NCBI RefSeq assembly: GCF_000332275.1
Contig: NZ_CM001776.1
Location: 4,400,008-4,464,007, forward strand
Source of the DNA: Synechococcus sp. PCC 7336
GTDB taxonomy: Bacteria; Cyanobacteriota; Cyanobacteriia; Thermostichales; PCC-7336
Direction: 5' to 3'
Length of the DNA: 64,000 nt
The position numbers were made by a program, and so were the translations under genes. Below the pieces are notes generated by a model. That model was given only the letters and a program-made list of their open reading frames with translations. It searched no databases and had not been told where the DNA came from. Below are positions 1-64,000 of this stretch, piece after piece (position 1 is the first letter of the stretch; every line of letters starts with the position of its first letter).

Positions 1-383
1 AGCTTCCCCTGAAGATTTTGCTAGCGGAAGATGTGGCGGTGAATCAAAAGGTGATGCTCAGAATTTTGCAACGATTGGGGTATCGTGCCGATGTGGCCAG
101 CAATGGACGAGAGGTGCTGGAGGCATTACAGCGCCAGCGCTACGATGTGATTTTGATGGACGTACAGATGCCCGAGCTAGACGGTTTGGAAACCGCTCGC
201 TGTATTTGCGCTCAGACAGTGGCTGAAGATGCCCCCTGGATCGTCGCATTAACTGCCAATGCAACTCCAGGCGATCGCCAAGCCTGTTTAGAGGCGGGTA
301 TGAACGATTACATCAGCAAGCCCATTCGCACCGAAAAACTGATTCAAGCCCTGAAAAACTATCGATCGGACCGATCCGCATAG
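1..383 (+). CDS. Receiver domain, C-terminal end of a two-component protein (5' partial)
   Basis: The reading frame is open from the first base, so the gene starts outside the window and only its last ~127 residues are seen. They form one complete receiver (REC) domain: acidic pair in LLAEDVAVN, phospho-acceptor Asp in ILMDVQMP, the Thr of VALTANAT and the Lys of YISKP. All catalytic positions are present, so it should accept phosphate. The VNQKV and MPELDG signatures are typical of receivers at the end of hybrid histidine kinases. I infer that the missing part is a sensor kinase, but a stand-alone regulator cannot be excluded. Confidence 0.85.
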   Translation, partial: LPLKILLAEDVAVNQKVMLRILQRLGYRADVASNGREVLEALQRQRYDVILMDVQMPELDGLETARCICAQTVAEDAPWIVALTANATPGDRQACLEAGMNDYISKPIRTEKLIQALKNYRSDRSA

Positions 384-563
384 GAGCGTTCGAGCTCGGT
401 CTCAGGTCTCATTAAGAATTGTAAACAATATGTAACGAAAAGTCAAATATACTTGACAAATTCATTTTGTTTGCCTTTCTTCAATTGGCATAGAGGTTGA
501 GAGTGACGAGCTGCACAGAACTCCAGCAGGTAAGATCCCTATTGATGGCGCAATACCGGATCT

Positions 564-1601
564 GTGCCCCAACCCCTTCCCCTACAAGATTTTCTCCATG
601 CCGACGGCATCATCCTGGACGTGCGCAGTCCGGGGGAATTCGAGCAGGCCCACATTCCGGGGGCGATGAATTTGCCGCTGTTTAGCAATGAAGAGCGAGC
701 ACGGGTGGGCACTTGCTACAAACGACAGGGACGAGATGCCGCCGTCGAGTTGGGCTTTGAGATTGCCGGTCCCAAGTTTGTCAGTTTTGTGCGGCGGGCC
801 AAGCAGTTAGTCGGCGATCGCCCCATCCGCTTGCATTGCTGGCGGGGGGGATTGCGCAGCGAAACGATGGCCTGGGTGTTGCGCACTGCAGGGCTCTCGG
901 TGGAGGTTTTAGAGGGGGGATATAAAGCGTTTCGGCGCTGGTGTTTATCGACGTTTGCAGAAACTCGTCCCATCGCCATCTTGGGAGGAATGACCGGTAC
1001 GGGAAAAACCTATACGTTGCATGCTTTAGCAGCTCGGGGAGAGCAAATTCTCGATTTAGAGGGGTTAGCCAACCATCGAGGCAGTAGTTATGGCGCTTTG
1101 GGCTTGCCGCCGCAGCCGTCCACCGAACAGTACGAAAATGCGATCGCGATGCAGTGGGCTGCTCTAGATCCGCACAAACTGGTGTGGATCGAGGCTGAAA
1201 GTCGAACGGTGGGGTGCTGTCGGGTGCCGCAGGCAGTGTTTGCTCAAATGGAACGGGCTGTCGTTTTTCGCATTCAACGGACTCGTCAAGAACGGATTGA
1301 CTCGATCGTCGATGTATATGGCAGCGAGGATCGGAGGGGATTGATTGAAGCAACGCAACGAATTCGCAAGCGCTTGGGAGGGGAAAGAACTCAAGCGGCG
1401 ATCGCCTTGCTCGAACAGGGCAAATTGGCCGAAGCATTCGATATCGTATTGCACTATTACGACAAGACCTATACCTACGATCTGGAACGACGCAGTTCGG
1501 ATAGTTACACCATTGATGTGTCTGGGTTGTTGTATGAAGAAGCGGCAGGAATACTCATTGAAAAAGCTCGGTTTTTCCTGTCGGAATCAGGGTTGGGTTA
1601 A
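564..1601 (+). CDS. mnmH: tRNA 2-selenouridine synthase
   Basis: MnmH (SelU/YbbB) replaces sulfur by selenium in 2-thiouridine at the wobble position of some tRNAs, through a geranylated intermediate. The 345-residue protein has an N-terminal rhodanese domain with the active-site Cys92 in HCWRGGLRS, then a P-loop GGMTGTGKT at about 141-149. This two-domain order is diagnostic. The start is a GTG at 564; the nearby ATG at 545 is out of frame. It stands alone on the plus strand and its 3' end overlaps the convergent lipoprotein gene by 15 bp. Selenium use also needs SelD, which is not in this window. Confidence 0.9.
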   Translation: MPQPLPLQDFLHADGIILDVRSPGEFEQAHIPGAMNLPLFSNEERARVGTCYKRQGRDAAVELGFEIAGPKFVSFVRRAKQLVGDRPIRLHCWRGGLRSETMAWVLRTAGLSVEVLEGGYKAFRRWCLSTFAETRPIAILGGMTGTGKTYTLHALAARGEQILDLEGLANHRGSSYGALGLPPQPSTEQYENAIAMQWAALDPHKLVWIEAESRTVGCCRVPQAVFAQMERAVVFRIQRTRQERIDSIVDVYGSEDRRGLIEATQRIRKRLGGERTQAAIALLEQGKLAEAFDIVLHYYDKTYTYDLERRSSDSYTIDVSGLLYEEAAGILIEKARFFLSESGLG

Positions 1602-2162
1602 TGCGGGCTCCTCTGTCTCGCCAGAGTCAGTCGAATCAGAGTCAGTCGAATCGGACAAGCGGTTTTCCTCTGTTAATTCGGACTCCACCGGCAGGGGCAC
1701 TTCCGGCCTGAATTCAACCAGTTGCCAAACGGGTCGATCGCCCTGCTGGGATTGTGGATAGGCCAGTCTCCAGATGGGGCGATCGTCCGTGTCGTTCTGC
1801 AATTGCGCCAGCGTCAGTTGAAAGGGTTCTCCGCGTCGCTTGTATCGGGTCTTTCGATAGGGAAGGCGAACCGCCAGAGTATAGCTTCCAGAAATGTCAT
1901 AGCCGGGATAGATTTCTTCCCGGACAGTGGGAAGTCTAACGAAATGCTGCGATCGCACCTCAATATCCTGCACTTCCGTCCACTGCTCTAGCAATTCGTG
2001 TCCCACCAAGAGACCCTCTGCCCCCTCTAAGTGGGCGATATCGTAGCGCAAGGCTTCTGCCACCACCGATGTGGGTGCATTGCCGCCGCAAGCCACCAAG
2101 ACTGCCCCCACCAAAAGAACGAGCACTACTTGCGTCAACCATTGCCGAATCTTTTGCCTCAT
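1587..2162 (-). CDS. Predicted lipoprotein of unknown function
   Basis: A 191-residue protein with a basic N-terminus, a hydrophobic stretch VVLVLLVGAVL and a lipobox LVAC at about residues 22-25, so it is probably lipidated and anchored to a membrane. The mature part is soluble and I do not recognise it. The C-terminal ~30 residues are acidic, Ser/Thr-rich and repetitive (SDSTDSDSTDS), suggesting a disordered tail. It converges on mnmH and overlaps its last codons. Confidence 0.7.
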   Translation of the reverse strand: MRQKIRQWLTQVVLVLLVGAVLVACGGNAPTSVVAEALRYDIAHLEGAEGLLVGHELLEQWTEVQDIEVRSQHFVRLPTVREEIYPGYDISGSYTLAVRLPYRKTRYKRRGEPFQLTLAQLQNDTDDRPIWRLAYPQSQQGDRPVWQLVEFRPEVPLPVESELTEENRLSDSTDSDSTDSGETEEPALTQP

Positions 2163-2328
2163 GGGTGCTTTGTCCTCGCGATCGCTGCGATCCCAAAATA
2201 CTCCTCTCTGCGGGACAGCTCCAAGGGAGATATCTCGGTTGAGCGATCGTTCGGCAAATCGTCAGCGGCACACCCAAAAGCATGTGTTGTAAAGACTCAC
2301 GAGTCGCCGGAGACATAATTGGGAGATG

Positions 2329-2346
2329 TATAATGTGATGTATACA
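2329..2346 (+). promoter_or_regulatory. Putative promoter/operator of the toxin-antitoxin pair
   Basis: A TATAAT box (2329-2334) is followed within five bases by the perfect palindrome TGTATACA (2339-2346); the TGTATA half-site occurs twice, at 2327 and 2339. It ends 15 bp before the antitoxin start. Ribbon-helix-helix antitoxins usually repress their own promoter at such short repeats, so autoregulation is inferred. No good -35 box is visible. Confidence 0.4.
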
Positions 2347-2360
2347 ATTAGGTTGCGACG

Positions 2361-2633
2361 ATGTCTAAGATTCGCAAGCAAGTCTATATCGAACCCCATC
2401 AAGAATTACTGCTGAAGTCACTCTGCAAGCAAACAGGCAACAGTGAGGCCGAACTGATTCGGCAGGCGATCGACAATCATTTAGCACAAAGGGGGGGCGA
2501 TCGTGAATTCATCTCCTCTAGGGATCATTTAACGGCTTGGGAGTCAGAAACCATTTTCATCTCCGAACACCGTCAGCGGGCACCCTCTCCCGGTAAGCGT
2601 GACTGGAGCCGAGAAGATTTATATGAACGGTAG
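2361..2633 (+). CDS. CopG-type ribbon-helix-helix antitoxin
   Basis: A 90-residue protein whose first ~45 residues fit a ribbon-helix-helix fold: a basic beta strand (KIRKQVYIE) and two helices with the TGNSEAELIRQAID pattern. The C-terminal half is polar and would wrap the toxin. It overlaps the PIN toxin gene by 11 bp, the classic toxin-antitoxin arrangement, so the job is inferred as DNA-binding antitoxin and autorepressor. Confidence 0.8.
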   Translation: MSKIRKQVYIEPHQELLLKSLCKQTGNSEAELIRQAIDNHLAQRGGDREFISSRDHLTAWESETIFISEHRQRAPSPGKRDWSREDLYER

Positions 2634-3045
2634 AGTCTTGCTCGACACCAATATCCTCGTCTATCTCTACGATGGCTCAGATTCAGATAAGCAAGCGAAA
2701 GCATTTGCCGCTGTCGATCGCCTCATTCGCTCGCAAAAGGCTGTTATCAGTCCCCAAATCTTGGGAGAGTTCTTTGTCGCGACAACGAGAACTAGACGTC
2801 AACTCCTAACGCCTAATGAAGCTGCCGAGAGAATTTGCAATTACTGGGCTGCTTGCTCGATCGTTCCTGTTACTGGAGCGATTTCACTCGAAGCAACGCG
2901 CGGGGTACTGGTTTATCAGATGAGCTTTTGGGATGCTCAGATTTGGGCAACTGCCAAGCTCAACCAAATTCAACATATTTACAGTGAAGATTTTTCTACA
3001 GGAGCCATCATAGAAGGGGTTGAATTTCTCAATCCCTTTCTATAA
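2623..3045 (+). CDS. PIN-domain ribonuclease toxin (VapC-like)
   Basis: A 140-residue PIN domain. Visible metal-binding acidic residues are Asp in LLDTNILVYLYD, Glu in ILGEFF, and Asp in SFWDAQIWA and YSEDF. The family are Mg-dependent ribonucleases, typically cutting tRNA or rRNA. I chose ATG 2623, overlapping the antitoxin stop by 11 bp; an in-frame ATG at 2599 would add eight residues not expected before the first PIN strand. No defect is visible. Confidence 0.8.
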   Translation: MNGRVLLDTNILVYLYDGSDSDKQAKAFAAVDRLIRSQKAVISPQILGEFFVATTRTRRQLLTPNEAAERICNYWAACSIVPVTGAISLEATRGVLVYQMSFWDAQIWATAKLNQIQHIYSEDFSTGAIIEGVEFLNPFL

Positions 3046-3055
3046 AAAGTTTGCT

Positions 3056-4240
3056 CTATCCTCTTGCATATTGCTGCAAAAATTCAGAGATTTTCCCGAT
3101 CGCCTTTTCCAAGATCTCCATCTCGTGCATCAAGGCAAACCGAATGTAACCTTCTCCCATTTCCCCAAACCCTCGACCCGGAGCCAGTGCCACTCCAGTC
3201 GTTTTGACTAAATCCAAACAAAAGCGCATCGAATTGCCAGGGTAGCGCGGCGGCAGAGGAGCCCAGAGATACATGCCCATTGAGGGGGTGGGAATCGACC
3301 AGCCAATGGCGGCGAGGGCAGCGGTGCTGCGATCGCGCCGCTCTCGATAAATCTCTCGGGAGGTCTCCACCACATCGCCCGGATTATCCAGTACGGCTGC
3401 GGCAGCCCGCAAGATACCACGATATTGATTGAAATCGATCGCTGCCTTTACCTGACGCAAGGCCCGCACAATCTCCGCATTCCCAATCGCGAACCCGACC
3501 CGAAATCCCCCCATATGAAAAGATTTGGACATCGAGAACAGCTCGACAGACACTGATTTTTCTCGATCCACCGTTAGCACTGATGTCGGTGGGGGACCGT
3601 CGAGGGCCATATCTACGTAGGGGAAGTCGTGGATGAGGGCGATGTTGTGGGCTTGGCAGAAGTGGACCGCCTGCTGCCAAAAGTTGGGGGGAGCCACTGC
3701 GGTGGTGGGGTTATTGGGATAGCTCAACACCATCAGGCGGGCGCGATCGCAGACTCTAGCGGGGATATCGTCGAAGTTGGGCAGAAAATTGCGATCGGCG
3801 ACGAGGGGCATACTGTGGATCTCTCCTCCGGCTAAATACACGCCGCCCACATAGGAGGGATAGCCCGGATCGGTCAATAGAGCGATACTGCCGGGGTCCA
3901 TCAACGCTAGAGGCAAGTGGGCAGTGCCTTCCTGAGAGCCAATTAGGGTCAGTACTTCTGTTTCGGCATCGACGGCTAGACCAAATTTGCGCTCGTACCA
4001 GCGAGCACAAGCTGCGCGGAAAAAGTGGGTGCTGTGGAAGAGGGTGTAGCTGTAGGTTTCGGGATCGTCGAGGGCTTTGTGGAGCGTGGCGATCGCCGCT
4101 GCAGGTGGGTACAAGTCTGTAGAGCCGAGGGACAAATCGATGAGGGACTGACCGGAGGCGATCGCCGCCGCTTTGGCACCGTCCATGTCGGCAAACACAT
4201 TGGTTTGGAGCGGCTGAATGCGCTGAGCGAGGCGAATCAT
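3056..4240 (-). CDS. PLP-dependent class I/II aminotransferase (LL-diaminopimelate-aminotransferase-like)
   Basis: A 394-residue fold-type I aminotransferase. The PLP-binding lysine is in SMSKSFHMGGFR (about residue 235), with YPNNPT and the phosphate-binding Arg of FRVGFAIG. Members annotated as LL-DAP or aspartate/alanine aminotransferases share these motifs; exact substrate cannot be told from sequence. Its end lies 10 bp from the convergent PIN toxin end. No frameshift is seen. Confidence 0.8.
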   Translation of the reverse strand: MIRLAQRIQPLQTNVFADMDGAKAAAIASGQSLIDLSLGSTDLYPPAAAIATLHKALDDPETYSYTLFHSTHFFRAACARWYERKFGLAVDAETEVLTLIGSQEGTAHLPLALMDPGSIALLTDPGYPSYVGGVYLAGGEIHSMPLVADRNFLPNFDDIPARVCDRARLMVLSYPNNPTTAVAPPNFWQQAVHFCQAHNIALIHDFPYVDMALDGPPPTSVLTVDREKSVSVELFSMSKSFHMGGFRVGFAIGNAEIVRALRQVKAAIDFNQYRGILRAAAAVLDNPGDVVETSREIYRERRDRSTAALAAIGWSIPTPSMGMYLWAPLPPRYPGNSMRFCLDLVKTTGVALAPGRGFGEMGEGYIRFALMHEMEILEKAIGKISEFLQQYARG

Positions 4241-4578
4241 GAGAAGAATAGTACTGAAATAAGGGAGTAGAAAAAGCCCTACGACATGATGTGGAAAAAT
4301 CTCAGCTTGAAGAGCCCTACAGCAACGTCAGTTCGACCAGAGTCTGTCCCTTACCCCTACACTCCCGCTGAGCGTTGCATCAACCATAACTTTGGGGCCA
4401 GAGGAATAAAATCTAGCCAAGATTTGCGGCTGTTTCTCCCCTCTCCCTGGGGAGAGGGGCTGGGGGTGAGGGCCATGCAGAGCTATCGAACTCAGGTTAC
4501 AGCAATTACCCCCAATCTGCCGAATCGAGCCGAGAATCCCCAATCGTGTTCTAAATATATTATGCTTCCACCGATCGC
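4241..4578. other. Intergenic region with an interspersed repeat
   Basis: No convincing gene lies between the aminotransferase and the Uma2 gene. The open frames that cross it run through a G/C-rich repeat (4436-4496) and have no recognisable content. The aminotransferase promoter should lie in the left part. Confidence 0.5.
4436..4496 (+). repeat. Interspersed GGGAGAGGGG / GGGTGAGGGCC repeat, copy 1
   Basis: A hairpin (CCCCTCTCC-CTGG-GGAGAGGGG) is followed by GGGGGTGAGGGCCATGCAGA and GCTATCGAACTCAGGT. Almost the same right-hand sequence recurs at 47936-47983, and a related inverted form at 15809-15967. These look like non-coding cyanobacterial interspersed repeats. Confidence 0.7.
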
Positions 4579-5127
4579 TCAGGGTTCTACCTTCAACTCA
4601 AAGCCCGGAAGCACCGCTTCTCCAGAGAGCAGGGTAGGCATTGCGATAATTTCTACTGCTTGGTTGGGGCGATAAATCTCTACTTGCTTGTCCGTTCGAT
4701 CGATCGACCAGCCCAATCGTACCCCGCATCTGATGTACTCCTTCATTTTCTCTTGGAGCGGGGGCAGTCGGTCAGTGCGAGATCGCAGTTCAATGATAAA
4801 GTCGGGGCCGAACGGGGGAAATCCTTCCCGTTCCTCCTGAGTCAAGGCTTGCCAGCGATTCAGATCCACCCAAGCCACGTCGGGAGCGCGATCGCCCCCA
4901 CCGGGTAAGCTAAAAACAGTTTGAGAGCTGAAAACGATGCCCAATTGGGTTTGTTCGTTCCAGATGCCGACTTTGACAATCAGGTTGGCTGCTTGACTTC
5001 CGCCTTCTCCACCGACCGGCGACATAATAACTAGTTCTCCATTGGGGGAACGTTCCAGAGGTAAATCGGGATTTGCCAAACACAGTCGATAAAACTGTTG
5101 TCGGGTCAGATTAATAATGGGGTCCAA
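4579..5127 (-). CDS. Uma2 (DUF820) family PD-(D/E)XK nuclease-like protein
   Basis: A 182-residue Uma2 protein, a family massively expanded in cyanobacteria. Key positions visible: Glu in NGELVIMSP, Asp in DRAPDVAWVD, the Glu of FIIELRS and Lys in LQEKMKEYI, a PD-(D/E)XK-like set. The Ile-Ile-Glu-Leu-Arg-Ser motif precedes the conserved YIRCGVRLGWSID block. Function in vivo is unknown. It sits alone between a repeat and lon. A second family member is at 9926-10510. Confidence 0.8.
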   Translation of the reverse strand: MDPIINLTRQQFYRLCLANPDLPLERSPNGELVIMSPVGGEGGSQAANLIVKVGIWNEQTQLGIVFSSQTVFSLPGGGDRAPDVAWVDLNRWQALTQEEREGFPPFGPDFIIELRSRTDRLPPLQEKMKEYIRCGVRLGWSIDRTDKQVEIYRPNQAVEIIAMPTLLSGEAVLPGFELKVEP

Positions 5128-5189
5128 GTTTTAATACTGCCGTCATGGCTCCGTTCCCTATCGGGCATAGCAAAGGCAATATAGTGAAG

Positions 5190-7619
5190 CTAGGAAGGAT
5201 TGAGAGTTGGCCCATCGCCCAACGCCGCTGCACCGCCCACCTTCACCCAAGGCAGCACAAACGTCCGTTTCTCTCCCGCACTGCGTTCCTCAAGGGCACA
5301 GTCGAGTACCTCCGCGAGATATTCCACCGGACGCAATTCCAGATTTCGCGTGACTTCATCGGGTACCGATTGCAGATCTTTGGTATTGCCCTTCGGAAAC
5401 AATACCGTGCGAATGCCCACCTGCTTGGCAGCTAAAGATTTCTCTTTTAAGCCGCCAATGGGCAAAATCCGACCGCGCAGGGTAATTTCGCCCGTCATGG
5501 CGACATCGTGGCGCACCGCCCGCCCCGACAGCGCGGATACCAATGCAGTGGCCATCGCAATTCCTGCCGAAGGGCCGTCTTTGGGGGTGGCCCCTTCAGG
5601 AATGTGAATGTGAACGTCGATTTGATCGGGGAAGCCGTCGGTGACTTGCAGCTCTTTGCGGTGGGAGCGGATGAAACTGAAGGCGGCTTGGGCCGATTCC
5701 TTCATCACATCCCCCAATTGCCCCGTGAGCTGCAGCTTGCCTTTACCGGGCATGACGTTGACTTCGATGGGCAGGGTGCAGCCACCGTAGGGAGTCCAAG
5801 CTAGACCGGTGCAGATGCCCACTTGATTTTGGAGATCTTTCTCCTCGGGTAAGAAGGGGGGGGTGCCCAGATAAGATTCGAGGTTGCGCTCGGTGATGCG
5901 GCGGCGCTTGTCACTAGCGGTCAGGGATTTGCGCGCGACTTTGCGGCAGAGTGCTCCCACTTTGCGCTCTAGATTGCGCACTCCCGCCTCGCGGGTATAT
6001 TCGCAGATCAGCCGTTGCAGGGCAGAGGTTTGCAATTCGAGGGTGTCTTTTTCGAGGCCATTGCGCTCGATTTGTTTGGGAATCAGGTGTTGGCGGGCGA
6101 TCGCCATTTTTTCAGCCACGGTATAGCCCCCCAAGCGAACTACATCCATGCGATCGAGCAGTGGTGCGGGGATGGTGTCGTCAGTGTTGGCAGTACAGAT
6201 AAAGAAAACTTGACTGAGGTCGAAGGGAATTTCGACAAAGTGATCGCTAAAGCTAGCGTTTTGTTCGGGGTCGAGCACCTCCAGCAAGGCCGCTGCCGGA
6301 TCCCCCTGGAAGGAAGTGCTGAGTTTATCGATTTCGTCCAGCAGCATCACCGGATTGCGGGTCCCCACATCCCGCAATGCCTGCAAGATCCGACCGGGCA
6401 TCGAACCGATATAGGTGCGGCGGTGACCGCGAATGGCGGATTCGTCGTGAACGCCCCCCAAACTGACGCGGACGAGCTTGCGATCGAGGCTATTGGCAAT
6501 GGATCGGGCCAAGCTCGTCTTGCCCACTCCCGGCGGGCCGACGAGGCAAAGGATGGCGGGACCGCCCGATCGCGATCGATCGCGATCGGCCAGCAATTGC
6601 CGCACGGCTAAAAACTCTAGAATGCGCTCTTTAACTTTTTCCTGGCCGTAGTGGTCGGCATTGAGCACCCGTTCTGCCCGCAACAAATCGAGGGTTTCAG
6701 AGCCCATCTGTTGCCAGGGCAAGGCTGCCAGCCATTCCAAATAGTTCTGGATGGTCCCAGCTTCTGCCGTCATGGGGGGCAATTGCTCCAGCCGTTTCAA
6801 CTCCCGCTCGACTCGCGGCCAAGACTCTGTGGGGATGCCGATGGTTTCCAGCTTGCGGCGCAAACTGACCATTTCATCAGTCTCATCTCCCAACTCCGAC
6901 TGAATCACCTTGAGCTGTTCGCGCAGGTAATACTCTTTCTGATTGGCATCAATCCGTTCGCGCACGCGAGCGTGAATTTCCTGCTCGATCTCCATCAACT
7001 GCATTTGGCCGTGCAGCAATTGGCTCACCTGCATGAGACGAGGGCTGACATTGGCTTCTGCCAGGAGTTGCTGTTTGGCCTCTAGATCGATGGGCAGAAA
7101 AGATGCAATGAGGTCGGTGAGGCGAGTGGGGTCGACAATTTCCTGTACGGATTCGTAAGCGGCATCGGGTAGTTTGGGGTGGGCGCTAACATATTTGGCA
7201 AACTCGTCCACCAACATCCGCTGCATGACTTCGAGACGGTCCCGTCGCTCTCCCTCCTCTGCTAAGCCCACAGTCTCGATCGGTTCGGCTTCCACTTGAA
7301 ATCCTGGCTGGCGACGACGGAATCGGGTTATCGCCACCCGTTCTTGGCCCTCCACCAAAATTTTGACGGACTCGTCAGGCAGTCGCATGACTTGATGAAT
7401 TTTGGCCAGTGTACCCACCCGATAGATCTGTTTGGCTAGGGGATCTTCGCAGTCGCTGTCTTTTTGCGCGGCTAAGATCACCAGTTGGTCGTCAGTGGCC
7501 AGAACAGCCTTCAGGGCCGCCAGCGATCGCGAGCGGCCAATCAGTAGCGGTACCGTGAGACACGGGAACACCACTGTGTCCCGTAGGGGAATCAGGGGAA
7601 GCAGCAGGGGGGCAGGCAC
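5190..7619 (-). CDS. lon: ATP-dependent Lon protease (endopeptidase La)
   Basis: An 809-residue LonA protease that unfolds and degrades damaged and regulatory proteins in the cytoplasm. N-terminal substrate-binding domain (LIPLRDTVVFP), coiled region, AAA+ module with Walker A GPPGVGKTS and Walker B MLLDEIDKL, and C-terminal Ser-Lys protease domain with catalytic Ser in DGPSAGIAMA and Lys in GGLKEKSLAAK. Length and motifs are complete. Several well studied cyanobacteria lack Lon, so its presence is informative. It lies 54 bp from ycf23, same strand. Confidence 0.95.
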   Translation of the reverse strand: MPAPLLLPLIPLRDTVVFPCLTVPLLIGRSRSLAALKAVLATDDQLVILAAQKDSDCEDPLAKQIYRVGTLAKIHQVMRLPDESVKILVEGQERVAITRFRRRQPGFQVEAEPIETVGLAEEGERRDRLEVMQRMLVDEFAKYVSAHPKLPDAAYESVQEIVDPTRLTDLIASFLPIDLEAKQQLLAEANVSPRLMQVSQLLHGQMQLMEIEQEIHARVRERIDANQKEYYLREQLKVIQSELGDETDEMVSLRRKLETIGIPTESWPRVERELKRLEQLPPMTAEAGTIQNYLEWLAALPWQQMGSETLDLLRAERVLNADHYGQEKVKERILEFLAVRQLLADRDRSRSGGPAILCLVGPPGVGKTSLARSIANSLDRKLVRVSLGGVHDESAIRGHRRTYIGSMPGRILQALRDVGTRNPVMLLDEIDKLSTSFQGDPAAALLEVLDPEQNASFSDHFVEIPFDLSQVFFICTANTDDTIPAPLLDRMDVVRLGGYTVAEKMAIARQHLIPKQIERNGLEKDTLELQTSALQRLICEYTREAGVRNLERKVGALCRKVARKSLTASDKRRRITERNLESYLGTPPFLPEEKDLQNQVGICTGLAWTPYGGCTLPIEVNVMPGKGKLQLTGQLGDVMKESAQAAFSFIRSHRKELQVTDGFPDQIDVHIHIPEGATPKDGPSAGIAMATALVSALSGRAVRHDVAMTGEITLRGRILPIGGLKEKSLAAKQVGIRTVLFPKGNTKDLQSVPDEVTRNLELRPVEYLAEVLDCALEERSAGEKRTFVLPWVKVGGAAALGDGPTLNPS

Positions 7620-7673
7620 AAATCGTTTGGGGTGTGAAATCTTAACCCCATCTTATCGTTTGGGGGGCACGGA

Positions 7674-8432
7674 TTAGCGGGTTGCCGAAACGCTATGAGA
7701 GAGACTATTGAGGGCTTCTACGAGAGCGCGCACTTGAGCGATCGCGGCCACTTCGACATCGAGCTGGCTAATGGCAGAGCCCACCCCTACCCCTGCTGCA
7801 CCAGCGGCGATCGCCATACCGACTGTCGCGGTGGAGAGGCCGGAGGCACAGATGACGGGGATAGAGACGGCGCGGCTAATTTCGTAGGCGGCGGCTAGAG
7901 TGGGTGCTGCTTTTTCAATCGCGCCCAGGGTACCGCTGTGGGCGGGGGTGCTGCTGGTGCCGCCTTCCGTTTGGATGAAGTCTGCACCGTGGAGTTCTAA
8001 CTGCTCGGCCAGCTCGGCTTGCCGGTCGAGGGGCAGGGTGTGGGGAACGGTGACGGAGAGTAGGGTGCGGGGTAGGAGGGCACGAGTTTGGCGAGTCAGA
8101 CTGATAACATCTGCGGCGGAGAACTGGCGACCGGCGGCGTAAAAGCTATCAAAATTACCAATTTCCACCAGATCGGCCCCCGCCAGTACGGCGTCTTTGA
8201 GCGCGTTGGGGTCGATTGCCGAGACGCAGATGGGGAGTGTGGTTTCCGAGCGGGCCAGTTCGATTAATGCGGGCGAAGCAGCGATATCTACCCAGGTAGC
8301 TCCACCGAACTCGGCAGCGCGAACCACGCGGCGAACGCGATCGCTATCAAAGTTTTGCAAGCCGCTAATGACTTTAAGGGCGCGGCGATCGGCAAGAGCC
8401 TCTAGCATTGCAGCGATCTTGGTCGAGGTCAT
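7674..8432 (-). CDS. ycf23: Ycf23/DUF561 family TIM-barrel protein
   Basis: A 252-residue protein with features of a (beta/alpha)8 barrel: KVISGL, VDIAASP, ICVSAIDP, LVEIGNFDSFY, LLSVTVPHTL, FIQTEGGTSS and ICASGLS near the C-terminal phosphate-binding region. This matches Ycf23, conserved in cyanobacteria and algal plastids, whose activity is not established. It lies upstream of lon on the same strand and may be cotranscribed. Confidence 0.8.
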   Translation of the reverse strand: MTSTKIAAMLEALADRRALKVISGLQNFDSDRVRRVVRAAEFGGATWVDIAASPALIELARSETTLPICVSAIDPNALKDAVLAGADLVEIGNFDSFYAAGRQFSAADVISLTRQTRALLPRTLLSVTVPHTLPLDRQAELAEQLELHGADFIQTEGGTSSTPAHSGTLGAIEKAAPTLAAAYEISRAVSIPVICASGLSTATVGMAIAAGAAGVGVGSAISQLDVEVAAIAQVRALVEALNSLSHSVSATR

Positions 8433-8555
8433 AGCAGGGTTCTCACAACGACAGGAGGTTGAGGGACGGCTGGCGGTCTGTTGCGTTTCAACCGGGCCTC
8501 GACATCCCAGTTTAGGGGCTTTGACCCAGCCTCACAAGCAGGCAAGGAGGGCAAC

Positions 8556-8918
8556 TTAGCGATAGCTGCGAGTCCGAGCCTTACGCTTGCCCAACTTCCA
8601 ACGCATTACCTCTGCCTTATAGCGAGTTTTTCCATCCTGGTGCTCGTACACTTGCAGCCCCACCGAACTAGACCCCGGCAACGCTTTGCGCTCCGTTTGG
8701 GGCTCCTCTCCCTCTAACGCCACAAAAAATTTCAGCTTGGCCAACAGTTCTACCACCGACATCGATTGGGAATCTTCGGGTACTAAAGCCCCCACCGACA
8801 AATTGGCATCGCGATTGCGCTTGAAGAGTTGCCCGAGAATATTGTTTTGTCCCGAACGCACCAAGACTTTGAAATCCTTCAAGGGATTCAATCCGTAGGT
8901 GAGCAATACGGTATACAT
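8556..8918 (-). CDS. Conserved hypothetical protein, 120 aa
   Basis: A small soluble protein starting MYTVLLTYGLNPLKDFKVL and ending in a very basic tail (KLGKRKARTRSYR). No signal peptide or membrane segment. The N-terminal half has regular beta/alpha alternation; the tail could bind nucleic acid or ribosomes, but that is only inference. I do not recognise the family. It has its own short leader (138 bp to the next gene). Confidence 0.6.
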   Translation of the reverse strand: MYTVLLTYGLNPLKDFKVLVRSGQNNILGQLFKRNRDANLSVGALVPEDSQSMSVVELLAKLKFFVALEGEEPQTERKALPGSSSVGLQVYEHQDGKTRYKAEVMRWKLGKRKARTRSYR

Positions 8919-9057
8919 CCTAAAAATTGCGCTCCGACAGTGACGCTCTCAACAGGGTGCCCGAAATTTGGCACCGCTATCCTAGCACTTTGACCCCGGA
9001 TAGGGGTCTGTAGCGATCGGTAATCAATGGTATCGTTGGCTCCAGTTTCGAGAGAAT

Positions 9058-9729
9058 CTATAGCATTTGGGCCAGGATATCTCGGGCGGTTTGGGCGACT
9101 TGCTCGATGTCGTCATCGGCTAGCGTTTCTAAAGTGGGTCGAGCGCCACCAGCGCCAATTTTTCCCAACGCAATACAGGCACGGTGGCGAATTTGCCAAT
9201 CCTCCTCAGCAGCGAGTCGAATCAGGGCATCGAGACCGCGAGGATCGCCTAGATCGCCCAAAGCACTCGCAGCGGTAGCCCGAATTAAGCCATTGTCGTC
9301 TCCTGTCGCCTGCTGGATTCTGTCAAAAGCAGCTAGATCTCCCAGTTCTCCTAATGCTGCAATGATGCTGAGCACGGCCAGCCATTCGGTTTCGCGATCG
9401 CAGGCTGCCAGCAAATCGGGCAGCACCTCTGGCTGTTTCAGATCTCCCATAGCTGCCGCTGCTGCCGCTCGCACGTCAATTTCACTATCCGAGAGCAGGC
9501 GATCGCGCAAGAGAGGTAATGGAGCCGTCGGATCGTCCAGTTTGAGGGTGCCAATTTGGCTAATTGCGGCGTAGCGAACGCGGGTGTGCGGATCGACTGC
9601 AGCCTGCGAGAGCAGTTTGAGAGCATCTGTACCCGTTAGGGTACGGGTTTGGTTGACGGCCTTGAGGCGATCGCCCCAATCCTCCGACTGCAGCAGGGCT
9701 GCCACTTCTTCTACAGAACTTTCGGTCAA
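9058..9729 (-). CDS. HEAT-repeat protein, NblB / phycobilin-lyase-like
   Basis: A 223-residue protein made almost entirely of ~30-residue HEAT repeats, with units such as VRYAAISQIGTL, VRAAAAAAMGDL, IRATAASALGDLGD and IRHRACIALGKIG. Related proteins include NblB, needed for phycobilisome breakdown, and E/F-type phycobilin lyases such as CpcE. Size and the start MTESSVEEVAALLQSEDWGDRL fit NblB best. No phycobilisome genes are adjacent, so the role rests on family resemblance. Confidence 0.7.
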   Translation of the reverse strand: MTESSVEEVAALLQSEDWGDRLKAVNQTRTLTGTDALKLLSQAAVDPHTRVRYAAISQIGTLKLDDPTAPLPLLRDRLLSDSEIDVRAAAAAAMGDLKQPEVLPDLLAACDRETEWLAVLSIIAALGELGDLAAFDRIQQATGDDNGLIRATAASALGDLGDPRGLDALIRLAAEEDWQIRHRACIALGKIGAGGARPTLETLADDDIEQVAQTARDILAQML

Positions 9730-9925
9730 GGCAAACCCCTCGGCAATACACCTTCAATTCCTCTATCAGAGTAAGGGCTGAGCTGGGTTTCGCAAACCTA
9801 TCCTAGACTGGACATACCCCTTCTATCGCTGTGGGAGCTAACATGCTGAGGGCATTGTAAAAAAGCCTGCGCTCCAGCGTCGCCCCTCGTAGCTTGACAT
9901 CTACAATCTAGTTCCAATAAAGATT

Positions 9926-10510
9926 ATGAGTCAGCTCCAACAACGATTTCAAAGTTTTGAGGAGTATCTGTCTTACGACGATGGGACAGATAGTCTGTAC
10001 GAGCTGTTCAACGGAGAATTAATCGAGGTGCCACCCGAATCGGGCTTGAATGTTGAGATTGCCAATTTTCTATTTACAGTTTTGCTGCCAATTGTGGGCT
10101 ATCGTTGCCTCAGAGGGCACGGTCTAGAGCTCGAAGTGCGAGGAGAGCCGAGAAACCGATACCCAGACTTAACGGTGATTCGAGCAGAGCACATCGAACA
10201 GTTAAAGCAGCGCAATACCATTCGGCTATCAATGGATCCGCCAGTGTTGGCGATCGAAGTTGTGAGTTCTGGAGAGGTTCAGCGCAACAGAGATTATGTT
10301 GCCAAGCGAATGCAATATCGAGATTTGGGCGTTCGCGAGTACTGGATTGTCGATCCGCAAGCAGAGACGATCTTGGTTTTAGAACTGACAAATGGCCTGT
10401 ATACCGAGGTCGAGACCTTCAGTGGAAAAAGTGTCATCCACTCTCCTCAGCTAGGAGCGTTGAACCTGACTGCCGCTGAGGTATTTGCTGCCGCCCACTC
10501 TGGAGTTTAA
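9926..10510 (+). CDS. Uma2 (DUF820) family PD-(D/E)XK nuclease-like protein
   Basis: A 194-residue Uma2 protein. Family landmarks: SFEEYLSYDDGTD, ELFNGELIEVPPES, the Asp of YPDLTVI, the Glu of LAIEVVS, and DYVAKRMQYRDLGVREYWIVD. Start ATG 9926 follows an AT-rich leader. It stands alone and converges on ureC. It is clearly diverged from the Uma2 copy at 4579-5127. Confidence 0.85.
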   Translation: MSQLQQRFQSFEEYLSYDDGTDSLYELFNGELIEVPPESGLNVEIANFLFTVLLPIVGYRCLRGHGLELEVRGEPRNRYPDLTVIRAEHIEQLKQRNTIRLSMDPPVLAIEVVSSGEVQRNRDYVAKRMQYRDLGVREYWIVDPQAETILVLELTNGLYTEVETFSGKSVIHSPQLGALNLTAAEVFAAAHSGV

Positions 10511-10552
10511 CCTTGCCAAGGTTTCCGACAGCAGAAGCATCGGCCTACGCCT

Positions 10553-12271
10553 TTAAAACAGGAAGTAGCGCTGGGCCATCGGCAGCACTGCGGCTGGCTC
10601 GCAGGTGAGCAGTTCCCCGTCAGCGCGGACTTCGTAGGTTTCGGGGTTGACTTCGATCTGGGGAGTGCCGGTATTGAGTTTGAGATTGGCTTTACCGATA
10701 TCGCGGCAGTTTTTGACGCCAAACACCGGACGCTGCAGGCCGAGGCGATCGGGAACGCCGTTTTCGATCGCCGCCCGCGACATAAAAGTCAGGCTAGTTT
10801 GTTCGAGGGCTTTGCCAAATCCGCCAAACATCGGTCGCGGGTATACCGGTTGCGGAGTCGGGATAGAGGCATTGGGATCGCCCATTTGGGCATAGGCAAT
10901 ACAGCCCCCTTTCAAAACCATTTCCGGTTTGACACCAAAAAAGGCAGGCTTCCAGATACAGAGGTCGGCGAGCTTGCCCACTTCGATGGAGCCAACAACA
11001 CTGTCGAGACCGTGGGCGATCGCCGGACAGATAGTGTACTTCGCGACGTAGCGCTTGGCTCGATGGTTGTCGTGGCGATCGCTATCCTGTGGCAATGGCC
11101 CCCGCTGGTCTTTCATCTTCGAAGCCGTCTGCCAGGTGCGCACAATCACCTCCCCGACGCGGCCCATTGCCTGCGAGTCAGAGGCAATAATGCTGAATAC
11201 CCCCATGTCGTGCAGGATGTCTTCGGCGGCGATTGTCTGGGGACGAATGCGGGATTCGGCAAAGGCAATGTCTTCTGGCACATCCTTGCTGAGATGGTGG
11301 CACACCATCAACATGTCGAGGTGTTCTTCGATCGTGTTGACAGTAAAGGGGCGGGTGGGGTTGGTGGAACTGGGCAGGACGTTAGGCTCGCCAGCAATAC
11401 GAATGATGTCGGGGGCATGCCCGCCCCCTGCCCCCTCGGTGTGAAAGGTGTGGATGGTGCGTCCGTTAATGGCGGCGATGGTGTCTTCGACAAATGCCGA
11501 TTCGTTCAAGGTATCGGTGTGGATGAGGGCTTGAATATCGTAGCGATCGCACACAGCCAAACAGGTATCGATAACAGCGGGTGTGGAGCCCCAGTCTTCG
11601 TGCATTTTGAGACCGCAAGCCCCCGCTTCCACCTGTTCCGTCAGCGCGTCGGGCAAGGCACTGTTACCTTTGCCAAAAAAGCCGAGATTGAGGGGAAACG
11701 CTTCAGCCGCTTGAAACATCTTGCCCAGATGCCAAGCACCGGGGGTGCATGTCGTGGCATTAGTCCCCGTGGCCGGCCCCGTGCCGCCGCCGAGTAGTGT
11801 GGTCAAGCCCGAGGCAATGGCAAACTCGCACAGTTGCGGACAAATGAAGTGAACGTGGGTATCCAGACCGCCTGCCGTCACAATCGTATTTTCCCCCGCG
11901 ATCGCCTCGGTCGAGGCTCCCACCACCATGCCCGGAGTAACCCCGGTCTGAATGTTGGGATTGCCCGCTTTGCCAATCCCGACGATATAGCCGTCTTTAA
12001 TGCCGATATCGGCTTTGACAATCCCCCACCAATCGAGAATCAGGGCGTTGGTAATGACCAGATCGAGTGCGCCATTGGCACGAGTGGCCGTAGGGGACTG
12101 TCCCATGCCGTCGCGAATGGTTTTACCGCCGCCAAATTTGACCTCTTCGCCATAGGTGGTGAAATCCCGTTCTACCTCGATAATAAGAGAGGTATCGGCC
12201 AACCGCAGGCGATCGCCCACGGTCGGACCGTAGGTGCTGACGTACTGGCGGCGCGGAATTTCGAGAGTCAT
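10553..12271 (-). CDS. ureC: Urease alpha subunit
   Basis: A 572-residue catalytic subunit of the nickel urease, which hydrolyses urea to ammonia and carbamate. The carbamylated bridging Lys is in [12 protein letters not shown], nickel-binding His in THVHFICP and [21 protein letters not shown], and the flap His in MVCHHLSKD. Length is standard. No ureA, ureB or accessory ureDEFG genes are near, so the urease genes are dispersed, as in some other cyanobacteria. I looked upstream for a GTA-N8-TAC NtcA site and found none. Confidence 0.97.
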
Positions 12272-12394
12272 GACGGCAAGTCTCCACAGATCTGCTGCGT
12301 ATATATCACATGTGCAGAGGAGAGCAAGAGCTACTGTCAGGTTTTGCTAGACACTTCAGCCAGCTAGTCTCGAAATCTTACGAAAATATGTCAA

Positions 12395-12739
12395 TCACGA
12401 GAAACTGAGGGGAAGATTAAGTAGTATTGGCGATCGCTCAGGTTGATTCACAATGAGTTCGGCCGATTTGGAGGCGATCGCTTTCAGCCTGTAGGCAATT
12501 GCTGCAGCGTCAGCGTATTCCCCTGGGTACAGCGTTCTAGGCTCTAGTATTTTTGTGCCTAGAGCGACTGAGTCGGCAGTTTTCCAGTCGCCAACATCAC
12601 TGTGTGCGACCTGTTCGCCGATTGTTCTCGATCGGGAGTTCGTATCTGCCCAATCTTTGCATAAGCTTTGTATCGCTAGAGATAAACAAGAGCGGTAACC
12701 AGGGAACTCAGCTGGAACAAACTGACGGTAGATTGCCAT
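12395..12739 (-). CDS. Hypothetical protein, 114 aa
   Basis: An open frame starting MAIYRQFVPAEFPGYRSCLS, without recognised domain, signal peptide or membrane segment. A palindrome at 12783-12800 lies just upstream and could be part of its promoter. Supported mainly by absence of an alternative gene here; it could be spurious. Confidence 0.35.
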   Translation of the reverse strand: MAIYRQFVPAEFPGYRSCLSLAIQSLCKDWADTNSRSRTIGEQVAHSDVGDWKTADSVALGTKILEPRTLYPGEYADAAAIAYRLKAIASKSAELIVNQPERSPILLNLPLSFS

Positions 12740-12782
12740 TTGGCAGGAGCCCTAGCCAGAGCTTCCCAAAGCCCCCACTAGG

Positions 12783-12800
12783 CCGTATAATAAGATACGG
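12783..12800. promoter_or_regulatory. Palindrome in a divergent intergenic region
   Basis: CCGTAT-AATAAG-ATACGG forms a perfect 6-bp inverted repeat with a 6-base AT-rich spacer. It lies between the minus-strand gene starting at 12739 and the plus-strand gene starting at 12907, so it could be an operator for either. No regulator is identified. Confidence 0.35.
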
Positions 12801-12906
12801 TATCGACCCCGAAGTTCTGTCTCAATTCGACTAGGAGATTGAACGCCCTGGAACCCATATCGACCGCATTTTCCGACCCCTGCGCCTTTTCTGACATTCA
12901 TCCATC

Positions 12907-13281
12907 ATGCTTATCCTCAGTGCAAACAGAGTCCAAGCCTTCCCCGCTCACTTGCCCTGGGGAACCGAAGCAGTCGTGCAAGTCGAAGGCCGGATCTATC
13001 TGGCTTGGGCTACATTCGAAACTCGTGACGAAGCGATATCTGCTGGTTCCCAACTCAAGAGCGAAGGGGAAAGTTGCCTTCTAGTTCGAGCCCGCGATCG
13101 CTTCACGGTATGGCAAGCTGCTTCCAAAAAGATTCAGGCCGAGATCCTCGGCTCTTCAGAAAACGTGGCGGTATTTCGGGGCAGACCGTTCGATCCTTCC
13201 CAAACCCCAGACACAGCAGCCGATTCAGCAACGATCGAAAAGATTCGGTTTCGCGGTCGGAAGATTGCCCCAGACGTATAG
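12907..13281 (+). CDS. Small protein with C-terminal FRGR motifs, paralog 1
   Basis: A 124-residue soluble protein of unknown function. Its N-terminal ~80 residues (MLILSANR..., VVQVEG, ISAGSQL, CLLVRARDRFTVWQAASKK) align with the next gene, so the two are paralogs. The tail is linker-like and carries two short motifs, AVFRGRPFD and IRFRGRKIAPDV. The motif resembles the YRG core of DUF4278, a small cyanobacterial repeat family, but this relation is inference. Start ATG 12907. Confidence 0.6.
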   Translation: MLILSANRVQAFPAHLPWGTEAVVQVEGRIYLAWATFETRDEAISAGSQLKSEGESCLLVRARDRFTVWQAASKKIQAEILGSSENVAVFRGRPFDPSQTPDTAADSATIEKIRFRGRKIAPDV

Positions 13282-13617
13282 CCGACCCTCTGTCGCAGGT
13301 CACAGTTTGGCGATCGCGGGTGCAATACCTCCTCCCGGATCTGCGCATTACGAGTCAACAGCCAAGTTGTCGTAGATGGTGTGCTCGAAGTCGCGCCATC
13401 AAAAAATGCATAACCCGATCGCCTTCCAGAGATATAAACTATTGAACTATTTAATCCGCATTTAGGTTTGATAAAGTACGCTTCACAGTTTGAAGTTGCC
13501 CTGCTGATGAGATGCTTCAGTCAAGTCACAGCAGGAGATTGCCTTATCAGTTACCGATTGCGAAATGACCGTAGGGATAACGCATTCAAGCGAACTCTTT
13601 CTTTCTGGATAGGTGCC
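13282..13617. other. Intergenic region between the two FRGR paralogs
   Basis: No gene is convincing here. The right part is AT-rich (ATATAAACTATTGAACTATT near 13432-13452) and may contain the promoter of the second paralog. The frame of the second paralog is open back to 13468, but that extension has no resemblance to the first paralog. Confidence 0.4.
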
Positions 13618-14082
13618 ATGTTTATTCTCAGTGCAGATCGACTCAATATTTTGTCTGTAGACATGACTGAGCGCAGCGCAAAAGTGCTGCAAATTCAAGG
13701 GCATTGGTTTATGGATCGGGAAGCCTTCAGCAGTCTCAACGACGCTATTCTGGCCTGCCGTCGCCTGCTCGATCGAGACGCAGTTTGCATTCTGGTGGAC
13801 GAAGGCAATTGCGTCAGCCTGTGGCAAAAACTCTCCAACAGCATGTACTCGAAGCTAGTCACCGCTATTTCGGCGATCGCCACCGAAGCACCCCAGCCCG
13901 ACCCAAACGCTGCACCCATCAGCCGACAAACTCACTTTCGCGGCAGAGCCGTCGATTCCGGCACGAGCAAATCACTCCAGTCCAAAACCTTCGAGTTTCG
14001 GGGTCACAAAGTCTTATCCGATCGCGCTGAAGAGGGCGATCGCAGCCAGCAAAAGATCGCTTTTCGGGGTCGACAGGCTTAG
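13618..14082 (+). CDS. Small protein with C-terminal FRGR motifs, paralog 2
   Basis: A 154-residue protein. I chose ATG 13618 because MFILSADR then lines up with MLILSANR of the preceding paralog; an upstream in-frame start (13468) would add 50 unmatched residues. Conserved positions include the Q-x-x-G block, the AI-A---L helix, CILV and LWQKLS. The tail has three spaced motifs, THFRGRAVD, FEFRGHKVL and IAFRGRQA, the last at the very C-terminus. Function unknown. A strong terminator follows at 14218. Confidence 0.65.
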   Translation: MFILSADRLNILSVDMTERSAKVLQIQGHWFMDREAFSSLNDAILACRRLLDRDAVCILVDEGNCVSLWQKLSNSMYSKLVTAISAIATEAPQPDPNAAPISRQTHFRGRAVDSGTSKSLQSKTFEFRGHKVLSDRAEEGDRSQQKIAFRGRQA

Positions 14083-14217
14083 CGACAAACAGCAAAGGCG
14101 ATCGTGCAAAACTGCCTGCATACCCCCCTCGCGCTCATATCTATACCTATGTGTTAGGGCAGTAATTCCTGGCCCTCTCCGATCGCAAAAGTCCGCGTGT
14201 TCTTCCTTCCTCTCATC

Positions 14218-14250
14218 GGTCTCCAGTCACGCACTGGAGACCATTTTTAT
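14218..14250 (+). terminator. Rho-independent terminator
   Basis: A perfect 10-bp stem GGTCTCCAGT / ACTGGAGACC with a 5-base loop (14218-14242) is followed by ATTTTTATT. It closes the plus-strand FRGR-paralog transcript and also lies right at the end of the minus-strand gene at 14247. Confidence 0.85.
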
Positions 14251-14435
14251 TCATTAGGGACAATCTCGATCGATGTGTCTGCCTCTACTTTGGGTTGTTG
14301 CCCAGAACGCTCGAGTTGGAACTGAGGCCAAAGTCGCCAGCCTCCCCAACCTATGCCTAACATGAGGAGTAGAAGCAACAGCAAGGGCCATAGGTTCAAT
14401 CGTTTCGGTTTGCCGGATTGCGATCGCCGTACCAT
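14247..14435 (-). CDS. Small single-pass membrane protein
   Basis: About 62 residues: a very basic N-terminus (MVRRSQSGKPKRLN), one transmembrane helix WPLLLLLLLMLGIGWGGW and a short polar tail. By the positive-inside rule the N-terminus faces the cytoplasm. The start could also be ATG 14444 or TTG 14456 in the same frame. Not recognised; no operon partner is evident. Confidence 0.5.
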   Translation of the reverse strand: MVRRSQSGKPKRLNLWPLLLLLLLMLGIGWGGWRLWPQFQLERSGQQPKVEADTSIEIVPNE

Positions 14436-14565
14436 GTTCCCCATCACATACTGCAAAGGACTGTCGTAGAAATCGTCTTAACTCAGCCTTGAGTGCCATC
14501 GAGCGGCATCGCGCTGGCGATAGTTCCGAGAAAGTCTGCCCAAAGACACTTTCCAAAGTAAGAAT

Positions 14566-14892
14566 CTACACTCTAGCTGTTTCGTCCTGAGAATCGCTGA
14601 CTGCCCCATTCGTAGAGGCTGCCGAGTCTCCTGTCACAGAGATGGCTGTATCTTCTGTATCTGCTGCAGGTGGTGAAATATTGGCAACTGGTTTCGCCTG
14701 TTTCTCCAGACTGGAGACCTGTTCTGCTTCGCGCTTGATTTCAGCTTCGAACTCTTTAGAGGCATCTTGCAAGCTCTTGATGGTCTTGGCCACCGTGCGG
14801 CCAATTTCAGGCAACTTCTTGGGACCAAACACCAAGAGTGCCACGGCTAGAATCACGATCGCCTCGGGAAGACCGACACCAAAGATATTCAT
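14566..14892 (-). CDS. tatA: Twin-arginine translocase subunit TatA/E
   Basis: Forms the protein-conducting part of the Tat pathway, which exports folded proteins across thylakoid and plasma membranes. The 108-residue protein has the diagnostic short TM helix and hinge, MNIFGVGLPEAIVILAVALL then VFGPKKLPEIGR, an amphipathic helix (AKTIKSLQDASKEFEAEIK) and an acidic disordered tail. I start at ATG 14892, where homology begins; the frame is open to 15021 but that extension is not TatA-like. A TatC gene is not seen. Confidence 0.9.
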   Translation of the reverse strand: MNIFGVGLPEAIVILAVALLVFGPKKLPEIGRTVAKTIKSLQDASKEFEAEIKREAEQVSSLEKQAKPVANISPPAADTEDTAISVTGDSAASTNGAVSDSQDETARV

Positions 14893-15042
14893 AAACTGGC
14901 TACCGTACTGAACTGTCGATACATCAATTATCCCTGCCTGTGGGAGGCGATCGCTTCCCACATATTCGGTAAAACCATTACCAACAACAACGTCCCAGCT
15001 AGATAGCCGGGACGGACTCAATCGTAGAAATCAGAATTGGGA

Positions 15043-15246
15043 CTAGCCGCCGAAATTCTGCCAGGTGACTTTTACGCTGTCCAAAATTAGAGACTTATTG
15101 TAGATTTCCAGGATGATGAGCAGGAAGACTGCAAATAGGCCCATGAATATCCCCATCACGGGGGTGGTGCCCCAACCGGGAGCGACTTTACCATATTCGG
15201 AATTGAGGGGGCGGAGTAGGTTGCCTAGCTTAGTGCGGATTGCCAT
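15043..15246 (-). CDS. psbH: Photosystem II reaction center protein H
   Basis: A 67-residue single-pass PSII subunit that stabilises bicarbonate and QB binding and assembly of CP47. Recognised from [20 protein letters not shown], the TM helix [20 protein letters not shown] and the [11 protein letters not shown] end. Divergent from psbN, the classic cyanobacterial and plastid arrangement. Confidence 0.97.
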
Positions 15247-15297
15247 AGTTCTTTTATCGTCCCGTCGATAGACACGCGAATTGTAAACTTACGTAAT

Positions 15298-15303
15298 ACT
15301 ATA
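15298..15303 (-). promoter_or_regulatory. Putative -10 box of psbH
   Basis: Read on the minus strand the box is TATAGT, about 52 bases before the psbH ATG, in the 89-bp AT-rich gap between the divergent psbH and psbN. A weak TTCCGA lies upstream. It is a sequence-only prediction. Confidence 0.4.
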
Positions 15304-15335
15304 AAGGAAGTCATTCGAAATCGGAACGATTTCTC

Positions 15336-15467
15336 TTGGAACCAGCAATATCTCTTATCATTGGCATTGCCGTCATCCTCGTTGCCATCACCGCCTTTGG
15401 CATCTACGTTGCTTTCGGGCCTCCCTCGAAAGAGCTGGAAGACCCCTACGAAATGCATGAGGATTGA
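15336..15467 (+). CDS. psbN: PsbN, photosystem II assembly factor
   Basis: A 43-residue protein: EPAISLIIGIAVILVAITAF, then GIYVAFGPPSKELEDPYEMH and ED. This is the canonical PsbN, a thylakoid protein needed for PSII assembly and repair rather than a core subunit. The start codon must be TTG 15336, because no ATG or GTG in frame fits and the TTG sits exactly where Met is in other PsbN proteins. Divergent from psbH. Confidence 0.93.
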   Translation: MEPAISLIIGIAVILVAITAFGIYVAFGPPSKELEDPYEMHED

Positions 15468-15808
15468 TCGAGCAAATCCTTTACTGTCATTAACTTCGGG
15501 GCATTCTGCTCGCGCAGATAATGCGATCGGCAATCCAGATGGTGTCGAGCCACGATCGAGTGCCTCAATGCCAACTGGCCTGCTTGAGGCCGAACCCTCT
15601 TCTCAGATGCGTTACTTAACGTAATGCAATCATTGAGTTGGAGTTTACAAACCACTGACCGGAGGGAAGAACTCGTCTCCCTCTCGGGCTGGTTTGAGGC
15701 AGGTAAAGTTTGCCCGGTCGATACCGTCGTTCGAGGATAGTAGGAGACTCGTTTACCCTTGGGAATCCTCTCGCTCGGGAAAGCGCGAATTCGACGATGC
15801 CGAACCGC
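15468..15808. other. Intergenic region after psbN
   Basis: Long open frames cross this stretch on both strands but none has recognisable content, and they run into the repeat at 15809. I see no RNA gene or clear terminator. Confidence 0.4.
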
Positions 15809-15967
15809 CCTCACCCCCAGCCCCTCTCCCAACATTGGGAGAGGGGAGCAACAGCCGAAAACCTTTAGGTTTCGTCAAGTTCCCCTTCCCCCAAAATTAC
15901 GGCTGACGCCACGCTTCGCGAGGGGGGAAGGGGTTAGGGGATGAGGGCTAGTCCAGTATCGAACTCA
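15809..15967. repeat. Interspersed G/C-rich repeat, inverted form (copy 3)
   Basis: Starts with CCCTCACCCCCAGCCCCTCT and an 11-bp hairpin CCCTCTCCCAA-CA-TTGGGAGAGGG, and ends with GGGATGAGGGCTAGTCCAGT and ATCGAACTCACGT. The left part is the reverse complement of the element at 4436 and 47936, the right part a degenerate direct copy, so the whole is a ~160-bp inverted-repeat unit. Confidence 0.65.
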
Positions 15968-16216
15968 CGTGGGAAACATCTCTTCGAGGGCTTGCCAACC
16001 GGCTATCCAGAGCTGGCGATTGTTCAACTGGCGCACATTCAGCCACAGGCTCGCGCTGTCGTCGCACACCGATTGCAAGTGGGCGAAGGTTGTCCCCTGC
16101 CGTTCTTGGCGATCGCGCACTTGGAAATGCCTCCATCCCATCACCGGCTCTACCGCAGTCCATTTCGAACCCAGCAGGTGGGGAAACTTTTGCTTGCGAG
16201 ATTTACCTTTAGCCAT
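15965..16216 (-). CDS. Trp-rich small protein (TIGR02450-like)
   Basis: An 83-residue protein with five Trp residues in a conserved spacing: LLGSKWTAVEPVMGWRHFQV, SLWLNVR and QLWIAGWQALEEMF. This matches a family of short Trp-rich proteins seen in cyanobacteria and marine bacteria, function unknown. I start at ATG 16216 (MAKGKSRKQKF), since the upstream extension to 16300 is not conserved in this family. Its stop lies in the repeat edge. Confidence 0.75.
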   Translation of the reverse strand: MAKGKSRKQKFPHLLGSKWTAVEPVMGWRHFQVRDRQERQGTTFAHLQSVCDDSASLWLNVRQLNNRQLWIAGWQALEEMFPT

Positions 16217-16370
16217 CGACTCCTCCATCGACGAAATGAAGCTCGATCGCGCAATATAGCTAGATTGAGCGGCTCTTCCTATCGAGCGTTTACGCACCAA
16301 ACAGAGTTAGTTAAGTTTTCTTAAGCTACGCGATACACTGAGTGAAACACAAAACATTGTCGAGCATCGC

Positions 16371-16760
16371 ATGGGAATAACTGGAATGAGACAAGACAAA
16401 CCTTGGCTGTGGCAGCGGTTGGCCCTCCTATGCTTGCTTCTAACAGCAACGCTCGCACTGCAGCAGCCCAGTTGGGCAGCCCAGCCTCCCAGCTCCGAAT
16501 TATCTGGGGATGTCTATGGCGAAACCTGGCGAGCGGCGTCAGCAGAGGAAAAGCTAGCCTATTGTCGTAAAGCCTATATTGCGCTTCGCTCTGCCCCCTC
16601 CCAAAGCTATATCATCAGCTCTAACGTTCAAGCCATCTCTCCGGAAGGGTTCTGCAAGCGTCTGGATCGGTTCTATAGTTTCGAGATCGATCTCGAAACC
16701 CCCTTGTCGGAAGCAGCGGCGATCGCCCCCCTGCTCTTTGCCGATGTCCCGATGGAATAA
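16371..16760 (+). CDS. Secreted hypothetical protein
   Basis: A 129-residue protein with a clear Sec signal peptide: basic start, hydrophobic core LALLCLLLTATLAL and an AxA-like site near QPSWAAQ. The mature part has two Cys (AYCRKAY and GFCKRL) that could form a disulfide in the periplasm or lumen. Not recognised. The ATG at 16371 or the one at 16386 could be the start. It precedes sppA by 94 bp on the same strand. Confidence 0.65.
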   Translation: MGITGMRQDKPWLWQRLALLCLLLTATLALQQPSWAAQPPSSELSGDVYGETWRAASAEEKLAYCRKAYIALRSAPSQSYIISSNVQAISPEGFCKRLDRFYSFEIDLETPLSEAAAIAPLLFADVPME

Positions 16761-16854
16761 GCTAGCAATCTATGCCCGATCGTTCCATGCTCGATCGTTC
16801 GGCGAGTAAGAATTACTGCCAGTCCCCCTTTAACGACCTCAACCTCAGTGCGCT

Positions 16855-17661
16855 ATGTGGAAATTGTGGAGTTTTAATAAGCGTCGCCAGATTGCGCGCA
16901 TCGAAATTGAAGGGGCGATCGACGGTCGCACCCGCAGCCGCGTGCTCAAAGCAATCCAACGGGTCGAAGAGGAGCAATTTTCCGCACTGCTACTGCGCAT
17001 CGACAGCCCTGGCGGCACCGTCGTCGATTCTCACGAAATCTATCAAGCACTCAAGCATTTGCAGGAAAAAGACATCCCCATCCTGGCTAGCTTTGGCAAT
17101 ATCTCTGCCTCTGGTGGCGTTTATATTGCCATGGGCGCCTCCCACATTATGTCTAACCCCGGCACCATTACGGGAAGTGTGGGGGTGATTTTGCGGGGCA
17201 ATAACTTAGAGCGACTGCTCGATAAAGTTGGCATTTCCTTCAAGGTAATTAAATCCGGCCCCTACAAAGACATCCTCTCTTTCGATCGCGAACTGACCCC
17301 CTCCGAACAGCAAATTCTACAATCTCTGATCGACACCACTTACAACCAGTTTGTGGCAACCATTGCAGAGGCCCGCAAGCTATCCCTCGCCACCGTGCAT
17401 GCGTTTGCCGACGGACGCATTTTTACGGGCGAACAGGCGTTAGAACTGGGCATGGTCGATCGCCTCGGCACAGAAGCAGATGCCCGCCAATGGGCAGCAG
17501 AACTCGTCGACCTCGATCCAGATGAGGCCAAGTTTGTCGAGCTGGGCAAGCCCAAAAAGTTCGGTCTTCTCGGTCGCCTGATTCCGGGCCAACAACTGTG
17601 GCAGCGCCTGCGCTTCGAGCTGACAACGTCAGGTATACCGCTATGGCTCTATTGGCCCTAA
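16855..17661 (+). CDS. sppA: Signal peptide peptidase SppA (short form)
   Basis: A 268-residue membrane-associated serine peptidase that degrades cleaved signal peptides; in cyanobacteria SppA is linked to high-light acclimation. ClpP/crotonase-like fold with substrate-binding RIDSPGGTV, catalytic Ser86 in SASGGVY and general-base Lys138 in SGPYKD; the 52-residue separation matches the Bacillus enzyme. The single-domain length is that of the short SppA form. An obvious N-terminal TM helix is missing, so membrane contact may be peripheral. Confidence 0.92.
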   Translation: MWKLWSFNKRRQIARIEIEGAIDGRTRSRVLKAIQRVEEEQFSALLLRIDSPGGTVVDSHEIYQALKHLQEKDIPILASFGNISASGGVYIAMGASHIMSNPGTITGSVGVILRGNNLERLLDKVGISFKVIKSGPYKDILSFDRELTPSEQQILQSLIDTTYNQFVATIAEARKLSLATVHAFADGRIFTGEQALELGMVDRLGTEADARQWAAELVDLDPDEAKFVELGKPKKFGLLGRLIPGQQLWQRLRFELTTSGIPLWLYWP

Positions 17662-17727
17662 AAAGGTCTAGAGCAGTAGAAGGTAGCAACCGCGAAGCGG
17701 ATAAGCAGTCTTTTAAGGAAAGGGAGC

Positions 17728-18318
17728 TCAGCCAATGGGACGGCCCCGATACATGAGGCGAGGTTTGGGGGGAGTTTTTGCAACAGCGGCAGAGATAGGC
17801 TTGGTCTCTGAAGTGGGGGGAACTGTTTCTGGAGCTTTTTCTTCAAATGATTGAGGTCGATCGGAGGTAGCCTTTGCAGATTTTCGTTTTGGCAATACGG
17901 CCTCTAACGCGGTGCGATCTAAAGAAATGCTGCTGGTAGAAAGTTCGAGAACCCGCTGCAGAGCACTGCACAGCTCGCTCAAACTGGTGGGATCGGCGAT
18001 TAAGTCCGAGGCTCCTTGCTGTATAGCCCATCGACGCTCCACCTCCGCAATCGGGCGTTCTGCGTGATTGGTCAAGACAATGGGGAGAGTTGGAAATCGA
18101 TCGCGACACTTGCGGCTGACTTCATAGGGATTGAACTGTCCGCTGCTGATATCCAGCAGAACAGCATCGGGAGAAACTCGGCCCAAGAGATCGAGCATGT
18201 CGCCCTCGGTCGTTTCGACAATTGTAGATACCCCTTGCGATGCCAGAGCAGTTTTCCACAACCATTTTTGTTGTTTGGAACTATGAATGACGAGAATCGT
18301 TGTTGCATATTTCGGCAT
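17728..18318 (-). CDS. Atypical receiver-domain protein with YRGRPIG tail
   Basis: 196 residues. Residues 1-125 form a receiver-like domain with the likely phospho-acceptor Asp in AVLLDISSGQ and Thr in IVLTNHA, but the first acidic pair is replaced (ILVIHSSK) and the conserved Lys of K-P is replaced (LIADPTS), so ordinary phosphorylation chemistry is doubtful. A low-complexity linker (~130-185) leads to the terminal motif RLMYRGRPIG, similar to the FRGR tails at 13.2 and 14.0 kb. No output DNA-binding domain is visible. Confidence 0.7.
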   Translation of the reverse strand: MPKYATTILVIHSSKQQKWLWKTALASQGVSTIVETTEGDMLDLLGRVSPDAVLLDISSGQFNPYEVSRKCRDRFPTLPIVLTNHAERPIAEVERRWAIQQGASDLIADPTSLSELCSALQRVLELSTSSISLDRTALEAVLPKRKSAKATSDRPQSFEEKAPETVPPTSETKPISAAVAKTPPKPRLMYRGRPIG

Positions 18319-18612
18319 AGCTCAACCCTGAGAGCAGTTTGCGCCAGACAGTAGAAATTTCAACTTACCCAAAGAAAATCTTGAGTATAACCAATTATTG
18401 CAACATCTAGGTATTTTTTCTGCATCTCACGTCACATTATTGCCCGAGAAAACACTCAAAGCCGTATGAAACCGCATTTGAAGAGATTAAGTTTTTCTCA
18501 TAGAACAATCAATCGTTGGCGAAAACATCAGTATCCGATGGAATGCTCGCACTGCACGGGAGGCTATTGAGGGGCTAACTCGGCTGTAGAGCAAACGATC
18601 CTCAGTCGCGCC
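18319..18612. other. AT-rich intergenic region
   Basis: About 290 bp with no gene on either strand; likely promoter of the minus-strand receiver gene and the 3' region of typA. No clear terminator hairpin. Confidence 0.4.
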
Positions 18613-20430
18613 TTAGCGGCGAGCAGCTTTCAGCTGAGCTTTCCGCAAGCGCACGCATACAGGGGTGACTTCCACCAGTTCGTCCTTGGCAATATACTCT
18701 AATGCCCGCTCCAAACTCATCTCTTCAGGTGCTTGCAAATGGACTAATTCATCGCCAGTAGCAGCACGATGATTGGTGAGCTGCTTTGTTTTACAGACAT
18801 TCAGTTCGATGTCTTGAGGGCGATTGTGTTCGCCCACAATCATGCCGGCATACACTTTAGTCCCCGGAGTAATGAAGAATACACCGCGATCTTCAGCGTT
18901 GCGCAGGGCATAGGTGGTTGAGTCGCCTTGGCTGAAGGAAATCATGACGCCATTGCGTCGCTTTTCAAGTGCTCCCACCATCGGGCGATAGTCTAAAAAG
19001 CTGTGGCTCATGATGCCCTCCCCTTTGGTCACCCGAATAAATTCACTGCGAAAACCAATCAGGCTGCGGGCGGGAATGACGAATTCGAGGTTGGTGCGAC
19101 CATTGCCGGTTACTTGCATGTCCTGCATTTCGGCTTTGCGGGTGCCCAGCCGCTCGATACAGGAGCCACTGGCCTCATCTGGCACATCCATCACTAAATA
19201 TTCGAAGGGTTCGCAGGGCTGTCCGCTGACTTCGCGGAAGATGACGCGGGGTTGAGCCACTTGGAATTCATAGCCTTCTCTGCGCATGTTTTCAATCAAA
19301 ATACCCAGGTGTAATTCACCGCGACCGGAGACTAAGAAGCGATCGGGGGAATCGGTCGGCTCGACCCGCAAGGCCACATTGGTTTCTAATTCGCGCATGA
19401 GGCGATCGCGCAGTTGCCGCGAGGTGACAAAATCCCCCTCTTTGCCGGCAAAGGGGGAATCGTTGACACTAAACAGCATTTGCAGGGTGGGTTCGTCCAC
19501 CGAAATCAGGGGCAATGCTTGGGGATTGTCGGGGCTGGTGAGGGTAAAGCCAATATTGGCATCGGCAAATCCGGCCACAGCCACAATATTGCCTGCTGAA
19601 GCGTCTGCCAATTCAACCCGCGATAGCCCTTCAAACCCGAACAGTTTGCTGACTCGGCCTTTCTGAATGGTGCCGTCGTCTTTTACCATCGCAATGGTTT
19701 CTCCAGCGCGAATGGTGCCGTTGTGGACCTTGCCCACCACGATGCGACCCAAGAAGTCGGAATATTCCAGAGTGGTGACTTGCAACTGCAGGGGCTTGTC
19801 GGGATCGCCAGCGGGGGGCGGAACGTGGGCGATGACGGCATCGAGCAGAGGCTGCATGTCTAACTTGCCGTCGTATTCGTCTGCCAATACCGCATCGAGA
19901 TCGTCTTCTTCTACCACATACCCCTGCATACCTGACGCAAACAGGTAGGGAAATTCGCACTGATCGTCGTCTGCTCCCAATTCGATGAATAGGTCGAGGA
20001 CTTTATCGACGGCGGTCATGGGCTCGGCCCGAGGGCGATCGATTTTATTGACAATGACAATCGGTCGCAGCCCTTTTTCTAATGCCTTGCGCAGCACAAA
20101 CCGCGTTTGGGGCATCGGGCCTTCATTGGCGTCCACCAGCAACAGACAGCCTTCCACCATGCCCAACACCCGCTCCACTTCGCCACCAAAGTCAGCGTGA
20201 CCGGGGGTATCCACAATATTGATCGAGGTATTGCTGTAACGCACAGCGGTATTTTTCGAAAGGATGGTGATGCCCCGCTCTCGCTCGAGATCGTTGGAAT
20301 CCATGACGCAGGTGGGCACCACTTCGCCATCGCGAAATAAGCCAGACTGCTTCAGTAGGGCGTCCACAAGGGTGGTTTTGCCGTGATCGACGTGGGCAAT
20401 AATCGCAACGTTGCGGATGGGGGTAGTCAT
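18613..20430 (-). CDS. typA: Translational GTPase TypA/BipA
   Basis: A 605-residue ribosome-binding GTPase, involved in ribosome assembly and stress and low-temperature growth. G1 [10 protein letters not shown], switch [17 protein letters not shown] for guanine recognition; then EF-G-like domains II, III and V and the TypA-specific C-terminal domain. Full length with a clean ATG. Its upstream region contains the terminator of psb30. Confidence 0.96.
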
Positions 20431-20557
20431 GGGTGGGGGGATCGGGAGTAACGGCTCGATTGCGCCTCGGGCAGGCGGAAAGTAAAAAAACGATAGAAAA
20501 CCTTAACGATTGTAACGTGCCCGACGAGTGTTGTCGTACAGACAGGCAAAATAGCAA

Positions 20558-20578
20558 AGCCCGACTCGGGGTCGGGCT
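20558..20578 (-). terminator. Terminator downstream of psb30
   Basis: An 8-bp stem AGCCCGAC/GTCGGGCT with a 5-base loop; on the minus strand it is followed by TTGCTATTTTG. It lies between psb30 and typA, both on the minus strand, so it likely separates the two transcripts. Confidence 0.7.
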
Positions 20579-20616
20579 AGCAAGCCAAACAAAATTGTCG
20601 ATCCGTCGTTTGTCGA

Positions 20617-20667
20617 TTTACCTCGGTCTTGACATTACCTCGGTCGTGACATTACCTCGGTCGTGAA
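20617..20667. repeat. Three tandem copies of a 17-bp repeat
   Basis: Units of ATTACCTCGGTCGTGAC at 20634-20650 and 20651-20667 (last base A), preceded by a copy with two differences at 20617-20633. They lie in the 3' region of psb30, on its minus-strand transcript. No function recognised. Confidence 0.8.
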
Positions 20668-20710
20668 ACAGGACTGACCCCGTCCATTGGCTGGGATGGA
20701 CCGCGATGCA

Positions 20711-20818
20711 TTACATGTCAGCGCCACGGAAGTACAGAACGAAAATAACCGCAGGACCCGCTAAGAGCACTAAAGCCAACAAGAATAGTTGAATAAAGAC
20801 TTCAAAGTTCCCAAACAT
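20711..20818 (-). CDS. psb30: Photosystem II protein Psb30 (Ycf12)
   Basis: A 35-residue single-helix protein: MFGNFEVFIQLFLLALVLLA then GPAVIFVLYFRGADM. The FEVxxQL start, AGPxVIFxL helix and RG near the C-terminus match Psb30/Ycf12, a peripheral PSII core subunit that stabilises the complex. I start at ATG 20818; upstream in-frame extensions are not conserved. Followed by a terminator ~135 bp downstream. Confidence 0.75.
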   Translation of the reverse strand: MFGNFEVFIQLFLLALVLLAGPAVIFVLYFRGADM

Positions 20819-20935
20819 CGTAAAAGCCCCTTCTGAATTTGATGCGATCGATTGTAACGCAGTTGGCTTCGATCTCGCGAGGCCGCGCAGCTCTCCTCCC
20901 GGCTTGCGACCCAACGCTCCCCCCACGTCGCCATG

Positions 20936-21445
20936 CTACTCAAATAGTCTAAATGGAGAATAGCGGGGAGGAGGACCAACTTCTTGGGTGAGTTCGAAGT
21001 TAATTGCCGACCAGCGATCGCTACTCTCTTCGCTATCGGCCTCGGAACTGAAGCTAACCGGTAGGCCGTAAAGCTGCCACTGACCGTTTCGATAGCGGCG
21101 GGAGGGACTGTTTTCCAAATAGGATTTCAGCAGGCTGCTGTAGCGCTTGGCGATGGTGACCGCCGTCGCTCGCATCCCTTGGGCATGTAGGCGATCGAGT
21201 TCTTCGTGGATTTCAAATCGGATGCCATCCACGTGGGTGTGTTGGCGAAACCAGCGATCGTTCCACAGTCGCCAACGCCGTCCTGATTGTAAGTGGACGA
21301 GTTCTTGAGTTTCTGGCCTAGCTTCGAATGCTCCGTGGCGCTGGCAAAGATACGAATCGGTTAGTGTCAGGGCAGGGATGGTCTGATGACAGTGGGGGCA
21401 CCGAATCTCGGGCCCAAACAGGGGATGGGCAAAACTGACTTCCAT
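20936..21445 (-). CDS. Cyanobacterial conserved protein (TIGR02652-like)
   Basis: A 169-residue soluble protein. A probable zinc-binding pair CPHCH at residues 15-19 is followed by CQRHG about 17 residues later, then a conserved block (RWRLWNDRWFRQHTHVDGIR, FEIHEELDRLHAQGMRATA). It fits a family restricted to cyanobacteria with no known function. I start at ATG 21445 (MEVSFAHPLFGP), where the conserved part begins; the frame is open to 21586. Confidence 0.7.
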   Translation of the reverse strand: MEVSFAHPLFGPEIRCPHCHQTIPALTLTDSYLCQRHGAFEARPETQELVHLQSGRRWRLWNDRWFRQHTHVDGIRFEIHEELDRLHAQGMRATAVTIAKRYSSLLKSYLENSPSRRYRNGQWQLYGLPVSFSSEADSEESSDRWSAINFELTQEVGPPPRYSPFRLFE

Positions 21446-21885
21446 AGTCAACTGCGGTCGAGTAACGGGCTGTAGGGGTGAACGGGCAAAAGCACGAGCT
21501 TTTTTTAAATGTTCGAGCCAAAGGGGGGGTCGAACGAGGTCGCAAGGGTCTAAACAAACTTCCGTACCGACGGCGGGCGATCGCACTTAGCAGCATCAGT
21601 ATACCGAGCTCGTCTGAGCTCTGCTCGCTTGAGGCTGGATCTGGAGTTTTTTGTTACGTTCCTCCATTGCCGCAGTGGATGTGCCTTGCGGCGGCCGGAC
21701 TCCAGACTCCGATCGCCGCAAGGCGATCGATGACAGAGGCAATGACAGTATTTTGCACTTTAGCAGTGAAATCTCTGCAGCCCAGCTCAGAAAATAGTGC
21801 TACTGTAATTTCAGGCAAGGTTAGAGGGTTCTATAACCCTGCTACCAATACTCAATTACCGTTAAGGATTAAGGAGGTGATGCCC
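21446..21885. other. Intergenic leader of the small peptide gene
   Basis: No convincing gene. Just upstream of the small peptide is an inverted repeat AGGGTT-CTAT-AACCCT (21825-21840) and an ideal Shine-Dalgarno AAGGAGGT (21871-21878). Confidence 0.45.
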
Positions 21886-21966
21886 ATGAGTAGTAGTCAT
21901 AAACGCATCTTGGGTCGTCTATCTGCAGTAAGTCGGCTGTGTGCCGGGGCTGTTCTCGCCATTTAA
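21886..21966 (+). CDS. 26-residue peptide, possibly an interrupted lipoprotein signal peptide
   Basis: ATG 21886 lies 7 bases after a perfect AAGGAGGT ribosome-binding site. The peptide MSSSHKRILGRLSAVSRLCA GAVLAI ends at TAA, but the same frame continues LAGCELMLGSS, i.e. a textbook lipobox exactly where the hydrophobic core ends. So it reads as a lipoprotein signal with a stop just before the cleavage site. A strong terminator follows 66 bases later. It may be a broken small-lipoprotein gene, a read-through gene or a real micro-protein. Confidence 0.4.
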   Translation: MSSSHKRILGRLSAVSRLCAGAVLAI

Positions 21967-22032
21967 CTTGCAGGCTGTGAGTTGATGCTGGGTTCCTCCC
22001 GGCAGTCAGACGCAGGAGATTATCCGACTAGA

Positions 22033-22088
22033 CCGCCCCCTCACTGTAATGCCACCGAGCATGCAGTGAGGGGGCGGATAGTTTTTTA
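22033..22088 (+). terminator. Strong rho-independent terminator
   Basis: A perfect 14-bp stem CCGCCCCCTCACTG / CAGTGAGGGGGCGG with a 17-base loop, then ATAGTTTTTTAA. It ends the plus-strand small-peptide transcript. Confidence 0.9.
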
Positions 22089-22092
22089 AAAT

Positions 22093-22127
22093 AGACAAAA
22101 CAGCCAGCCTCGATTTCGAGCTGGCTG
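22093..22127 (-). terminator. Terminator of psbI
   Basis: On the minus strand: CAGCCAGC, then a loop containing TCGAAATCGA, then GCTGGCTG and TTTTGTC. It starts 43 bases after the psbI stop. Confidence 0.8.
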
Positions 22128-22169
22128 CGGTAACGAACTCAAGTGGGGAACAGTTGGCCCGTTCGAGAA

Positions 22170-22286
22170 TTATTCGAGATCGCGGCGCTTGGGGTTGCGG
22201 GCAGGGTCGCTGTTGAGAAAACCAAACACAAACAGGCCCACAAAGAAGATGACAACAGCGTAGACAGTGATTTTCAGTAACAGCAT
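22170..22286 (-). CDS. psbI: Photosystem II reaction center protein I
   Basis: A 38-residue single-helix PSII core subunit next to D1, important for early assembly and dimer stability. [20 protein letters not shown] then [18 protein letters not shown] is nearly the family consensus (FGFLSSDPxRNPxRxDLE). Start ATG 22286. It has its own terminator and stands alone. Confidence 0.96.
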
Positions 22287-22429
22287 GACGTTAAATCGGT
22301 AAACGGTATTGATGGCTGCCATTCGGGCTGTAGAAAACTAGCCCAAACGTTAAGCAACGTGAATTTCTCTAATAGTAACGTGAAATCTTCCCGATCGAAG
22401 AGGGCCGAGAGATTCTTCTTGGCGATTGT

Positions 22430-22999
22430 TTAGGCTGCGGTTAGGGGCACGACATCGCGGGCGTTGAAGCCGTGGGATTGCAGTTCTTGGGTGCGCTGAA
22501 TGTCATTCTCGACCCGATCGACAAATACAATCCCATTGAGGTGATCGATTTCGTGCTGAATGACGCGAGCGAGCAGTCCGTCTGTTTTGAGGCGGTGGGG
22601 GCGACCGCGTTCGTCTTTATAGGTCACGGTGATGCGGGTAGGGCGCTTCACGTTGAGAAAGACTTCGGGGATGCTGAGGCAGCCTTCTTCGCCCAATACA
22701 GCATCGTCGGAGTGCTCGAGAATTTGGGGATTGATCAGCACTAAGGGCTCGGCTTTGGGATCGTCGGGCTTGCAATCCACGACGATGAGACGCTTGTGAA
22801 TCCCCACTTGGGGAGCTGCCAAGCCGATGCCGTCAGAGCTATACATGGTCTGCAGCATTTGTCGGGCCAAGTCGCGAATGCTGTTGTCAATTTTGGAGAC
22901 CCGCTTGGCGGGCTGACGCAGGACGCGATCGCCTAGCGTATGAATATTGAGGGGCGGACGCTTGAGCTTGGTTTTGGGGACGGCTACGGAGGTGGGCAT
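22430..22999 (-). CDS. def: Peptide deformylase
   Basis: Removes the N-formyl group from nascent proteins. The 189-residue type 1B enzyme carries all three motifs: GIGLAAPQVG, EGCLSIPE (metal Cys) and QHEIDHLNG (two metal His and catalytic Glu). Full length, start ATG 22999. Confidence 0.97.
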   Translation of the reverse strand: MPTSVAVPKTKLKRPPLNIHTLGDRVLRQPAKRVSKIDNSIRDLARQMLQTMYSSDGIGLAAPQVGIHKRLIVVDCKPDDPKAEPLVLINPQILEHSDDAVLGEEGCLSIPEVFLNVKRPTRITVTYKDERGRPHRLKTDGLLARVIQHEIDHLNGIVFVDRVENDIQRTQELQSHGFNARDVVPLTAA

Positions 23000-23164
23000 C
23001 GTTGTGCGGAATGATGTAAATTCTAGGATGGTCTGAAATATTTCTTGTTATTTCATCCTAACGAACTTTTGAGATTTAGTCGAAATCACTCCGATGTACT
23101 GCGGTTCGTGTGCTAGAGACTGCAACGCGATCGCTTCCCATCGCTACGGCATCGAACCCAAGCC

Positions 23165-23479
23165 TCAATCCAATTGTTCGTCTGGCGTCGAAGAAGGGGA
23201 TGGGTCAGTCCGCTGTTCTACCGCTTGCTTGAAGCCCAGTACCACCACCACATTCGAGAGGGTCAGAAACGTTTCTGCGCCACCGTGCAGCCAATCGACA
23301 TTGGCTAGCGATGTACCGAATTGGGTTTTGGCCACAATTCCGGCGGGAATGGTGATGGCGACAAACACGAGCAAAAGATAGAAGCCTATCAGAGCGAGGC
23401 GGGGGGTGGAAGGGGTGCGGGTGAGGAAATAGAGAAACAGCAGGTAGGGAAATAGGGAGAGCGCAAATAAACTTTCCAT
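23165..23479 (-). CDS. DUF3593 family membrane protein
   Basis: A 104-residue protein with three predicted membrane helices (SLFALSLFPYLLFLYFL; LALIGFYLLLVFVAITIPAG; FLTLSNVVVVLGF). It lies 14 bp downstream of a DUF2499 gene; this pair is conserved in cyanobacteria and plants, where homologs are plastid proteins of unknown function. Start ATG 23479, where homology begins. Confidence 0.75.
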   Translation of the reverse strand: MESLFALSLFPYLLFLYFLTRTPSTPRLALIGFYLLLVFVAITIPAGIVAKTQFGTSLANVDWLHGGAETFLTLSNVVVVLGFKQAVEQRTDPSPSSTPDEQLD

Positions 23480-23493
23480 GTTTGAGTGAGTTG

Positions 23494-23808
23494 TTAAAGC
23501 GATCGCGAATTGGACTGGCGAGACTGATACCAGATCGACCCTGCGGCGAGGGCGAGGGTGCAGTTTCCCATCAAGGTCAAGCTGGCCTGAAGGGTAACAA
23601 TCCAATCCAGCTCGGGACTGTTATCAAAAAAATGCCAGGTTAAGGCTGACATTGCGCCCGCCAAGGCGGGCAGCATAGCCCAGGCCAACCCCCGCCATGC
23701 CCGCTGCCCAGTCACCGTGGCAAACCGCCAGACCAAGAAGATGGCAGCAATCCATTCCACAACGCTAGCAATATGAATGAACCAAGTGGGTAGCGACAGA
23801 GCGTTCAC
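23494..23808 (-). CDS. DUF2499 family membrane protein
   Basis: 104 residues, three membrane helices (SLPTWFIHIASVVEWIAAIF; MLPALAGAMSALTWHFFDN; LQASLTLMGNCTLALAAG). The opening LSLPTWFIHIASVVEW and WHFFDN are the family hallmarks. First gene of a two-gene operon with the DUF3593 gene; a joint role in the photosynthetic membrane is only inferred from conservation. Confidence 0.78.
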   Translation of the reverse strand: MNALSLPTWFIHIASVVEWIAAIFLVWRFATVTGQRAWRGLAWAMLPALAGAMSALTWHFFDNSPELDWIVTLQASLTLMGNCTLALAAGSIWYQSRQSNSRSL

Positions 23809-23851
23809 GCGAGCGGGTTGAAAGCAACCGTATCAGTCTAGCCCTCGGCGG

Positions 23852-25138
23852 TTAGTTGCAGGCTGGGGGAGAGGCGATCGCCGCAGATTCTGGCACTGAG
23901 GAGACCGACGTTGCCTCAAAAGGCCGATATTGCACAAAATCCCTCGCCTGAATCGGGGTTTTGCCCAAGCCAATCGCGATGTGTAATTGTCGCTGGTGCG
24001 GGTCCAGAATAGCGCTATGGAGCGTCCCCCAGTTATTGACGGCAGCTGAAGTCCACCACGGATCGCAATCGCCCAACGGGTAGTCGGGGGCAATTTGTGC
24101 ATCGGTCATCGCTTGCATCAAGCCATCGACTTCAATGCGGTCGGCCATTGCTACGCTCCAATGACGGAGGCGATCGTAGCGAGATTGAGAGCCTGAAGCC
24201 GTAACGCGGCGATAGAGATTGGTGTGGGTTTGGGCCAGTTGCGGATCGAGATAGTGATTGGAAATTCCCAAGGGTTTGTCCTCCAGGGAAGAGAGGGCGC
24301 GGCGACGACTGGTAAATTCTAGCCGCACTCCGTCTGAGGCATCCGCCAGCATGAGGTTATTGCCTTGGGCGGGAGAATGGCGATCGAAGGCAGACAGCGC
24401 CTCGGAGACAGTGGAGCAGCGATCGAGCAAGAGTCGATAGAGCACCGACACCCCTAAGCCATCCCAATTTTGTTCGTGGGTCTGGGAGGTCATCGATCCC
24501 AAACTCAACCCAGCTTGGTTCATGCCGGTCAACACCCCCACCTGTCCTGCCACGGCAACGCTGACAGTGCTGGCACCGGAGTCGGGCTGGCGGACCAAAA
24601 TCGCCTGAAAGTGGCGCACTAGATCCCCCACGGGACCGTTGTAGTCGAGATTTCGCCCCATCAAAACGCGATCGCCCCGGCCTCTGGCCACTAGAGTGGA
24701 GCAGGCAAACGCCCAACCCAACTCCAATAAATTCAACACATCGTCAAAAAAATTAATCAGCAAAATATCTTTGAGGGGCAATTGAGCGCCATCTGCCACC
24801 CCTTGCAATTCCTGGCGGTAAGGTTCGGGCACCGCTTGCCACAAGTGATAGAGTCGTCCGGGTACGAGGTGGCGATAGAACAGCTTGGCGGGACCTCGGG
24901 CAAATTGGCTAAAAAACTGCTGGGTGAGGGTGCGGATAGGCTCTTTTAACTGATGGCCGTGCTGCCAACCCATTTCGTAGTGGGAGCCGCGCAGGTAGAG
25001 GACGGGAAGACTCCAGTCGGGTGCTTGTAGAGTCTCTTGCCGAGTTTGTTCGGCATCGGGCACTGGTTGAGGGGTCAGCGCGGGGGGAACGGCAGAGGGG
25101 GACTGAACTACATTCCACAACAGCGGCCAAAGGGCCAT
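23852..25138 (-). CDS. C45-type acyltransferase/hydrolase (Ntn-like)
   Basis: A 428-residue protein of the acyl-CoA:6-aminopenicillanate acyltransferase/phospholipase-B-like superfamily, which hydrolyses linear amides after autocatalytic exposure of a nucleophilic Cys. Candidate nucleophile in FACSTLVARG, followed by GRNLDYNGP; GSHYEMGWQHG near residue 55 is the family's N-terminal signature, and GISNHYLD is visible later. A short hydrophobic start could be a signal or anchor. Substrate unknown. It follows the TPR gene by 12 bp, so they are probably an operon. Confidence 0.75.
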   Translation of the reverse strand: MALWPLLWNVVQSPSAVPPALTPQPVPDAEQTRQETLQAPDWSLPVLYLRGSHYEMGWQHGHQLKEPIRTLTQQFFSQFARGPAKLFYRHLVPGRLYHLWQAVPEPYRQELQGVADGAQLPLKDILLINFFDDVLNLLELGWAFACSTLVARGRGDRVLMGRNLDYNGPVGDLVRHFQAILVRQPDSGASTVSVAVAGQVGVLTGMNQAGLSLGSMTSQTHEQNWDGLGVSVLYRLLLDRCSTVSEALSAFDRHSPAQGNNLMLADASDGVRLEFTSRRRALSSLEDKPLGISNHYLDPQLAQTHTNLYRRVTASGSQSRYDRLRHWSVAMADRIEVDGLMQAMTDAQIAPDYPLGDCDPWWTSAAVNNWGTLHSAILDPHQRQLHIAIGLGKTPIQARDFVQYRPFEATSVSSVPESAAIASPPACN

Positions 25139-25150
25139 AGAGCGTTTCTC

Positions 25151-26047
25151 CTACGGAGTTGTTTTAGAATTATCGCCCAAGGATCTCGCTGCTGTTGTAT
25201 CTCCACCTGCACTCTCTAAACCTGTGGCGGTAGTGAGGGCTTTGGCCCGATACTGTTGCGCGAGTTGGTGAATGCGTTTGCGGGTGGAGGAAGGGGCCTT
25301 AGATTCCGCCAAATCGAAGAGTTGGCGGGCAGCCGCCAGATCGATCGCGTCTTTGGGGCCGCTGCTGAGGGCGATCGCCTTTTCGAGGGCGGGTCGGAAA
25401 TCGGCAGGGTTATCGGCCAGCAGGCGATCGTACAAGGCCAGAGCGGCAGGGCGGCGATCGCCATTCAGATAAGTCTTGGCCAATAGGAGAGAGAGATTGA
25501 GCTCCGTCGTCTCGGAGCGATCGCCTGACTTCTGAAGTTGCTGCTCTAAAAAGGCGATGGCCGCGTCTGTGTCGCCCGAGGCCACTTGCGCGCCGATTAA
25601 GTTTTCTAAAATATCGGAGCGTTCGGGATGGCGATCGTAGAGGGCTTGAAAGGTTTTGACAGCCGCTGCGCGATCGCCTGTTTGGAACTGCAATTGTCCT
25701 AACTGCAGGGCCAGTCCCGTACGGTCGGGTTGCAGTGCCATCCACTGTTGCAAAGGGGCGATCGCCTCGTCGATTCGGCCCAATTGCAGTAAGTCATCCG
25801 TCAGCCCCTGCAACGCAGTCAGATTCTCGGGCTCTCTATCTAGCACAATCCGATAGCCAGCCAGCTCGCGTTCTAGCTTCGCAACGGGCAATCCGGTTGC
25901 TGGCAAGTCGTTACGGTTTAATCTCGTTAAGAGGCCGAGGGCTGGGGCCAAGGAAAACCCGACAAATGCCAAAACGGCAATTCCAATCGCAGCTTGGAAG
26001 ATCCAGTTCCGTTTTGAAGGCTTGCCCATCTTGCGCTCCCGAGGCAC
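25151..26047 (-). CDS. Membrane-anchored TPR protein
   Basis: 298 residues: one N-terminal TM helix (AAIGIAVLAFVGFSLAPALG, about 18-37), then at least five TPR-like helical pairs (LQLGQLQFQTGDRAAAVKTF; LAKTYLNGDRRPAALALYD). The TPR part should face away from the cytoplasm as a protein-interaction scaffold. First gene of a likely operon with the C45 hydrolase, 12 bp apart. The start could also be MGKPSKRN, six codons downstream. Confidence 0.75.
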   Translation of the reverse strand: MPRERKMGKPSKRNWIFQAAIGIAVLAFVGFSLAPALGLLTRLNRNDLPATGLPVAKLERELAGYRIVLDREPENLTALQGLTDDLLQLGRIDEAIAPLQQWMALQPDRTGLALQLGQLQFQTGDRAAAVKTFQALYDRHPERSDILENLIGAQVASGDTDAAIAFLEQQLQKSGDRSETTELNLSLLLAKTYLNGDRRPAALALYDRLLADNPADFRPALEKAIALSSGPKDAIDLAAARQLFDLAESKAPSSTRKRIHQLAQQYRAKALTTATGLESAGGDTTAARSLGDNSKTTP

Positions 26048-26305
26048 GATCTGTTGCTCAATCTCAACTCATTGCTGCAAGTTTCATCGATCGCTGCAGC
26101 AGCCCTTAGCGGCATTCCAGTACAAAAGCATTCCATCGAAGCATAACTTCGCGTTTGAAGGGAGGGTCAAGATCAGCTACAACCATAATACCGATGGCAG
26201 CCAGACACGTTTAACGTAACGCCTGCCGCGATCGCCACTCGCCAGACGGTGTTTGCCAATCGGTCTACTCTCTTGCTTGCCGCCAACATTGCCGGAACCC
26301 CTACC

Positions 26306-27259
26306 ATGACCTCCGAGCTAGGTGCCCCGATCCCCCCCAAGCGGCCCCAGCGGCCCATCCCGCCGAAACCCAAAGCTGAGCCCCCTCGCCCAGCATCCAT
26401 CGCGCCGACTCGTGCAGAAGTCTCCAACCTGCCACCGCCGACATTTCCCCAAGACCCTTCAGAAGAGGGCGTCCGCAACCATCCGATTGCACCGCCAGAT
26501 GCCCCCATGCAATTCCGGGCAATTGGTTTAGTAGAAGGGCGCTACGAACCGTCAGAAGAGCAGTTCACTCGCGGCACTTTATATACGCCAGATGGAGGGC
26601 AAATCGATGCGGTGTTGCTGGGTCGGGTAATGAGTTTGGTGCGCAAATACCTGCAGCCCGAGCGCGATTATATGTGGGTGGTCTATCCCCGCACTAGTGC
26701 CAACAACAAGCAAGAACGACTGCACCTCCAAGTGGCAGGCGTGTGGGCGCCTGAAGAGATTGCCCGCAAGGCAAAAGAAGATGCGGATCTTCCTCGCGAC
26801 GGTGTCGCAGACCCGGCTAGAGAGGACAGCGATCGGCAGCCCTTAACAGCCCAGATGCCGAACGTAGCACCTGGTTATTTCTCTATACGAGGCGAAGTGG
26901 TTCGCGTGACTCCCGAACAGGAATCCGTCACTGTCAAAATCGTTCAAAACGCCCGCAATCCTTCCCCCAAGCGCAAAACCAGTGCCTTTAAGTTGTATCT
27001 CAAAGGCAAACTTCCACCCAATTCCCCCGGTCAATTTTGGGATCTCGAAGCCCGCCGTCAAGACGCCACCCTAGAAATCGTCAGGGCAACTGCAATCGGG
27101 CCTGCCCCCAAGCCTCGCCCCAAAAAGCGGCGAAAATCGTCCGATCGGGACAGACCTCATTCTGGTCCCAGGCATCAGGCAAATCGATCGGCGAGTGGAT
27201 CGACCGCTCCACCTCCTCCCAAGCCCCAACGCAAAACGTTTTCCCCGCCATCCCCTTAA
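26306..27259 (+). CDS. Conserved hypothetical protein with proline-rich ends
   Basis: 317 residues. Residues 1-65 are proline-rich, the middle (~70-240) is folded and contains AIGLVEGRYEPSEEQFTRGT, DAVLLGRVMSLVRKYL and GYFSIRGEVVRVTPEQESVT, perhaps two OB-like beta domains; the end is basic and proline-rich. The conserved core looks like a cyanobacterial family of unknown function; the basic tail hints at nucleic-acid binding. I start at ATG 26306 (MTSELGAPIPPK); an upstream ATG at 26249 adds 19 unconvincing residues. Confidence 0.65.
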   Translation: MTSELGAPIPPKRPQRPIPPKPKAEPPRPASIAPTRAEVSNLPPPTFPQDPSEEGVRNHPIAPPDAPMQFRAIGLVEGRYEPSEEQFTRGTLYTPDGGQIDAVLLGRVMSLVRKYLQPERDYMWVVYPRTSANNKQERLHLQVAGVWAPEEIARKAKEDADLPRDGVADPAREDSDRQPLTAQMPNVAPGYFSIRGEVVRVTPEQESVTVKIVQNARNPSPKRKTSAFKLYLKGKLPPNSPGQFWDLEARRQDATLEIVRATAIGPAPKPRPKKRRKSSDRDRPHSGPRHQANRSASGSTAPPPPKPQRKTFSPPSP

Positions 27260-27486
27260 CGTTCTGGCAATATCCTGGCGAAATCTCTGGACGACGGCAG
27301 CGGAGACTACTCTATGGGGTTGCCAAATGTCAGATGGCGGATACAATCGCACCGTATGAGAACTTCTCGATTGAAGTCATAGGACGTAGCTTTATGCAGC
27401 GTTCTACGGATTTGAGTCTAGCGCTTTGCGAAGCATAAAAGCTCTAGTCGCCGAGAGGAAAAACAATCTTTTTCAGGGTGTGAGAT

Positions 27487-27834
27487 ATGCGGTATCTAGT
27501 AGCTTTGTCATTGGCTGCGATCGGCCTGTCGCTCGGTGCAAGGGCTAGCCTAGCGCAGGTGCCTATCTACGACGATCTCGATGATATTTTGTACGGTCGC
27601 ATTAACCGTCCCAAACCGTTGTTTCACCCGGACCTAGTCATTACCGAGCAATACTTCGAGTTTGCGGAGTTTCATGCGGACTTTTACGTGGAACAATTTG
27701 TCGGTCAGCCCACCATTAACACCCCCGATTTGGCGAATCCCTTCAATTCGACAGTGGGCAGCCAAGCGGGATATTATCGCGCGACTCAAACGGAACCCAG
27801 TTTGGAGTTTATCGAAGCCAGCAGTCCAGAGTAA
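27487..27834 (+). CDS. Secreted hypothetical protein
   Basis: 115 residues with a signal peptide (MRYLVALSLAAIGLSLGARA, cleavage near SLAQVP). Mature part is acidic and aromatic, with no recognised domain. Its 3' end converges on the long GGDEF-EAL gene with a 17-bp gap. Confidence 0.6.
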   Translation: MRYLVALSLAAIGLSLGARASLAQVPIYDDLDDILYGRINRPKPLFHPDLVITEQYFEFAEFHADFYVEQFVGQPTINTPDLANPFNSTVGSQAGYYRATQTEPSLEFIEASSPE

Positions 27835-27851
27835 GCGCACTCGGTAAATTC

Positions 27852-30800
27852 CTATTGATTGGCAGCCTTAGCTGACGTTGCAACTAGTGGGAATTGGCTG
27901 GGAACCGCCAGTCGCTGAATGCTGGAATTGTGCCATTGCAGAGTAACGATATTGTCCATTTCAGCGGTTAGCAAGGTTTTGACCCCATTGACATCGAGGG
28001 GGGGAGCAATCAGGTAGCCCTGACAGAATTCGCACTTCAGATTGCCGAGGCAAACGAGTTGCTCGTGGGTTTCTACCCCCTCGGCAACCACCTCTAAGCC
28101 CAGTGCGTGAGCTAGGGTGACAATCGATTGGACGATTTGCCAACTGCTGGAACTATTGCAAATTTTGCTAACGAAGGCGCGATCGACCTTGAGGGCATCG
28201 ACGGGTAGATCTTGGAGGTAGCTGAAGGAGGAGTAGCCCGTACCGAAATCATCGATATAAACTTTGGTGCCCAATACGTGCAGATCGTCTAATTTGGCGA
28301 TCGCCACATCGAGATTATCCATAATGATGCTTTCGGTGATCTCCAGCTTGAGAGATTCAGCCGCGAGATTGCTCATTTGAAGGGTGCGCTGCACTCGTTC
28401 AACAAAGTCCGGTCGCGCGATTTGTTTGCTGGATACATTCACACTCACATTCAAGCGATCGCCGCCGACAAACTGCCGCTGCCACTGAGCTAGCTGGCGG
28501 CAGGCTTCTAACATCACCCAATCTCCGATCGACACAATCGCGCCAGTTTCTTCCGCCAAAGGAATGAACTCTGCTGGCGAAACCAGTCCTCGCTCGGGAT
28601 GGTTCCAGCGCAGCAGGGCTTCGAACCCGACAATACGTCCGCTAGAGAGCGACAAAATCGGTTGGTAGTGTAGCGAAAATTCCTCTCGTTCCACAGCTCG
28701 ACGCAAATCCGTTTCGGACTGCAAGCGGGCGATCGCCCGAGCTCGCATGGCGGCGTCAAACACGACATACTGGTCTTTGCCACCGGCTTTAGCGCGATAC
28801 ATGGCTAAGTCAGCGTCTCGCAAAATTTCTTCGGGACGACTGTAACCAGAGGTGTGTGACACAATACCGATACTGACAGCAGTAAAAATTTCCCGTCCTT
28901 CAATCGCAAAGGGCTTGCGCAACTTGCTGAAAATGCGCTCTGCCACTTGAGTTGCTTCTGCTGGGGTATTGATACCTTCTAAAAGCAGCACGAATTCATC
29001 TCCCCCGAGACGGGCAACCGTGTCGATGGGCCTGAGGGTATATTCCAGTTGGCGGGCTATCTCGCACAGCAGTCGATCGCCAATAGTATGTCCCAAGCTA
29101 TCGTTGATCACCTTGAACCGATCGCAATCCAGGAATAACACGGCGAAGACAAAATTAGGCTCCCGCTTGCTACTCGCAATCGCCTGTCGGAGACGTTCCA
29201 TAAACAGAGCCCGATTGGGCAGGCCCGTGAGGGTATCGTAGTAGGCCCCTTGCCGCAATTTCTCTTCAGCGGCTTTGCGTGCGGTAATGTCGGTTTGAGA
29301 GCCCGCAATTCGATAGGCACGTCCGCGCTTGTCCCTGACCGCCAAACCGCGACTGAGCATCCACTGATACTCGCCTTTGATGTTTAAAATGCGGTGCTCG
29401 TTTTCGAAGTGGGAGGTATGCCCGTCAATGTGGGCCATGATGTCGGTTTTGAGGCTATCGAGATCGTCTGGATGAACCCGCTCGAACCAATCGTAGAGAC
29501 TGTTGCCCATCTCCTCTTCGCTGTAGCCGAGCAGCGATTTCCAGCGGGGGGAAAAATACATTTGATTGGTTTTGAGCTCCCAATCCCAAATGCCGTCGTT
29601 GGCACCGCGCACTGCCAATGCATATCGCTCCTCGCTTTCCTTCAGAGCGGCGGCGGATTGCAGGCGTTTGGCAATATCGCGGGCGATCAGGGTAAACAGT
29701 GGCGTTTCGGCCACAGGGATGCGGCTGATGGAAATTTCCATCGGAACTTTGCTGCCGTTCGCACGGCGGGCAAACACCCCCATTTTTTTACCGATCGCGT
29801 ATTGCGTTCCCCAATCGCTGTAGCGGCTCATATGTTCCCGCATCCGCTGGTTCCAAGGGGCCAAAAACACAAAGCCCAAATCCATACCCAGTACCTGTTT
29901 GCGGTTAAATCCAAAGGTGCGTTCGGCGGCTGGATTAAATTCGACAATTTTGCCGTCTGCGCTGACGGTGATGATGGGGTCTAAGGCACAGAAGAAGAGG
30001 GACTGCTGGCGAGCTTGCATTTGGGCAAACTCGAACTCCATCCGTTTGCGATCGCTAATATCGGTTTGAGACCCCGCTAAGCGATAGGGCTGACCACTCT
30101 CGTTCCGCAGCGCGATGCCGCGACTACTCATCCAGCGATACTGTCCCTCGGTATGGCGGAGGCGGTATTCGCACTGAAAGATGGGAGCTTTTCCCTGTAG
30201 GTGCCCCTCGATCGCCACCTGCAAGCGACTTCGATCGTCGGGATGCACCCGTTTAAACCAGTCTTGCGGGCGATCGCCGATCTCCCCTTTCCTCAACCCC
30301 AGCATGGCTTGCCAGCGGGCAGAAAATGTCATGCGTTGCTCGTTCAACCGCCAATCCCACAAGCCGTCTCGGCTGCCTGCTGCGGTTAGGGCATAGCGCT
30401 CTTCACTCTTGTGGAGAGCTGTTGCGAGAGCCTTCTGCTGGGTCAGATCGCGGGCGATCGCAATGTATAGATTGACAGGCTCGAGCGCGATCGGTTCGAC
30501 AGAGAGCGAGATCGAGCGGGGCGGTCCATTGGGGGGACGTACGATCGCTTCTAGGATGCGATTTTCGGCGATCGCAGCGACATCTTGTAAGGACAGAATG
30601 GGCGAGTCCGCTCGCAGCAGAGCGATCGCGTCATCGAATAGCTTGCAGCCGATCAGATCCGCTCGTTTGCGTTGCAAAAACCGTTCGGCAGCAGGATTGC
30701 AATTGGAAATCGTGCCGTCGGCATCGATCGCAAACACTGCCTCGGGGCATGCTTGCAACAGTGCATTCCAATAGGATTGGATCTGTGTAGCCTGTCCGAG

Positions 30801-31214
30801 AACTCGTTCGATCCCGGCACTGAGGGCTTCGATTTCGTTGCTGGTTTCCCCTGGCGGACCCTCGTGCTCCAGCACTCCCGAGGCGAACTGCGGCCACGCT
30901 CGCGATCGGCGAGCCAGTTGGCGTAATGGGGCGGTTAATGTCCAGCTCGCCAAACCGACAACTGTGCCTCCTGCTGCCGCCCCTGCCATCCACCCCATCC
31001 AAGGGGCTGGCAAACGGGACTCTGCCCGGACAGACAATTCTGAGGAGGAATCTGGCGATCGCAGATCCGCACTGGCCGCCAAAAGTGCTACGGCTGCACC
31101 GGTCGCAGCCGTCAGACCAGCCAACACCAGGGTCAATCGCACCGAGAGCGAACTCAACCTCAATCGAAAGCGGTAATTGTGGCGAGCGTTCCGAACGCCC
31201 TGGCGATGTACCAT
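27852..31214 (-). CDS. Membrane PAS-PAS-PAS-PAS-GGDEF-EAL cyclic-di-GMP enzyme
   Basis: 1120 residues. Two N-terminal TM helices (about 25-50 and 75-92) flank a short external loop, then a HAMP-like linker, four PAS/PAC sensor units (about 140-640; the second and fourth start with near-identical RYALTAAGSRDGLWDW / RYALAVRGANDGIWDWEL), a GGDEF domain with intact GGDEF in RLGGDEFVLL, and an EAL domain with EALLRW, DDFGTGYSS and KVDRAF. Both domains have their catalytic signatures, so synthesis or breakdown of cyclic di-GMP is possible. It sits alone. Confidence 0.93.
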   Translation of the reverse strand: MVHRQGVRNARHNYRFRLRLSSLSVRLTLVLAGLTAATGAAVALLAASADLRSPDSSSELSVRAESRLPAPWMGWMAGAAAGGTVVGLASWTLTAPLRQLARRSRAWPQFASGVLEHEGPPGETSNEIEALSAGIERVLGQATQIQSYWNALLQACPEAVFAIDADGTISNCNPAAERFLQRKRADLIGCKLFDDAIALLRADSPILSLQDVAAIAENRILEAIVRPPNGPPRSISLSVEPIALEPVNLYIAIARDLTQQKALATALHKSEERYALTAAGSRDGLWDWRLNEQRMTFSARWQAMLGLRKGEIGDRPQDWFKRVHPDDRSRLQVAIEGHLQGKAPIFQCEYRLRHTEGQYRWMSSRGIALRNESGQPYRLAGSQTDISDRKRMEFEFAQMQARQQSLFFCALDPIITVSADGKIVEFNPAAERTFGFNRKQVLGMDLGFVFLAPWNQRMREHMSRYSDWGTQYAIGKKMGVFARRANGSKVPMEISISRIPVAETPLFTLIARDIAKRLQSAAALKESEERYALAVRGANDGIWDWELKTNQMYFSPRWKSLLGYSEEEMGNSLYDWFERVHPDDLDSLKTDIMAHIDGHTSHFENEHRILNIKGEYQWMLSRGLAVRDKRGRAYRIAGSQTDITARKAAEEKLRQGAYYDTLTGLPNRALFMERLRQAIASSKREPNFVFAVLFLDCDRFKVINDSLGHTIGDRLLCEIARQLEYTLRPIDTVARLGGDEFVLLLEGINTPAEATQVAERIFSKLRKPFAIEGREIFTAVSIGIVSHTSGYSRPEEILRDADLAMYRAKAGGKDQYVVFDAAMRARAIARLQSETDLRRAVEREEFSLHYQPILSLSSGRIVGFEALLRWNHPERGLVSPAEFIPLAEETGAIVSIGDWVMLEACRQLAQWQRQFVGGDRLNVSVNVSSKQIARPDFVERVQRTLQMSNLAAESLKLEITESIIMDNLDVAIAKLDDLHVLGTKVYIDDFGTGYSSFSYLQDLPVDALKVDRAFVSKICNSSSSWQIVQSIVTLAHALGLEVVAEGVETHEQLVCLGNLKCEFCQGYLIAPPLDVNGVKTLLTAEMDNIVTLQWHNSSIQRLAVPSQFPLVATSAKAANQ

Positions 31215-31598
31215 ATCCTCAATTCTAATGAGAAAACTTTAAGCAATCCTGAAAAGTATCAAAACATTCAACAAGTAGAGTACCCGAGGGGCAATCTCGA
31301 CCTGCAGTCTTCCTCTACATTTCCCACTGGGCGGCAGACCGTGTAGTTCGGAATCATCCCCCATTAGTTTTTAGATAACTTGCTGTAGTAATTTTATACT
31401 AGATTTTCGCTTTTCTTGCAAATCCTAGTTTTTTTGGCGGCCAGTTCTGCCCAAAGTCACTGCTCCCGTATGAGGAGGGGATTGTTTCAATTTATTTTAT
31501 ACTGGCTTTAGGGCTTATGCTGCGAATATGTATCTTGTAGCACTTAACTTGGTTTCCTCACCTAAAATAACAATTGCAACTGAGGATCGTTAGCTGTT
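31215..31598. other. AT-rich divergent intergenic region
   Basis: 384 bp between the GGDEF-EAL gene and bolA. Promoters for both are expected. I see no gene; the right half has long A/T tracts (AGTTTTTTTGG near 31430; TTTATTTTATACTGG near 31490). Confidence 0.45.
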
Positions 31599-31901
31599 AT
31601 GTCTGTTCCTGTTTCTCCGATCGCCACTCGCATAGCGCGCAAATTAGAATCGCAACTCCAGGCAACGGTAGTGCAGGTGGAAAACGAAAGTCACCTCCAT
31701 GCCGGTCACGTTGGGGCGGGAGAAGGCAGTCACTTTCGCGTGGCGGTAGTATCGGCAGCCTTCGCAGGGCGATCGACGATCGAACAGCACCGTTTGGTCT
31801 ACGAAGCTCTAGCGGAAGAGATGCGGGGTTCGATCCATGCACTGGCCCTCAAAACTTATACGCCCCAGCAGTGGGAAAAGGCTGATGGAAGGCAGGGGTA
31901 G
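31599..31901 (+). CDS. bolA: BolA family protein
   Basis: 100 residues with the BolA fold: TRIARKLESQLQATVVQVEN, the invariant His of HAGH (Fe-S/monothiol glutaredoxin ligand region), SHFRVAVVS and the STIEQHRLVYEALAEEM helix. BolA proteins act with monothiol glutaredoxins in iron-sulfur handling. It ends 2 bp from the convergent CobT-like gene. Confidence 0.9.
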   Translation: MSVPVSPIATRIARKLESQLQATVVQVENESHLHAGHVGAGEGSHFRVAVVSAAFAGRSTIEQHRLVYEALAEEMRGSIHALALKTYTPQQWEKADGRQG

Positions 31902-31903
31902 AG

Positions 31904-33049
31904 TTAGACGGATCTGGGTTTGGCGGCAGGGATTGTAGGGGGTGAAGGCATTGCCAGAAGGGCAGTATAGGTGGTTTCAATGGCGGCTAGGAGGTGGGGT
32001 TGCGACCAATCGGCATACAAACTGGCCGCGATCGCCAAGCCTCCAGCACCGACGCCTTCTTTGACATATCCCCGCTCGTAAGCCTGCAGTTGGGAGAATT
32101 GGGACTGCAAGAAGCTGAGCTGAGTGGCCAGCAGCGGTAGGGGGGCGAGCAGCTCGGCCAAATCGACCGTCCGACCGGTGGGATCTTCGGCCACCCAACG
32201 GGTGGTGCCGACGGCAACTCGGCTGGGCTGCCAAGGAATGTGGAACTCGCTTGCCAGTCGTCGGGCGAGGGCGTAGACGGCCAGCATTTGAGTGCCTCCG
32301 GCCAACAGCACCGGCATTGTGCGGGAAGCGCTCAGGGTCATGCCTGCCGCAAACGGCTGCACGGGATCGCCTACTGCAGCAGCAATGGCAAGGGCGTCAG
32401 GGCGATCGGGAAGCTGTGCCAGCCCCTGTCGCACGAGAGCGAGTTTCTGGGGGTGGTTGCAAACGGGATGGCTGCTGTTGACCATGCCGTCAGCATCGAA
32501 GCCCAAAGCCATCAAAACAGCCAGTGCCGTGGTTGTGCCGCCTGCGACACATTCGCCGATCGCCACATAGGGATGCTCTGCCGCCAATCTTTCTCCCCAG
32601 TGCAGACCGCACTCAAACAAGGTTTCGACCGTGTCGCGGCTGAGGGCACGCCCCGTGCTCAGGCAGGCGGCAGTAGTGCTGGGGGAATGGGGTTGAACGG
32701 CGATCGCCCCTGGAACGCGCTCGGGCAAACCGCAGTCGAAGACAGCGAGGGGAAGGTCGAGCTGCTGGCAAATGGCTTGGCTGATGACGACGGGGGAAGG
32801 ATAGCCTTCGGGGGCGGTGGGCAGTCGGCTAGAGTAGCCTTGCAGGAGAACTTCCGCGTCGGCGATCGCCGTCCAGCGGCGGGCGGCGGGGGTGGCACCG
32901 GCAGCCGAGATTCCAGGTATTAGGGCGGTTTCGGTGAAGCCCACAGCGCAGGCGAAAAAGGGTTGCAGGCCGCGCACAGATTGACACCAGGCTCGTGCGG
33001 CGTCCAGTTGGGTATAGGCTTTGCAGGTAGGGGAAATCAAGCCTTTCAC
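31904..33049 (-). CDS. CobT-like protein (TIGR00303 family)
   Basis: 381 residues. Related to nicotinate-nucleotide-dimethylbenzimidazole phosphoribosyltransferase but shorter in its core and typical of cyanobacterial and archaeal CobT-like proteins: ETALIPGISAAGATPAA, IGECVAGGTTTALAVL, VGDPVQPFAAGM and LLAGGTQMLAVYALA. Because cyanobacteria make pseudocobalamin, a role in lower-ligand attachment or NaMN chemistry is plausible but unproven. Confidence 0.8.
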   Translation of the reverse strand: MKGLISPTCKAYTQLDAARAWCQSVRGLQPFFACAVGFTETALIPGISAAGATPAARRWTAIADAEVLLQGYSSRLPTAPEGYPSPVVISQAICQQLDLPLAVFDCGLPERVPGAIAVQPHSPSTTAACLSTGRALSRDTVETLFECGLHWGERLAAEHPYVAIGECVAGGTTTALAVLMALGFDADGMVNSSHPVCNHPQKLALVRQGLAQLPDRPDALAIAAAVGDPVQPFAAGMTLSASRTMPVLLAGGTQMLAVYALARRLASEFHIPWQPSRVAVGTTRWVAEDPTGRTVDLAELLAPLPLLATQLSFLQSQFSQLQAYERGYVKEGVGAGGLAIAASLYADWSQPHLLAAIETTYTALLAMPSPPTIPAAKPRSV

Positions 33050-33143
33050 TTGATGCTAGAGGCGATCGCCTGCGTTAGAGCAGTGCCGTCACCTGCCAGT
33101 ATCTCATCTAGGGCTGTTGAGGGCGATGGCGGGCAACCGCAGT

Positions 33144-33728
33144 TTAATAGGATCGATCTTCCACCCATAACCCCACTAAGGCACTGTTGCCGCGATCGTC
33201 TACTTTTACTTCGACCAAGGTGCTGTTGCGGTGCTCTAGAATATCTCGTTCTAACTCGTCGCCGATCGCCTCGGGAATAAAGTACTGACTCAAGCCCACA
33301 TCAATGTTGCCATAGCGGGAATAGCGGGCTTTTAAGATGCGCTGGCGCTCTGCGAGATCGGTGGGAAGGTCAAACGCGACTCGCACCACCTGCCAGGGAC
33401 GAACGGGATTGGCAGAATCCTCCTCCAGCTCCATGACTAAATAGATCGAGTCGGGCAGATTGCCACCGGCATCGCGCAATTCCTCTTCCGATTCCCAGCC
33501 GGGAAGGTTGCTCAGGCTACGGTGATTTTCGATTGCGTAGGCGAGGGTAATATAGCGGCCGCGCAGGAGATCGTAGGGATCGATAGGGACGGTTTGGAGG
33601 TAGAGGGTTTCGCCTGTGGCGAGGGTGAGAGCTTTGGGGATGGGGATGGCGAGGACGATCGCCAGTTGGAAAAGGAGGGGAAGAGCAAATTTCCAGGGGA
33701 AGCGGCGGCGAAGGGGGGAAGAGGTCAT
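33144..33728 (-). CDS. GDYXXLXY-type membrane-anchored protein
   Basis: 194 residues; N-terminal hydrophobic helix FALPLLFQLAIVLAIPIPKA, then the family motif as RGRYITLAYAIE (Gly replaced by Arg at the first position of the motif). Such genes regularly follow DUF2157 genes, as here (22 bp). Role unknown; probably partner of the DUF2157 membrane protein. Confidence 0.75.
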   Translation of the reverse strand: MTSSPLRRRFPWKFALPLLFQLAIVLAIPIPKALTLATGETLYLQTVPIDPYDLLRGRYITLAYAIENHRSLSNLPGWESEEELRDAGGNLPDSIYLVMELEEDSANPVRPWQVVRVAFDLPTDLAERQRILKARYSRYGNIDVGLSQYFIPEAIGDELERDILEHRNSTLVEVKVDDRGNSALVGLWVEDRSY

Positions 33729-33750
33729 CAGAGCAATCCTTTATCTGTTG

Positions 33751-35196
33751 TCACGAGTTATGGGGGAGGACTTGAGGCGATCGGGGGCGGCGTTCGAAGC
33801 TGAGCCCAGCGAGGATAATGCCGATACCGCAAGCGACGAGGACGAGGGATTTGACCAGTAAGCCGGTGTCGTATTCGAAGAAGCGACTGAGGATTTGCAG
33901 GGTGAGGGCGAGGAGGCCCAGCCAGTAGCGCCAGCGGATCCCCAGTTGCAAGCCTTGCCACGCTAAGGTGCCGGATAGTCCGAAGTAGAGGGCGTTGACG
34001 GCGATGAGGGAGAAACCCCAGAAGCTGCCGATATGGAGGATGAGGAGCATGCTGGCGGCAACGATGGCGATCGCGGTGTCCATCACTCGCACTGGTTGGG
34101 GAAAGGATTGTCGATCGCGCCAGTTAGCAATCCAGGCAATGAGGGCAATCGCCCAGTAGATAGCGACGAAGAGACCCGGCAACCCGGCTTGGGGGAGGTT
34201 GAGGGTGGTTCGGAGAGGGGTAAAGTCCCAACCGCTTGTGCCCCAGCGATAGAGGGTGTCTGCAAAGCCGAGGACGTACAGATAGCTCAGCCAGCCAAAC
34301 AGACTGAGAAATTGAGCAATAGGGGCAAAGTCGAGCTGTTTTTCAAGGCGATCGCTCGGGTGAGCCAACCCCAGTTTTTCCTGCAGTTGCGGTAGATAGC
34401 GCTGGTGGCAGAAGCTGCCTGCCCAGAGACCGAAGGCGATCGCGAAGGAGCCGAGTAAAAACCAATGTTCGATCGCGTTGTCACTCCAAGCCGCGCGAGC
34501 GAAGGTGGTGCCGACGAAAGAGAAGCAGGTGGCTAGGGTGGCGAAGGCAAATATCCAGCGGGAATGGCACCAATAGGCTAGGGGTAGAAAAATGGCGGGG
34601 ATGAGGAGGGGCATCCAGTCGATGACAAGGTCGATGTAAGCAGCTTGCGAGGGGGAATTGAGGCCGCTGAAAAAGGCGGCCAGAATCAGGAGGACGGACA
34701 ATGCGCCACTGAAGACATGTCGGAGGCTGTAGGCCATAACAGTGACGCCGATGCCCCACCACAAAAACAAGCCGCTGGGGGGGCCGCTGATTTGCAGCCA
34801 TTGGGCCATTAAAGCGATGCTGGCTCCCAGCATCAATTGACCGACAAGTAGTAGGGCTGTGCCCAAACGCTGCAATGCCGCTCGAGTGCTGCCTTGCCAT
34901 AGTTGGTAGCCTGCGATGTCGAAGCCGAGCATGAGCGCGAGAATGCCGATCGCTCTGACGCTGGGGAGGATAGAGTCCCAGTTGGCGGCGACAAATGAGA
35001 TAGCCCCTAGGCCGATGAGGATAGATCCAATGGTGAGTAAGACGGTGGTGAAGCGATTGCTGGCGGAGCTGTTGAGGCGATCGAGCTGGTAATGCTGCCG
35101 CAGGCGATCGCGTTGTTGGGGGGCGATGAGAGTTTCGGCAACCCAGCGATCGAGTTCGGTGGCGAGTTGGCGGCGGAAGCGATCGTCGACAGTCAT
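33751..35196 (-). CDS. DUF2157 polytopic membrane protein
   Basis: 481 residues. An N-terminal soluble helix pair (RRQLATELDRWVAETLIAP, LRQHYQLDRLNSS) precedes about ten to twelve TM helices. The VLLTIGSILIGLGAISFVAA and NWDSI block is the DUF2157 signature. Upstream of, and probably cotranscribed with, the GDYXXLXY gene. Function unknown. Confidence 0.85.
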   Translation of the reverse strand: MTVDDRFRRQLATELDRWVAETLIAPQQRDRLRQHYQLDRLNSSASNRFTTVLLTIGSILIGLGAISFVAANWDSILPSVRAIGILALMLGFDIAGYQLWQGSTRAALQRLGTALLLVGQLMLGASIALMAQWLQISGPPSGLFLWWGIGVTVMAYSLRHVFSGALSVLLILAAFFSGLNSPSQAAYIDLVIDWMPLLIPAIFLPLAYWCHSRWIFAFATLATCFSFVGTTFARAAWSDNAIEHWFLLGSFAIAFGLWAGSFCHQRYLPQLQEKLGLAHPSDRLEKQLDFAPIAQFLSLFGWLSYLYVLGFADTLYRWGTSGWDFTPLRTTLNLPQAGLPGLFVAIYWAIALIAWIANWRDRQSFPQPVRVMDTAIAIVAASMLLILHIGSFWGFSLIAVNALYFGLSGTLAWQGLQLGIRWRYWLGLLALTLQILSRFFEYDTGLLVKSLVLVACGIGIILAGLSFERRPRSPQVLPHNS

Positions 35197-35358
35197 GGGG
35201 ATATCCTCTAGCCCGCTGGAGAGCGGGGGATAGCTCTATTGTGGCGAACGCTTTTAGGTTGGCGGGAAGAGGGTGTGACAGTTTTTTGATTGGCTGGGCC
35301 GATTTCACTGATGAACGGTGCTTTGACTGTTACCTGGAATGAACCTTGCCCGAGCTCT

Positions 35359-35640
35359 TTACTCTGTTATGTCCCGAATGACGCGACAGGGGTTACCGGC
35401 GGCGAAGGTTTTAGCAGGGATATCCCTTGTAACTACGCTGCCTGCGCCGATGACAGATTTAGAGCCAATTGTCACTCCCGGACAGACGATTGCTCCGCCT
35501 CCAACCCACACATCAGACCCTATGTCGATGGGCTTGGCGAACTCATGGGTACGACGTAAGTCGGGATTCATCGGGTGAGTAGCGGTATAAATCTGGACAA
35601 ACGGTCCGAGCAGAGTGAAATCACCTATTTTTACCTGAAA
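35359..35640 (-). pseudogene. Maltose-O-acetyltransferase-like, C-terminal fragment
   Basis: About 93 residues of left-handed beta-helix: [20 protein letters not shown], then [20 protein letters not shown] and [17 protein letters not shown], with the AGNPCRVIR end. This is the C-terminal half of a maltose/galactoside-type hexapeptide acetyltransferase; the N-terminal ~100 residues, including most of the active-site part, are gone. Homology starts exactly where the RTX fragment ends, without start codon or spacer. Confidence 0.8.
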
Positions 35641-36278
35641 TCTTCAATTAACCCGTAATCGCTGGTATCTGCGGTAAAGGCGTTGCCATCACTGTAGAAA
35701 ACACTACTCGCATCCCCCAGTACGAACACATCGGCACCCGCCCCGCCGGTAAGAGAATCGATTTCGCCCACGCCAAAGCCAAATGCGGGCACAAAGACGT
35801 TGACGCCCGCGAGGGTGTCGAGACCGTCGCCGCCCTCCAGAGAATCATTGTCGAGGCCGCCCACTAACTCGTCGTTGCCGCTATCCCCGAGCAGGATATC
35901 GCTGCCACTCGCACCGAAGAGAAAATCATCGTCGCGGCCGCCACTCAGCGCGTCGTCGCCAAGATCGCCATTGAGAGAATCATTACCGTCTTGACCCGCT
36001 AGCTCGTCGTTGCCATCGCCGCCAAAAGCGCGATCGTCATCTTGGCCGCCCGCGATCGAGTCGTTGCCAGCACCGCCGTCGAGGATATCGTCGCCATTGT
36101 CGCCATTGAGTACATCATCCCCATCGCCCCCTGAAATGACATCGTTACCGTCATCGCCGATAAGCACGTCGACTCCAAGACCGCCATTAATAATGTCGCG
36201 ACCGTTGCCGCCAAACACGATATCGTTGCCGGCATCGCCATTCACGATATCGTCCCCGTTGCCTGCCGTAATCTGCCT
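35631..36278 (-). pseudogene. RTX (haemolysin-type) calcium-binding repeat fragment
   Basis: About 210 residues of nonapeptide repeats GGxGxDxUx (GNDIVFGGNG, GNDVISGGDG, GDDILDGGAG, GNDELVGG), then the GGAGADVFVLGD block and the DYGLIEDFR that normally opens the terminal beta-roll cap. Both ends are missing: it starts without a start codon after ITAGNGDD and stops at a TAA created where the acetyltransferase fragment begins. Intact relatives are secreted by type I systems and bind Ca2+. Confidence 0.8.
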
Positions 36279-36279
36279 T

Positions 36280-36460
36280 TAACTCATCGAGAATGTAGGC
36301 TCGCGTCAACGGCACCTCGTAGAAGCAGTGAGTCAGGGCTGTACCAGCCTGCCGAGCTGCTTCAATCATGTACATCCCCGGTACGTGATCTTTAGGATGC
36401 TCGTAGAAAAAAGGATGATTCACATCTTGGGTCATCTCTCCGATGATGACGTTTGCTTCC
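36280..36460 (-). pseudogene. AfsA/ScbA-like hotdog domain fragment
   Basis: About 60 residues: ANVIIGEMTQDVNHPFFYEH and PKDHVPGMYMIEAARQAG. The H-P-x-D-H-V-P-G-M-x-x-x-E-A-A-R-Q signature is that of AfsA-type A-factor (gamma-butyrolactone) biosynthesis hotdog domains. It is joined in frame to the preceding polyketide synthase piece and cut off after YILDELK, where the RTX frame takes over. Confidence 0.65.
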
Positions 36461-37335
36461 AATAACAGCGGCTGCGGTAGATAAGGCTGCAGCAACTCCG
36501 CGCAGCGATCGAGTGTGCGACGGAATGTAGGCTGGGTCGCGTACAGTTCTGCCGCCATGTGGGGATACTGCGATCCTTGGCCGGTAAACAGGAAGGCAAG
36601 CTTGGGCGGGCGGCTGCAGCGCTCGGAACTCTGCAGCAATGGCGTGGATGTGCCATCCGTGCTGAAAGCGAGTAATTCCTGCTGCAACGTCTGGATCGAG
36701 TCAGCTTGCACCGACAGACGATAGTCGAGAGCCGAGCGCCCAACATTGGCGGTAAAGCAGATGTTGGCGATCGCGAGCTGGGCATGGGAGTCGAGCCAGT
36801 CAGTGTAGCTCGCAGCTATTGCCTGTAACGCCTCGGGCGTTTTTGCCGACAGCGTGAGGACGTGCCAGGGGCGTTCTCGATGGTTAGGAGTGACTGTACC
36901 TGCAGGCATAGTTGCGGAAATATCGGGACAAGACTGGACAGGAGCTTCTTCGAGAACAACATGGGCATTGGTTCCCCCAAAGCTAAAGGCACTGACGCCA
37001 GCACAACGAGACTCTTCACCCCTCGGCCACGGTTGCAGTTGGGTAGGGATGTGGAAGGCACCACTGTTGAACGCCAGCTCGGGGTTGAGCTGTTTCAAGT
37101 TGAGATTGGGGGGAATTACCTCGTGCTGCATCGCCAGCACAGCTTCGATCGGGCCGGCAATACCCGCTGCTGCTTCCAAGTGCCCGATGTTGGTTTTGGC
37201 CGAGCCGACGTAACATGGGCGATCGCTTTTTTCATCCGGACGCAGTACTTCTGCCAAAACCCGAGCTTCTGTGCGATCGCCGAGGGAGGTGCCAGTGCCG
37301 TGGGCCTCCACGTAACTAATGCGATCGGCACTGAC
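36460..37335 (-). pseudogene. Polyketide synthase fragment (end of KS, start of AT)
   Basis: About 290 residues. It begins inside a ketosynthase domain just before the His motif (ADRISYVEAHGTGTSLGD), includes the second catalytic His in SAKTNIGHLEAAAG and the end FSFGGTNAHVVLEEAP, passes the KS-AT linker and enters an acyltransferase domain (LAFLFTGQGSQYP). It ends before the AT active-site GHSxG. The catalytic KS Cys half is missing too, so no activity is possible. It follows the LysR stop within a few bases, in the same frame. Confidence 0.8.
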
Positions 37336-37341
37336 ACTGAA

Positions 37342-38237
37342 TTAAAGCGCTACAGTTGCCAGAGATGCACCCTCGATAACCTCGAGAAACTTTAGAAGGA
37401 TGGGAGAAGCGTTCTCGCCATGCCATGCTGCTGCTAACTCGAGCTTGGGAGAGGGTTCCTGCAGCGGCCGATAAGCCACCCCAGGTCGTCCCAAATTTTG
37501 CAGGGACTCGGCCACTAGGGCAATGCCAATCCCCGCTGCAACTAAACCTACGGCTGTCGGTTGGGGAGCCGCCTCTTGCACGACATTCGGGCTGAAACCC
37601 GCGTCTCGACACAACTCCAGAATCTGGGCATACAAATTGGGTCCCATGTGGCGGGGAAACAGAATAAAGGGTTCGTCAGCTAGCTGACCGAAGGGCAGCT
37701 CGTCGCAATTTGCCAAAGCATGGCCTTCTGGCAGAGCCACAATCAAGGATTCGCGTCTTAGCGGAATGAGCTGTAACTGTTGAACAGCCACTGGGGGATG
37801 GAGAAAGCCAATATCAATTTGCTCGGCCTGCAGAGCCGCTTCCTGCTCGGGAGTGCACAGTTCTTCCAACACCACTTCCACCTGAGGAAAACGCTCGCGG
37901 AATTGTCTGACCATCTCGGGCAGGATTGTGTACCAGGCAGGGCCGGTGAACCCAACGGTCAATTGTCCGATTTCGCCGCGACTGACCTTCTGTACCGATT
38001 CCACGGCGCGCTCGGCCTGCTGCAAGAGTTGCGTGCTTCGTGAAGGAGGGTGCGACCGGCGTCAGTCATACGAACGCTACGTTTGGTGCGGGCAAAAAGC
38101 TGTGCGTCCAGACTGCTTTCAAGACGGCGAATTTGTTGACTCAGGACCGGCTGCGTGATGTATGGCCGTTTGGCTGCTCGCCCGAAATGCAACTCTTCGG
38201 CTACGGCAACAAAATAGCGGAGTTGGCGAAGATCCAT
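37342..38237 (-). pseudogene. LysR-type regulator with one frameshift
   Basis: Two overlapping frames make one LysR protein of normal size (~298 residues). Residues 1-67 are the winged helix-turn-helix ([54 protein letters not shown]). Near 38030 one base is missing: the other frame continues [14 protein letters not shown] and the whole effector domain ([37 protein letters not shown]). A real lesion or a sequencing error are both possible. Confidence 0.8.
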
Positions 38238-38669
38238 GATTGCTTGATAGTTTTAGGCTATTAGTTTATCGCAGATAGCTATTGGACTTACTTGTTACCA
38301 GACTTTACATTAAGTTTGTGACTCCCAAGGTCTACAGATCTACATGGTTTTTCCATCACCCCACAATCTCTAGTTCCAAAGTTTGATGAGATAAATCTCA
38401 GGGAAATGCCCCTCTAAAGATACTCTTTGGCTTGCCTCGACGCTGAAATCCTTCTGAATCTCCCTAGCAAATTAGCTGAGTAGAGCAACGTCGCTGTGGA
38501 GAGTTTAACTGTGAGAACCTCACTACCAATGGATGTATTTGCTACACTTCTCATTCACGTTTGGCGCGAGCGAGTTGGGTCGAGCACTTCGAGTAGAGAT
38601 GATGAATGGCGCGATTGAGTCATGGCTCTTCCGCCTCACTTGATGTCAATTATTGAAAAGGGATGGTGC
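38238..38669. other. Intergenic region before the propeller gene
   Basis: About 430 bp with no gene seen. Divergent promoters for LysR (left) and the secreted propeller (right) are expected; a good ribosome-binding site AAGGGATGG lies just before 38670. Confidence 0.45.
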
Positions 38670-39989
38670 ATGAAATTCTCGATCTACCTACTTTTGCCGA
38701 CAATTGTCCTATGTTTGTTAACTAGCTCTGAGTCTGTCTTCGGGCAGGGACGGAGGGCAAGCATGGATTTTCAGGGACGCTATCTGGTATCTGTCTCGGA
38801 TGCAGATATGCTGGCATCGGCCTATGTCGATGGCGCGCTCGGCCCCCGAGAAGGTGAGGATGCTTTGAGCGTGATTCCGCTCCAGGGCGATCGCTCCAAC
38901 TGGCGAGCCAATGAAGTTTCGGTTTCGAATTCGGTTGCCGGCCCACCCACAGCAGTGGCAGTTTCGCCCGATGGCAAATGGGCATTTGTGGTAGAGACCT
39001 TCGGCCCCCGTCCCAATGGTGGCGAACAATTTGGCGATTTACCCATTGGCAACGCTCTCACGGTTGTCGATCTCAGCAATCCGCGCAATCCGCGCATTCA
39101 TCAAAGTATCGAGATCGGCGAACGTCCAGAGGCAGTGACAGTGAGTCCAGACGGTAGCGCGATCGCCGTTACCCTCCATCCTCCAGCCGATCGCCAAGTG
39201 GCGATTGTTCCCTTTGATGGCGGCAGGCTGGGAGAACCTGCATACTTTGCCATTCCGCAAGTAGCACCAGCAGTACGTGCATCCCACGTCGAGTGGCATC
39301 CATCTGGCGAGTTCCTCGCCGCAACTCTAGTGGATGCCGGACAATTGGTGATGCTACGCGTGGTGCGCGATCGCGGCGAGCTAGAAATTGAGCCCTGGGG
39401 CCCTCCAACTTTTTTGGGCAAATATCCGTTCATGGGACGTTTTACGCCAGATGGCCAGTATTTTATTGCCAGCAATCTGTATTGGGGCGATGACGTGGCG
39501 GGATTTTGGATTGAAGCTCCACGCGGCGATGTGGTTGCTGTCCGAATAGCGACAGCGGCGGATGCAGACGGAAACGTCCGCCATCCGTTGGTGTCGCGGA
39601 CCACCACCGGCATCAGCCCTGAAGGATTGGCAATTTCGCCAGATGGAGCGTTAGTCGTCACCACTAACCTGGAACGCAGCTATCTTCCTTACGACGACGA
39701 TCGCATTACCTTTTACAGTTCTTTGACACTCGTCGAACTCGACCCAGAGACGGGACAGCTTTCCACCGTGGGTGATTATGCTTTTGATGGGATTTTGCCG
39801 GAGGCTGCTGCTTTTGACGCCTCTGGCAACTTTCTAGCTGTGGTTAACTACGATCACTTTGATGACAGTATTCGAGGAGGTAGTGTTGATTTTTGGCGTG
39901 TAGAGAGACGAGATGGACTGCAGCTAGTCCAGACTGATTACTCGATCCCCGTCACACGCGGGGCCCATTCAATCGTATTGGTGCCGTAG
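38670..39989 (+). CDS. Secreted beta-propeller protein (YVTN/lactonase-like)
   Basis: About 439 residues. Signal peptide MKFSIYLLLPTIVLCLLTSS with likely cleavage near VFGQ. The rest is a seven-bladed-type propeller with repeated VSPDGKWAFVV, VSPDGSAIAV, FTPDGQYFIAS and ISPDGALVVTTN strands. Such proteins include 6-phosphogluconolactonase-like and surface YVTN proteins; enzymatic activity cannot be claimed. ATG 38670 is preferred for its RBS and because it starts the signal peptide; the frame opens at 38622. Confidence 0.75.
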   Translation: MKFSIYLLLPTIVLCLLTSSESVFGQGRRASMDFQGRYLVSVSDADMLASAYVDGALGPREGEDALSVIPLQGDRSNWRANEVSVSNSVAGPPTAVAVSPDGKWAFVVETFGPRPNGGEQFGDLPIGNALTVVDLSNPRNPRIHQSIEIGERPEAVTVSPDGSAIAVTLHPPADRQVAIVPFDGGRLGEPAYFAIPQVAPAVRASHVEWHPSGEFLAATLVDAGQLVMLRVVRDRGELEIEPWGPPTFLGKYPFMGRFTPDGQYFIASNLYWGDDVAGFWIEAPRGDVVAVRIATAADADGNVRHPLVSRTTTGISPEGLAISPDGALVVTTNLERSYLPYDDDRITFYSSLTLVELDPETGQLSTVGDYAFDGILPEAAAFDASGNFLAVVNYDHFDDSIRGGSVDFWRVERRDGLQLVQTDYSIPVTRGAHSIVLVP

Positions 39990-40119
39990 GATGGCCAATG
40001 AGCCCCGAGGATCTCATTTTATACTGTCAAAAAATATTTAAGCTTTCAGCTTTGTTTGAGCCAGTCTCTTAAAAGCTGGATCGGATTTTAGTCTAGACGC
40101 ACTCAAATAAGGGGCAAGC

Positions 40120-40695
40120 ATGATTCGCGCTTACGCAGCCAAAACAGCAGGCGGAATGCTGGAGCCATTTGAATACGATCCGGGGGCGCTGGAAGACAAA
40201 CAAGTCGAAATCGAGGTTGAGTACTGCGGAATTTGCCACAGCGACCTCAGCATGTTGAAGGACGACTGGGGTATGAGCCAATACCCCCTCGTGCCCGGTC
40301 ATGAAGTTGTGGGAACTGTTGCAGCCATTGGCGATCGCGTTACAACTGTCGAAATCGGCCAGCGAGTCGGATTGGGTTGGTTTTCCCACTCTTGCATGAG
40401 TTGCGAGTGGTGCATGTCTGGCAATCACAACTTATGTCTCACAGCCGAACAAACCATCGTCGGTCGATACGGCGGCTTCGCTGACAAAGTGCGGGCGCAT
40501 GCAGAATGGGTCACTCCTCTGCCCGAAGGCATCGATCCAGCTAAGGTCGGTCCCCTCTTCTGTGGCGGCATTACCGTCTTCAATCCCATTGTTCAGTTTG
40601 ATGTCAAGCCCACCGAGCGCGTCGGCGTCATTTGCAAACCTTGGCGAGCGACGACGGCTTTGGCAGTCAGGATGGCGCGGGGCGAGACCATTTAG
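40120..40695 (+). pseudogene. Zinc alcohol dehydrogenase, N-terminal half only
   Basis: 191 residues against ~335 in the family. The catalytic domain is intact: [10 protein letters not shown] (catalytic Zn Cys), GHEVVGTV, and the structural-zinc Cys cluster [16 protein letters not shown]. After VGVI the nucleotide-binding GxGxxG of the Rossmann fold is replaced by an unrelated tail ([12 protein letters not shown]), and the stop is shared with the end of ttcA. The 3' half has been lost at that junction. Related to YahK/Ahr aldehyde reductases. Confidence 0.8.
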
Positions 40696-41528
40696 TCAGT
40701 GAGCCGAACCGCGTCGGGCTCGCAGCTGGAGGTTTCAATCTGCAAATTGACAAAATCAAACAGGTTGCGATCGGCTAAATGCGACGGAGACACGTTTTGC
40801 AGGCTGCGGAACAAACTGTCGATACGCCCCGGACTGTCTCGCTCCCATTGCTGCAACATTTGCTTAATCTGAGCCCGCTGCAAGTTCTCCTGCGAGCCGC
40901 AGAGATTGCAGGGAATAATCGGGAAATTGCGGGCACGAGCATAGCGTTCGATCGCCCGTTCCGCACAATAGGCCAGCGGTCGAATCACCACGTGACGGCC
41001 ATCATCGCTGAGCAGCTTCGGCGGCATTGTTTTTAAGCGACCGCCGTGAAACAGATTGAGAAATAGCGTTTCCACGATATCGTCGCGATGGTGCCCCAGA
41101 GCAATTTTGCTGGCCCCTTCTTCCGCCGCCACCCGATAGAGAATGCCCCGTCGCAGTCGGGAGCAGAGACCGCACATCGTCTTGCCTGCAGGAATCACCC
41201 GCATCACCGTGCTGTAGGTATCCTCTTCCACAATCCGATAGGGAACCCCGAGGTTGTCTAAGTAGTCTGGCAAAACGTGGGTGGGAAAACCGGGCTGCTT
41301 TTGGTCGAGATTGACGGCCAATAGCTCGAATTTGACGGGGGCGCGTCGCTGCAAGCTGAGCAGCAGGTCGAGCAGGGTATAGGAGTCTTTGCCTCCCGAG
41401 AGGCAGACCATGACGCGATCGCCGTCTTCGAGCATGCCGTAATCCACGCTGGCTTTGCCCACCAACCCACGCAGGCGCGCCTGCAGCTTCTTGAAATTGT
41501 TTGAGGTGCGCACTTGGGTTGCGTCCAC
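40692..41528 (-). CDS. ttcA: tRNA 2-thiocytidine(32) synthetase
   Basis: 278 residues; an Fe-S-dependent enzyme adding sulfur to cytidine 32 of some tRNAs. PP-loop CLSGGKDSY at 42-50, cluster-binding [10 protein letters not shown] and [12 protein letters not shown], and [11 protein letters not shown]. Complete. The truncated alcohol dehydrogenase overlaps its last codon on the other strand. Confidence 0.93.
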
Positions 41529-41622
41529 GGGCTTAAATCTCTCAATTTCCCCGAAGCCTATTATAGGTTCTGGCTGAAGCGTACTTGGGGTAGGGTGAGA
41601 CTCGAAAAGAGTGGGAGTGAAG

Positions 41623-42207
41623 ATGGACTCGGTTTTGTTGTCTGCGGTCGAGTTTCTGCAGTCTAGAAAGGGTCCGAAGCCCGAGCCTGCAGCAGTGGTG
41701 GCTGCTTTGTTGGAGGCTGAAAAGTATTCTCGTTCGGCAGCAACCGATCGCCGTTACCCAGACTTAGTCGGAACTTGGCGGCTCGGGTTTATAACTGGAA
41801 CCCAAAAAGCTCGCCAACAGACGGGGGTCGTCTTGGGGGCGGGTCGGTTTTTGCCCCGGTTTGTAGAGGTTTCCCTGTCTTATCGGATGTCGCAGGAGAA
41901 TGGCGATCGCGGGACGGTCCGCAATGCAGTTCGCATCGGGCCGCTAGAATTTGCCCTGACCGGACCGACGCAGTTTTTCCCAAAGCAAAGCTTGCTGGCC
42001 TTTGACTTCATCTATATGACTGTCTCGATGGCCGAGGTGAACCTTTATGAGGGTTACATTCGCGGCGGAGCCGAACGGGAGGCGCAGTTCTACGATGTTC
42101 CTCTGAAAGAGCGGGCATTTTTCTCGTATTTTTTGCTGGAGGAGCGCTGTGTGGCGGCGCGGGGTCGCGGTGGTGGGTTGGCGCTGTGGACGCGGGTGAA
42201 GCGGTAG
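41623..42207 (+). CDS. Fibrillin/PAP-like lipid-binding protein
   Basis: 194 residues with a lipocalin-like pattern: [45 protein letters not shown] and [11 protein letters not shown]. It resembles the plastoglobule fibrillin/PAP proteins of plants and cyanobacteria. Lipid or plastoquinone binding is inferred. ATG 41623 preferred to GTG 41611. Confidence 0.6.
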
Positions 42208-42267
42208 AGTTGGGGGCGATCGCTGCGATTACACTGAGGAGGGATTTTCGAGAGGGTGTGAGTGGAA

Positions 42268-42627
42268 ATGGCTTTGCAAGTTTATGGCATTCCTAATTGC
42301 GGGACCTGCAAAAAAGCGTTGAAGTGGTTAGACGAGCAGAGCGTTACCTACGAGTTTGTGAATACGAAGGAGCATCCGCCGACTAGAGAGGCGATCGCCG
42401 CTTGGGTGGCAACGCTGACGGCAAAACCGATACGCAACACGTCCGGGCAAGCCTATCGGGCTATTCCGACAGAGGAGCGCAATGCCATGACGGACGAGCA
42501 GTGGATCGATGCGTTTGCGGATAATGCCATGTTGCTCAAGCGCCCGCTGTTTGTGAAAGAGGGTACGGCGGTGCTGGCAGGTTTTCGGGGTTCTGAGGCG
42601 AGTATGCGGGCGACTTTGGGGGGTTAG
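42268..42627 (+). CDS. ArsC/Spx-family thioredoxin-fold protein
   Basis: 119 residues: VYGIPNCGTCKKALKWLDE with a CxxC redox pair, then the HPPTREAIAAWVA helix, the NTSGQAYR motif and LLKRPLFV of the Spx/MgsR/YffB branch. In this branch the protein acts on RNA polymerase (Spx) or is a GSH-linked reductase; which applies is unknown. I start at ATG 42268; a GTG two codons earlier is possible. Confidence 0.85.
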   Translation: MALQVYGIPNCGTCKKALKWLDEQSVTYEFVNTKEHPPTREAIAAWVATLTAKPIRNTSGQAYRAIPTEERNAMTDEQWIDAFADNAMLLKRPLFVKEGTAVLAGFRGSEASMRATLGG

Positions 42628-42776
42628 GCGATTTCCAGCTCAGAAGTTACCGGGCGATCGAGCTCTGTCAGTGCAGTTCGCGATCGCCGCTGGCAGATTG
42701 CGAGAGCCCATCAGCAGCCTCGACCTTACCCTAGCGGTACTCTATAGTGAGTCAGGCGTTGTGGTTCGCCCGAGAC

Positions 42777-43823
42777 ATGACCTCACCCCGAGCAGACTTC
42801 GATACCCCCTGGAAGGAGATGCTGGAGCTCTATTTTGAGCCCTGTCTCCGGCTCTTCTTCCCCGCCGCTCAGGCCCAAATTGACTGGTCGCGTCCCTACG
42901 AGTTTCTCGACAAAGAGCTCCAGCAGATCGCCCGCGATGCCGAATTGGGCCGTCGTTATGCGGACAAACTGGTGCGGGTTTGGCTGCTCGACGGACGGGA
43001 CCTGTGGATTCTCATTCATGTGGAAGTGCAGGGCCAGAGAGATGACTCTTTCCCCGAGCGCATGTATATCTACAACACCCGCATTGCCGAGCGCTACGGT
43101 CGCCCCGTGGCGAGTTTAGCCATCCTCTGCGACACCAGTCCCAACTGGCAGCCCAGCGAGTTTGTGCGCGAGGTCTTGGGCTGTCGCCTGGAATTCCGCT
43201 TTCTCACAGCAAAGTTGCTAGGCTACAAGCAGCGCTGGGCCGAATTGGAGGCCAGCAGCAATCCGTTTGCAACCATTGCGATGGCTCACCTGCAGGCGCA
43301 GGCCACTCGTGGGGACGAGCGCGATCGCCTGCAGTGGAAACTGCGGTTGATTCGGCGGCTGTACGAACGGGGCTACGAGCGCGAGGATATCATCCAGCTC
43401 TTTCACTTCATCGATTGGGTGATGGCATTGCCGGAGGAGTTGGAGCAAGAGGTTTGGGAGGAGATTCAAGCTTACGAGCGGGAGCAGAGGATGCCTTACA
43501 TCAGCAGTGTGGAAAGAATCGGTCTGGCCAAAGGGCTCGAACAAGGGCTCGAACAGGGGCTCGAACGAGGGCTCGAACAAGGGCTCGAACAAGGGCTCGA
43601 ACAAGGACTCGAACAGGGGCGCGAACAAGGGCTCGAACAGGGGCGACAACAAGAAGCGCTCCGTATGCTACTGCGTTTAATGGAACGTCGGTTTGGTTCT
43701 ATTCCAAGTTCACTTCAGACTCAACTTCAGGAGCTGACCGTAGTGCAGCTAGAGGAGTTACTCGATACAGCTCTAACCGCTGCCTCACTCAAACAACTGG
43801 CCGAATACTTGGAGGTTCTCTGA
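42777..43823 (+). CDS. Rpn-family PD-(D/E)XK nuclease with GLEQ tandem repeat
   Basis: 348 residues of the Rpn/YhgA-like family (recombination-promoting nuclease, often mislabelled transposase). Catalytic Asp/Glu-x-Gln region: DKLVRVWLLDG, WILIHVEVQGQRD. The middle has LYERGYEREDIIQLFHFIDW; residues ~253-292 are ten 4-residue GLEQ-type repeats, a likely charged coiled coil, followed by LMERRFGSIPSSLQ. ATG 42777 is chosen over GTG 42747. A broken paralog is at 54352. Confidence 0.8.
   Translation: MTSPRADFDTPWKEMLELYFEPCLRLFFPAAQAQIDWSRPYEFLDKELQQIARDAELGRRYADKLVRVWLLDGRDLWILIHVEVQGQRDDSFPERMYIYNTRIAERYGRPVASLAILCDTSPNWQPSEFVREVLGCRLEFRFLTAKLLGYKQRWAELEASSNPFATIAMAHLQAQATRGDERDRLQWKLRLIRRLYERGYEREDIIQLFHFIDWVMALPEELEQEVWEEIQAYEREQRMPYISSVERIGLAKGLEQGLEQGLERGLEQGLEQGLEQGLEQGREQGLEQGRQQEALRMLLRLMERRFGSIPSSLQTQLQELTVVQLEELLDTALTAASLKQLAEYLEVL
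43533..43652 (+). repeat. Ten tandem 12-bp units coding GLEQ
   Basis: The unit GGGCTCGAACAA/G repeats ten times with few changes (protein GLEQ x2, GLER, GLEQ x4, GREQ, GLEQ, GRQQ). In-frame slippage would change length without breaking the protein. Confidence 0.95.
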
Positions 43824-43964
43824 GCGGTAAATTCTGATGGAGAAAATGCCTTAGGCAGAAGAGAAGGGAGCAGAATATATGGCATGGTTCAGTCATACTC
43901 CGAATTTGCGACACAGCTAAATTGAGAGCTTTCCATAAAATTTATCTATCGACAGCCCTGTCAA

Positions 43965-44054
43965 ATGGTAAGTTTCAAGATTGAAAGCCAACTTGTAGTC
44001 AATTCTGTTACCGAGCATCACGACTGGCTGCAGGTTGACGCAACTGAACTGTAA
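43965..44054 (+). CDS. Possible 29-residue leader peptide
   Basis: MVSFKIESQLVVNSVTEHHD WLQVDATEL, ending two bases before the DUF4062 start codon, which would allow translational coupling. There is no strong ribosome-binding site and no recognised family, so it may be chance or the remnant of a longer gene. Confidence 0.25.
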   Translation: MVSFKIESQLVVNSVTEHHDWLQVDATEL

Positions 44055-44056
44055 AG

Positions 44057-44737
44057 ATGACCTATCGAGCCTTTGTCTCGTCCACCTTTAAAGATCTGGA
44101 GCGACATCGGGAACAAGCGATCCTAGCATTGCGCGATGCGGGTTTCTACGTCGATCCAATGGAACACTGGTCGGCAGATGCTGGGGAGCCGAAAGCAGTG
44201 TCTCAACAACGAGTCGTTGGCTGCGAGCTTTGCCTGCTGCTGGTGGGTTTCCGACGGGGATATGTGCCACCGGGCCACCATCTCAGCATCACGCAATTGG
44301 AATATTACAAAGCCTTGGAAGAAGAGTGCGATGTCCTCGTATTCATGCTGAAAGAGGATGCACCCTGGCCGGAAGAATTTGACGACCGGCAGCGCGATGC
44401 CCTTTTGTTGGAATGGCGATCGCATTTCAAGCAAGAGAAAACACTAGCGTTCTTCGACGAGAATTCTGAGAACCTGAAATACTCAGTTGCCCAAGCACTC
44501 AACCGCTGGCAGCAAAACCCCCAGGTTAAGACCTCATCAAGCATCCGTCTTAAATCCCTATCGACACAGCTCGCTGCCCTCAATCGCCAGCTCGTACTCG
44601 TTGTCAACGAACTCACCGTAGCCGGTCCGCTCGAAGTTCCGAAATTGGAAGTCAGACGAGACTACCTGATTGGTGAAATCGAGAGATATGAGGAACAGAT
44701 TCAAGACATAAGAGGGGGTGGAAGTGGCAGAGAGTGA
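44057..44737 (+). CDS. DUF4062 (TIR-like) protein with C-terminal coupling segment
   Basis: 226 residues. Residues 1-155 are DUF4062: AFVSSTFKDLERHREQAILA, GCELCLLLVGFRRGYVPPG, SITQLEYYKALEE and VLVFMLKEDAPWP, a TIR/SEFIR-like fold that is common at the front of conflict-system proteins. Residues ~165-220 are helical (LKSLSTQLAALNRQ, ELTVAGPLEVPKLEVRRDYL) and match the start of the next protein. I infer an effector or signal generator plus an adaptor segment. First of a tight operon; overlaps the next gene by 14 bp. Confidence 0.75.
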   Translation: MTYRAFVSSTFKDLERHREQAILALRDAGFYVDPMEHWSADAGEPKAVSQQRVVGCELCLLLVGFRRGYVPPGHHLSITQLEYYKALEEECDVLVFMLKEDAPWPEEFDDRQRDALLLEWRSHFKQEKTLAFFDENSENLKYSVAQALNRWQQNPQVKTSSSIRLKSLSTQLAALNRQLVLVVNELTVAGPLEVPKLEVRRDYLIGEIERYEEQIQDIRGGGSGRE

Positions 44738-45554
44738 TTTGCTTCTAGAGGGTTTACGAATTCACTTAAAAGCATTGCGTCGCAGGCATAAGCTTGTTAT
44801 ACAACAACTGACAGTTGCCGAGCCACTTGAAGCCCCTAAGTTGGAAAATAGTCGAGACCAGTTGATTGATGAGATTGAAAGATACGAGAAATTAATACAA
44901 ACAGAAGAACGAGCGGTACAAGACCGTCGAAGCGATCGCTTAATCGAGTTACTGCAACCATACCAGAACGCAATCTCAGAGCAGTTACAAACCGCTCGCT
45001 CCAGAACAGTCTCACGCGATTGGATTGCAAGTAGATCCGACTCTCTGGAAACCTCGATCGAAAAACTTAGCAGCCGCAGAAATCAGGAAAGGCAACCGGA
45101 GGCCCTCCACCTTTTTGTTCTGAACCTGCTGAATTTAGAGATTCCTCTAGAACTCAGGCAGGATTTAGAGGATTGGACGTTCGAGATCGAGAATCTTGAC
45201 CCATTGCGGGCAACGATCGTGCAGGCCAATGAAGATCGAAGGGCGGCCCTATCAAGCCACCCCAGCCGCGATCGATATGGTCAATGCTGCCCTCTACCTA
45301 CGTCGTCCCCTACTGGTGACTGGCAAACCCGGCACGGGCAAATCTTCCCTCGCCTATGCAGTTGCCCGAGAGCTAATGCTGGGGGAAGTTCTCTATTGGC
45401 CCATCACCACCCGCACCACTCTGAAAAACGGCCTCTACGACTACGACGCGATCGGGCGCTTGCAAGATGCCAAGCAGCTTCTGAACGAAGCCGGAATCCC
45501 CCAAGGAGAACGGGAGCCCGCAACCCCGCCATCCGAGACCGAAGCAGCCTCTGA
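44724..45554 (+). CDS. Unknown helical protein sharing the coupling segment; 3' end overlaps the MoxR gene
   Basis: GTG 44724 is preferred, ~6 bases after AGAGGGGGT. Residues 4-57 match the C-terminus of the DUF4062 protein (QLTVAEPLEAPKLENSRDQL, IDEIERYEKLIQ). Residues ~60-168 are helical and acidic, with no recognised family. From ~45229 the same frame continues for 325 bases inside the MoxR gene as a composition-biased, low-quality tail (many Arg, His, Ser), so the true protein probably ends near 45230 and a stop or one base has been lost. It may be the adaptor of the system. Confidence 0.55.
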   Translation: MAESDLLLEGLRIHLKALRRRHKLVIQQLTVAEPLEAPKLENSRDQLIDEIERYEKLIQTEERAVQDRRSDRLIELLQPYQNAISEQLQTARSRTVSRDWIASRSDSLETSIEKLSSRRNQERQPEALHLFVLNLLNLEIPLELRQDLEDWTFEIENLDPLRATIVQANEDRRAALSSHPSRDRYGQCCPLPTSSPTGDWQTRHGQIFPRLCSCPRANAGGSSLLAHHHPHHSEKRPLRLRRDRALARCQAASERSRNPPRRTGARNPAIRDRSSL

Positions 45555-46308
45555 AGTGGGCACAGAGAACAAGGCGGAGAAAGAGGGCACGACAGGAGAA
45601 CTGACCGATATTGGCAGCTACATCACGCTAGGACCACTCGGTACGGCTTTACTGCCGTCTCCCAAACCCCGCGTCCTTTTAATTGACGAAATCGATAAAA
45701 GCGACATCGACCTACCCAACGACCTTTTGACTGTCCTGGAAGAAGGGACATTCAAGATCCCGGAATTGGAGCGCATTAAAGCGAAAGTTCGCAGCGTGAG
45801 AGTGCGGACTGCCTACACCGAAATCACCCCTCACCTTTCACGGGAGGAAGCAGAACTGAGAGCGCAGCAGCAACCTGAATATTGGCAGGTGGACAATGGA
45901 CGGGTGACCTGTACGGCCTTTCCCTTTGTCATCCTGACCAGTAATGGGGAGCGAGCTTTTCCGCCGCCGTTTTTGCGCCGCTGCCTGCGCTTGGCCATGC
46001 CCGTTCCCACCGGAGCGGAACTGACCCGAATTGTCAATGCTCACCTGCAAAAAGACTTGGAAGCACGCCGGGACAAGCTCAAAGAAAGCGGGAGCGAGCA
46101 GGAGGCTGAGCAATGGTTCCAACAAGCTCGAAAAGAGCAAAGTGACTTAACTGAGGACTTCGAGAAGCGTTTGAAATTGGGGGATGTTGCCACAGATCAG
46201 TTGCTCAATGCCATTTTTATGGTGACGCGAGAAACCCCGATTACCCAACGAAAAGAGGATTTGCTCAACACTCTACTCAAGCATCTCAACAGTACTCAGG
46301 ATTTCTGA
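45229..46308 (+). CDS. MoxR-type AAA+ ATPase of a conflict system
   Basis: 359 residues. Walker A GKPGTGKSS at 32-40 after LYLRRPLLVT, Walker B VLLIDEIDKSDIDLPNDLL, sensor-1 FVILTSNGERAFPPPF and arginine finger FLRRCLR. The YxATPAAIDMVNAALxLRRP and ITTRTTLKNGLYDYDAIGRL stretches are typical of MoxR ATPases found in NTPase-linked bacterial conflict systems. It probably remodels or triggers partners. It overlaps the preceding frame by 325 bp and the following gene by one base (TGATG). Confidence 0.85.
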   Translation: MKIEGRPYQATPAAIDMVNAALYLRRPLLVTGKPGTGKSSLAYAVARELMLGEVLYWPITTRTTLKNGLYDYDAIGRLQDAKQLLNEAGIPQGEREPATPPSETEAASEVGTENKAEKEGTTGELTDIGSYITLGPLGTALLPSPKPRVLLIDEIDKSDIDLPNDLLTVLEEGTFKIPELERIKAKVRSVRVRTAYTEITPHLSREEAELRAQQQPEYWQVDNGRVTCTAFPFVILTSNGERAFPPPFLRRCLRLAMPVPTGAELTRIVNAHLQKDLEARRDKLKESGSEQEAEQWFQQARKEQSDLTEDFEKRLKLGDVATDQLLNAIFMVTRETPITQRKEDLLNTLLKHLNSTQDF

Positions 46309-46448
46309 TGGAGGAGCTGGTTGCCCTATTGAGGAGAGCCGACCTGGACTTCTATTACGAAGACCTGGCCGATGCCGTATGGCTGGCCACCCACATTGGC
46401 CCGATCCCAGCCTCGGCCTCAACCCCCAAAGGGAAGCTATCCATTAGG
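46308..46448 (+). pseudogene. Start of a SAV_2336-like gene, truncated by the IS element
   Basis: MEELVALLRRADLDFYYEDL ADAV is followed in the same frame by a poor tail ending at a TAG inside the IS inverted repeat. Removing one T near 46381 would give AVWLATHIGPIPASASTPKG, which resembles the LADALWLA... start of SAV_2336-type proteins that follow MoxR genes in such systems. So I infer a frameshift plus loss of the rest by the IS. The identification is from memory of the family and is moderate. Confidence 0.45.
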
Positions 46449-47927
46449 CAAAAGTAGCTGAACCATAGACAGGCACTAGCTTTGAGAAGCCAGTTGAGCC
46501 CCTTCAAGCAAATGGTGGAGTTTGGTCAGCCCTCGCCAAAGCGTCTTCAATCCAGGGTTGCCATCGCCCTTGCGAGCCAAGAAGCCTCCCAATCGAGCAA
46601 TCCACAGCATTGCCTGTTGCAGAGTGGGTGGCTTTTGAGAGCGACTTTTCGGCACAAACTTGCGTCGTAACAGCCGCCATTCAGCAGGCTGTAAAACGAG
46701 CTCACAGGAGGCTTGCGGGGTGAGTCGAGCGCGGTAGGTCAGCCACATCAATCGCCAAGCTACAACGTTGTAGGTTGCCAGAGCCTTGAGCAAGCGCTCA
46801 TAGCTTTGCAGTTGGAGCTGTTCGATGCCACAGCCACTTTTGAGGGTGAAGTGAAACCGCTCAATCAGCCAGCGGTAGCTATACCAGCGGATGCACTGAC
46901 AGACCTGCTCGAAGCTCTCAACTGGCAAGCTGGTCAGCAGAAACCAGCGAATCGGCTGAGCGCCATCATCAGGGGGGACGGTTTCTTCCACGAAGATGGC
47001 ATTGAGGCGCACGGGCTCTAAGCTCGCGGCTTTGAGGTGATGCGATGGCACCTCCAGCGTCACCGCCATCGCCCGCACCTGCAACTGGGCAATGCGGGCC
47101 GCTCGCTTGGGATTACGCTGCACTTGCAGGCTCATCGCTCCCAAGACTGGGGCTTGTTCGAGGGTGGGGATGAACTTGCCCAGCTCGTGGCTAAGTTTGC
47201 GATTGTGCCTTGCGCGGATGAGTAACTCCCTGTTGTCCGCACGGGGATGGGCAAACAGTTCGAAGATGTCTGCTTCTCGATCGCCAATATGAACCACTTG
47301 CTCTTGGCCCGCGAGCTCTCGCTCTACGGCTGCGAGAGTTGCTATCCAGCGATAGCTTTCCTTTTGCTCGATGGGAGTCACTGAGCGTTTTTCTTTCTTC
47401 CCGCGCCGCTGTTTGCGATTCCAGATGAATTGACTCAACAGACCTAAGGGTTCTCCCTCGCCGCTCACCGCAAAACAACTGTGGACTTTGATTCCCTGTT
47501 GATGGCTTTGATTGATGAAGCCCAGCCCTTCGGTCTGGGGGTGAGTGGTGAAGTCGAAATCCGTTGTGTCTTGAATGGCCAGCACCGTCTTGCCCGTGAG
47601 GGCCCGCCTGACCACTCCATCACGATGACTGTCCAGAATGCTGCTCGTGCTCACCTTCGGGTTGGCCCAAAATCGATAGGTTCCTTGGGCCACTGAGGCA
47701 TTCCCACTCGCCTGAGGCACGCTCGCTGTGGGCTGCTCACTCAAGTCTGTGACGATCTGCCCCAACCGCTTTGCATGTCGCAAATCGGCGAAGTGGATCG
47801 GGTTGATTTCTTGGCTGACCCAATCTTGCATGGTTTCTCTCCCTCCGGCTACAACTGCTTCAGTCTCTACTGCAGTTTATAATCCAGTCACAGTAAGCTC
47901 TCCATCGACTTGTGCCTAATGGATAGC
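46437..47927 (-). mobile_element. IS4-family insertion sequence
   Basis: About 1.49 kb. The left end GCTATCCATTAGGCAAAAGT (46437-46456) and the right end (47908-47927), read inward GCTATCCATTAGGCACAAGT, are inverted repeats with one mismatch in 20. The single transposase gene is on the minus strand. No target-site duplication is obvious (CAAAGGGAA left, CCAAAATTG right). Left flank is the cut SAV_2336-like gene, right flank an interspersed repeat. Confidence 0.9.
46476..47831 (-). CDS. IS4-family (Tn5-like) transposase
   Basis: 451 residues, complete. N-terminal DNA-binding part (DLRHAKRLGQIVTDLSEQP, QGTYRFWANPKVS), DDE catalytic core with Asp in AIQDTTDFDF, Asp in HIGDREADIFE and the Y-R-x3-E-x6-K signature in YRWLIERFHFTLKSG carrying the catalytic Glu. 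Length and architecture match the Tn5/IS50 branch of IS4. Nothing indicates inactivation. Confidence 0.92.
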   Translation of the reverse strand: MQDWVSQEINPIHFADLRHAKRLGQIVTDLSEQPTASVPQASGNASVAQGTYRFWANPKVSTSSILDSHRDGVVRRALTGKTVLAIQDTTDFDFTTHPQTEGLGFINQSHQQGIKVHSCFAVSGEGEPLGLLSQFIWNRKQRRGKKEKRSVTPIEQKESYRWIATLAAVERELAGQEQVVHIGDREADIFELFAHPRADNRELLIRARHNRKLSHELGKFIPTLEQAPVLGAMSLQVQRNPKRAARIAQLQVRAMAVTLEVPSHHLKAASLEPVRLNAIFVEETVPPDDGAQPIRWFLLTSLPVESFEQVCQCIRWYSYRWLIERFHFTLKSGCGIEQLQLQSYERLLKALATYNVVAWRLMWLTYRARLTPQASCELVLQPAEWRLLRRKFVPKSRSQKPPTLQQAMLWIARLGGFLARKGDGNPGLKTLWRGLTKLHHLLEGAQLASQS

Positions 47928-49757
47928 CCAAAATTGGGAGAGGGGCCGGGGGTGAGGGCCATGCAGAGCCATCGAACTCAGGTGGCGAGAGGTAAGATAA
48001 TTCAATTCCACCTCAATACACCGGGCATCCAACACAATATGAGCGTTGCTTTCAAAGACCGTACAGTTGGCGCTGACTAACTCTAGAACGGGTCGATCGC
48101 CGTTCTGTAAAGACGCGATCGCCTCATCTGCCGCCGGTTGAAATTGTTGGAGCCAGCGATCGCCCAGAGTTTCCACCGCAAGCGATCGCCGGTTGAGGAG
48201 CCATAAGTTTATATCGTACTGCTCAATAAACCCTTTGACGATATCTGCCGATGGACTGAATTGCGCCTCAATCAGGTCGGAGGCCCGCTGGCGAATTTGG
48301 CGGTAATACCCAGTGTGGTAGGGAATGGCATATTCGCGACCGACGAGGATAGACCGCTGGGCAAAGGTGGGTAGGAGATTGGCTTCTCCATCTAAACTGG
48401 CGATGAGTGAGTCTTTAGGTTGGGCTTGAAAGAACGCATAGAGACCGGGGTGGCGGCCTGTGATGTAAGTGGTGAAGGGAAATCCATGTGTGAACGCAGG
48501 GTAGAGCAGGAGCAGAGCGGCGAGGGCAGAGGCCAGGGTGACCGAGAGGAGCGATCGCAGGATTGCTCCCGGTTTATCGACGCGATCGCACCACCGCAAA
48601 CCAGCCTCGATCGCCACTGCTAAAGCAATACCGGCCCCGAGGATGACCGCAATGCGCAGACTGTGTTCGGTGAAGCGGCTGGGTAGATAGAGGGTGAAAA
48701 GCGTCGCGTGGGCGGCGAAAAACCAGGCGAGTGACGAGAGGATTAGGCGGGCAAGCCAGCCCATCTGGGGGGAGAGGTGACGGATGAGGGGAAACTGCTT
48801 GGGGAACCGGACGAGAAAGAAGAGGGCCAAGGCGATCGCGTTGGTGGCAGGAGTCAGAATCGCTGCCAAGCGAATGCCTCCCCGTCCGTGCAGCCAAAAC
48901 CGCTCGGGATCGCCATTGTAGAAAAACCGAGTCCGACCGCCCGCCAAAAATTCCGGCATCGATCGCGCTTGCTCCAAAGTCACCGTCGGCCCAAACTCAT
49001 GCGGGTGCAGCAAAAACGGCAGCATCGCCACCACCGCCACCCCAACCCCCGACAAACAGAGAATCCATCGCTGGCGCGAGCGACACAGCCGCAACCGCCC
49101 CTCCCGCCATTCCACGACCCCCAACAGAAACATGCCCGCTGCAATCAACACCATTTGGGGATAGAACAGGCTTTGGATGGCTAGGGCAAAGAGACAGGGG
49201 AAGAGCGATCGCCGCACTAAGGCAAGTAAAAACGCTAATGCACAGGCATACACAAATGCCTTCGCCGTCCCCGAAAACACGGCATCCGTCATGGACAGTG
49301 CTTGGCCGAGCAGCAGCGAGGCACTAAAGGCTGCGGCAGGAACGGGAAAGAGTTCCAAGCACAGCCAAAAACTGAGACCGGCGTTGAGGAGGGCCAGCAA
49401 GGGGGGAATGAGCTTGCTGGCGAGGATGGGGGAGATACCGATCGAGGCGGCGAGATGGTAGACGGCAGCGAATCCTTTGGGGGCGATGCTCTGGTAATAG
49501 TCGGCAATCAAATCGTTGGGAAATAGATCGCGATCGAGAAACCGCTGCATCCAGAAGATATGCTGCCGCGCGTCGTCTTGAATCGTAAACGGCGCTTGAA
49601 AGGCTTCTTGCAAGCCCATCAGACTGAAGACCGCTGCAAACAGCAGGCTCATCCCGAACCAAAACGCCACATGGGGCTGACGCAGGGATTGACCGGTGGC
49701 AAACAGATGCTGCCGCAACCCTTTCAACTGGGACGCTGCGCCTTCAATCAAAACCAA
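47916..49757 (-). CDS. Polytopic membrane protein, GT-C glycosyltransferase-like
   Basis: 613 residues with about 12 TM helices and a C-terminal globular domain (~430-590). FTIQDDARQHIFWMQRFLDR has the acidic D-D pattern near the first loop seen in GT-C enzymes. Likely adds sugars to lipid-linked or surface glycans; the donor is unknown. The last ~18 residues (SSMALHGPHPRPLSQFWAIH) are encoded by the repeat and IS terminus, so the natural stop has been replaced. It sits with a flippase-like gene. Confidence 0.65.
   Translation of the reverse strand: MVLIEGAASQLKGLRQHLFATGQSLRQPHVAFWFGMSLLFAAVFSLMGLQEAFQAPFTIQDDARQHIFWMQRFLDRDLFPNDLIADYYQSIAPKGFAAVYHLAASIGISPILASKLIPPLLALLNAGLSFWLCLELFPVPAAAFSASLLLGQALSMTDAVFSGTAKAFVYACALAFLLALVRRSLFPCLFALAIQSLFYPQMVLIAAGMFLLGVVEWREGRLRLCRSRQRWILCLSGVGVAVVAMLPFLLHPHEFGPTVTLEQARSMPEFLAGGRTRFFYNGDPERFWLHGRGGIRLAAILTPATNAIALALFFLVRFPKQFPLIRHLSPQMGWLARLILSSLAWFFAAHATLFTLYLPSRFTEHSLRIAVILGAGIALAVAIEAGLRWCDRVDKPGAILRSLLSVTLASALAALLLLYPAFTHGFPFTTYITGRHPGLYAFFQAQPKDSLIASLDGEANLLPTFAQRSILVGREYAIPYHTGYYRQIRQRASDLIEAQFSPSADIVKGFIEQYDINLWLLNRRSLAVETLGDRWLQQFQPAADEAIASLQNGDRPVLELVSANCTVFESNAHIVLDARCIEVELNYLTSRHLSSMALHGPHPRPLSQFWAIH
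47936..47983 (+). repeat. Interspersed GGGAGAGGGG / GGGTGAGGGCC repeat, copy 2
   Basis: Matches the element at 4436-4496 over its right-hand ~48 bases (GGGTGAGGGCCATGCAGAGC, then C/T and ATCGAACTCAGGT). It lies 9 bp from the IS end and inside the 3' end of a membrane-protein frame. Confidence 0.7.
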
Positions 49758-49790
49758 TCCTCTCTAGAAGTAGAAGTTTCCACAGCGATG

Positions 49791-50777
49791 TCAGGCAGAC
49801 TCTTTCACTTCTACCGGTTTTTGGCGCAGCCGCTGCATCTCGCTGAAGTATTTGCCCAAAAAAGGCAGCCCGCCGATCGCCGGAAGAAAATATCGCGCCG
49901 TGGCCAACAGCCCCAAGGCCGCCCCTGTCGAGTCATCGAAATAGGATTGGTAGAACAAGATGAAAGCGGCATCCCGAGTGCCGACGCCTGCGAAGGTGAG
50001 GGGCAGCAGTCCCGCCAGCAAGGCTAGAGGGGACAAGGCAAGGTTCGCTAAAAACGGAACCGAGGCTTTCAGGGCCAAGATGAACATCCAGATTTGGAGT
50101 AGGTGGAGAAACCAAATGAAGGTGGAGGTGAGGGTAATTTTGAGCAGTTGGCGGCGATCGCGCCAAAAATAGCCGTGCATCTCCTGCCAAGCTGCAATAA
50201 GAGTATCGAACTTCGGCTTGAACTTTTTCGGCAAGAGGGAACGCCCCAGCCGAAAGAAAAATAGGGCGAAGGACTGCGAGCCTAGCAACAGCAAGCCCAA
50301 GCCTAAACCGCCTGCGACGCCAACCGTCATCGCCCAAAACAGAACATCTTTTTGGGGGTAGACAAGCAGACCAAATGCACACCAGAGCAGCAGAGACAGC
50401 ATGTCGCAGGCTTTTTCGAACAGCACCATCGATAGCGACAGCGATCCACTCAACTGCGCCTTCTCCCGCATGAAATAGGATTTGGCGATATCCCCCATCT
50501 TGGACGGCAGCACCATGTTGAGGGAACTAGCGGCCAGAATGAGACGGTTGGCTTCTGCAAAGGAAAGGGGATTGGGTTCGCCTGCTTCGCGGCTGGGCAT
50601 CAGTTGCTGCAATCGCCAAGCGGTCAGCATCGTCAGGGGGACGACCATGCCCAGGCTGACGGGCATCCAGAGGGGATCGCTATCGCGGAAGGTGCGCATC
50701 ATCTCGACGATGTCGATCTTCCAGTAGATGGCAGCCAGGATGAGCAGGCTGATGCCAATGGAGAGGGCGCGCTTCAT
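49791..50777 (-). CDS. Flippase-like membrane protein (UPF0104 / LPG-synthase TM family)
   Basis: 328 residues, about eight TM helices, with family features ILAASSLNMVLPSKMGDIAK, LFEKACDMLSLLLW and LLPLTFAGVGTRDAAFILFY. Such proteins (AglD/UPF0104) are proposed lipid-linked glycan or lipid flippases. I start at ATG 50777 (MKRALSIGISLLIL); the open extension to 50981 is not membrane-like. It lies 33 bp upstream of the GT-C-like gene. Confidence 0.75.
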   Translation of the reverse strand: MKRALSIGISLLILAAIYWKIDIVEMMRTFRDSDPLWMPVSLGMVVPLTMLTAWRLQQLMPSREAGEPNPLSFAEANRLILAASSLNMVLPSKMGDIAKSYFMREKAQLSGSLSLSMVLFEKACDMLSLLLWCAFGLLVYPQKDVLFWAMTVGVAGGLGLGLLLLGSQSFALFFFRLGRSLLPKKFKPKFDTLIAAWQEMHGYFWRDRRQLLKITLTSTFIWFLHLLQIWMFILALKASVPFLANLALSPLALLAGLLPLTFAGVGTRDAAFILFYQSYFDDSTGAALGLLATARYFLPAIGGLPFLGKYFSEMQRLRQKPVEVKESA

Positions 50778-50974
50778 GGCTGGGAGTAACCTTGGGGGGC
50801 GAATTGCGAGACGAGTCTCGGTCCATACAACTGTAAATCTCCCGCTGCGGAAAAGGACGCTGTCGGCCTGTATTCGTGACAAAATTGGCTGCGAGCCCTG
50901 CTGCAGTGGGGCGAGGGCGCGATCGCTTCTGGACTGTGTTGAGTCTTGCAAATCAAACTTGGAGTTGTTTGTTG

Positions 50975-52720
50975 ATGTCACATCGAGTTTTCAGAAAAAC
51001 TCCCCTTCACGTCTTACTCCTTTTGGTATGGCTAGCCATAGGCACGATGATGCGCTTTTCAAATTTGGCATCTCTACCGCCTTGGACTGATGAATGTGCC
51101 ACGATAGCTTTCAGCCTCGGCAATAGCTTTTTAACAGTACCGCTGAACGAGATCGTTAGTGCCAATGTTATTTTGCAACCGCTACAATCCAATACTGGAG
51201 CTGGAATCGGGTCAGTTGCCGAGCATTTATCGAATGAAAGCACTCATCCTCCCCTCTACTTTTTTCTGACTCATCTGTGGATGAAAGTATTTTCACCCCC
51301 GCAGGAGTTAGCATCCATCTCGGCCGCGCGATCGCTCAGTGCCTTGTTTGGAGTTTTCTCCATTCCTGCCCTGTTTAGTTGTGGTTATTTTGTCTTTCGC
51401 TCTTTGGCGATCGCTCAGATGGCAGCAGCCATGATGGCCGTTTCGCCTTATGCCATTTTTCTTGCCCGACAAGCACGTCATTACACTTTGGCTAGTTTAT
51501 TGGCGATCGCTTCTTTATATTGCTTTCTGAAAGCGATTGAAATCATACAGAATCGTCGAGCTTTCCCGATTTGGATGATGTCGGCCTGGATAGTGATTAA
51601 CTGTCTGGGCATAGCGACTCATTACTTCTTTGTTCTAACCCTCTGTACCCAAGCTTTGGTATTGCTGTTGCATATTTTGCGACAAATTCAGAAGGGGAAA
51701 TTTGTCGAGTTACAACCCTATTGGTGGCCCATTGGCTTAGTAGCCGTGGGTACGCTGATTGGATGCTTGGTGTGGTTGCCAGCTCTGTACGGTATTTACG
51801 GCAGCGAACCAACAAACTGGGTTGCTGATGGCAATCCTCGCACTGACTGGTTCGGCCCTGTAGGAAGACTGCTCATCTGGCTCGTTAGCGTCTTTTTACT
51901 CTTGCCTTCAGCATTCACCCACTTATCTCTGACAATTGTCATCGTTTCCGGTGCAGTCAGCTTGCTATTTCTGATGTGGAGTCTACCCCACCTCCTCTCT
52001 GGCTTGAAAACCCAGCAGCAGAATCCAAACGATCGTTTAGCGATCCAAATCTTAGTTGAGTATGTTGTTGTCGCGATCGCCTTAATTTTGGGTATTACCT
52101 ATGGCCTAGGTATGGACTTAACTTTGGCTGCCCGTTTCCAGTTCTTCATTGCTCCTGCGATCGTTCTTTTGTTGGCTGCTGCCCTAGCTGGGATTTGGCA
52201 GTATCCGGAGAAATTATACTCAGCTAAAAAGCAGCTCTCTCCGATTGGGAATGGAGCGGTAAGAGTGGCAATCATTTACTTTATGGCTACTTTGGGGAGT
52301 TTTACCGCAGTTGACAATTTAGGCTACCTCCAAAATCATCGCCCCGATCTTCTCGCCCCAATTATCCAAGCAAATTCTCAAGATCCAGCCTTAATTGCTA
52401 CGACCCACAAACATCACGGACAAACAGGCAGAATGATGGGATTGGCTTGGGAGTTCAAACATTTCTCCGACTCCCAAGCTCCTGGCAAGGATTGGACGTT
52501 TTTTTTGGCCCACAGAGATCCCGAGACTAAGACTTATACCAGCGCTATTCAAGCCTTTCAACAGCAACTCGCACAGCTCCCGAGACCGTTCGATCTCTGG
52601 TTAGTTGATTTTCGCGCTGGGATAGATTTACAGCCTCAGCAATGTTTGCCTGACGATCGAGGACGGCAATCTGCCGGTGAATACCGCTACCAACAATATC
52701 GCTGTCAAACCACGAATTAA
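50975..52720 (+). CDS. Glycosyltransferase family 39-like membrane protein
   Basis: About 581 residues. MSHRVFRKTPLHVLLLLVWL begins the first TM; PPWTDECATIAFSLG carries the catalytic-type D-E of GT-C/PMT enzymes, followed by STHPPLYFFLTHLW, and ~11 further helices. Likely transfers sugar from a polyprenyl-phosphate donor at the cell envelope. ATG 50975 is preferred; the frame opens at 50876. It ends 8 bp from the convergent unknown gene. Confidence 0.75.
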   Translation: MSHRVFRKTPLHVLLLLVWLAIGTMMRFSNLASLPPWTDECATIAFSLGNSFLTVPLNEIVSANVILQPLQSNTGAGIGSVAEHLSNESTHPPLYFFLTHLWMKVFSPPQELASISAARSLSALFGVFSIPALFSCGYFVFRSLAIAQMAAAMMAVSPYAIFLARQARHYTLASLLAIASLYCFLKAIEIIQNRRAFPIWMMSAWIVINCLGIATHYFFVLTLCTQALVLLLHILRQIQKGKFVELQPYWWPIGLVAVGTLIGCLVWLPALYGIYGSEPTNWVADGNPRTDWFGPVGRLLIWLVSVFLLLPSAFTHLSLTIVIVSGAVSLLFLMWSLPHLLSGLKTQQQNPNDRLAIQILVEYVVVAIALILGITYGLGMDLTLAARFQFFIAPAIVLLLAAALAGIWQYPEKLYSAKKQLSPIGNGAVRVAIIYFMATLGSFTAVDNLGYLQNHRPDLLAPIIQANSQDPALIATTHKHHGQTGRMMGLAWEFKHFSDSQAPGKDWTFFLAHRDPETKTYTSAIQAFQQQLAQLPRPFDLWLVDFRAGIDLQPQQCLPDDRGRQSAGEYRYQQYRCQTTN

Positions 52721-52728
52721 GCAGAATA

Positions 52729-54324
52729 TTAAAGCTGGCGCTCGATCTCTAACACCTGTCCCGGCTGTAAAATCTCGATTTGCTCCGTTAGATCTTGCCA
52801 CGGTTGTAGTTGACCCATTTGGAAGGTGCGGCTCATCACCACATAAATTGAGGTTCGATCGCAGCCAATCTCAGCCGAGATGACGTTCTCCCAAGAGTCT
52901 GCTTGCAGGCGATCGCGCACCACCCAGCGATCGCCACTCCAGTTCAATTGACGGGTGAAGCTAAAGGGGGCATCCGATTTACCCACAATCAGCAGTTTCT
53001 GCAGCAACTTGCGAATCAGGTTGGGGAAAAATCGCCCCACTGTCAGCATTACCCCCCGCAAGATGAGCAAATTGAGGGGGGTCATTGGTGTTTGCTTGGC
53101 CCAGCCGAGCTTGCCTCGAACCTCGATCTGGTTCTGCTGGATATCTAGCTCGTATTGCCCCACGAGATGCCCCACGGCATTGCGGACTTTCCGGCCCGAT
53201 CGCACCTGCAGCGAAAACTGCGTGTCGGAGGTCACTAGATGGCCATCTCGAAACAGCTTGAAGGCACCGCCTTTATTGAGGGCGAGGTAGAGATCGGTGG
53301 ATTGGCGGCGATCGACGAGCAACCGGGCCTCGGGCAGCCAAATGCGTTCTTCTTGACGGTCGGGAATCGGAGGGCGATCGCTGACAAAATCTCGCCAAGC
53401 TAGGAGGTAATTCCAGGTGTGGTGGCCGATCATGCGGTCGTCGGCATAGCAGGCACCGAGGCCGCTCGCCAGACCCTCTAGAAAGCGATCGTTAATCTGC
53501 AGCGCTTCGGGCAGCCATTGCCCCACCAGTTCAAATCCGTGGGGAAAAAAGTTGTAGGTATTGCGGCTCGTATATTCGCCTCCGTAGGAGCCGTCGGGAT
53601 GGATGAAGTGGGCCGCGAGGCGAACGGCATTTTTGAGCGACGCTTTCAGGCGATCGCTGGGCTGCAGGCGATCGAGCCACGCCAAACAGGCGATCGTCAG
53701 GGTGTGATAGCCGGGATCGCAACCTTCGTATTCCTGAAACCACCCCTCCTGGCTCTGCCAAGACAACACCCGCTCCAGTCGTTCGGCCTTAGCCTCTTCC
53801 CAGCGTTTGGAATCCAGCAAGCGACCCAATAGCTCCAGACAGAGGGCGATCAGAGCTTGATGATTGGCGAGCTGGCCGCTTTCGTGGTAGTGGGCCAACC
53901 AATCCGCTCGACGGGCGAAAAACGCTAAAATCTCCTGACTTTCCATCCCCAGAAGCTTGTAACTCTCGATGCCAGCGAGCAGCGAGAAGGCCGCTGCTCC
54001 ACTGGCTCGCTCGAAAGGAAAATAATCGTCGCAGGAGCCGTCGGGATGGGCGCTGCGGGCGGCGTAGAGAATGCCCGCTTCGACCCACGAGCGCAAATTG
54101 GACTGCCGATAAAAGGGATTGCCAGAGATATCGGTGTCGTAGACCAGCGCCAATGGCCAGACAAACTCCTGCGACATACCGCTGGGGAAATCGATGATTT
54201 TGTAATGCCAGAAACTGCGATCGAAGCAGCCGTAGGTGGGACTGTGGGGATTGCGATCGAGCAGGGTCAAAAGCTTGGGAATATTGGCGATCGCCGCCCG
54301 AGCAAATCCGTCTCTACCCATCAC
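52729..54324 (-). CDS. Alpha/alpha-toroid protein, possibly glycan-active
   Basis: 531 residues. Residues 1-330 show repeated helical units with HPDGS and similar motifs (SAHPDGSCDDYFPFERASGA, HFIHPDGSYGGEYTSRNTYN FFPHG), as in polysaccharide lyase/heparinase-type toroids, then a beta-rich C-terminus (~340-531). No catalytic residues can be assigned with confidence. Its place among glycosyltransferase genes supports a role in surface-polysaccharide handling. Confidence 0.55.
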   Translation of the reverse strand: MMGRDGFARAAIANIPKLLTLLDRNPHSPTYGCFDRSFWHYKIIDFPSGMSQEFVWPLALVYDTDISGNPFYRQSNLRSWVEAGILYAARSAHPDGSCDDYFPFERASGAAAFSLLAGIESYKLLGMESQEILAFFARRADWLAHYHESGQLANHQALIALCLELLGRLLDSKRWEEAKAERLERVLSWQSQEGWFQEYEGCDPGYHTLTIACLAWLDRLQPSDRLKASLKNAVRLAAHFIHPDGSYGGEYTSRNTYNFFPHGFELVGQWLPEALQINDRFLEGLASGLGACYADDRMIGHHTWNYLLAWRDFVSDRPPIPDRQEERIWLPEARLLVDRRQSTDLYLALNKGGAFKLFRDGHLVTSDTQFSLQVRSGRKVRNAVGHLVGQYELDIQQNQIEVRGKLGWAKQTPMTPLNLLILRGVMLTVGRFFPNLIRKLLQKLLIVGKSDAPFSFTRQLNWSGDRWVVRDRLQADSWENVISAEIGCDRTSIYVVMSRTFQMGQLQPWQDLTEQIEILQPGQVLEIERQL

Positions 54325-54351
54325 TTCGCGACTCGCAGGTTAATATCGCCT

Positions 54352-54790
54352 TCACGCATCGGTTTCATCCAACCAAATATCCAGATCTGCTCCACTCTGG
54401 AAATCCAATAGCACTTCCCCCAGTTCTTCCAATTGAGGTAGTGCCAGTGCTTCTATACGAGCTTGGCGCTGCGCAGACATCTCTCCAAAGCGTCGCGCAA
54501 GCTGGCGCAAGATCAGTGCTCGTTCCCCCTGTTCGAGTCCTTCCTGACGTGCCATGCGCTCAATCGTGCTGAGATAAGGCATCCGACCCTCCTGCTCCCA
54601 TTGCTCCAACTCTGTCCGAAATTCTAGCTCCAATTCCGCTGGCAACTGTATTATCCAATCGATAAATCGATACAGATTGACGATCGCCTCGCGCTCGTAA
54701 CCTCGCTCGTACAAAGGCCAAGCACTCGGCAAAATGGGCCTCGAGTATATCTTTCCAGGGATTATCGAAATCTTGGCTGGTTGAACTCAT
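54352..54790 (-). pseudogene. Rpn-family nuclease with internal deletion and frameshift
   Basis: The N-terminus MSSTSQDFDNPWKDILEAHF and the C-terminal half (LYERGYEREAIVNLYRFIDW, MPYLSTIERMARQEGLEQGE, LARRFGEM) are those of the Rpn paralog at 42777, but about 190 residues between them, including the nuclease motifs, are missing, and the two parts are in different frames. The GLEQ repeat is reduced to one unit. Non-functional. Confidence 0.8.
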
Positions 54791-54902
54791 GTTGGTGAGG
54801 GGATGTTGGTGAGAGGGAAGATAGGAGTTGCAACGAAATACCTTGGAAATGTGGGGCTGGGGAACTTTCCGTCGGGGGGCGATCGCGACCGAACCCCAAT
54901 CC

Positions 54903-56264
54903 CTAGCGCGATTGTTCCAACTTCAGCCGACCCCGCTCCGCAGACCGCTCGGTCTTGCCCCGCCAGACAAACCGAATTGGCGTACCGTCAAAACTGAGCA
55001 CCTTGCGAAACTGCTTCTCCACATACCGCCGATAATTGTCCTTAAACAGCCCCGGCTGATTGACAAATAAGGCAAACGTCGGCGGTTGCACACTCACCTG
55101 CGTACCGTAATAAATCTTCCCCTGCTTGCCCTGCCGATTGGTGGGGGGAGAATGCCACATCGCCGTTTCCTCCAATACCTCATTCACCACCGAGGTGGAC
55201 ACCCGCCGCCGATGGCTCTCAGCCGCCCGCTCGGCTAATTCGAAAATTTTGTTCACCCGCTGCCCCGTCAGCGCACTGGTAAAGATGATAGAGGCCCACT
55301 CCACAAAATACAGCCGCTCCCGCACGTAGCGGGTGTAATCATAAATGGTTTGGCTATCCTTCTCCACTGCATCCCACTTATTCACCACCACTACGCAAGC
55401 CCGACCCTCATCCGCGATCCGCCCTGCCAATTTCTGGTCCTGCTCCCCAATGCCATCCAGCGTGTCGATAACAAACAGCACCACATCCGATCGCTGAATT
55501 GCCTTAAATGCCCGGTTAATACTAAAAAACTCCACCCCATAATCCACCCGACTCTTCTTGCGAATCCCCGCCGTGTCGATAAAGCGATATCGCTTGCCCT
55601 CGTGCTCCACCTGGGTGTCGATCGCATCCCGCGTCGTCCCCGCCACATCGCTCACAATCGTCCGCTGCTCTCCCGCCAACCGATTCAGCAAACTAGACTT
55701 ACCCACATTGGGACGGCCCACAATGGCAATATTGAGCGGTTCTTCCCCCTCTTCCTCAACCGCTTCTGGCAGCAGCGGTACAATTACCTCCAGCACCTCC
55801 GCCACCCCATTCCCGTGAATGGAAGAACAGGGAATCGGTTCCCCCAAACCCAGCTCCCAAAACGCCGCCGCCTGAGCAATTCCCAGCTCAACCGATTCGC
55901 ACTTGTTGGCCGCGATCGCGATCGGTAAATCCCGCTGTCGCAACCAGTTGGCAATCTCAATATCGGCAGCCGTCGGCCCCATCTGCCCGTCTACCACTAA
56001 AATGACCGCTTGCGCCTCGGCGATCGCCGCCGCTGCCTGGGCGCGAATCTCGGGCAAAAATTCGGAATCATCCTCAAACACCAAGCCGCCCGTATCCACC
56101 ACGCGGAAACTTCGCCCGCCCCATTCCGCCGGACGGTAGAGGCGATCGCGAGTCACCCCCGCTTCGTCGTGGACAATCGCCGTGCGCTCGCCAGCCAAGC
56201 GGTTCACAAACGTCGATTTGCCCACATTGGGACGGCCCACAATGGCAACTAATGGCAGCGGCAC
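54903..56264 (-). CDS. der: Ribosome-assembly GTPase Der (EngA)
   Basis: 453 residues with two tandem GTPase domains, GRPNVGKST and [10 protein letters not shown]-loops, DTGGLVF and [13 protein letters not shown] and NKWD, then the KH-like C-terminal domain. Needed for 50S subunit maturation. Complete. Confidence 0.97.
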
Positions 56265-56479
56265 AGGTTATATCGGAAAGCAGCCTGTCTATCTTAGCGA
56301 TTCAGTTCCCACAGAGGCGCGATCGCCTGCTTTCTGCCTCTTGTTCGGACAAAGGCGAGCGGGTTCGAATCCGATCGAAGATCCCGACTGAGGATGGTAT
56401 GACATCGAGAGGCATGGCGTAGAATAAGGACAAGAACTGTAAGATTTCTTAAAAGTTCGTTCGGAAGCTCGGAGTCTCC

Positions 56480-57451
56480 ATGGTTTCAGTTGCATCTCTG
56501 TTTGACCCCGTAGAAGCCGACCTTCAGGAGCTTCGGCAAAACCTGACCAATTTAGTCGGAGCCCAGCATCCGGTTTTAGGGGCAGCCGCAGAGCATTTAT
56601 TCACCGCTCGAGGCAAAGGGATTCGCCCTGCGATCGTCCTATTGGCTAGCCGCGCCACGGCGGTCGGCGGTCATCTTACCCCCCGTCACCGCCGCTTGGC
56701 GGAAATCACGGAAATGATTCACACGGCCAGCCTCGTTCACGATGACGTGATCGACGCTGCCGACCTGCGCCGGGGCGTAGCCACGGTCAATAGCGACTAT
56801 GGCAACCGCATTGCAGTTTTAGCCGGAGACTTCCTGTTTGCCCAATCCTCCTGGTATTTAGCCAATCTCGACAATCTAGAAGTGGTCAAACTGCTCTCCA
56901 AAGTGATCAAAGATTTTGCGGAGGGCGAAATTCGCCAAAACCTGACCCAGTTCGACCCCGATTTGTCGTTTGAAGCCTATCTCGACAAAAGCTTCTACAA
57001 AACTGCCTCCCTCATGGCGGGTAGCGCCCGCGCTGCCGCCGTCCTCAGCGAAACCTCTGCCACCATCGCAGATTCCCTTTACGAATACGGCCGCAGCCTC
57101 GGCATTGCCTTCCAAATCGTTGACGATCTCTTAGACTTCACCAGTTCCACTGAGACCTTGGGCAAGCCCGCTGGGTCGGACCTCTCCCAAGGCAACCTGA
57201 CCGCTCCAGTGCTGTTCGCGATGGAGGAGAAGCCCCAACTGCGAGCGGCGATCGAGCGCGAGTTTTCGAAACCGGGCGATCTGGAGCAGGCCCTTCAGTG
57301 GGTGGCAGATAGCAGCGGTCTAGAGCGCAGCCACCAATTAGCCAAACAGTTCGCCAGCCGAGCCGAGCAGCAATTGCAGGTTCTGTCCTCCTCTGAGTCG
57401 AAAGACTCCTTGATAAATTTGACCGATTACGTGCTCGCTCGGCTCAAGTAG
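56480..57451 (+). CDS. sds: All-trans polyprenyl (solanesyl) diphosphate synthase
   Basis: 323 residues; builds the long prenyl chain for plastoquinone. First Asp-rich motif HDDVIDAADLRRG, GKGIRPAIVLL for substrate binding, second DDLLDF. The small residues before the first motif fit a long-chain product. Ends 9 bp from the convergent HugZ-like gene. Confidence 0.93.
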   Translation: MVSVASLFDPVEADLQELRQNLTNLVGAQHPVLGAAAEHLFTARGKGIRPAIVLLASRATAVGGHLTPRHRRLAEITEMIHTASLVHDDVIDAADLRRGVATVNSDYGNRIAVLAGDFLFAQSSWYLANLDNLEVVKLLSKVIKDFAEGEIRQNLTQFDPDLSFEAYLDKSFYKTASLMAGSARAAAVLSETSATIADSLYEYGRSLGIAFQIVDDLLDFTSSTETLGKPAGSDLSQGNLTAPVLFAMEEKPQLRAAIEREFSKPGDLEQALQWVADSSGLERSHQLAKQFASRAEQQLQVLSSSESKDSLINLTDYVLARLK

Positions 57452-57460
57452 GGTCAAAAT

Positions 57461-58228
57461 CTAAGCTGTGCTGTTGGCGTCGAGCTGCCGCGTGACGATG
57501 GCAGCCAATGCCTCCACTGAGGTCGCGTTAGCGTTTAAATCTGCGGGAAATTCCAACCGCCAAACGGTGTCTTCGAGCCGCAGGTCCAAACCTTGGCTAT
57601 CTACGTTAGCGAGCTGCGCCCGAGAGCGATTGTGGCCGAGCGCAAAGCGATCGAGCGCCTCCCGACAGAGCTGGTTTAATTCAGCTAAGTGGGCGATCGC
57701 CGCCTCCGCTATGGGGTCCGCCACAGCAAATGGCTCGGGATAAATCCACGAAATTTTCCCAAACCCACCCACAAAGCGGCCCTGCTCGAATCTAACGGTG
57801 TAGAGTCGAAAGTCGCCAAACCCGATATAGCGCCGAGCACTCGGGACCAGCGCTAAAAAGCGATCGCGTATCGCCTCTAAGTGTGTGTCCGGCACAGGTT
57901 TGACAAGGCCCATATAGGCAAACCGCCCATCTGTTTGAGTCTCAGCAGAGGTATTCGGCTCGACGACCGTCAGACAGACGTGCGGATCGGCTTGAATATT
58001 CTGGGTGTGGGCGGCCAGTTGGCTAATGCACAATATCGGCTCGCAGTTCGGAGTCAGCGCACAGGGCACGACAGACCCGAATGGAAAGCCGGGAAGCTGC
58101 TGGGAAAAGGTGGAAAGAATGCCGTAGCGGGCTCGTCTCAAGAGGGCTCTCGCCGCTGAGCTGTAGTCAGTCTGAGCGGATTGCTCGGAAGAGACTGGAG
58201 TCATTTCGCCATCCTTAAACCTCGCCAT
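57461..58228 (-). CDS. HugZ-like / pyridoxamine 5'-phosphate oxidase-fold protein
   Basis: 255 residues: N-terminal flavin-reductase-like split barrel (RYGILSTFSQQLPGFPFGSV, PILCISQLAAHTQNI, RYIGFGDFRLYTVRF, WIYPEPFAVADP), and a C-terminal helical part with FPADLNANATS resembling the haem-degradation/HugZ group. Substrate unknown. It lies 8 bp downstream of sigA on the same strand and could be read with it. Confidence 0.8.
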   Translation of the reverse strand: MARFKDGEMTPVSSEQSAQTDYSSAARALLRRARYGILSTFSQQLPGFPFGSVVPCALTPNCEPILCISQLAAHTQNIQADPHVCLTVVEPNTSAETQTDGRFAYMGLVKPVPDTHLEAIRDRFLALVPSARRYIGFGDFRLYTVRFEQGRFVGGFGKISWIYPEPFAVADPIAEAAIAHLAELNQLCREALDRFALGHNRSRAQLANVDSQGLDLRLEDTVWRLEFPADLNANATSVEALAAIVTRQLDANSTA

Positions 58229-58236
58229 CCTTAAAC

Positions 58237-59403
58237 CTAACGAATATACTCCTTCAGCACACTATTGCGGTTGGGGTGGCGCAGCTTGCGCAGAGCTTTC
58301 GCCTCAATTTGGCGAATGCGCTCGCGGGTGACGTTAAAGATCTGACCAATTTCTTCTAGAGTCTTCATGCGGCCGTCATCGAGACCGTAGCGCAATTTCA
58401 ACACGTCGCGCTCGCGGGGGCTGAGGGTATCCAACACACTCTCCAAATCTTCCCGCAGCAGGTTCTTCGCCACTCGATCTTCAGGAGTTTCGCCGTCTGA
58501 CTCGATAAAGTCTCCCAAGCGGGAATCTTCTTCTTTACCAATGGGGGTTTCCAGCGAGATCGGCAGTTGAGCGGACTTGGCAATAAAGCGCAGTTTCTCG
58601 ATGGTCATTTCCATGCGAGTGGCGATTTCTTCTTCAGTGGGTTTGCGGCCAAACTCCTGCGACAGCAGCTTAGTGGTTTTCTTAATGCGCGAAATGGTTT
58701 CGTACAGGTGAACCGGCAAGCGGATCGTGCGGGATTGGTCGGCGATCGCCCGCGTAATGGCTTGCCGAATCCACCAAGTGGCATAGGTGGAGAACTTGTA
58801 GCCTTTTTCGTGATCGAACTTCTCGGCAGCTCGAATCAAGCCTAACGAGCCCTCTTGAATCAGGTCCTGAAAAGACAGGCCGCGATTCATATACTTCTTG
58901 GCAATGGATACCACCAGTCGCAGGTTAGACTGCACCATCTTGTCTTTGGCGCGGCGACCGCGACCCAGGCGGCGGCGAAAGTCGGGCAGGGCCATATCTA
59001 CTTCTGCTGCCCAAGCCTCGTCTGTCACATCTTCGGGATCTTCCCACTCGTCGCTGCCATCCACCATGTCATCGCGAATGCGCTCGAGTTCCAGCAGATC
59101 GGCGATTTCGCGGGCTAGCTCGATTTCTTCATCGGCCCGCAACAGGCGAATGCGACCAATTTCCTGCAAATACAGCCGAATGGAATCTTCGGTATATTGC
59201 TTTTTCTTCGTCGTTGTGCGACGGCGCGAGCGACTCTTACTAGCAGTTGCATCTTTTCCATTCGCAGCCGCCGCAGAGCTACTCTTCTTGGTTTGAGTGG
59301 CAGCCACGTCTTTGGCAGGCGTCGCGGTACTGCCAGCGGGCGATAGAGTCGACGATTTATTCGTTAGGTCGATAACCTCAATCGCTTGCTTGGCCTGAGT
59401 CAT
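58237..59403 (-). CDS. sigA: Principal RNA polymerase sigma factor (group 1)
   Basis: 388 residues. A short basic/Ser N-terminus, then regions 1.2 ([20 protein letters not shown]), 2 ([36 protein letters not shown]), 3 and 4 with [14 protein letters not shown] and the -35 helix [20 protein letters not shown]. This is the canonical cyanobacterial group 1 sigma. An inverted repeat lies upstream at 59478. Confidence 0.95.
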
Positions 59404-60440
59404 GCCGGATTCCTCTAGTCTGTGATTGCGGTACTCTACGGACGCCTGAGGGCAGCCCTGCCTGTATCAATAGCCACCAAAGATGGGAGCACATTGCTGA
59501 ACCTGCGCCATCTTTGATACATCTAAGCGCACTTTTCGTCAACTCTGCCCATCGCTAGCACCAGAGCAAATCGGCATCTCATATTAAACATTAACTCGAA
59601 AAGAAACGATCGAGAGATGAGCAGACGAAAAAATATTACTTGCATGAACTCAGTGTTTTAGCAAGGACAGCGCCTTCCTGCTGCTACCAATACAGCTTAG
59701 CCCCCTCGGCGGCTTAGAACCGATCGGCGGAAACCCCTGCTACACCAAGGCATAGCCACAATACCAGTTTGCCCCATCCCAAAGACTGGTATAACATCCA
59801 TCACCCTCCCTGAAAAACACTAACCGATCGACCCACTCAATGGCGAATCAATTGTGGTTTTTCGACGCTGCCGATCGTGTTTGGCGCTCTGCCGCCTCAA
59901 GTGTTAAAGGGCCACTTGCATCGGGGAGAGCCGAGTTGATTGAAGGGAATGCTAAGTCTTCCCCTCACCCCCGCGATCGCGCGATTTCCACACCTCAAAT
60001 TCAATCCCTACCAACACACTAGTTATTGAATTTAGCGCACTGATAGAACATCGCAAAAATAATTGTTGCGATTGCTTCAGATTGCACATCCAACTTATCA
60101 AGACAATTCTATCGTGGCGAGATCGATTGAGCGATTTATCTCGCTCGACCCGCTTATCCCTGCGACCCCAATCTTCGGCATTGAGGAAGAGCAAGCCACA
60201 GCCCACTTGCAACAGAACACTCGATCGCCGCAGATTTACGTAGCAAAAACGATTTGTAACGACAGCTCCAAAACTCTCGTTACCACCCAACCCAGGGGAA
60301 AAGCCGGTCCAGTTGTCTCGAATGTCGGCCACAATAAGGATGCTCGTCGCTGCACCAGCGAGATTTTGGTTAGAGATGCGATTTCTCCCAGTCTCAATGC
60401 GGAACAGCTAGGGGCGTGGTTTTCGAGGTGGAGCAAACGT
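59404..60440. other. Long region without a clear gene between sigA and the copper ATPase
   Basis: About 1 kb with no recognised product. It holds the sigA leader with an inverted repeat (59478-59516), AT-rich stretches (ATATTAAACATTAACTCG near 59580), and a frame (from 60063) that extends the copper ATPase upstream without resemblance to that family. No RNA gene is recognised. Confidence 0.5.
59478..59516. promoter_or_regulatory. Inverted repeat in the sigA leader
   Basis: CAAAGATGG (59478-59486) and CCATCTTTG (59508-59516) form a 9-bp stem with a 21-base loop, 75 to 113 bases upstream of the sigA start. Could be a regulatory hairpin or protein site; nothing more is shown. Confidence 0.4.
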
Positions 60441-62828
60441 ATGACCGCAATAGCACCAGAGGTAGAGGCGATCGCCTCGAATGGCACTAAAGCAGCCGTT
60501 CGCGAAGCGGCACAGCTCAAAATTGGCGGCATGAGTTGTGCGGGTTGTGCGGCTAGTGTGACGCGGGTGCTCGATCGATTGCCGGGGGTGGCCCTAGCGG
60601 ATGTCAATTTTGCAGCAGAACAGGCTCGGGTGGTCTTCGATCCCGAACGCGTTTCCTTGACTGACTTAGTAAACGCCGTTCGCACTAACGGATTCGAGGC
60701 AGCGCCGCTGGACTGGGATAGCAATCTGGGAGACGCCGAGACTGATGAATGGGCAGGGGTGCGCCAAGCCCGCAATCGTCTCTTGCTGGCGGCAGTTCCG
60801 GCCGGTATCTTAATGGCCGTCATGATTTACTGCATGGCCTACGGGATGCCCCACAACGAACACCACCACCTCCTGGCGCTCGTCTTAGCTTTTCCCGTCG
60901 TGTTTGTGGCAGGTTGGCCCACCCACACTGCCAGTTGGGCGGCGCTTCGGCGGCAAGCCCCCAATATGGACGTGCTGATCTCCCTCGGTACTTTGCCCAC
61001 CTATTTCACTGGCTTGCTGGCGGTGCCCGAAGTGACGGTGTTTGTGGAAGTGGCAGCTATGGTGATGGCGTTTCACTTGTTCAGCCGCTACCTCGATAAG
61101 CGCGCTCGGGGACAAGCCTCGCAGGTGATTCGGCGATTGATGCAGTTGCAGGTTAAGGAAGCACACTTAGTGCAGGGGAGCAGCTCGGAGAGTTCTGCCG
61201 CCAGAGAGGGTGACTCGGAACGGATCGCTCCTGCCGATCTATCTGCATTTTTGGGAACGGCGGACGTTGTGGATGTTCCCATTCGAGCCGTGCAGGTGGG
61301 CGATCGCCTCTTGGTCAAACCAGGAGAAGTGATTCCGGCGGATAGTCGCGTCCTATCGGGGCGATCGAGTGTCGATGAAGCGATCGCCACTGGAGAGTCG
61401 CTGCCTGTGGCGAAAGCAACGGGCGATCGGGTGATTGGAGCTACGACCAATCAGCAGGGACTTCTACTGGTTGAAGTGACCCAGATCGGCAGCGGGACCT
61501 TTTTGGCCCAAATGATTCGCTTGGTGCAGCAGGCCCAAGGCAGCAAAGTCCCCATTCAGCAATTGGCGGATCGGATTACCGGATATTTTGTGCCTGTGGT
61601 GATAGTGCTGGCAGCGGTTACCTTTGTTGTCTGGACGATCGCCGCCCAGCCGCTGCATCGCTGGGTGGAGGCGATCGCCCCCATCGTCCCTTGGGTCAAT
61701 GCCGACCTGTCTCCGCTGGCGCTGGCAGCCTTTAACACGATGGCGGTGCTGGTGGTAGCCTGCCCCTGCGCGCTGGGTTTGGCTACCCCGATGGCATTGA
61801 TGGTGGGAGCTGGCTGTGGAGCCGAGCGGGGCATTTTGATTCGTCACGGCGAAGCGCTACAGACACTGCAGTCAGTGGACACCGTAGTCTTCGATAAGAC
61901 CGGCACCCTCACCCAAGCGCGACCGGAGGTACAAGCAATTCTGCCGGCCGATCGCCGTGGCGAGGTGCTCTACTGGGCTGCAGCCGCAGAACGGGCCTCC
62001 GAACACCCTTTAGCGGGAGCGGTCGTGGCGCGAGCGGAGGCAGAGGGAATTGACGCTCCCATCGCCACTGAAATAGAAGCCATGCTCGGGCGCGGCCTGC
62101 GGGCGAGCGTGGGCGAGCGCGCGGTGCTGGTCGGCAGCCCCGATTGGGTTGCCAGCGTTGCGAGCTCGGAGATCGATTGGCAGGAGCAGATCGAGACCCT
62201 CGAAGCCGCCGGACAAACCGTCGTGCTGGTCGCGCTAGATGGCAGTATCTTGGGGGCCATTGCCATTGCCGATGCCCTCAAGCTGGATGCTGAAACTGCG
62301 ATCGCCAGTTTGCAGGGGCGCGGTTTGCAGTTGGCCCTGTTGACGGGGGATAACCCTCGGGCAGCAGCGGCGATCGCCGAGCGAGTCGGGATCGCAACCG
62401 TGAGAGCGGGCGTATTGCCTGAAGGGAAAATTGAGTGGGTGCGCCAACTGCAGCAGGAAGGCCACATGGTCGCGATGGTGGGAGACGGCATTAACGATGC
62501 CCCAGCCCTCAAACAAGCCGATGTCGGCATTGCGCTGGGGACGGGGACCGATATCGCTGTGGAAGCCGCCGATATCGCCCTCGTGCGCGGCGAATTAATC
62601 GGGGTCGAGCAAGCCCTATCCTTGGCCAGAGCCACCTTTGACAAGATCGAGCAAAACCTTTGGTGGGCTTACGCTTACAACCTGATTGCGCTACCGGTGG
62701 CTGCTTGTGGCCTACTGCACCCCATCATGGCGGAAATTGCCATGGCGTTGAGCTCGTTGAATGTGGTTTGGAATTCTCTCCGACTCAAAAGCATCGAGTT
62801 CGACCCAGTTGCCAACCCTAAGGGGTAA
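60441..62828 (+). CDS. Copper-transporting P1B-type ATPase
   Basis: 795 residues from ATG 60441, which has a GGTGGAG site ~8 bases upstream. N-terminal metal-binding domain [11 protein letters not shown] (Cys33, Cys36), eight TM helices with the transport motif ACPCALGLA, phosphorylation site [11 protein letters not shown]-binding HPLAGAVV and hinge [12 protein letters not shown]. Matches the PacS/CtaA/CopA class supplying or exporting copper, important for plastocyanin and cytochrome oxidase; import versus export cannot be decided. An upstream TTG start at 60063 is unlikely. Confidence 0.9.
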
Positions 62829-62894
62829 AGCTTCGCATCTCAATGGGACACTCGCACAGCCCCACGACTCCGAGCCCTATCCCACCTGTAGTGC

Positions 62895-64000
62895 TTAAAA
62901 CGGAAGCTCGCGGTGGGTAAATCGACGGGCATTCGGACCGCTGTAGCTGGCCACAATGTGCCCGTCTCCCTCTAGCAAATACTTATACGTCACTAACCCT
63001 TCCATGCCCACCGGGCCTCTAGGTGGTAACTTTTGAGTGCTAATCCCCACCTCGGCCCCAAAACCATAGCGGAACCCATCCGAAAATCGCGTGGACGCAT
63101 TGTGAAACACACCTGCCGCATCCACCGCATTCATAAATTGCTCGGCAGTAGCGCCATCCTCCGCGACGATCGCCTCCGTATGCCGCGAGCCGTACTGCTC
63201 GATATGGGCGATCGCCTCATCCAGCGAATCTACCAGCTTTACCGCTAGGACCAAATCGCCGTACTCCGTCGCCCAATCAATCTCGCCAGCAGCAGACATT
63301 TCTGCCAAGGCACGAGCGCGATCGCAACCGCGCACCTCCACTTGCTTCGCTTGCAACGCTGCCACCGCTCTCGGCAAAAAATCAGCTGCAATCTCTTCGT
63401 GTACCAACAGCGTTTCTAAGGCATTGCAAGCTGCTGGATAATCCACCTTAGAATCCACCGTCAGCGAAATCGCTTTGTCGATATCGGCAGTGCGATCGAC
63501 ATACAAATGACAAATCCCATCCGCATGGCCCAAGACCGGAATCTTGGTGTTGTCCTGCACGTAGCGCACAAACGCATTCGAGCCGCGCGGAATCACTAAA
63601 TCTACTAAATCGTCCAGTGCCAACAGCGCCCGCGTCTCTTCCCGAGTTGTCAGCAAACTCACCGCCGCTGTCGGAATGCCTCGCGACTCTAACGCCGCGT
63701 GAATCACCTCCACCAACATGCGGCAGGAATTGACCGCCTCTTTCCCCCCCTTGAGCACCACACCATTGCCAGTTTTGAGCGCTAGCGAGGAAATCTGAGT
63801 GACCGCATCGGGGCGGGATTCAAAAATAATGCCGAGCACCCCCAGCGGTGCAGTCTTGCGATGCAGAATTAACCCCTCGTCCAACTCCCGAGACCATTGC
63901 ACCTGTCCTACCGGATCGGTCAATTTCATCACATCCCTTACGCCAGCCGCCATCGTCCCGATCTTGTCGGGAGTCAGCTTCAAGCGGGCGTAGGCAGCAG
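62895..64000 (-). CDS. proA: Gamma-glutamyl phosphate reductase (5' end outside window)
   Basis: Second enzyme of proline synthesis. The visible ~368 residues lack the first ~50: the frame stays open to the window end. Catalytic Cys in [20 protein letters not shown](P)-binding [16 protein letters not shown] and the conserved [12 protein letters not shown] near the end are present. Confidence 0.93.

Follow-up and report, generated by a model that had tools for sequence, protein, structure and literature searches.

The aromatic-Arg-Gly motif carried in the tails of two paralogous small proteins (A and B) and of an atypical receiver protein of Synechococcus sp. PCC 7336 is real and conserved, is common to unrelated domains, and is related to the unit repeated in DUF4278. 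The three proteins lie in the window, that is, the whole stretch of 64,000 nucleotides that was analysed (positions 4,400,008-4,464,007 of a single-contig genome of 5.07 Mb), in which GCGATCGC was present in 115 copies. The features concerned, in window coordinates, are as follows.

12907-13281, + strand: protein A, 124 aa (ORF; paralog of B; same layout in relatives)
13174-13185, + strand: FRGR motif 1 of A (FRGRPFD), residue 90, from the sequence
13249-13260, + strand: FRGR motif 2 of A (FRGRKIAP), residue 115, starting 10 residues before the end, from the sequence
13618-14082, + strand: protein B, 154 aa (ORF with corrected start)
13936-13947, + strand: FRGR motif 1 of B (FRGRAVD), residue 107, from the sequence
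13996-14007, + strand: FRGH motif 2 of B (FRGHKVL), residue 127, from the sequence
14062-14073, + strand: FRGR motif 3 of B (FRGRQA-stop), residue 149, from the sequence
17728-18318, - strand: atypical receiver protein, 196 aa (PF00072, 28.0 bits; relatives; family alignment)
17740-17751, - strand: YRGR motif of the receiver (MYRGRPIG-stop), from the sequence; kept at the C-terminus in many relatives

Protein A consists of an N-terminal domain of approximately 75 residues followed by a tail with two FRGR motifs, and protein B of the same type of domain followed by a tail with three motifs, the spacing of the motifs in both tails being 20-25 residues. The start of B is almost certainly the ATG at 13618 and not the mechanically assigned TTG at 13468, because the ATG aligns with A and with relatives. 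The two proteins were found to be paralogs with 25% identity (E 6e-13). All five tail motifs named in the preliminary description, as well as the MYRGRPIG end of the receiver, were found in the sequence where it had placed them, and its view of the A and B motifs as repeats in the tails of paralogs was borne out. The tails, which it had called disordered, do look so: in a model of B made from a two-sequence alignment, of low confidence (mean pLDDT 43) and too weak for a fold search, the only regular structure predicted beyond residue 88 was two isolated bridge residues. Among solved structures, none was found with a relationship to either B or a DUF4278 protein.

Relatives found by name were all cyanobacterial, and the nearest comparison genomes (2.8-4.4 Mb) belonged to another family of the same order, referred to below as the sister family. 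There, the N-terminal domain seen in A and B (MVILDYSEAD...) has a conserved ACR and a Trp, and it is followed by tails with motifs such as TYRGQPL, TYRGQKV and YFRGVKV. Tails of more distant A/B relatives carried FRGQVV, YRGQVV and YRGTDY, or KYRGVHF and QYRGAAY, or TYRGTET and MYRGQRV. Across the A/B family the motifs were kept over linkers that could not be aligned. The overall consensus of the motif is roughly [LRM]-x-[YF]-R-G-x-x-[VYI]; a hydrophobic or basic residue at position -2 of the aromatic residue and V, Y or I as the third residue after Gly were common to all classes of carrier. The sister family also has another set of paralogs, with at most one copy, sometimes degenerate (LFYRGxxPYNALQA). 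In one cyanobacterial family the A/B N-terminal domain was also observed as tail-less proteins of approximately 80 residues, several per genome (L046-L048, L131-L144). The N-terminal domain of B gave a weak match, at 15.5-16 bits, to just the first 78 positions of the Npun_F0813 family and DUF7469 (NF045621, PF24276), and B fell well short of membership (15.5 bits against a cut-off of 27, and 16 bits against one of 210). The DUF7469-like proteins in L043 and L049 differ from B in their C-terminal half and lack a YRG tail.

The protein at 17728-18318 is, judged by its sequence, a member of an atypical receiver family of cyanobacteria in which many proteins end in YRGxxY. It resembles the PF00072 receiver domain in belonging to the same family by sequence and in keeping Asp56 and Thr83 in the family alignment. 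In contrast to that domain, it lacks the acidic pair of the first strand and the conserved Lys and scores slightly below the PF00072 cut-off of 30.2 bits, so that by these marks it is not a canonical response regulator receiver. It has instead a family signature of its own, Ser27-Gln28, Asn63-Pro64, Glu94..Trp97-Ala98 and Gly102-Ala103 (SQ - NPY - ERRWA - GA), and a Pro/Ala/Ser-rich linker leading to the C-terminal YRG motif. Matches to the receiver were found in 56 of 194 genomes at E <= 1e-12. Among the 30 receiver loci read, the window's own included, 26 had [FY]RG in the last 12 residues, and the remaining four include two misread frames. Typical ends were RRRYRGSSY, VRRYRGVVY and RLMYRGRPVD, and several receivers had a second, internal copy. 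In a receiver set reached by another route, only 5 of 20 ended in the motif and the other 15, more divergent, had no tail; divergent members without the tail included fusions at the end of GGDEF-EAL-FHA proteins. Such relatives were observed at the C-terminus of GAF/PAS-GGDEF-EAL-FHA-like proteins in L311, L316 and L319, and a protein with two tandem receivers ending LMYRGRPVVR and LMYRGQPVIR was seen at L293:550-2427. No conserved gene neighbourhood was seen around the receivers in the loci read, where the receiver stands alone, and a conserved operon was therefore rejected. In relatives, A, B and the receiver were not seen close together as they are in this genome, and no receiver relatives were present in viral contigs.

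When the tails of A and B were shuffled, the observed two or three motifs were reached in 0 of 20,000 trials each. The tails of 19 A/B-family proteins held 41 motifs compared to 0.37 expected by shuffling, and receiver tails held 45 compared to 0.32; the receiver class includes a few L218 motifs (through L288), which are also within the 45 versus 0.32 and whose omission leaves the picture unchanged. A search for the C-terminal pattern against random expectation, proposed in the preliminary description, gave an excess in the window but not beyond it. In the window, [FY]RG[RH] occurred in the last 15 residues of 3 of 63 proteins compared to 0.016 expected (P ~7e-7), a value that is post hoc because the three proteins were picked for the motif. 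Outside the window, 659 proteins were called by a home-made gene caller on a genome sample of 40 stretches of 20 kb, a stretch placed over the DUF4278 genes being excluded from the test. The last 15 residues of these proteins gave 1 match to [FY]RG[RH] (0.17 expected) and 5 to [FY]RG (2.8 expected), which is no significant excess. DNA patterns for FRGR or YRG closely before a stop were likewise not in excess over a reversed-pattern control. The supposition that the motif is more frequent at C-termini across the proteome thus failed once the named proteins and those with DUF4278 were set aside, and a proteome-wide C-terminal tag was rejected on the protein sample and the DNA patterns alike. Since there was no enrichment outside the window, the motif is a feature of particular families. 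A general YRGxxY-stop tag was also rejected: in 10 genomes, among the places read, coding matches were found only in receivers and the A/B family, and the other fetched matches lay in short, evidently non-coding frames.

The resemblance to the YRG core of DUF4278, which the preliminary description had noted, was upheld by profile comparison. A/B-type tails (a profile that includes L218) matched DUF4278 at 94% (E 1.7e-7) in profile-profile comparison, and receiver tails matched A/B-type tails and DUF4278 at 79% and 53%, respectively. Against the curated PF14105 cut-off of 25.3 bits, the tail of an A/B relative in L034 scored 31.3 bits, a second A/B-like protein in L246 scored 28.2 bits, and a different small protein scored 29.6 bits in L237 and 29.0 bits in L218. 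A, B and the receiver themselves gave no match to the DUF4278 model up to E 10. DUF4278 matches were found in 99 of the 116 cyanobacterial genomes searched. In this genome two tandem short DUF4278 genes were observed at genome positions 3,038,888-3,039,420 (L050/L076); the units of the first are YRGH, FRGH and FRGH-stop and those of the second FLGS, FHGR and YRGH-stop, and a glutamine riboswitch lies upstream of the first.

Further carriers of the motif were found elsewhere. Small proteins of a third class (L218, L237, L294) had 2-4 copies after a different N-terminal domain. In one genome, a PilJ-like chemotaxis receptor (L290:7559-10147), whose cytoplasmic N-terminus holds two YRG motifs before the first membrane helix, was observed in an operon of CheY-, CheW-, receptor and CheA-like genes. 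Only 1 of 29 further related chemotaxis receptors carried any motif, and a link to pilus chemotaxis was rejected on this count.

We propose that a single cyanobacterial short linear motif, which would be the unit repeated in DUF4278, is present in all three tails, those of A, B and the receiver. Disordered linkers with one to four motifs would tether small folded modules, namely the N-terminal domain of the A/B family, the atypical receiver and, in other cyanobacteria, the third small domain, and the motifs would, we infer, dock these modules by avidity onto one shared acceptor surface. DUF4278 proteins with the same motifs, at least some of them controlled by a glutamine riboswitch, might bind or compete for that surface. 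The idea of a common partner for YRG tails is plausible on the sequence evidence, and the fuller claim, that the tails serve different small domains as multivalent docking peptides for a single acceptor, we judge to stand at about even chances. That the repeats travel together among inhibitors, receivers and small domains fits a docking peptide acting by avidity. Against this reading count the tailed receivers of G021, a genome with no DUF4278 match, as well as the absence of a DUF4278 match in A and B, the divergent receivers with no tail, the lack of a conserved neighbourhood in the receiver loci read, the closeness of the three genes in this genome alone, and the absence of glutamine riboswitches from A, B and the receiver. 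As a guess, the acceptor could be glutamine synthetase or its inhibitor complex: in the sister family an IF7 domain is fused to YRG repeats, whereas here the two are encoded by separate genes. We would call it a long shot that cyanobacteria have a single YRG peptide code. In it, small sensor and receiver modules would gather through their YRG tails on a hub, possibly glutamine synthetase or a complex built around it, and DUF4278 proteins under glutamine control would occupy these sites as well or form bridges between them. If true, such a code would link nitrogen status to signalling.

The conserved peptide could instead have its own partner in each family, or act within the molecule, for example on its own N-terminal domain, the DUF4278-like repeats having been borrowed or having arisen repeatedly. 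There was no common neighbourhood or co-occurrence, tailed receivers were found without a detected A/B member (e.g., in G036) as well as without DUF4278 (G021), and a three-residue motif is easily evolved twice. However, flanking preferences agree between the classes and the tails score as DUF4278 by profile, and we consider separate partners rather unlikely. Aromatic-Arg-Gly units might also be generic stickers for RNA, for an anionic membrane or for each other in condensates, with no specific protein acceptor. Aromatic and Arg repeats within low-complexity spacers would suit such a role, as would the two motifs before the first membrane helix of the chemotaxis receptor from a single genome. 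A sticker would not be expected to have a nearly invariant Gly with mostly Y, V or I as the third residue after it, a low copy number, or a single C-terminal copy kept in many receivers, and among 29 further chemotaxis receptors related to that one just a single protein had a motif, all of which makes this reading distinctly improbable.

Chance, in the sense of a short motif singled out post hoc in three proteins that lie close together, agrees with the absence of genome-wide C-terminal enrichment. It is scarcely credible in view of the shuffle tests and of a motif kept over unalignable linkers in many genomes, and is already contradicted because the motif is conserved in relatives. The preferred reading is that of docking peptides for a shared acceptor, at the even chances given above.

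Upstream of A, a perfect NtcA-type GTA-N8-TAC box, GTATAATAAGATAC, was observed at 12785-12798 (+ strand); it contains TATAAT and starts 122 bases before the gene. In a pattern search, 6 GTA-N8-TAC boxes were found in the window compared to 3.1 expected, and the box was not conserved upstream of A/B relatives. It is a possible candidate control site, and NtcA bound at this position would be expected to repress A. Glutamine riboswitches were looked for at A, B, the receiver and a set of A/B relatives, and none was found. Control of A and B by NtcA or a glutamine riboswitch was rejected, since there was a single exact NtcA-like box, before A only, and no riboswitch; beyond that one unconserved box, there was no direct sign of nitrogen control of A, B or the receiver. 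At 11821-12120 (+ strand), a segment antisense to the urease alpha gene was observed to match the 5' ureB small RNA of Rfam strongly (110.9 bits); the match may reflect just the conservation of the protein-coding strand.

Among known systems, the nearest is that of DUF4278, which occurs in regulators of nitrogen assimilation. It makes up the N-terminal half of IF17 (gifB), an inactivating factor of glutamine synthetase; inhibition does not require this half, although it adds to stability and strength, and it is mainly with DUF4278 genes that glutamine riboswitches are associated (PMC6316151). In the literature searched, only DUF4278/IF17 papers were relevant. Sister genomes encode DUF4278 and the IF7 inhibitor domain as a fusion. 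Here, two IF7-like domains were found by profile outside the window, in separate frames of 72-74 aa apart from the DUF4278 genes, an arrangement that amounts to a split of the sister-family IF17 architecture. A, B and the receiver are not IF17 proteins, as no IF7-profile match was found in the window. Like DUF4278, which has two or three of them, A and B have (Y/F)RGxx(Y/V) units approximately 20-25 residues apart, two and three, respectively, and the receiver has one. In DUF4278 proteins the first unit is N-terminal and the spacers are partly conserved, whereas in A, B and the receiver the units form C-terminal tails on other domains. The YRG tails give short peptides for a partner search. 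Helping IF17 is the one role known for the YRG repeats of DUF4278, and the occurrence of the unit as a movable C-terminal tail on the receiver and A/B families suggests that DUF4278 may itself be an array of docking peptides.
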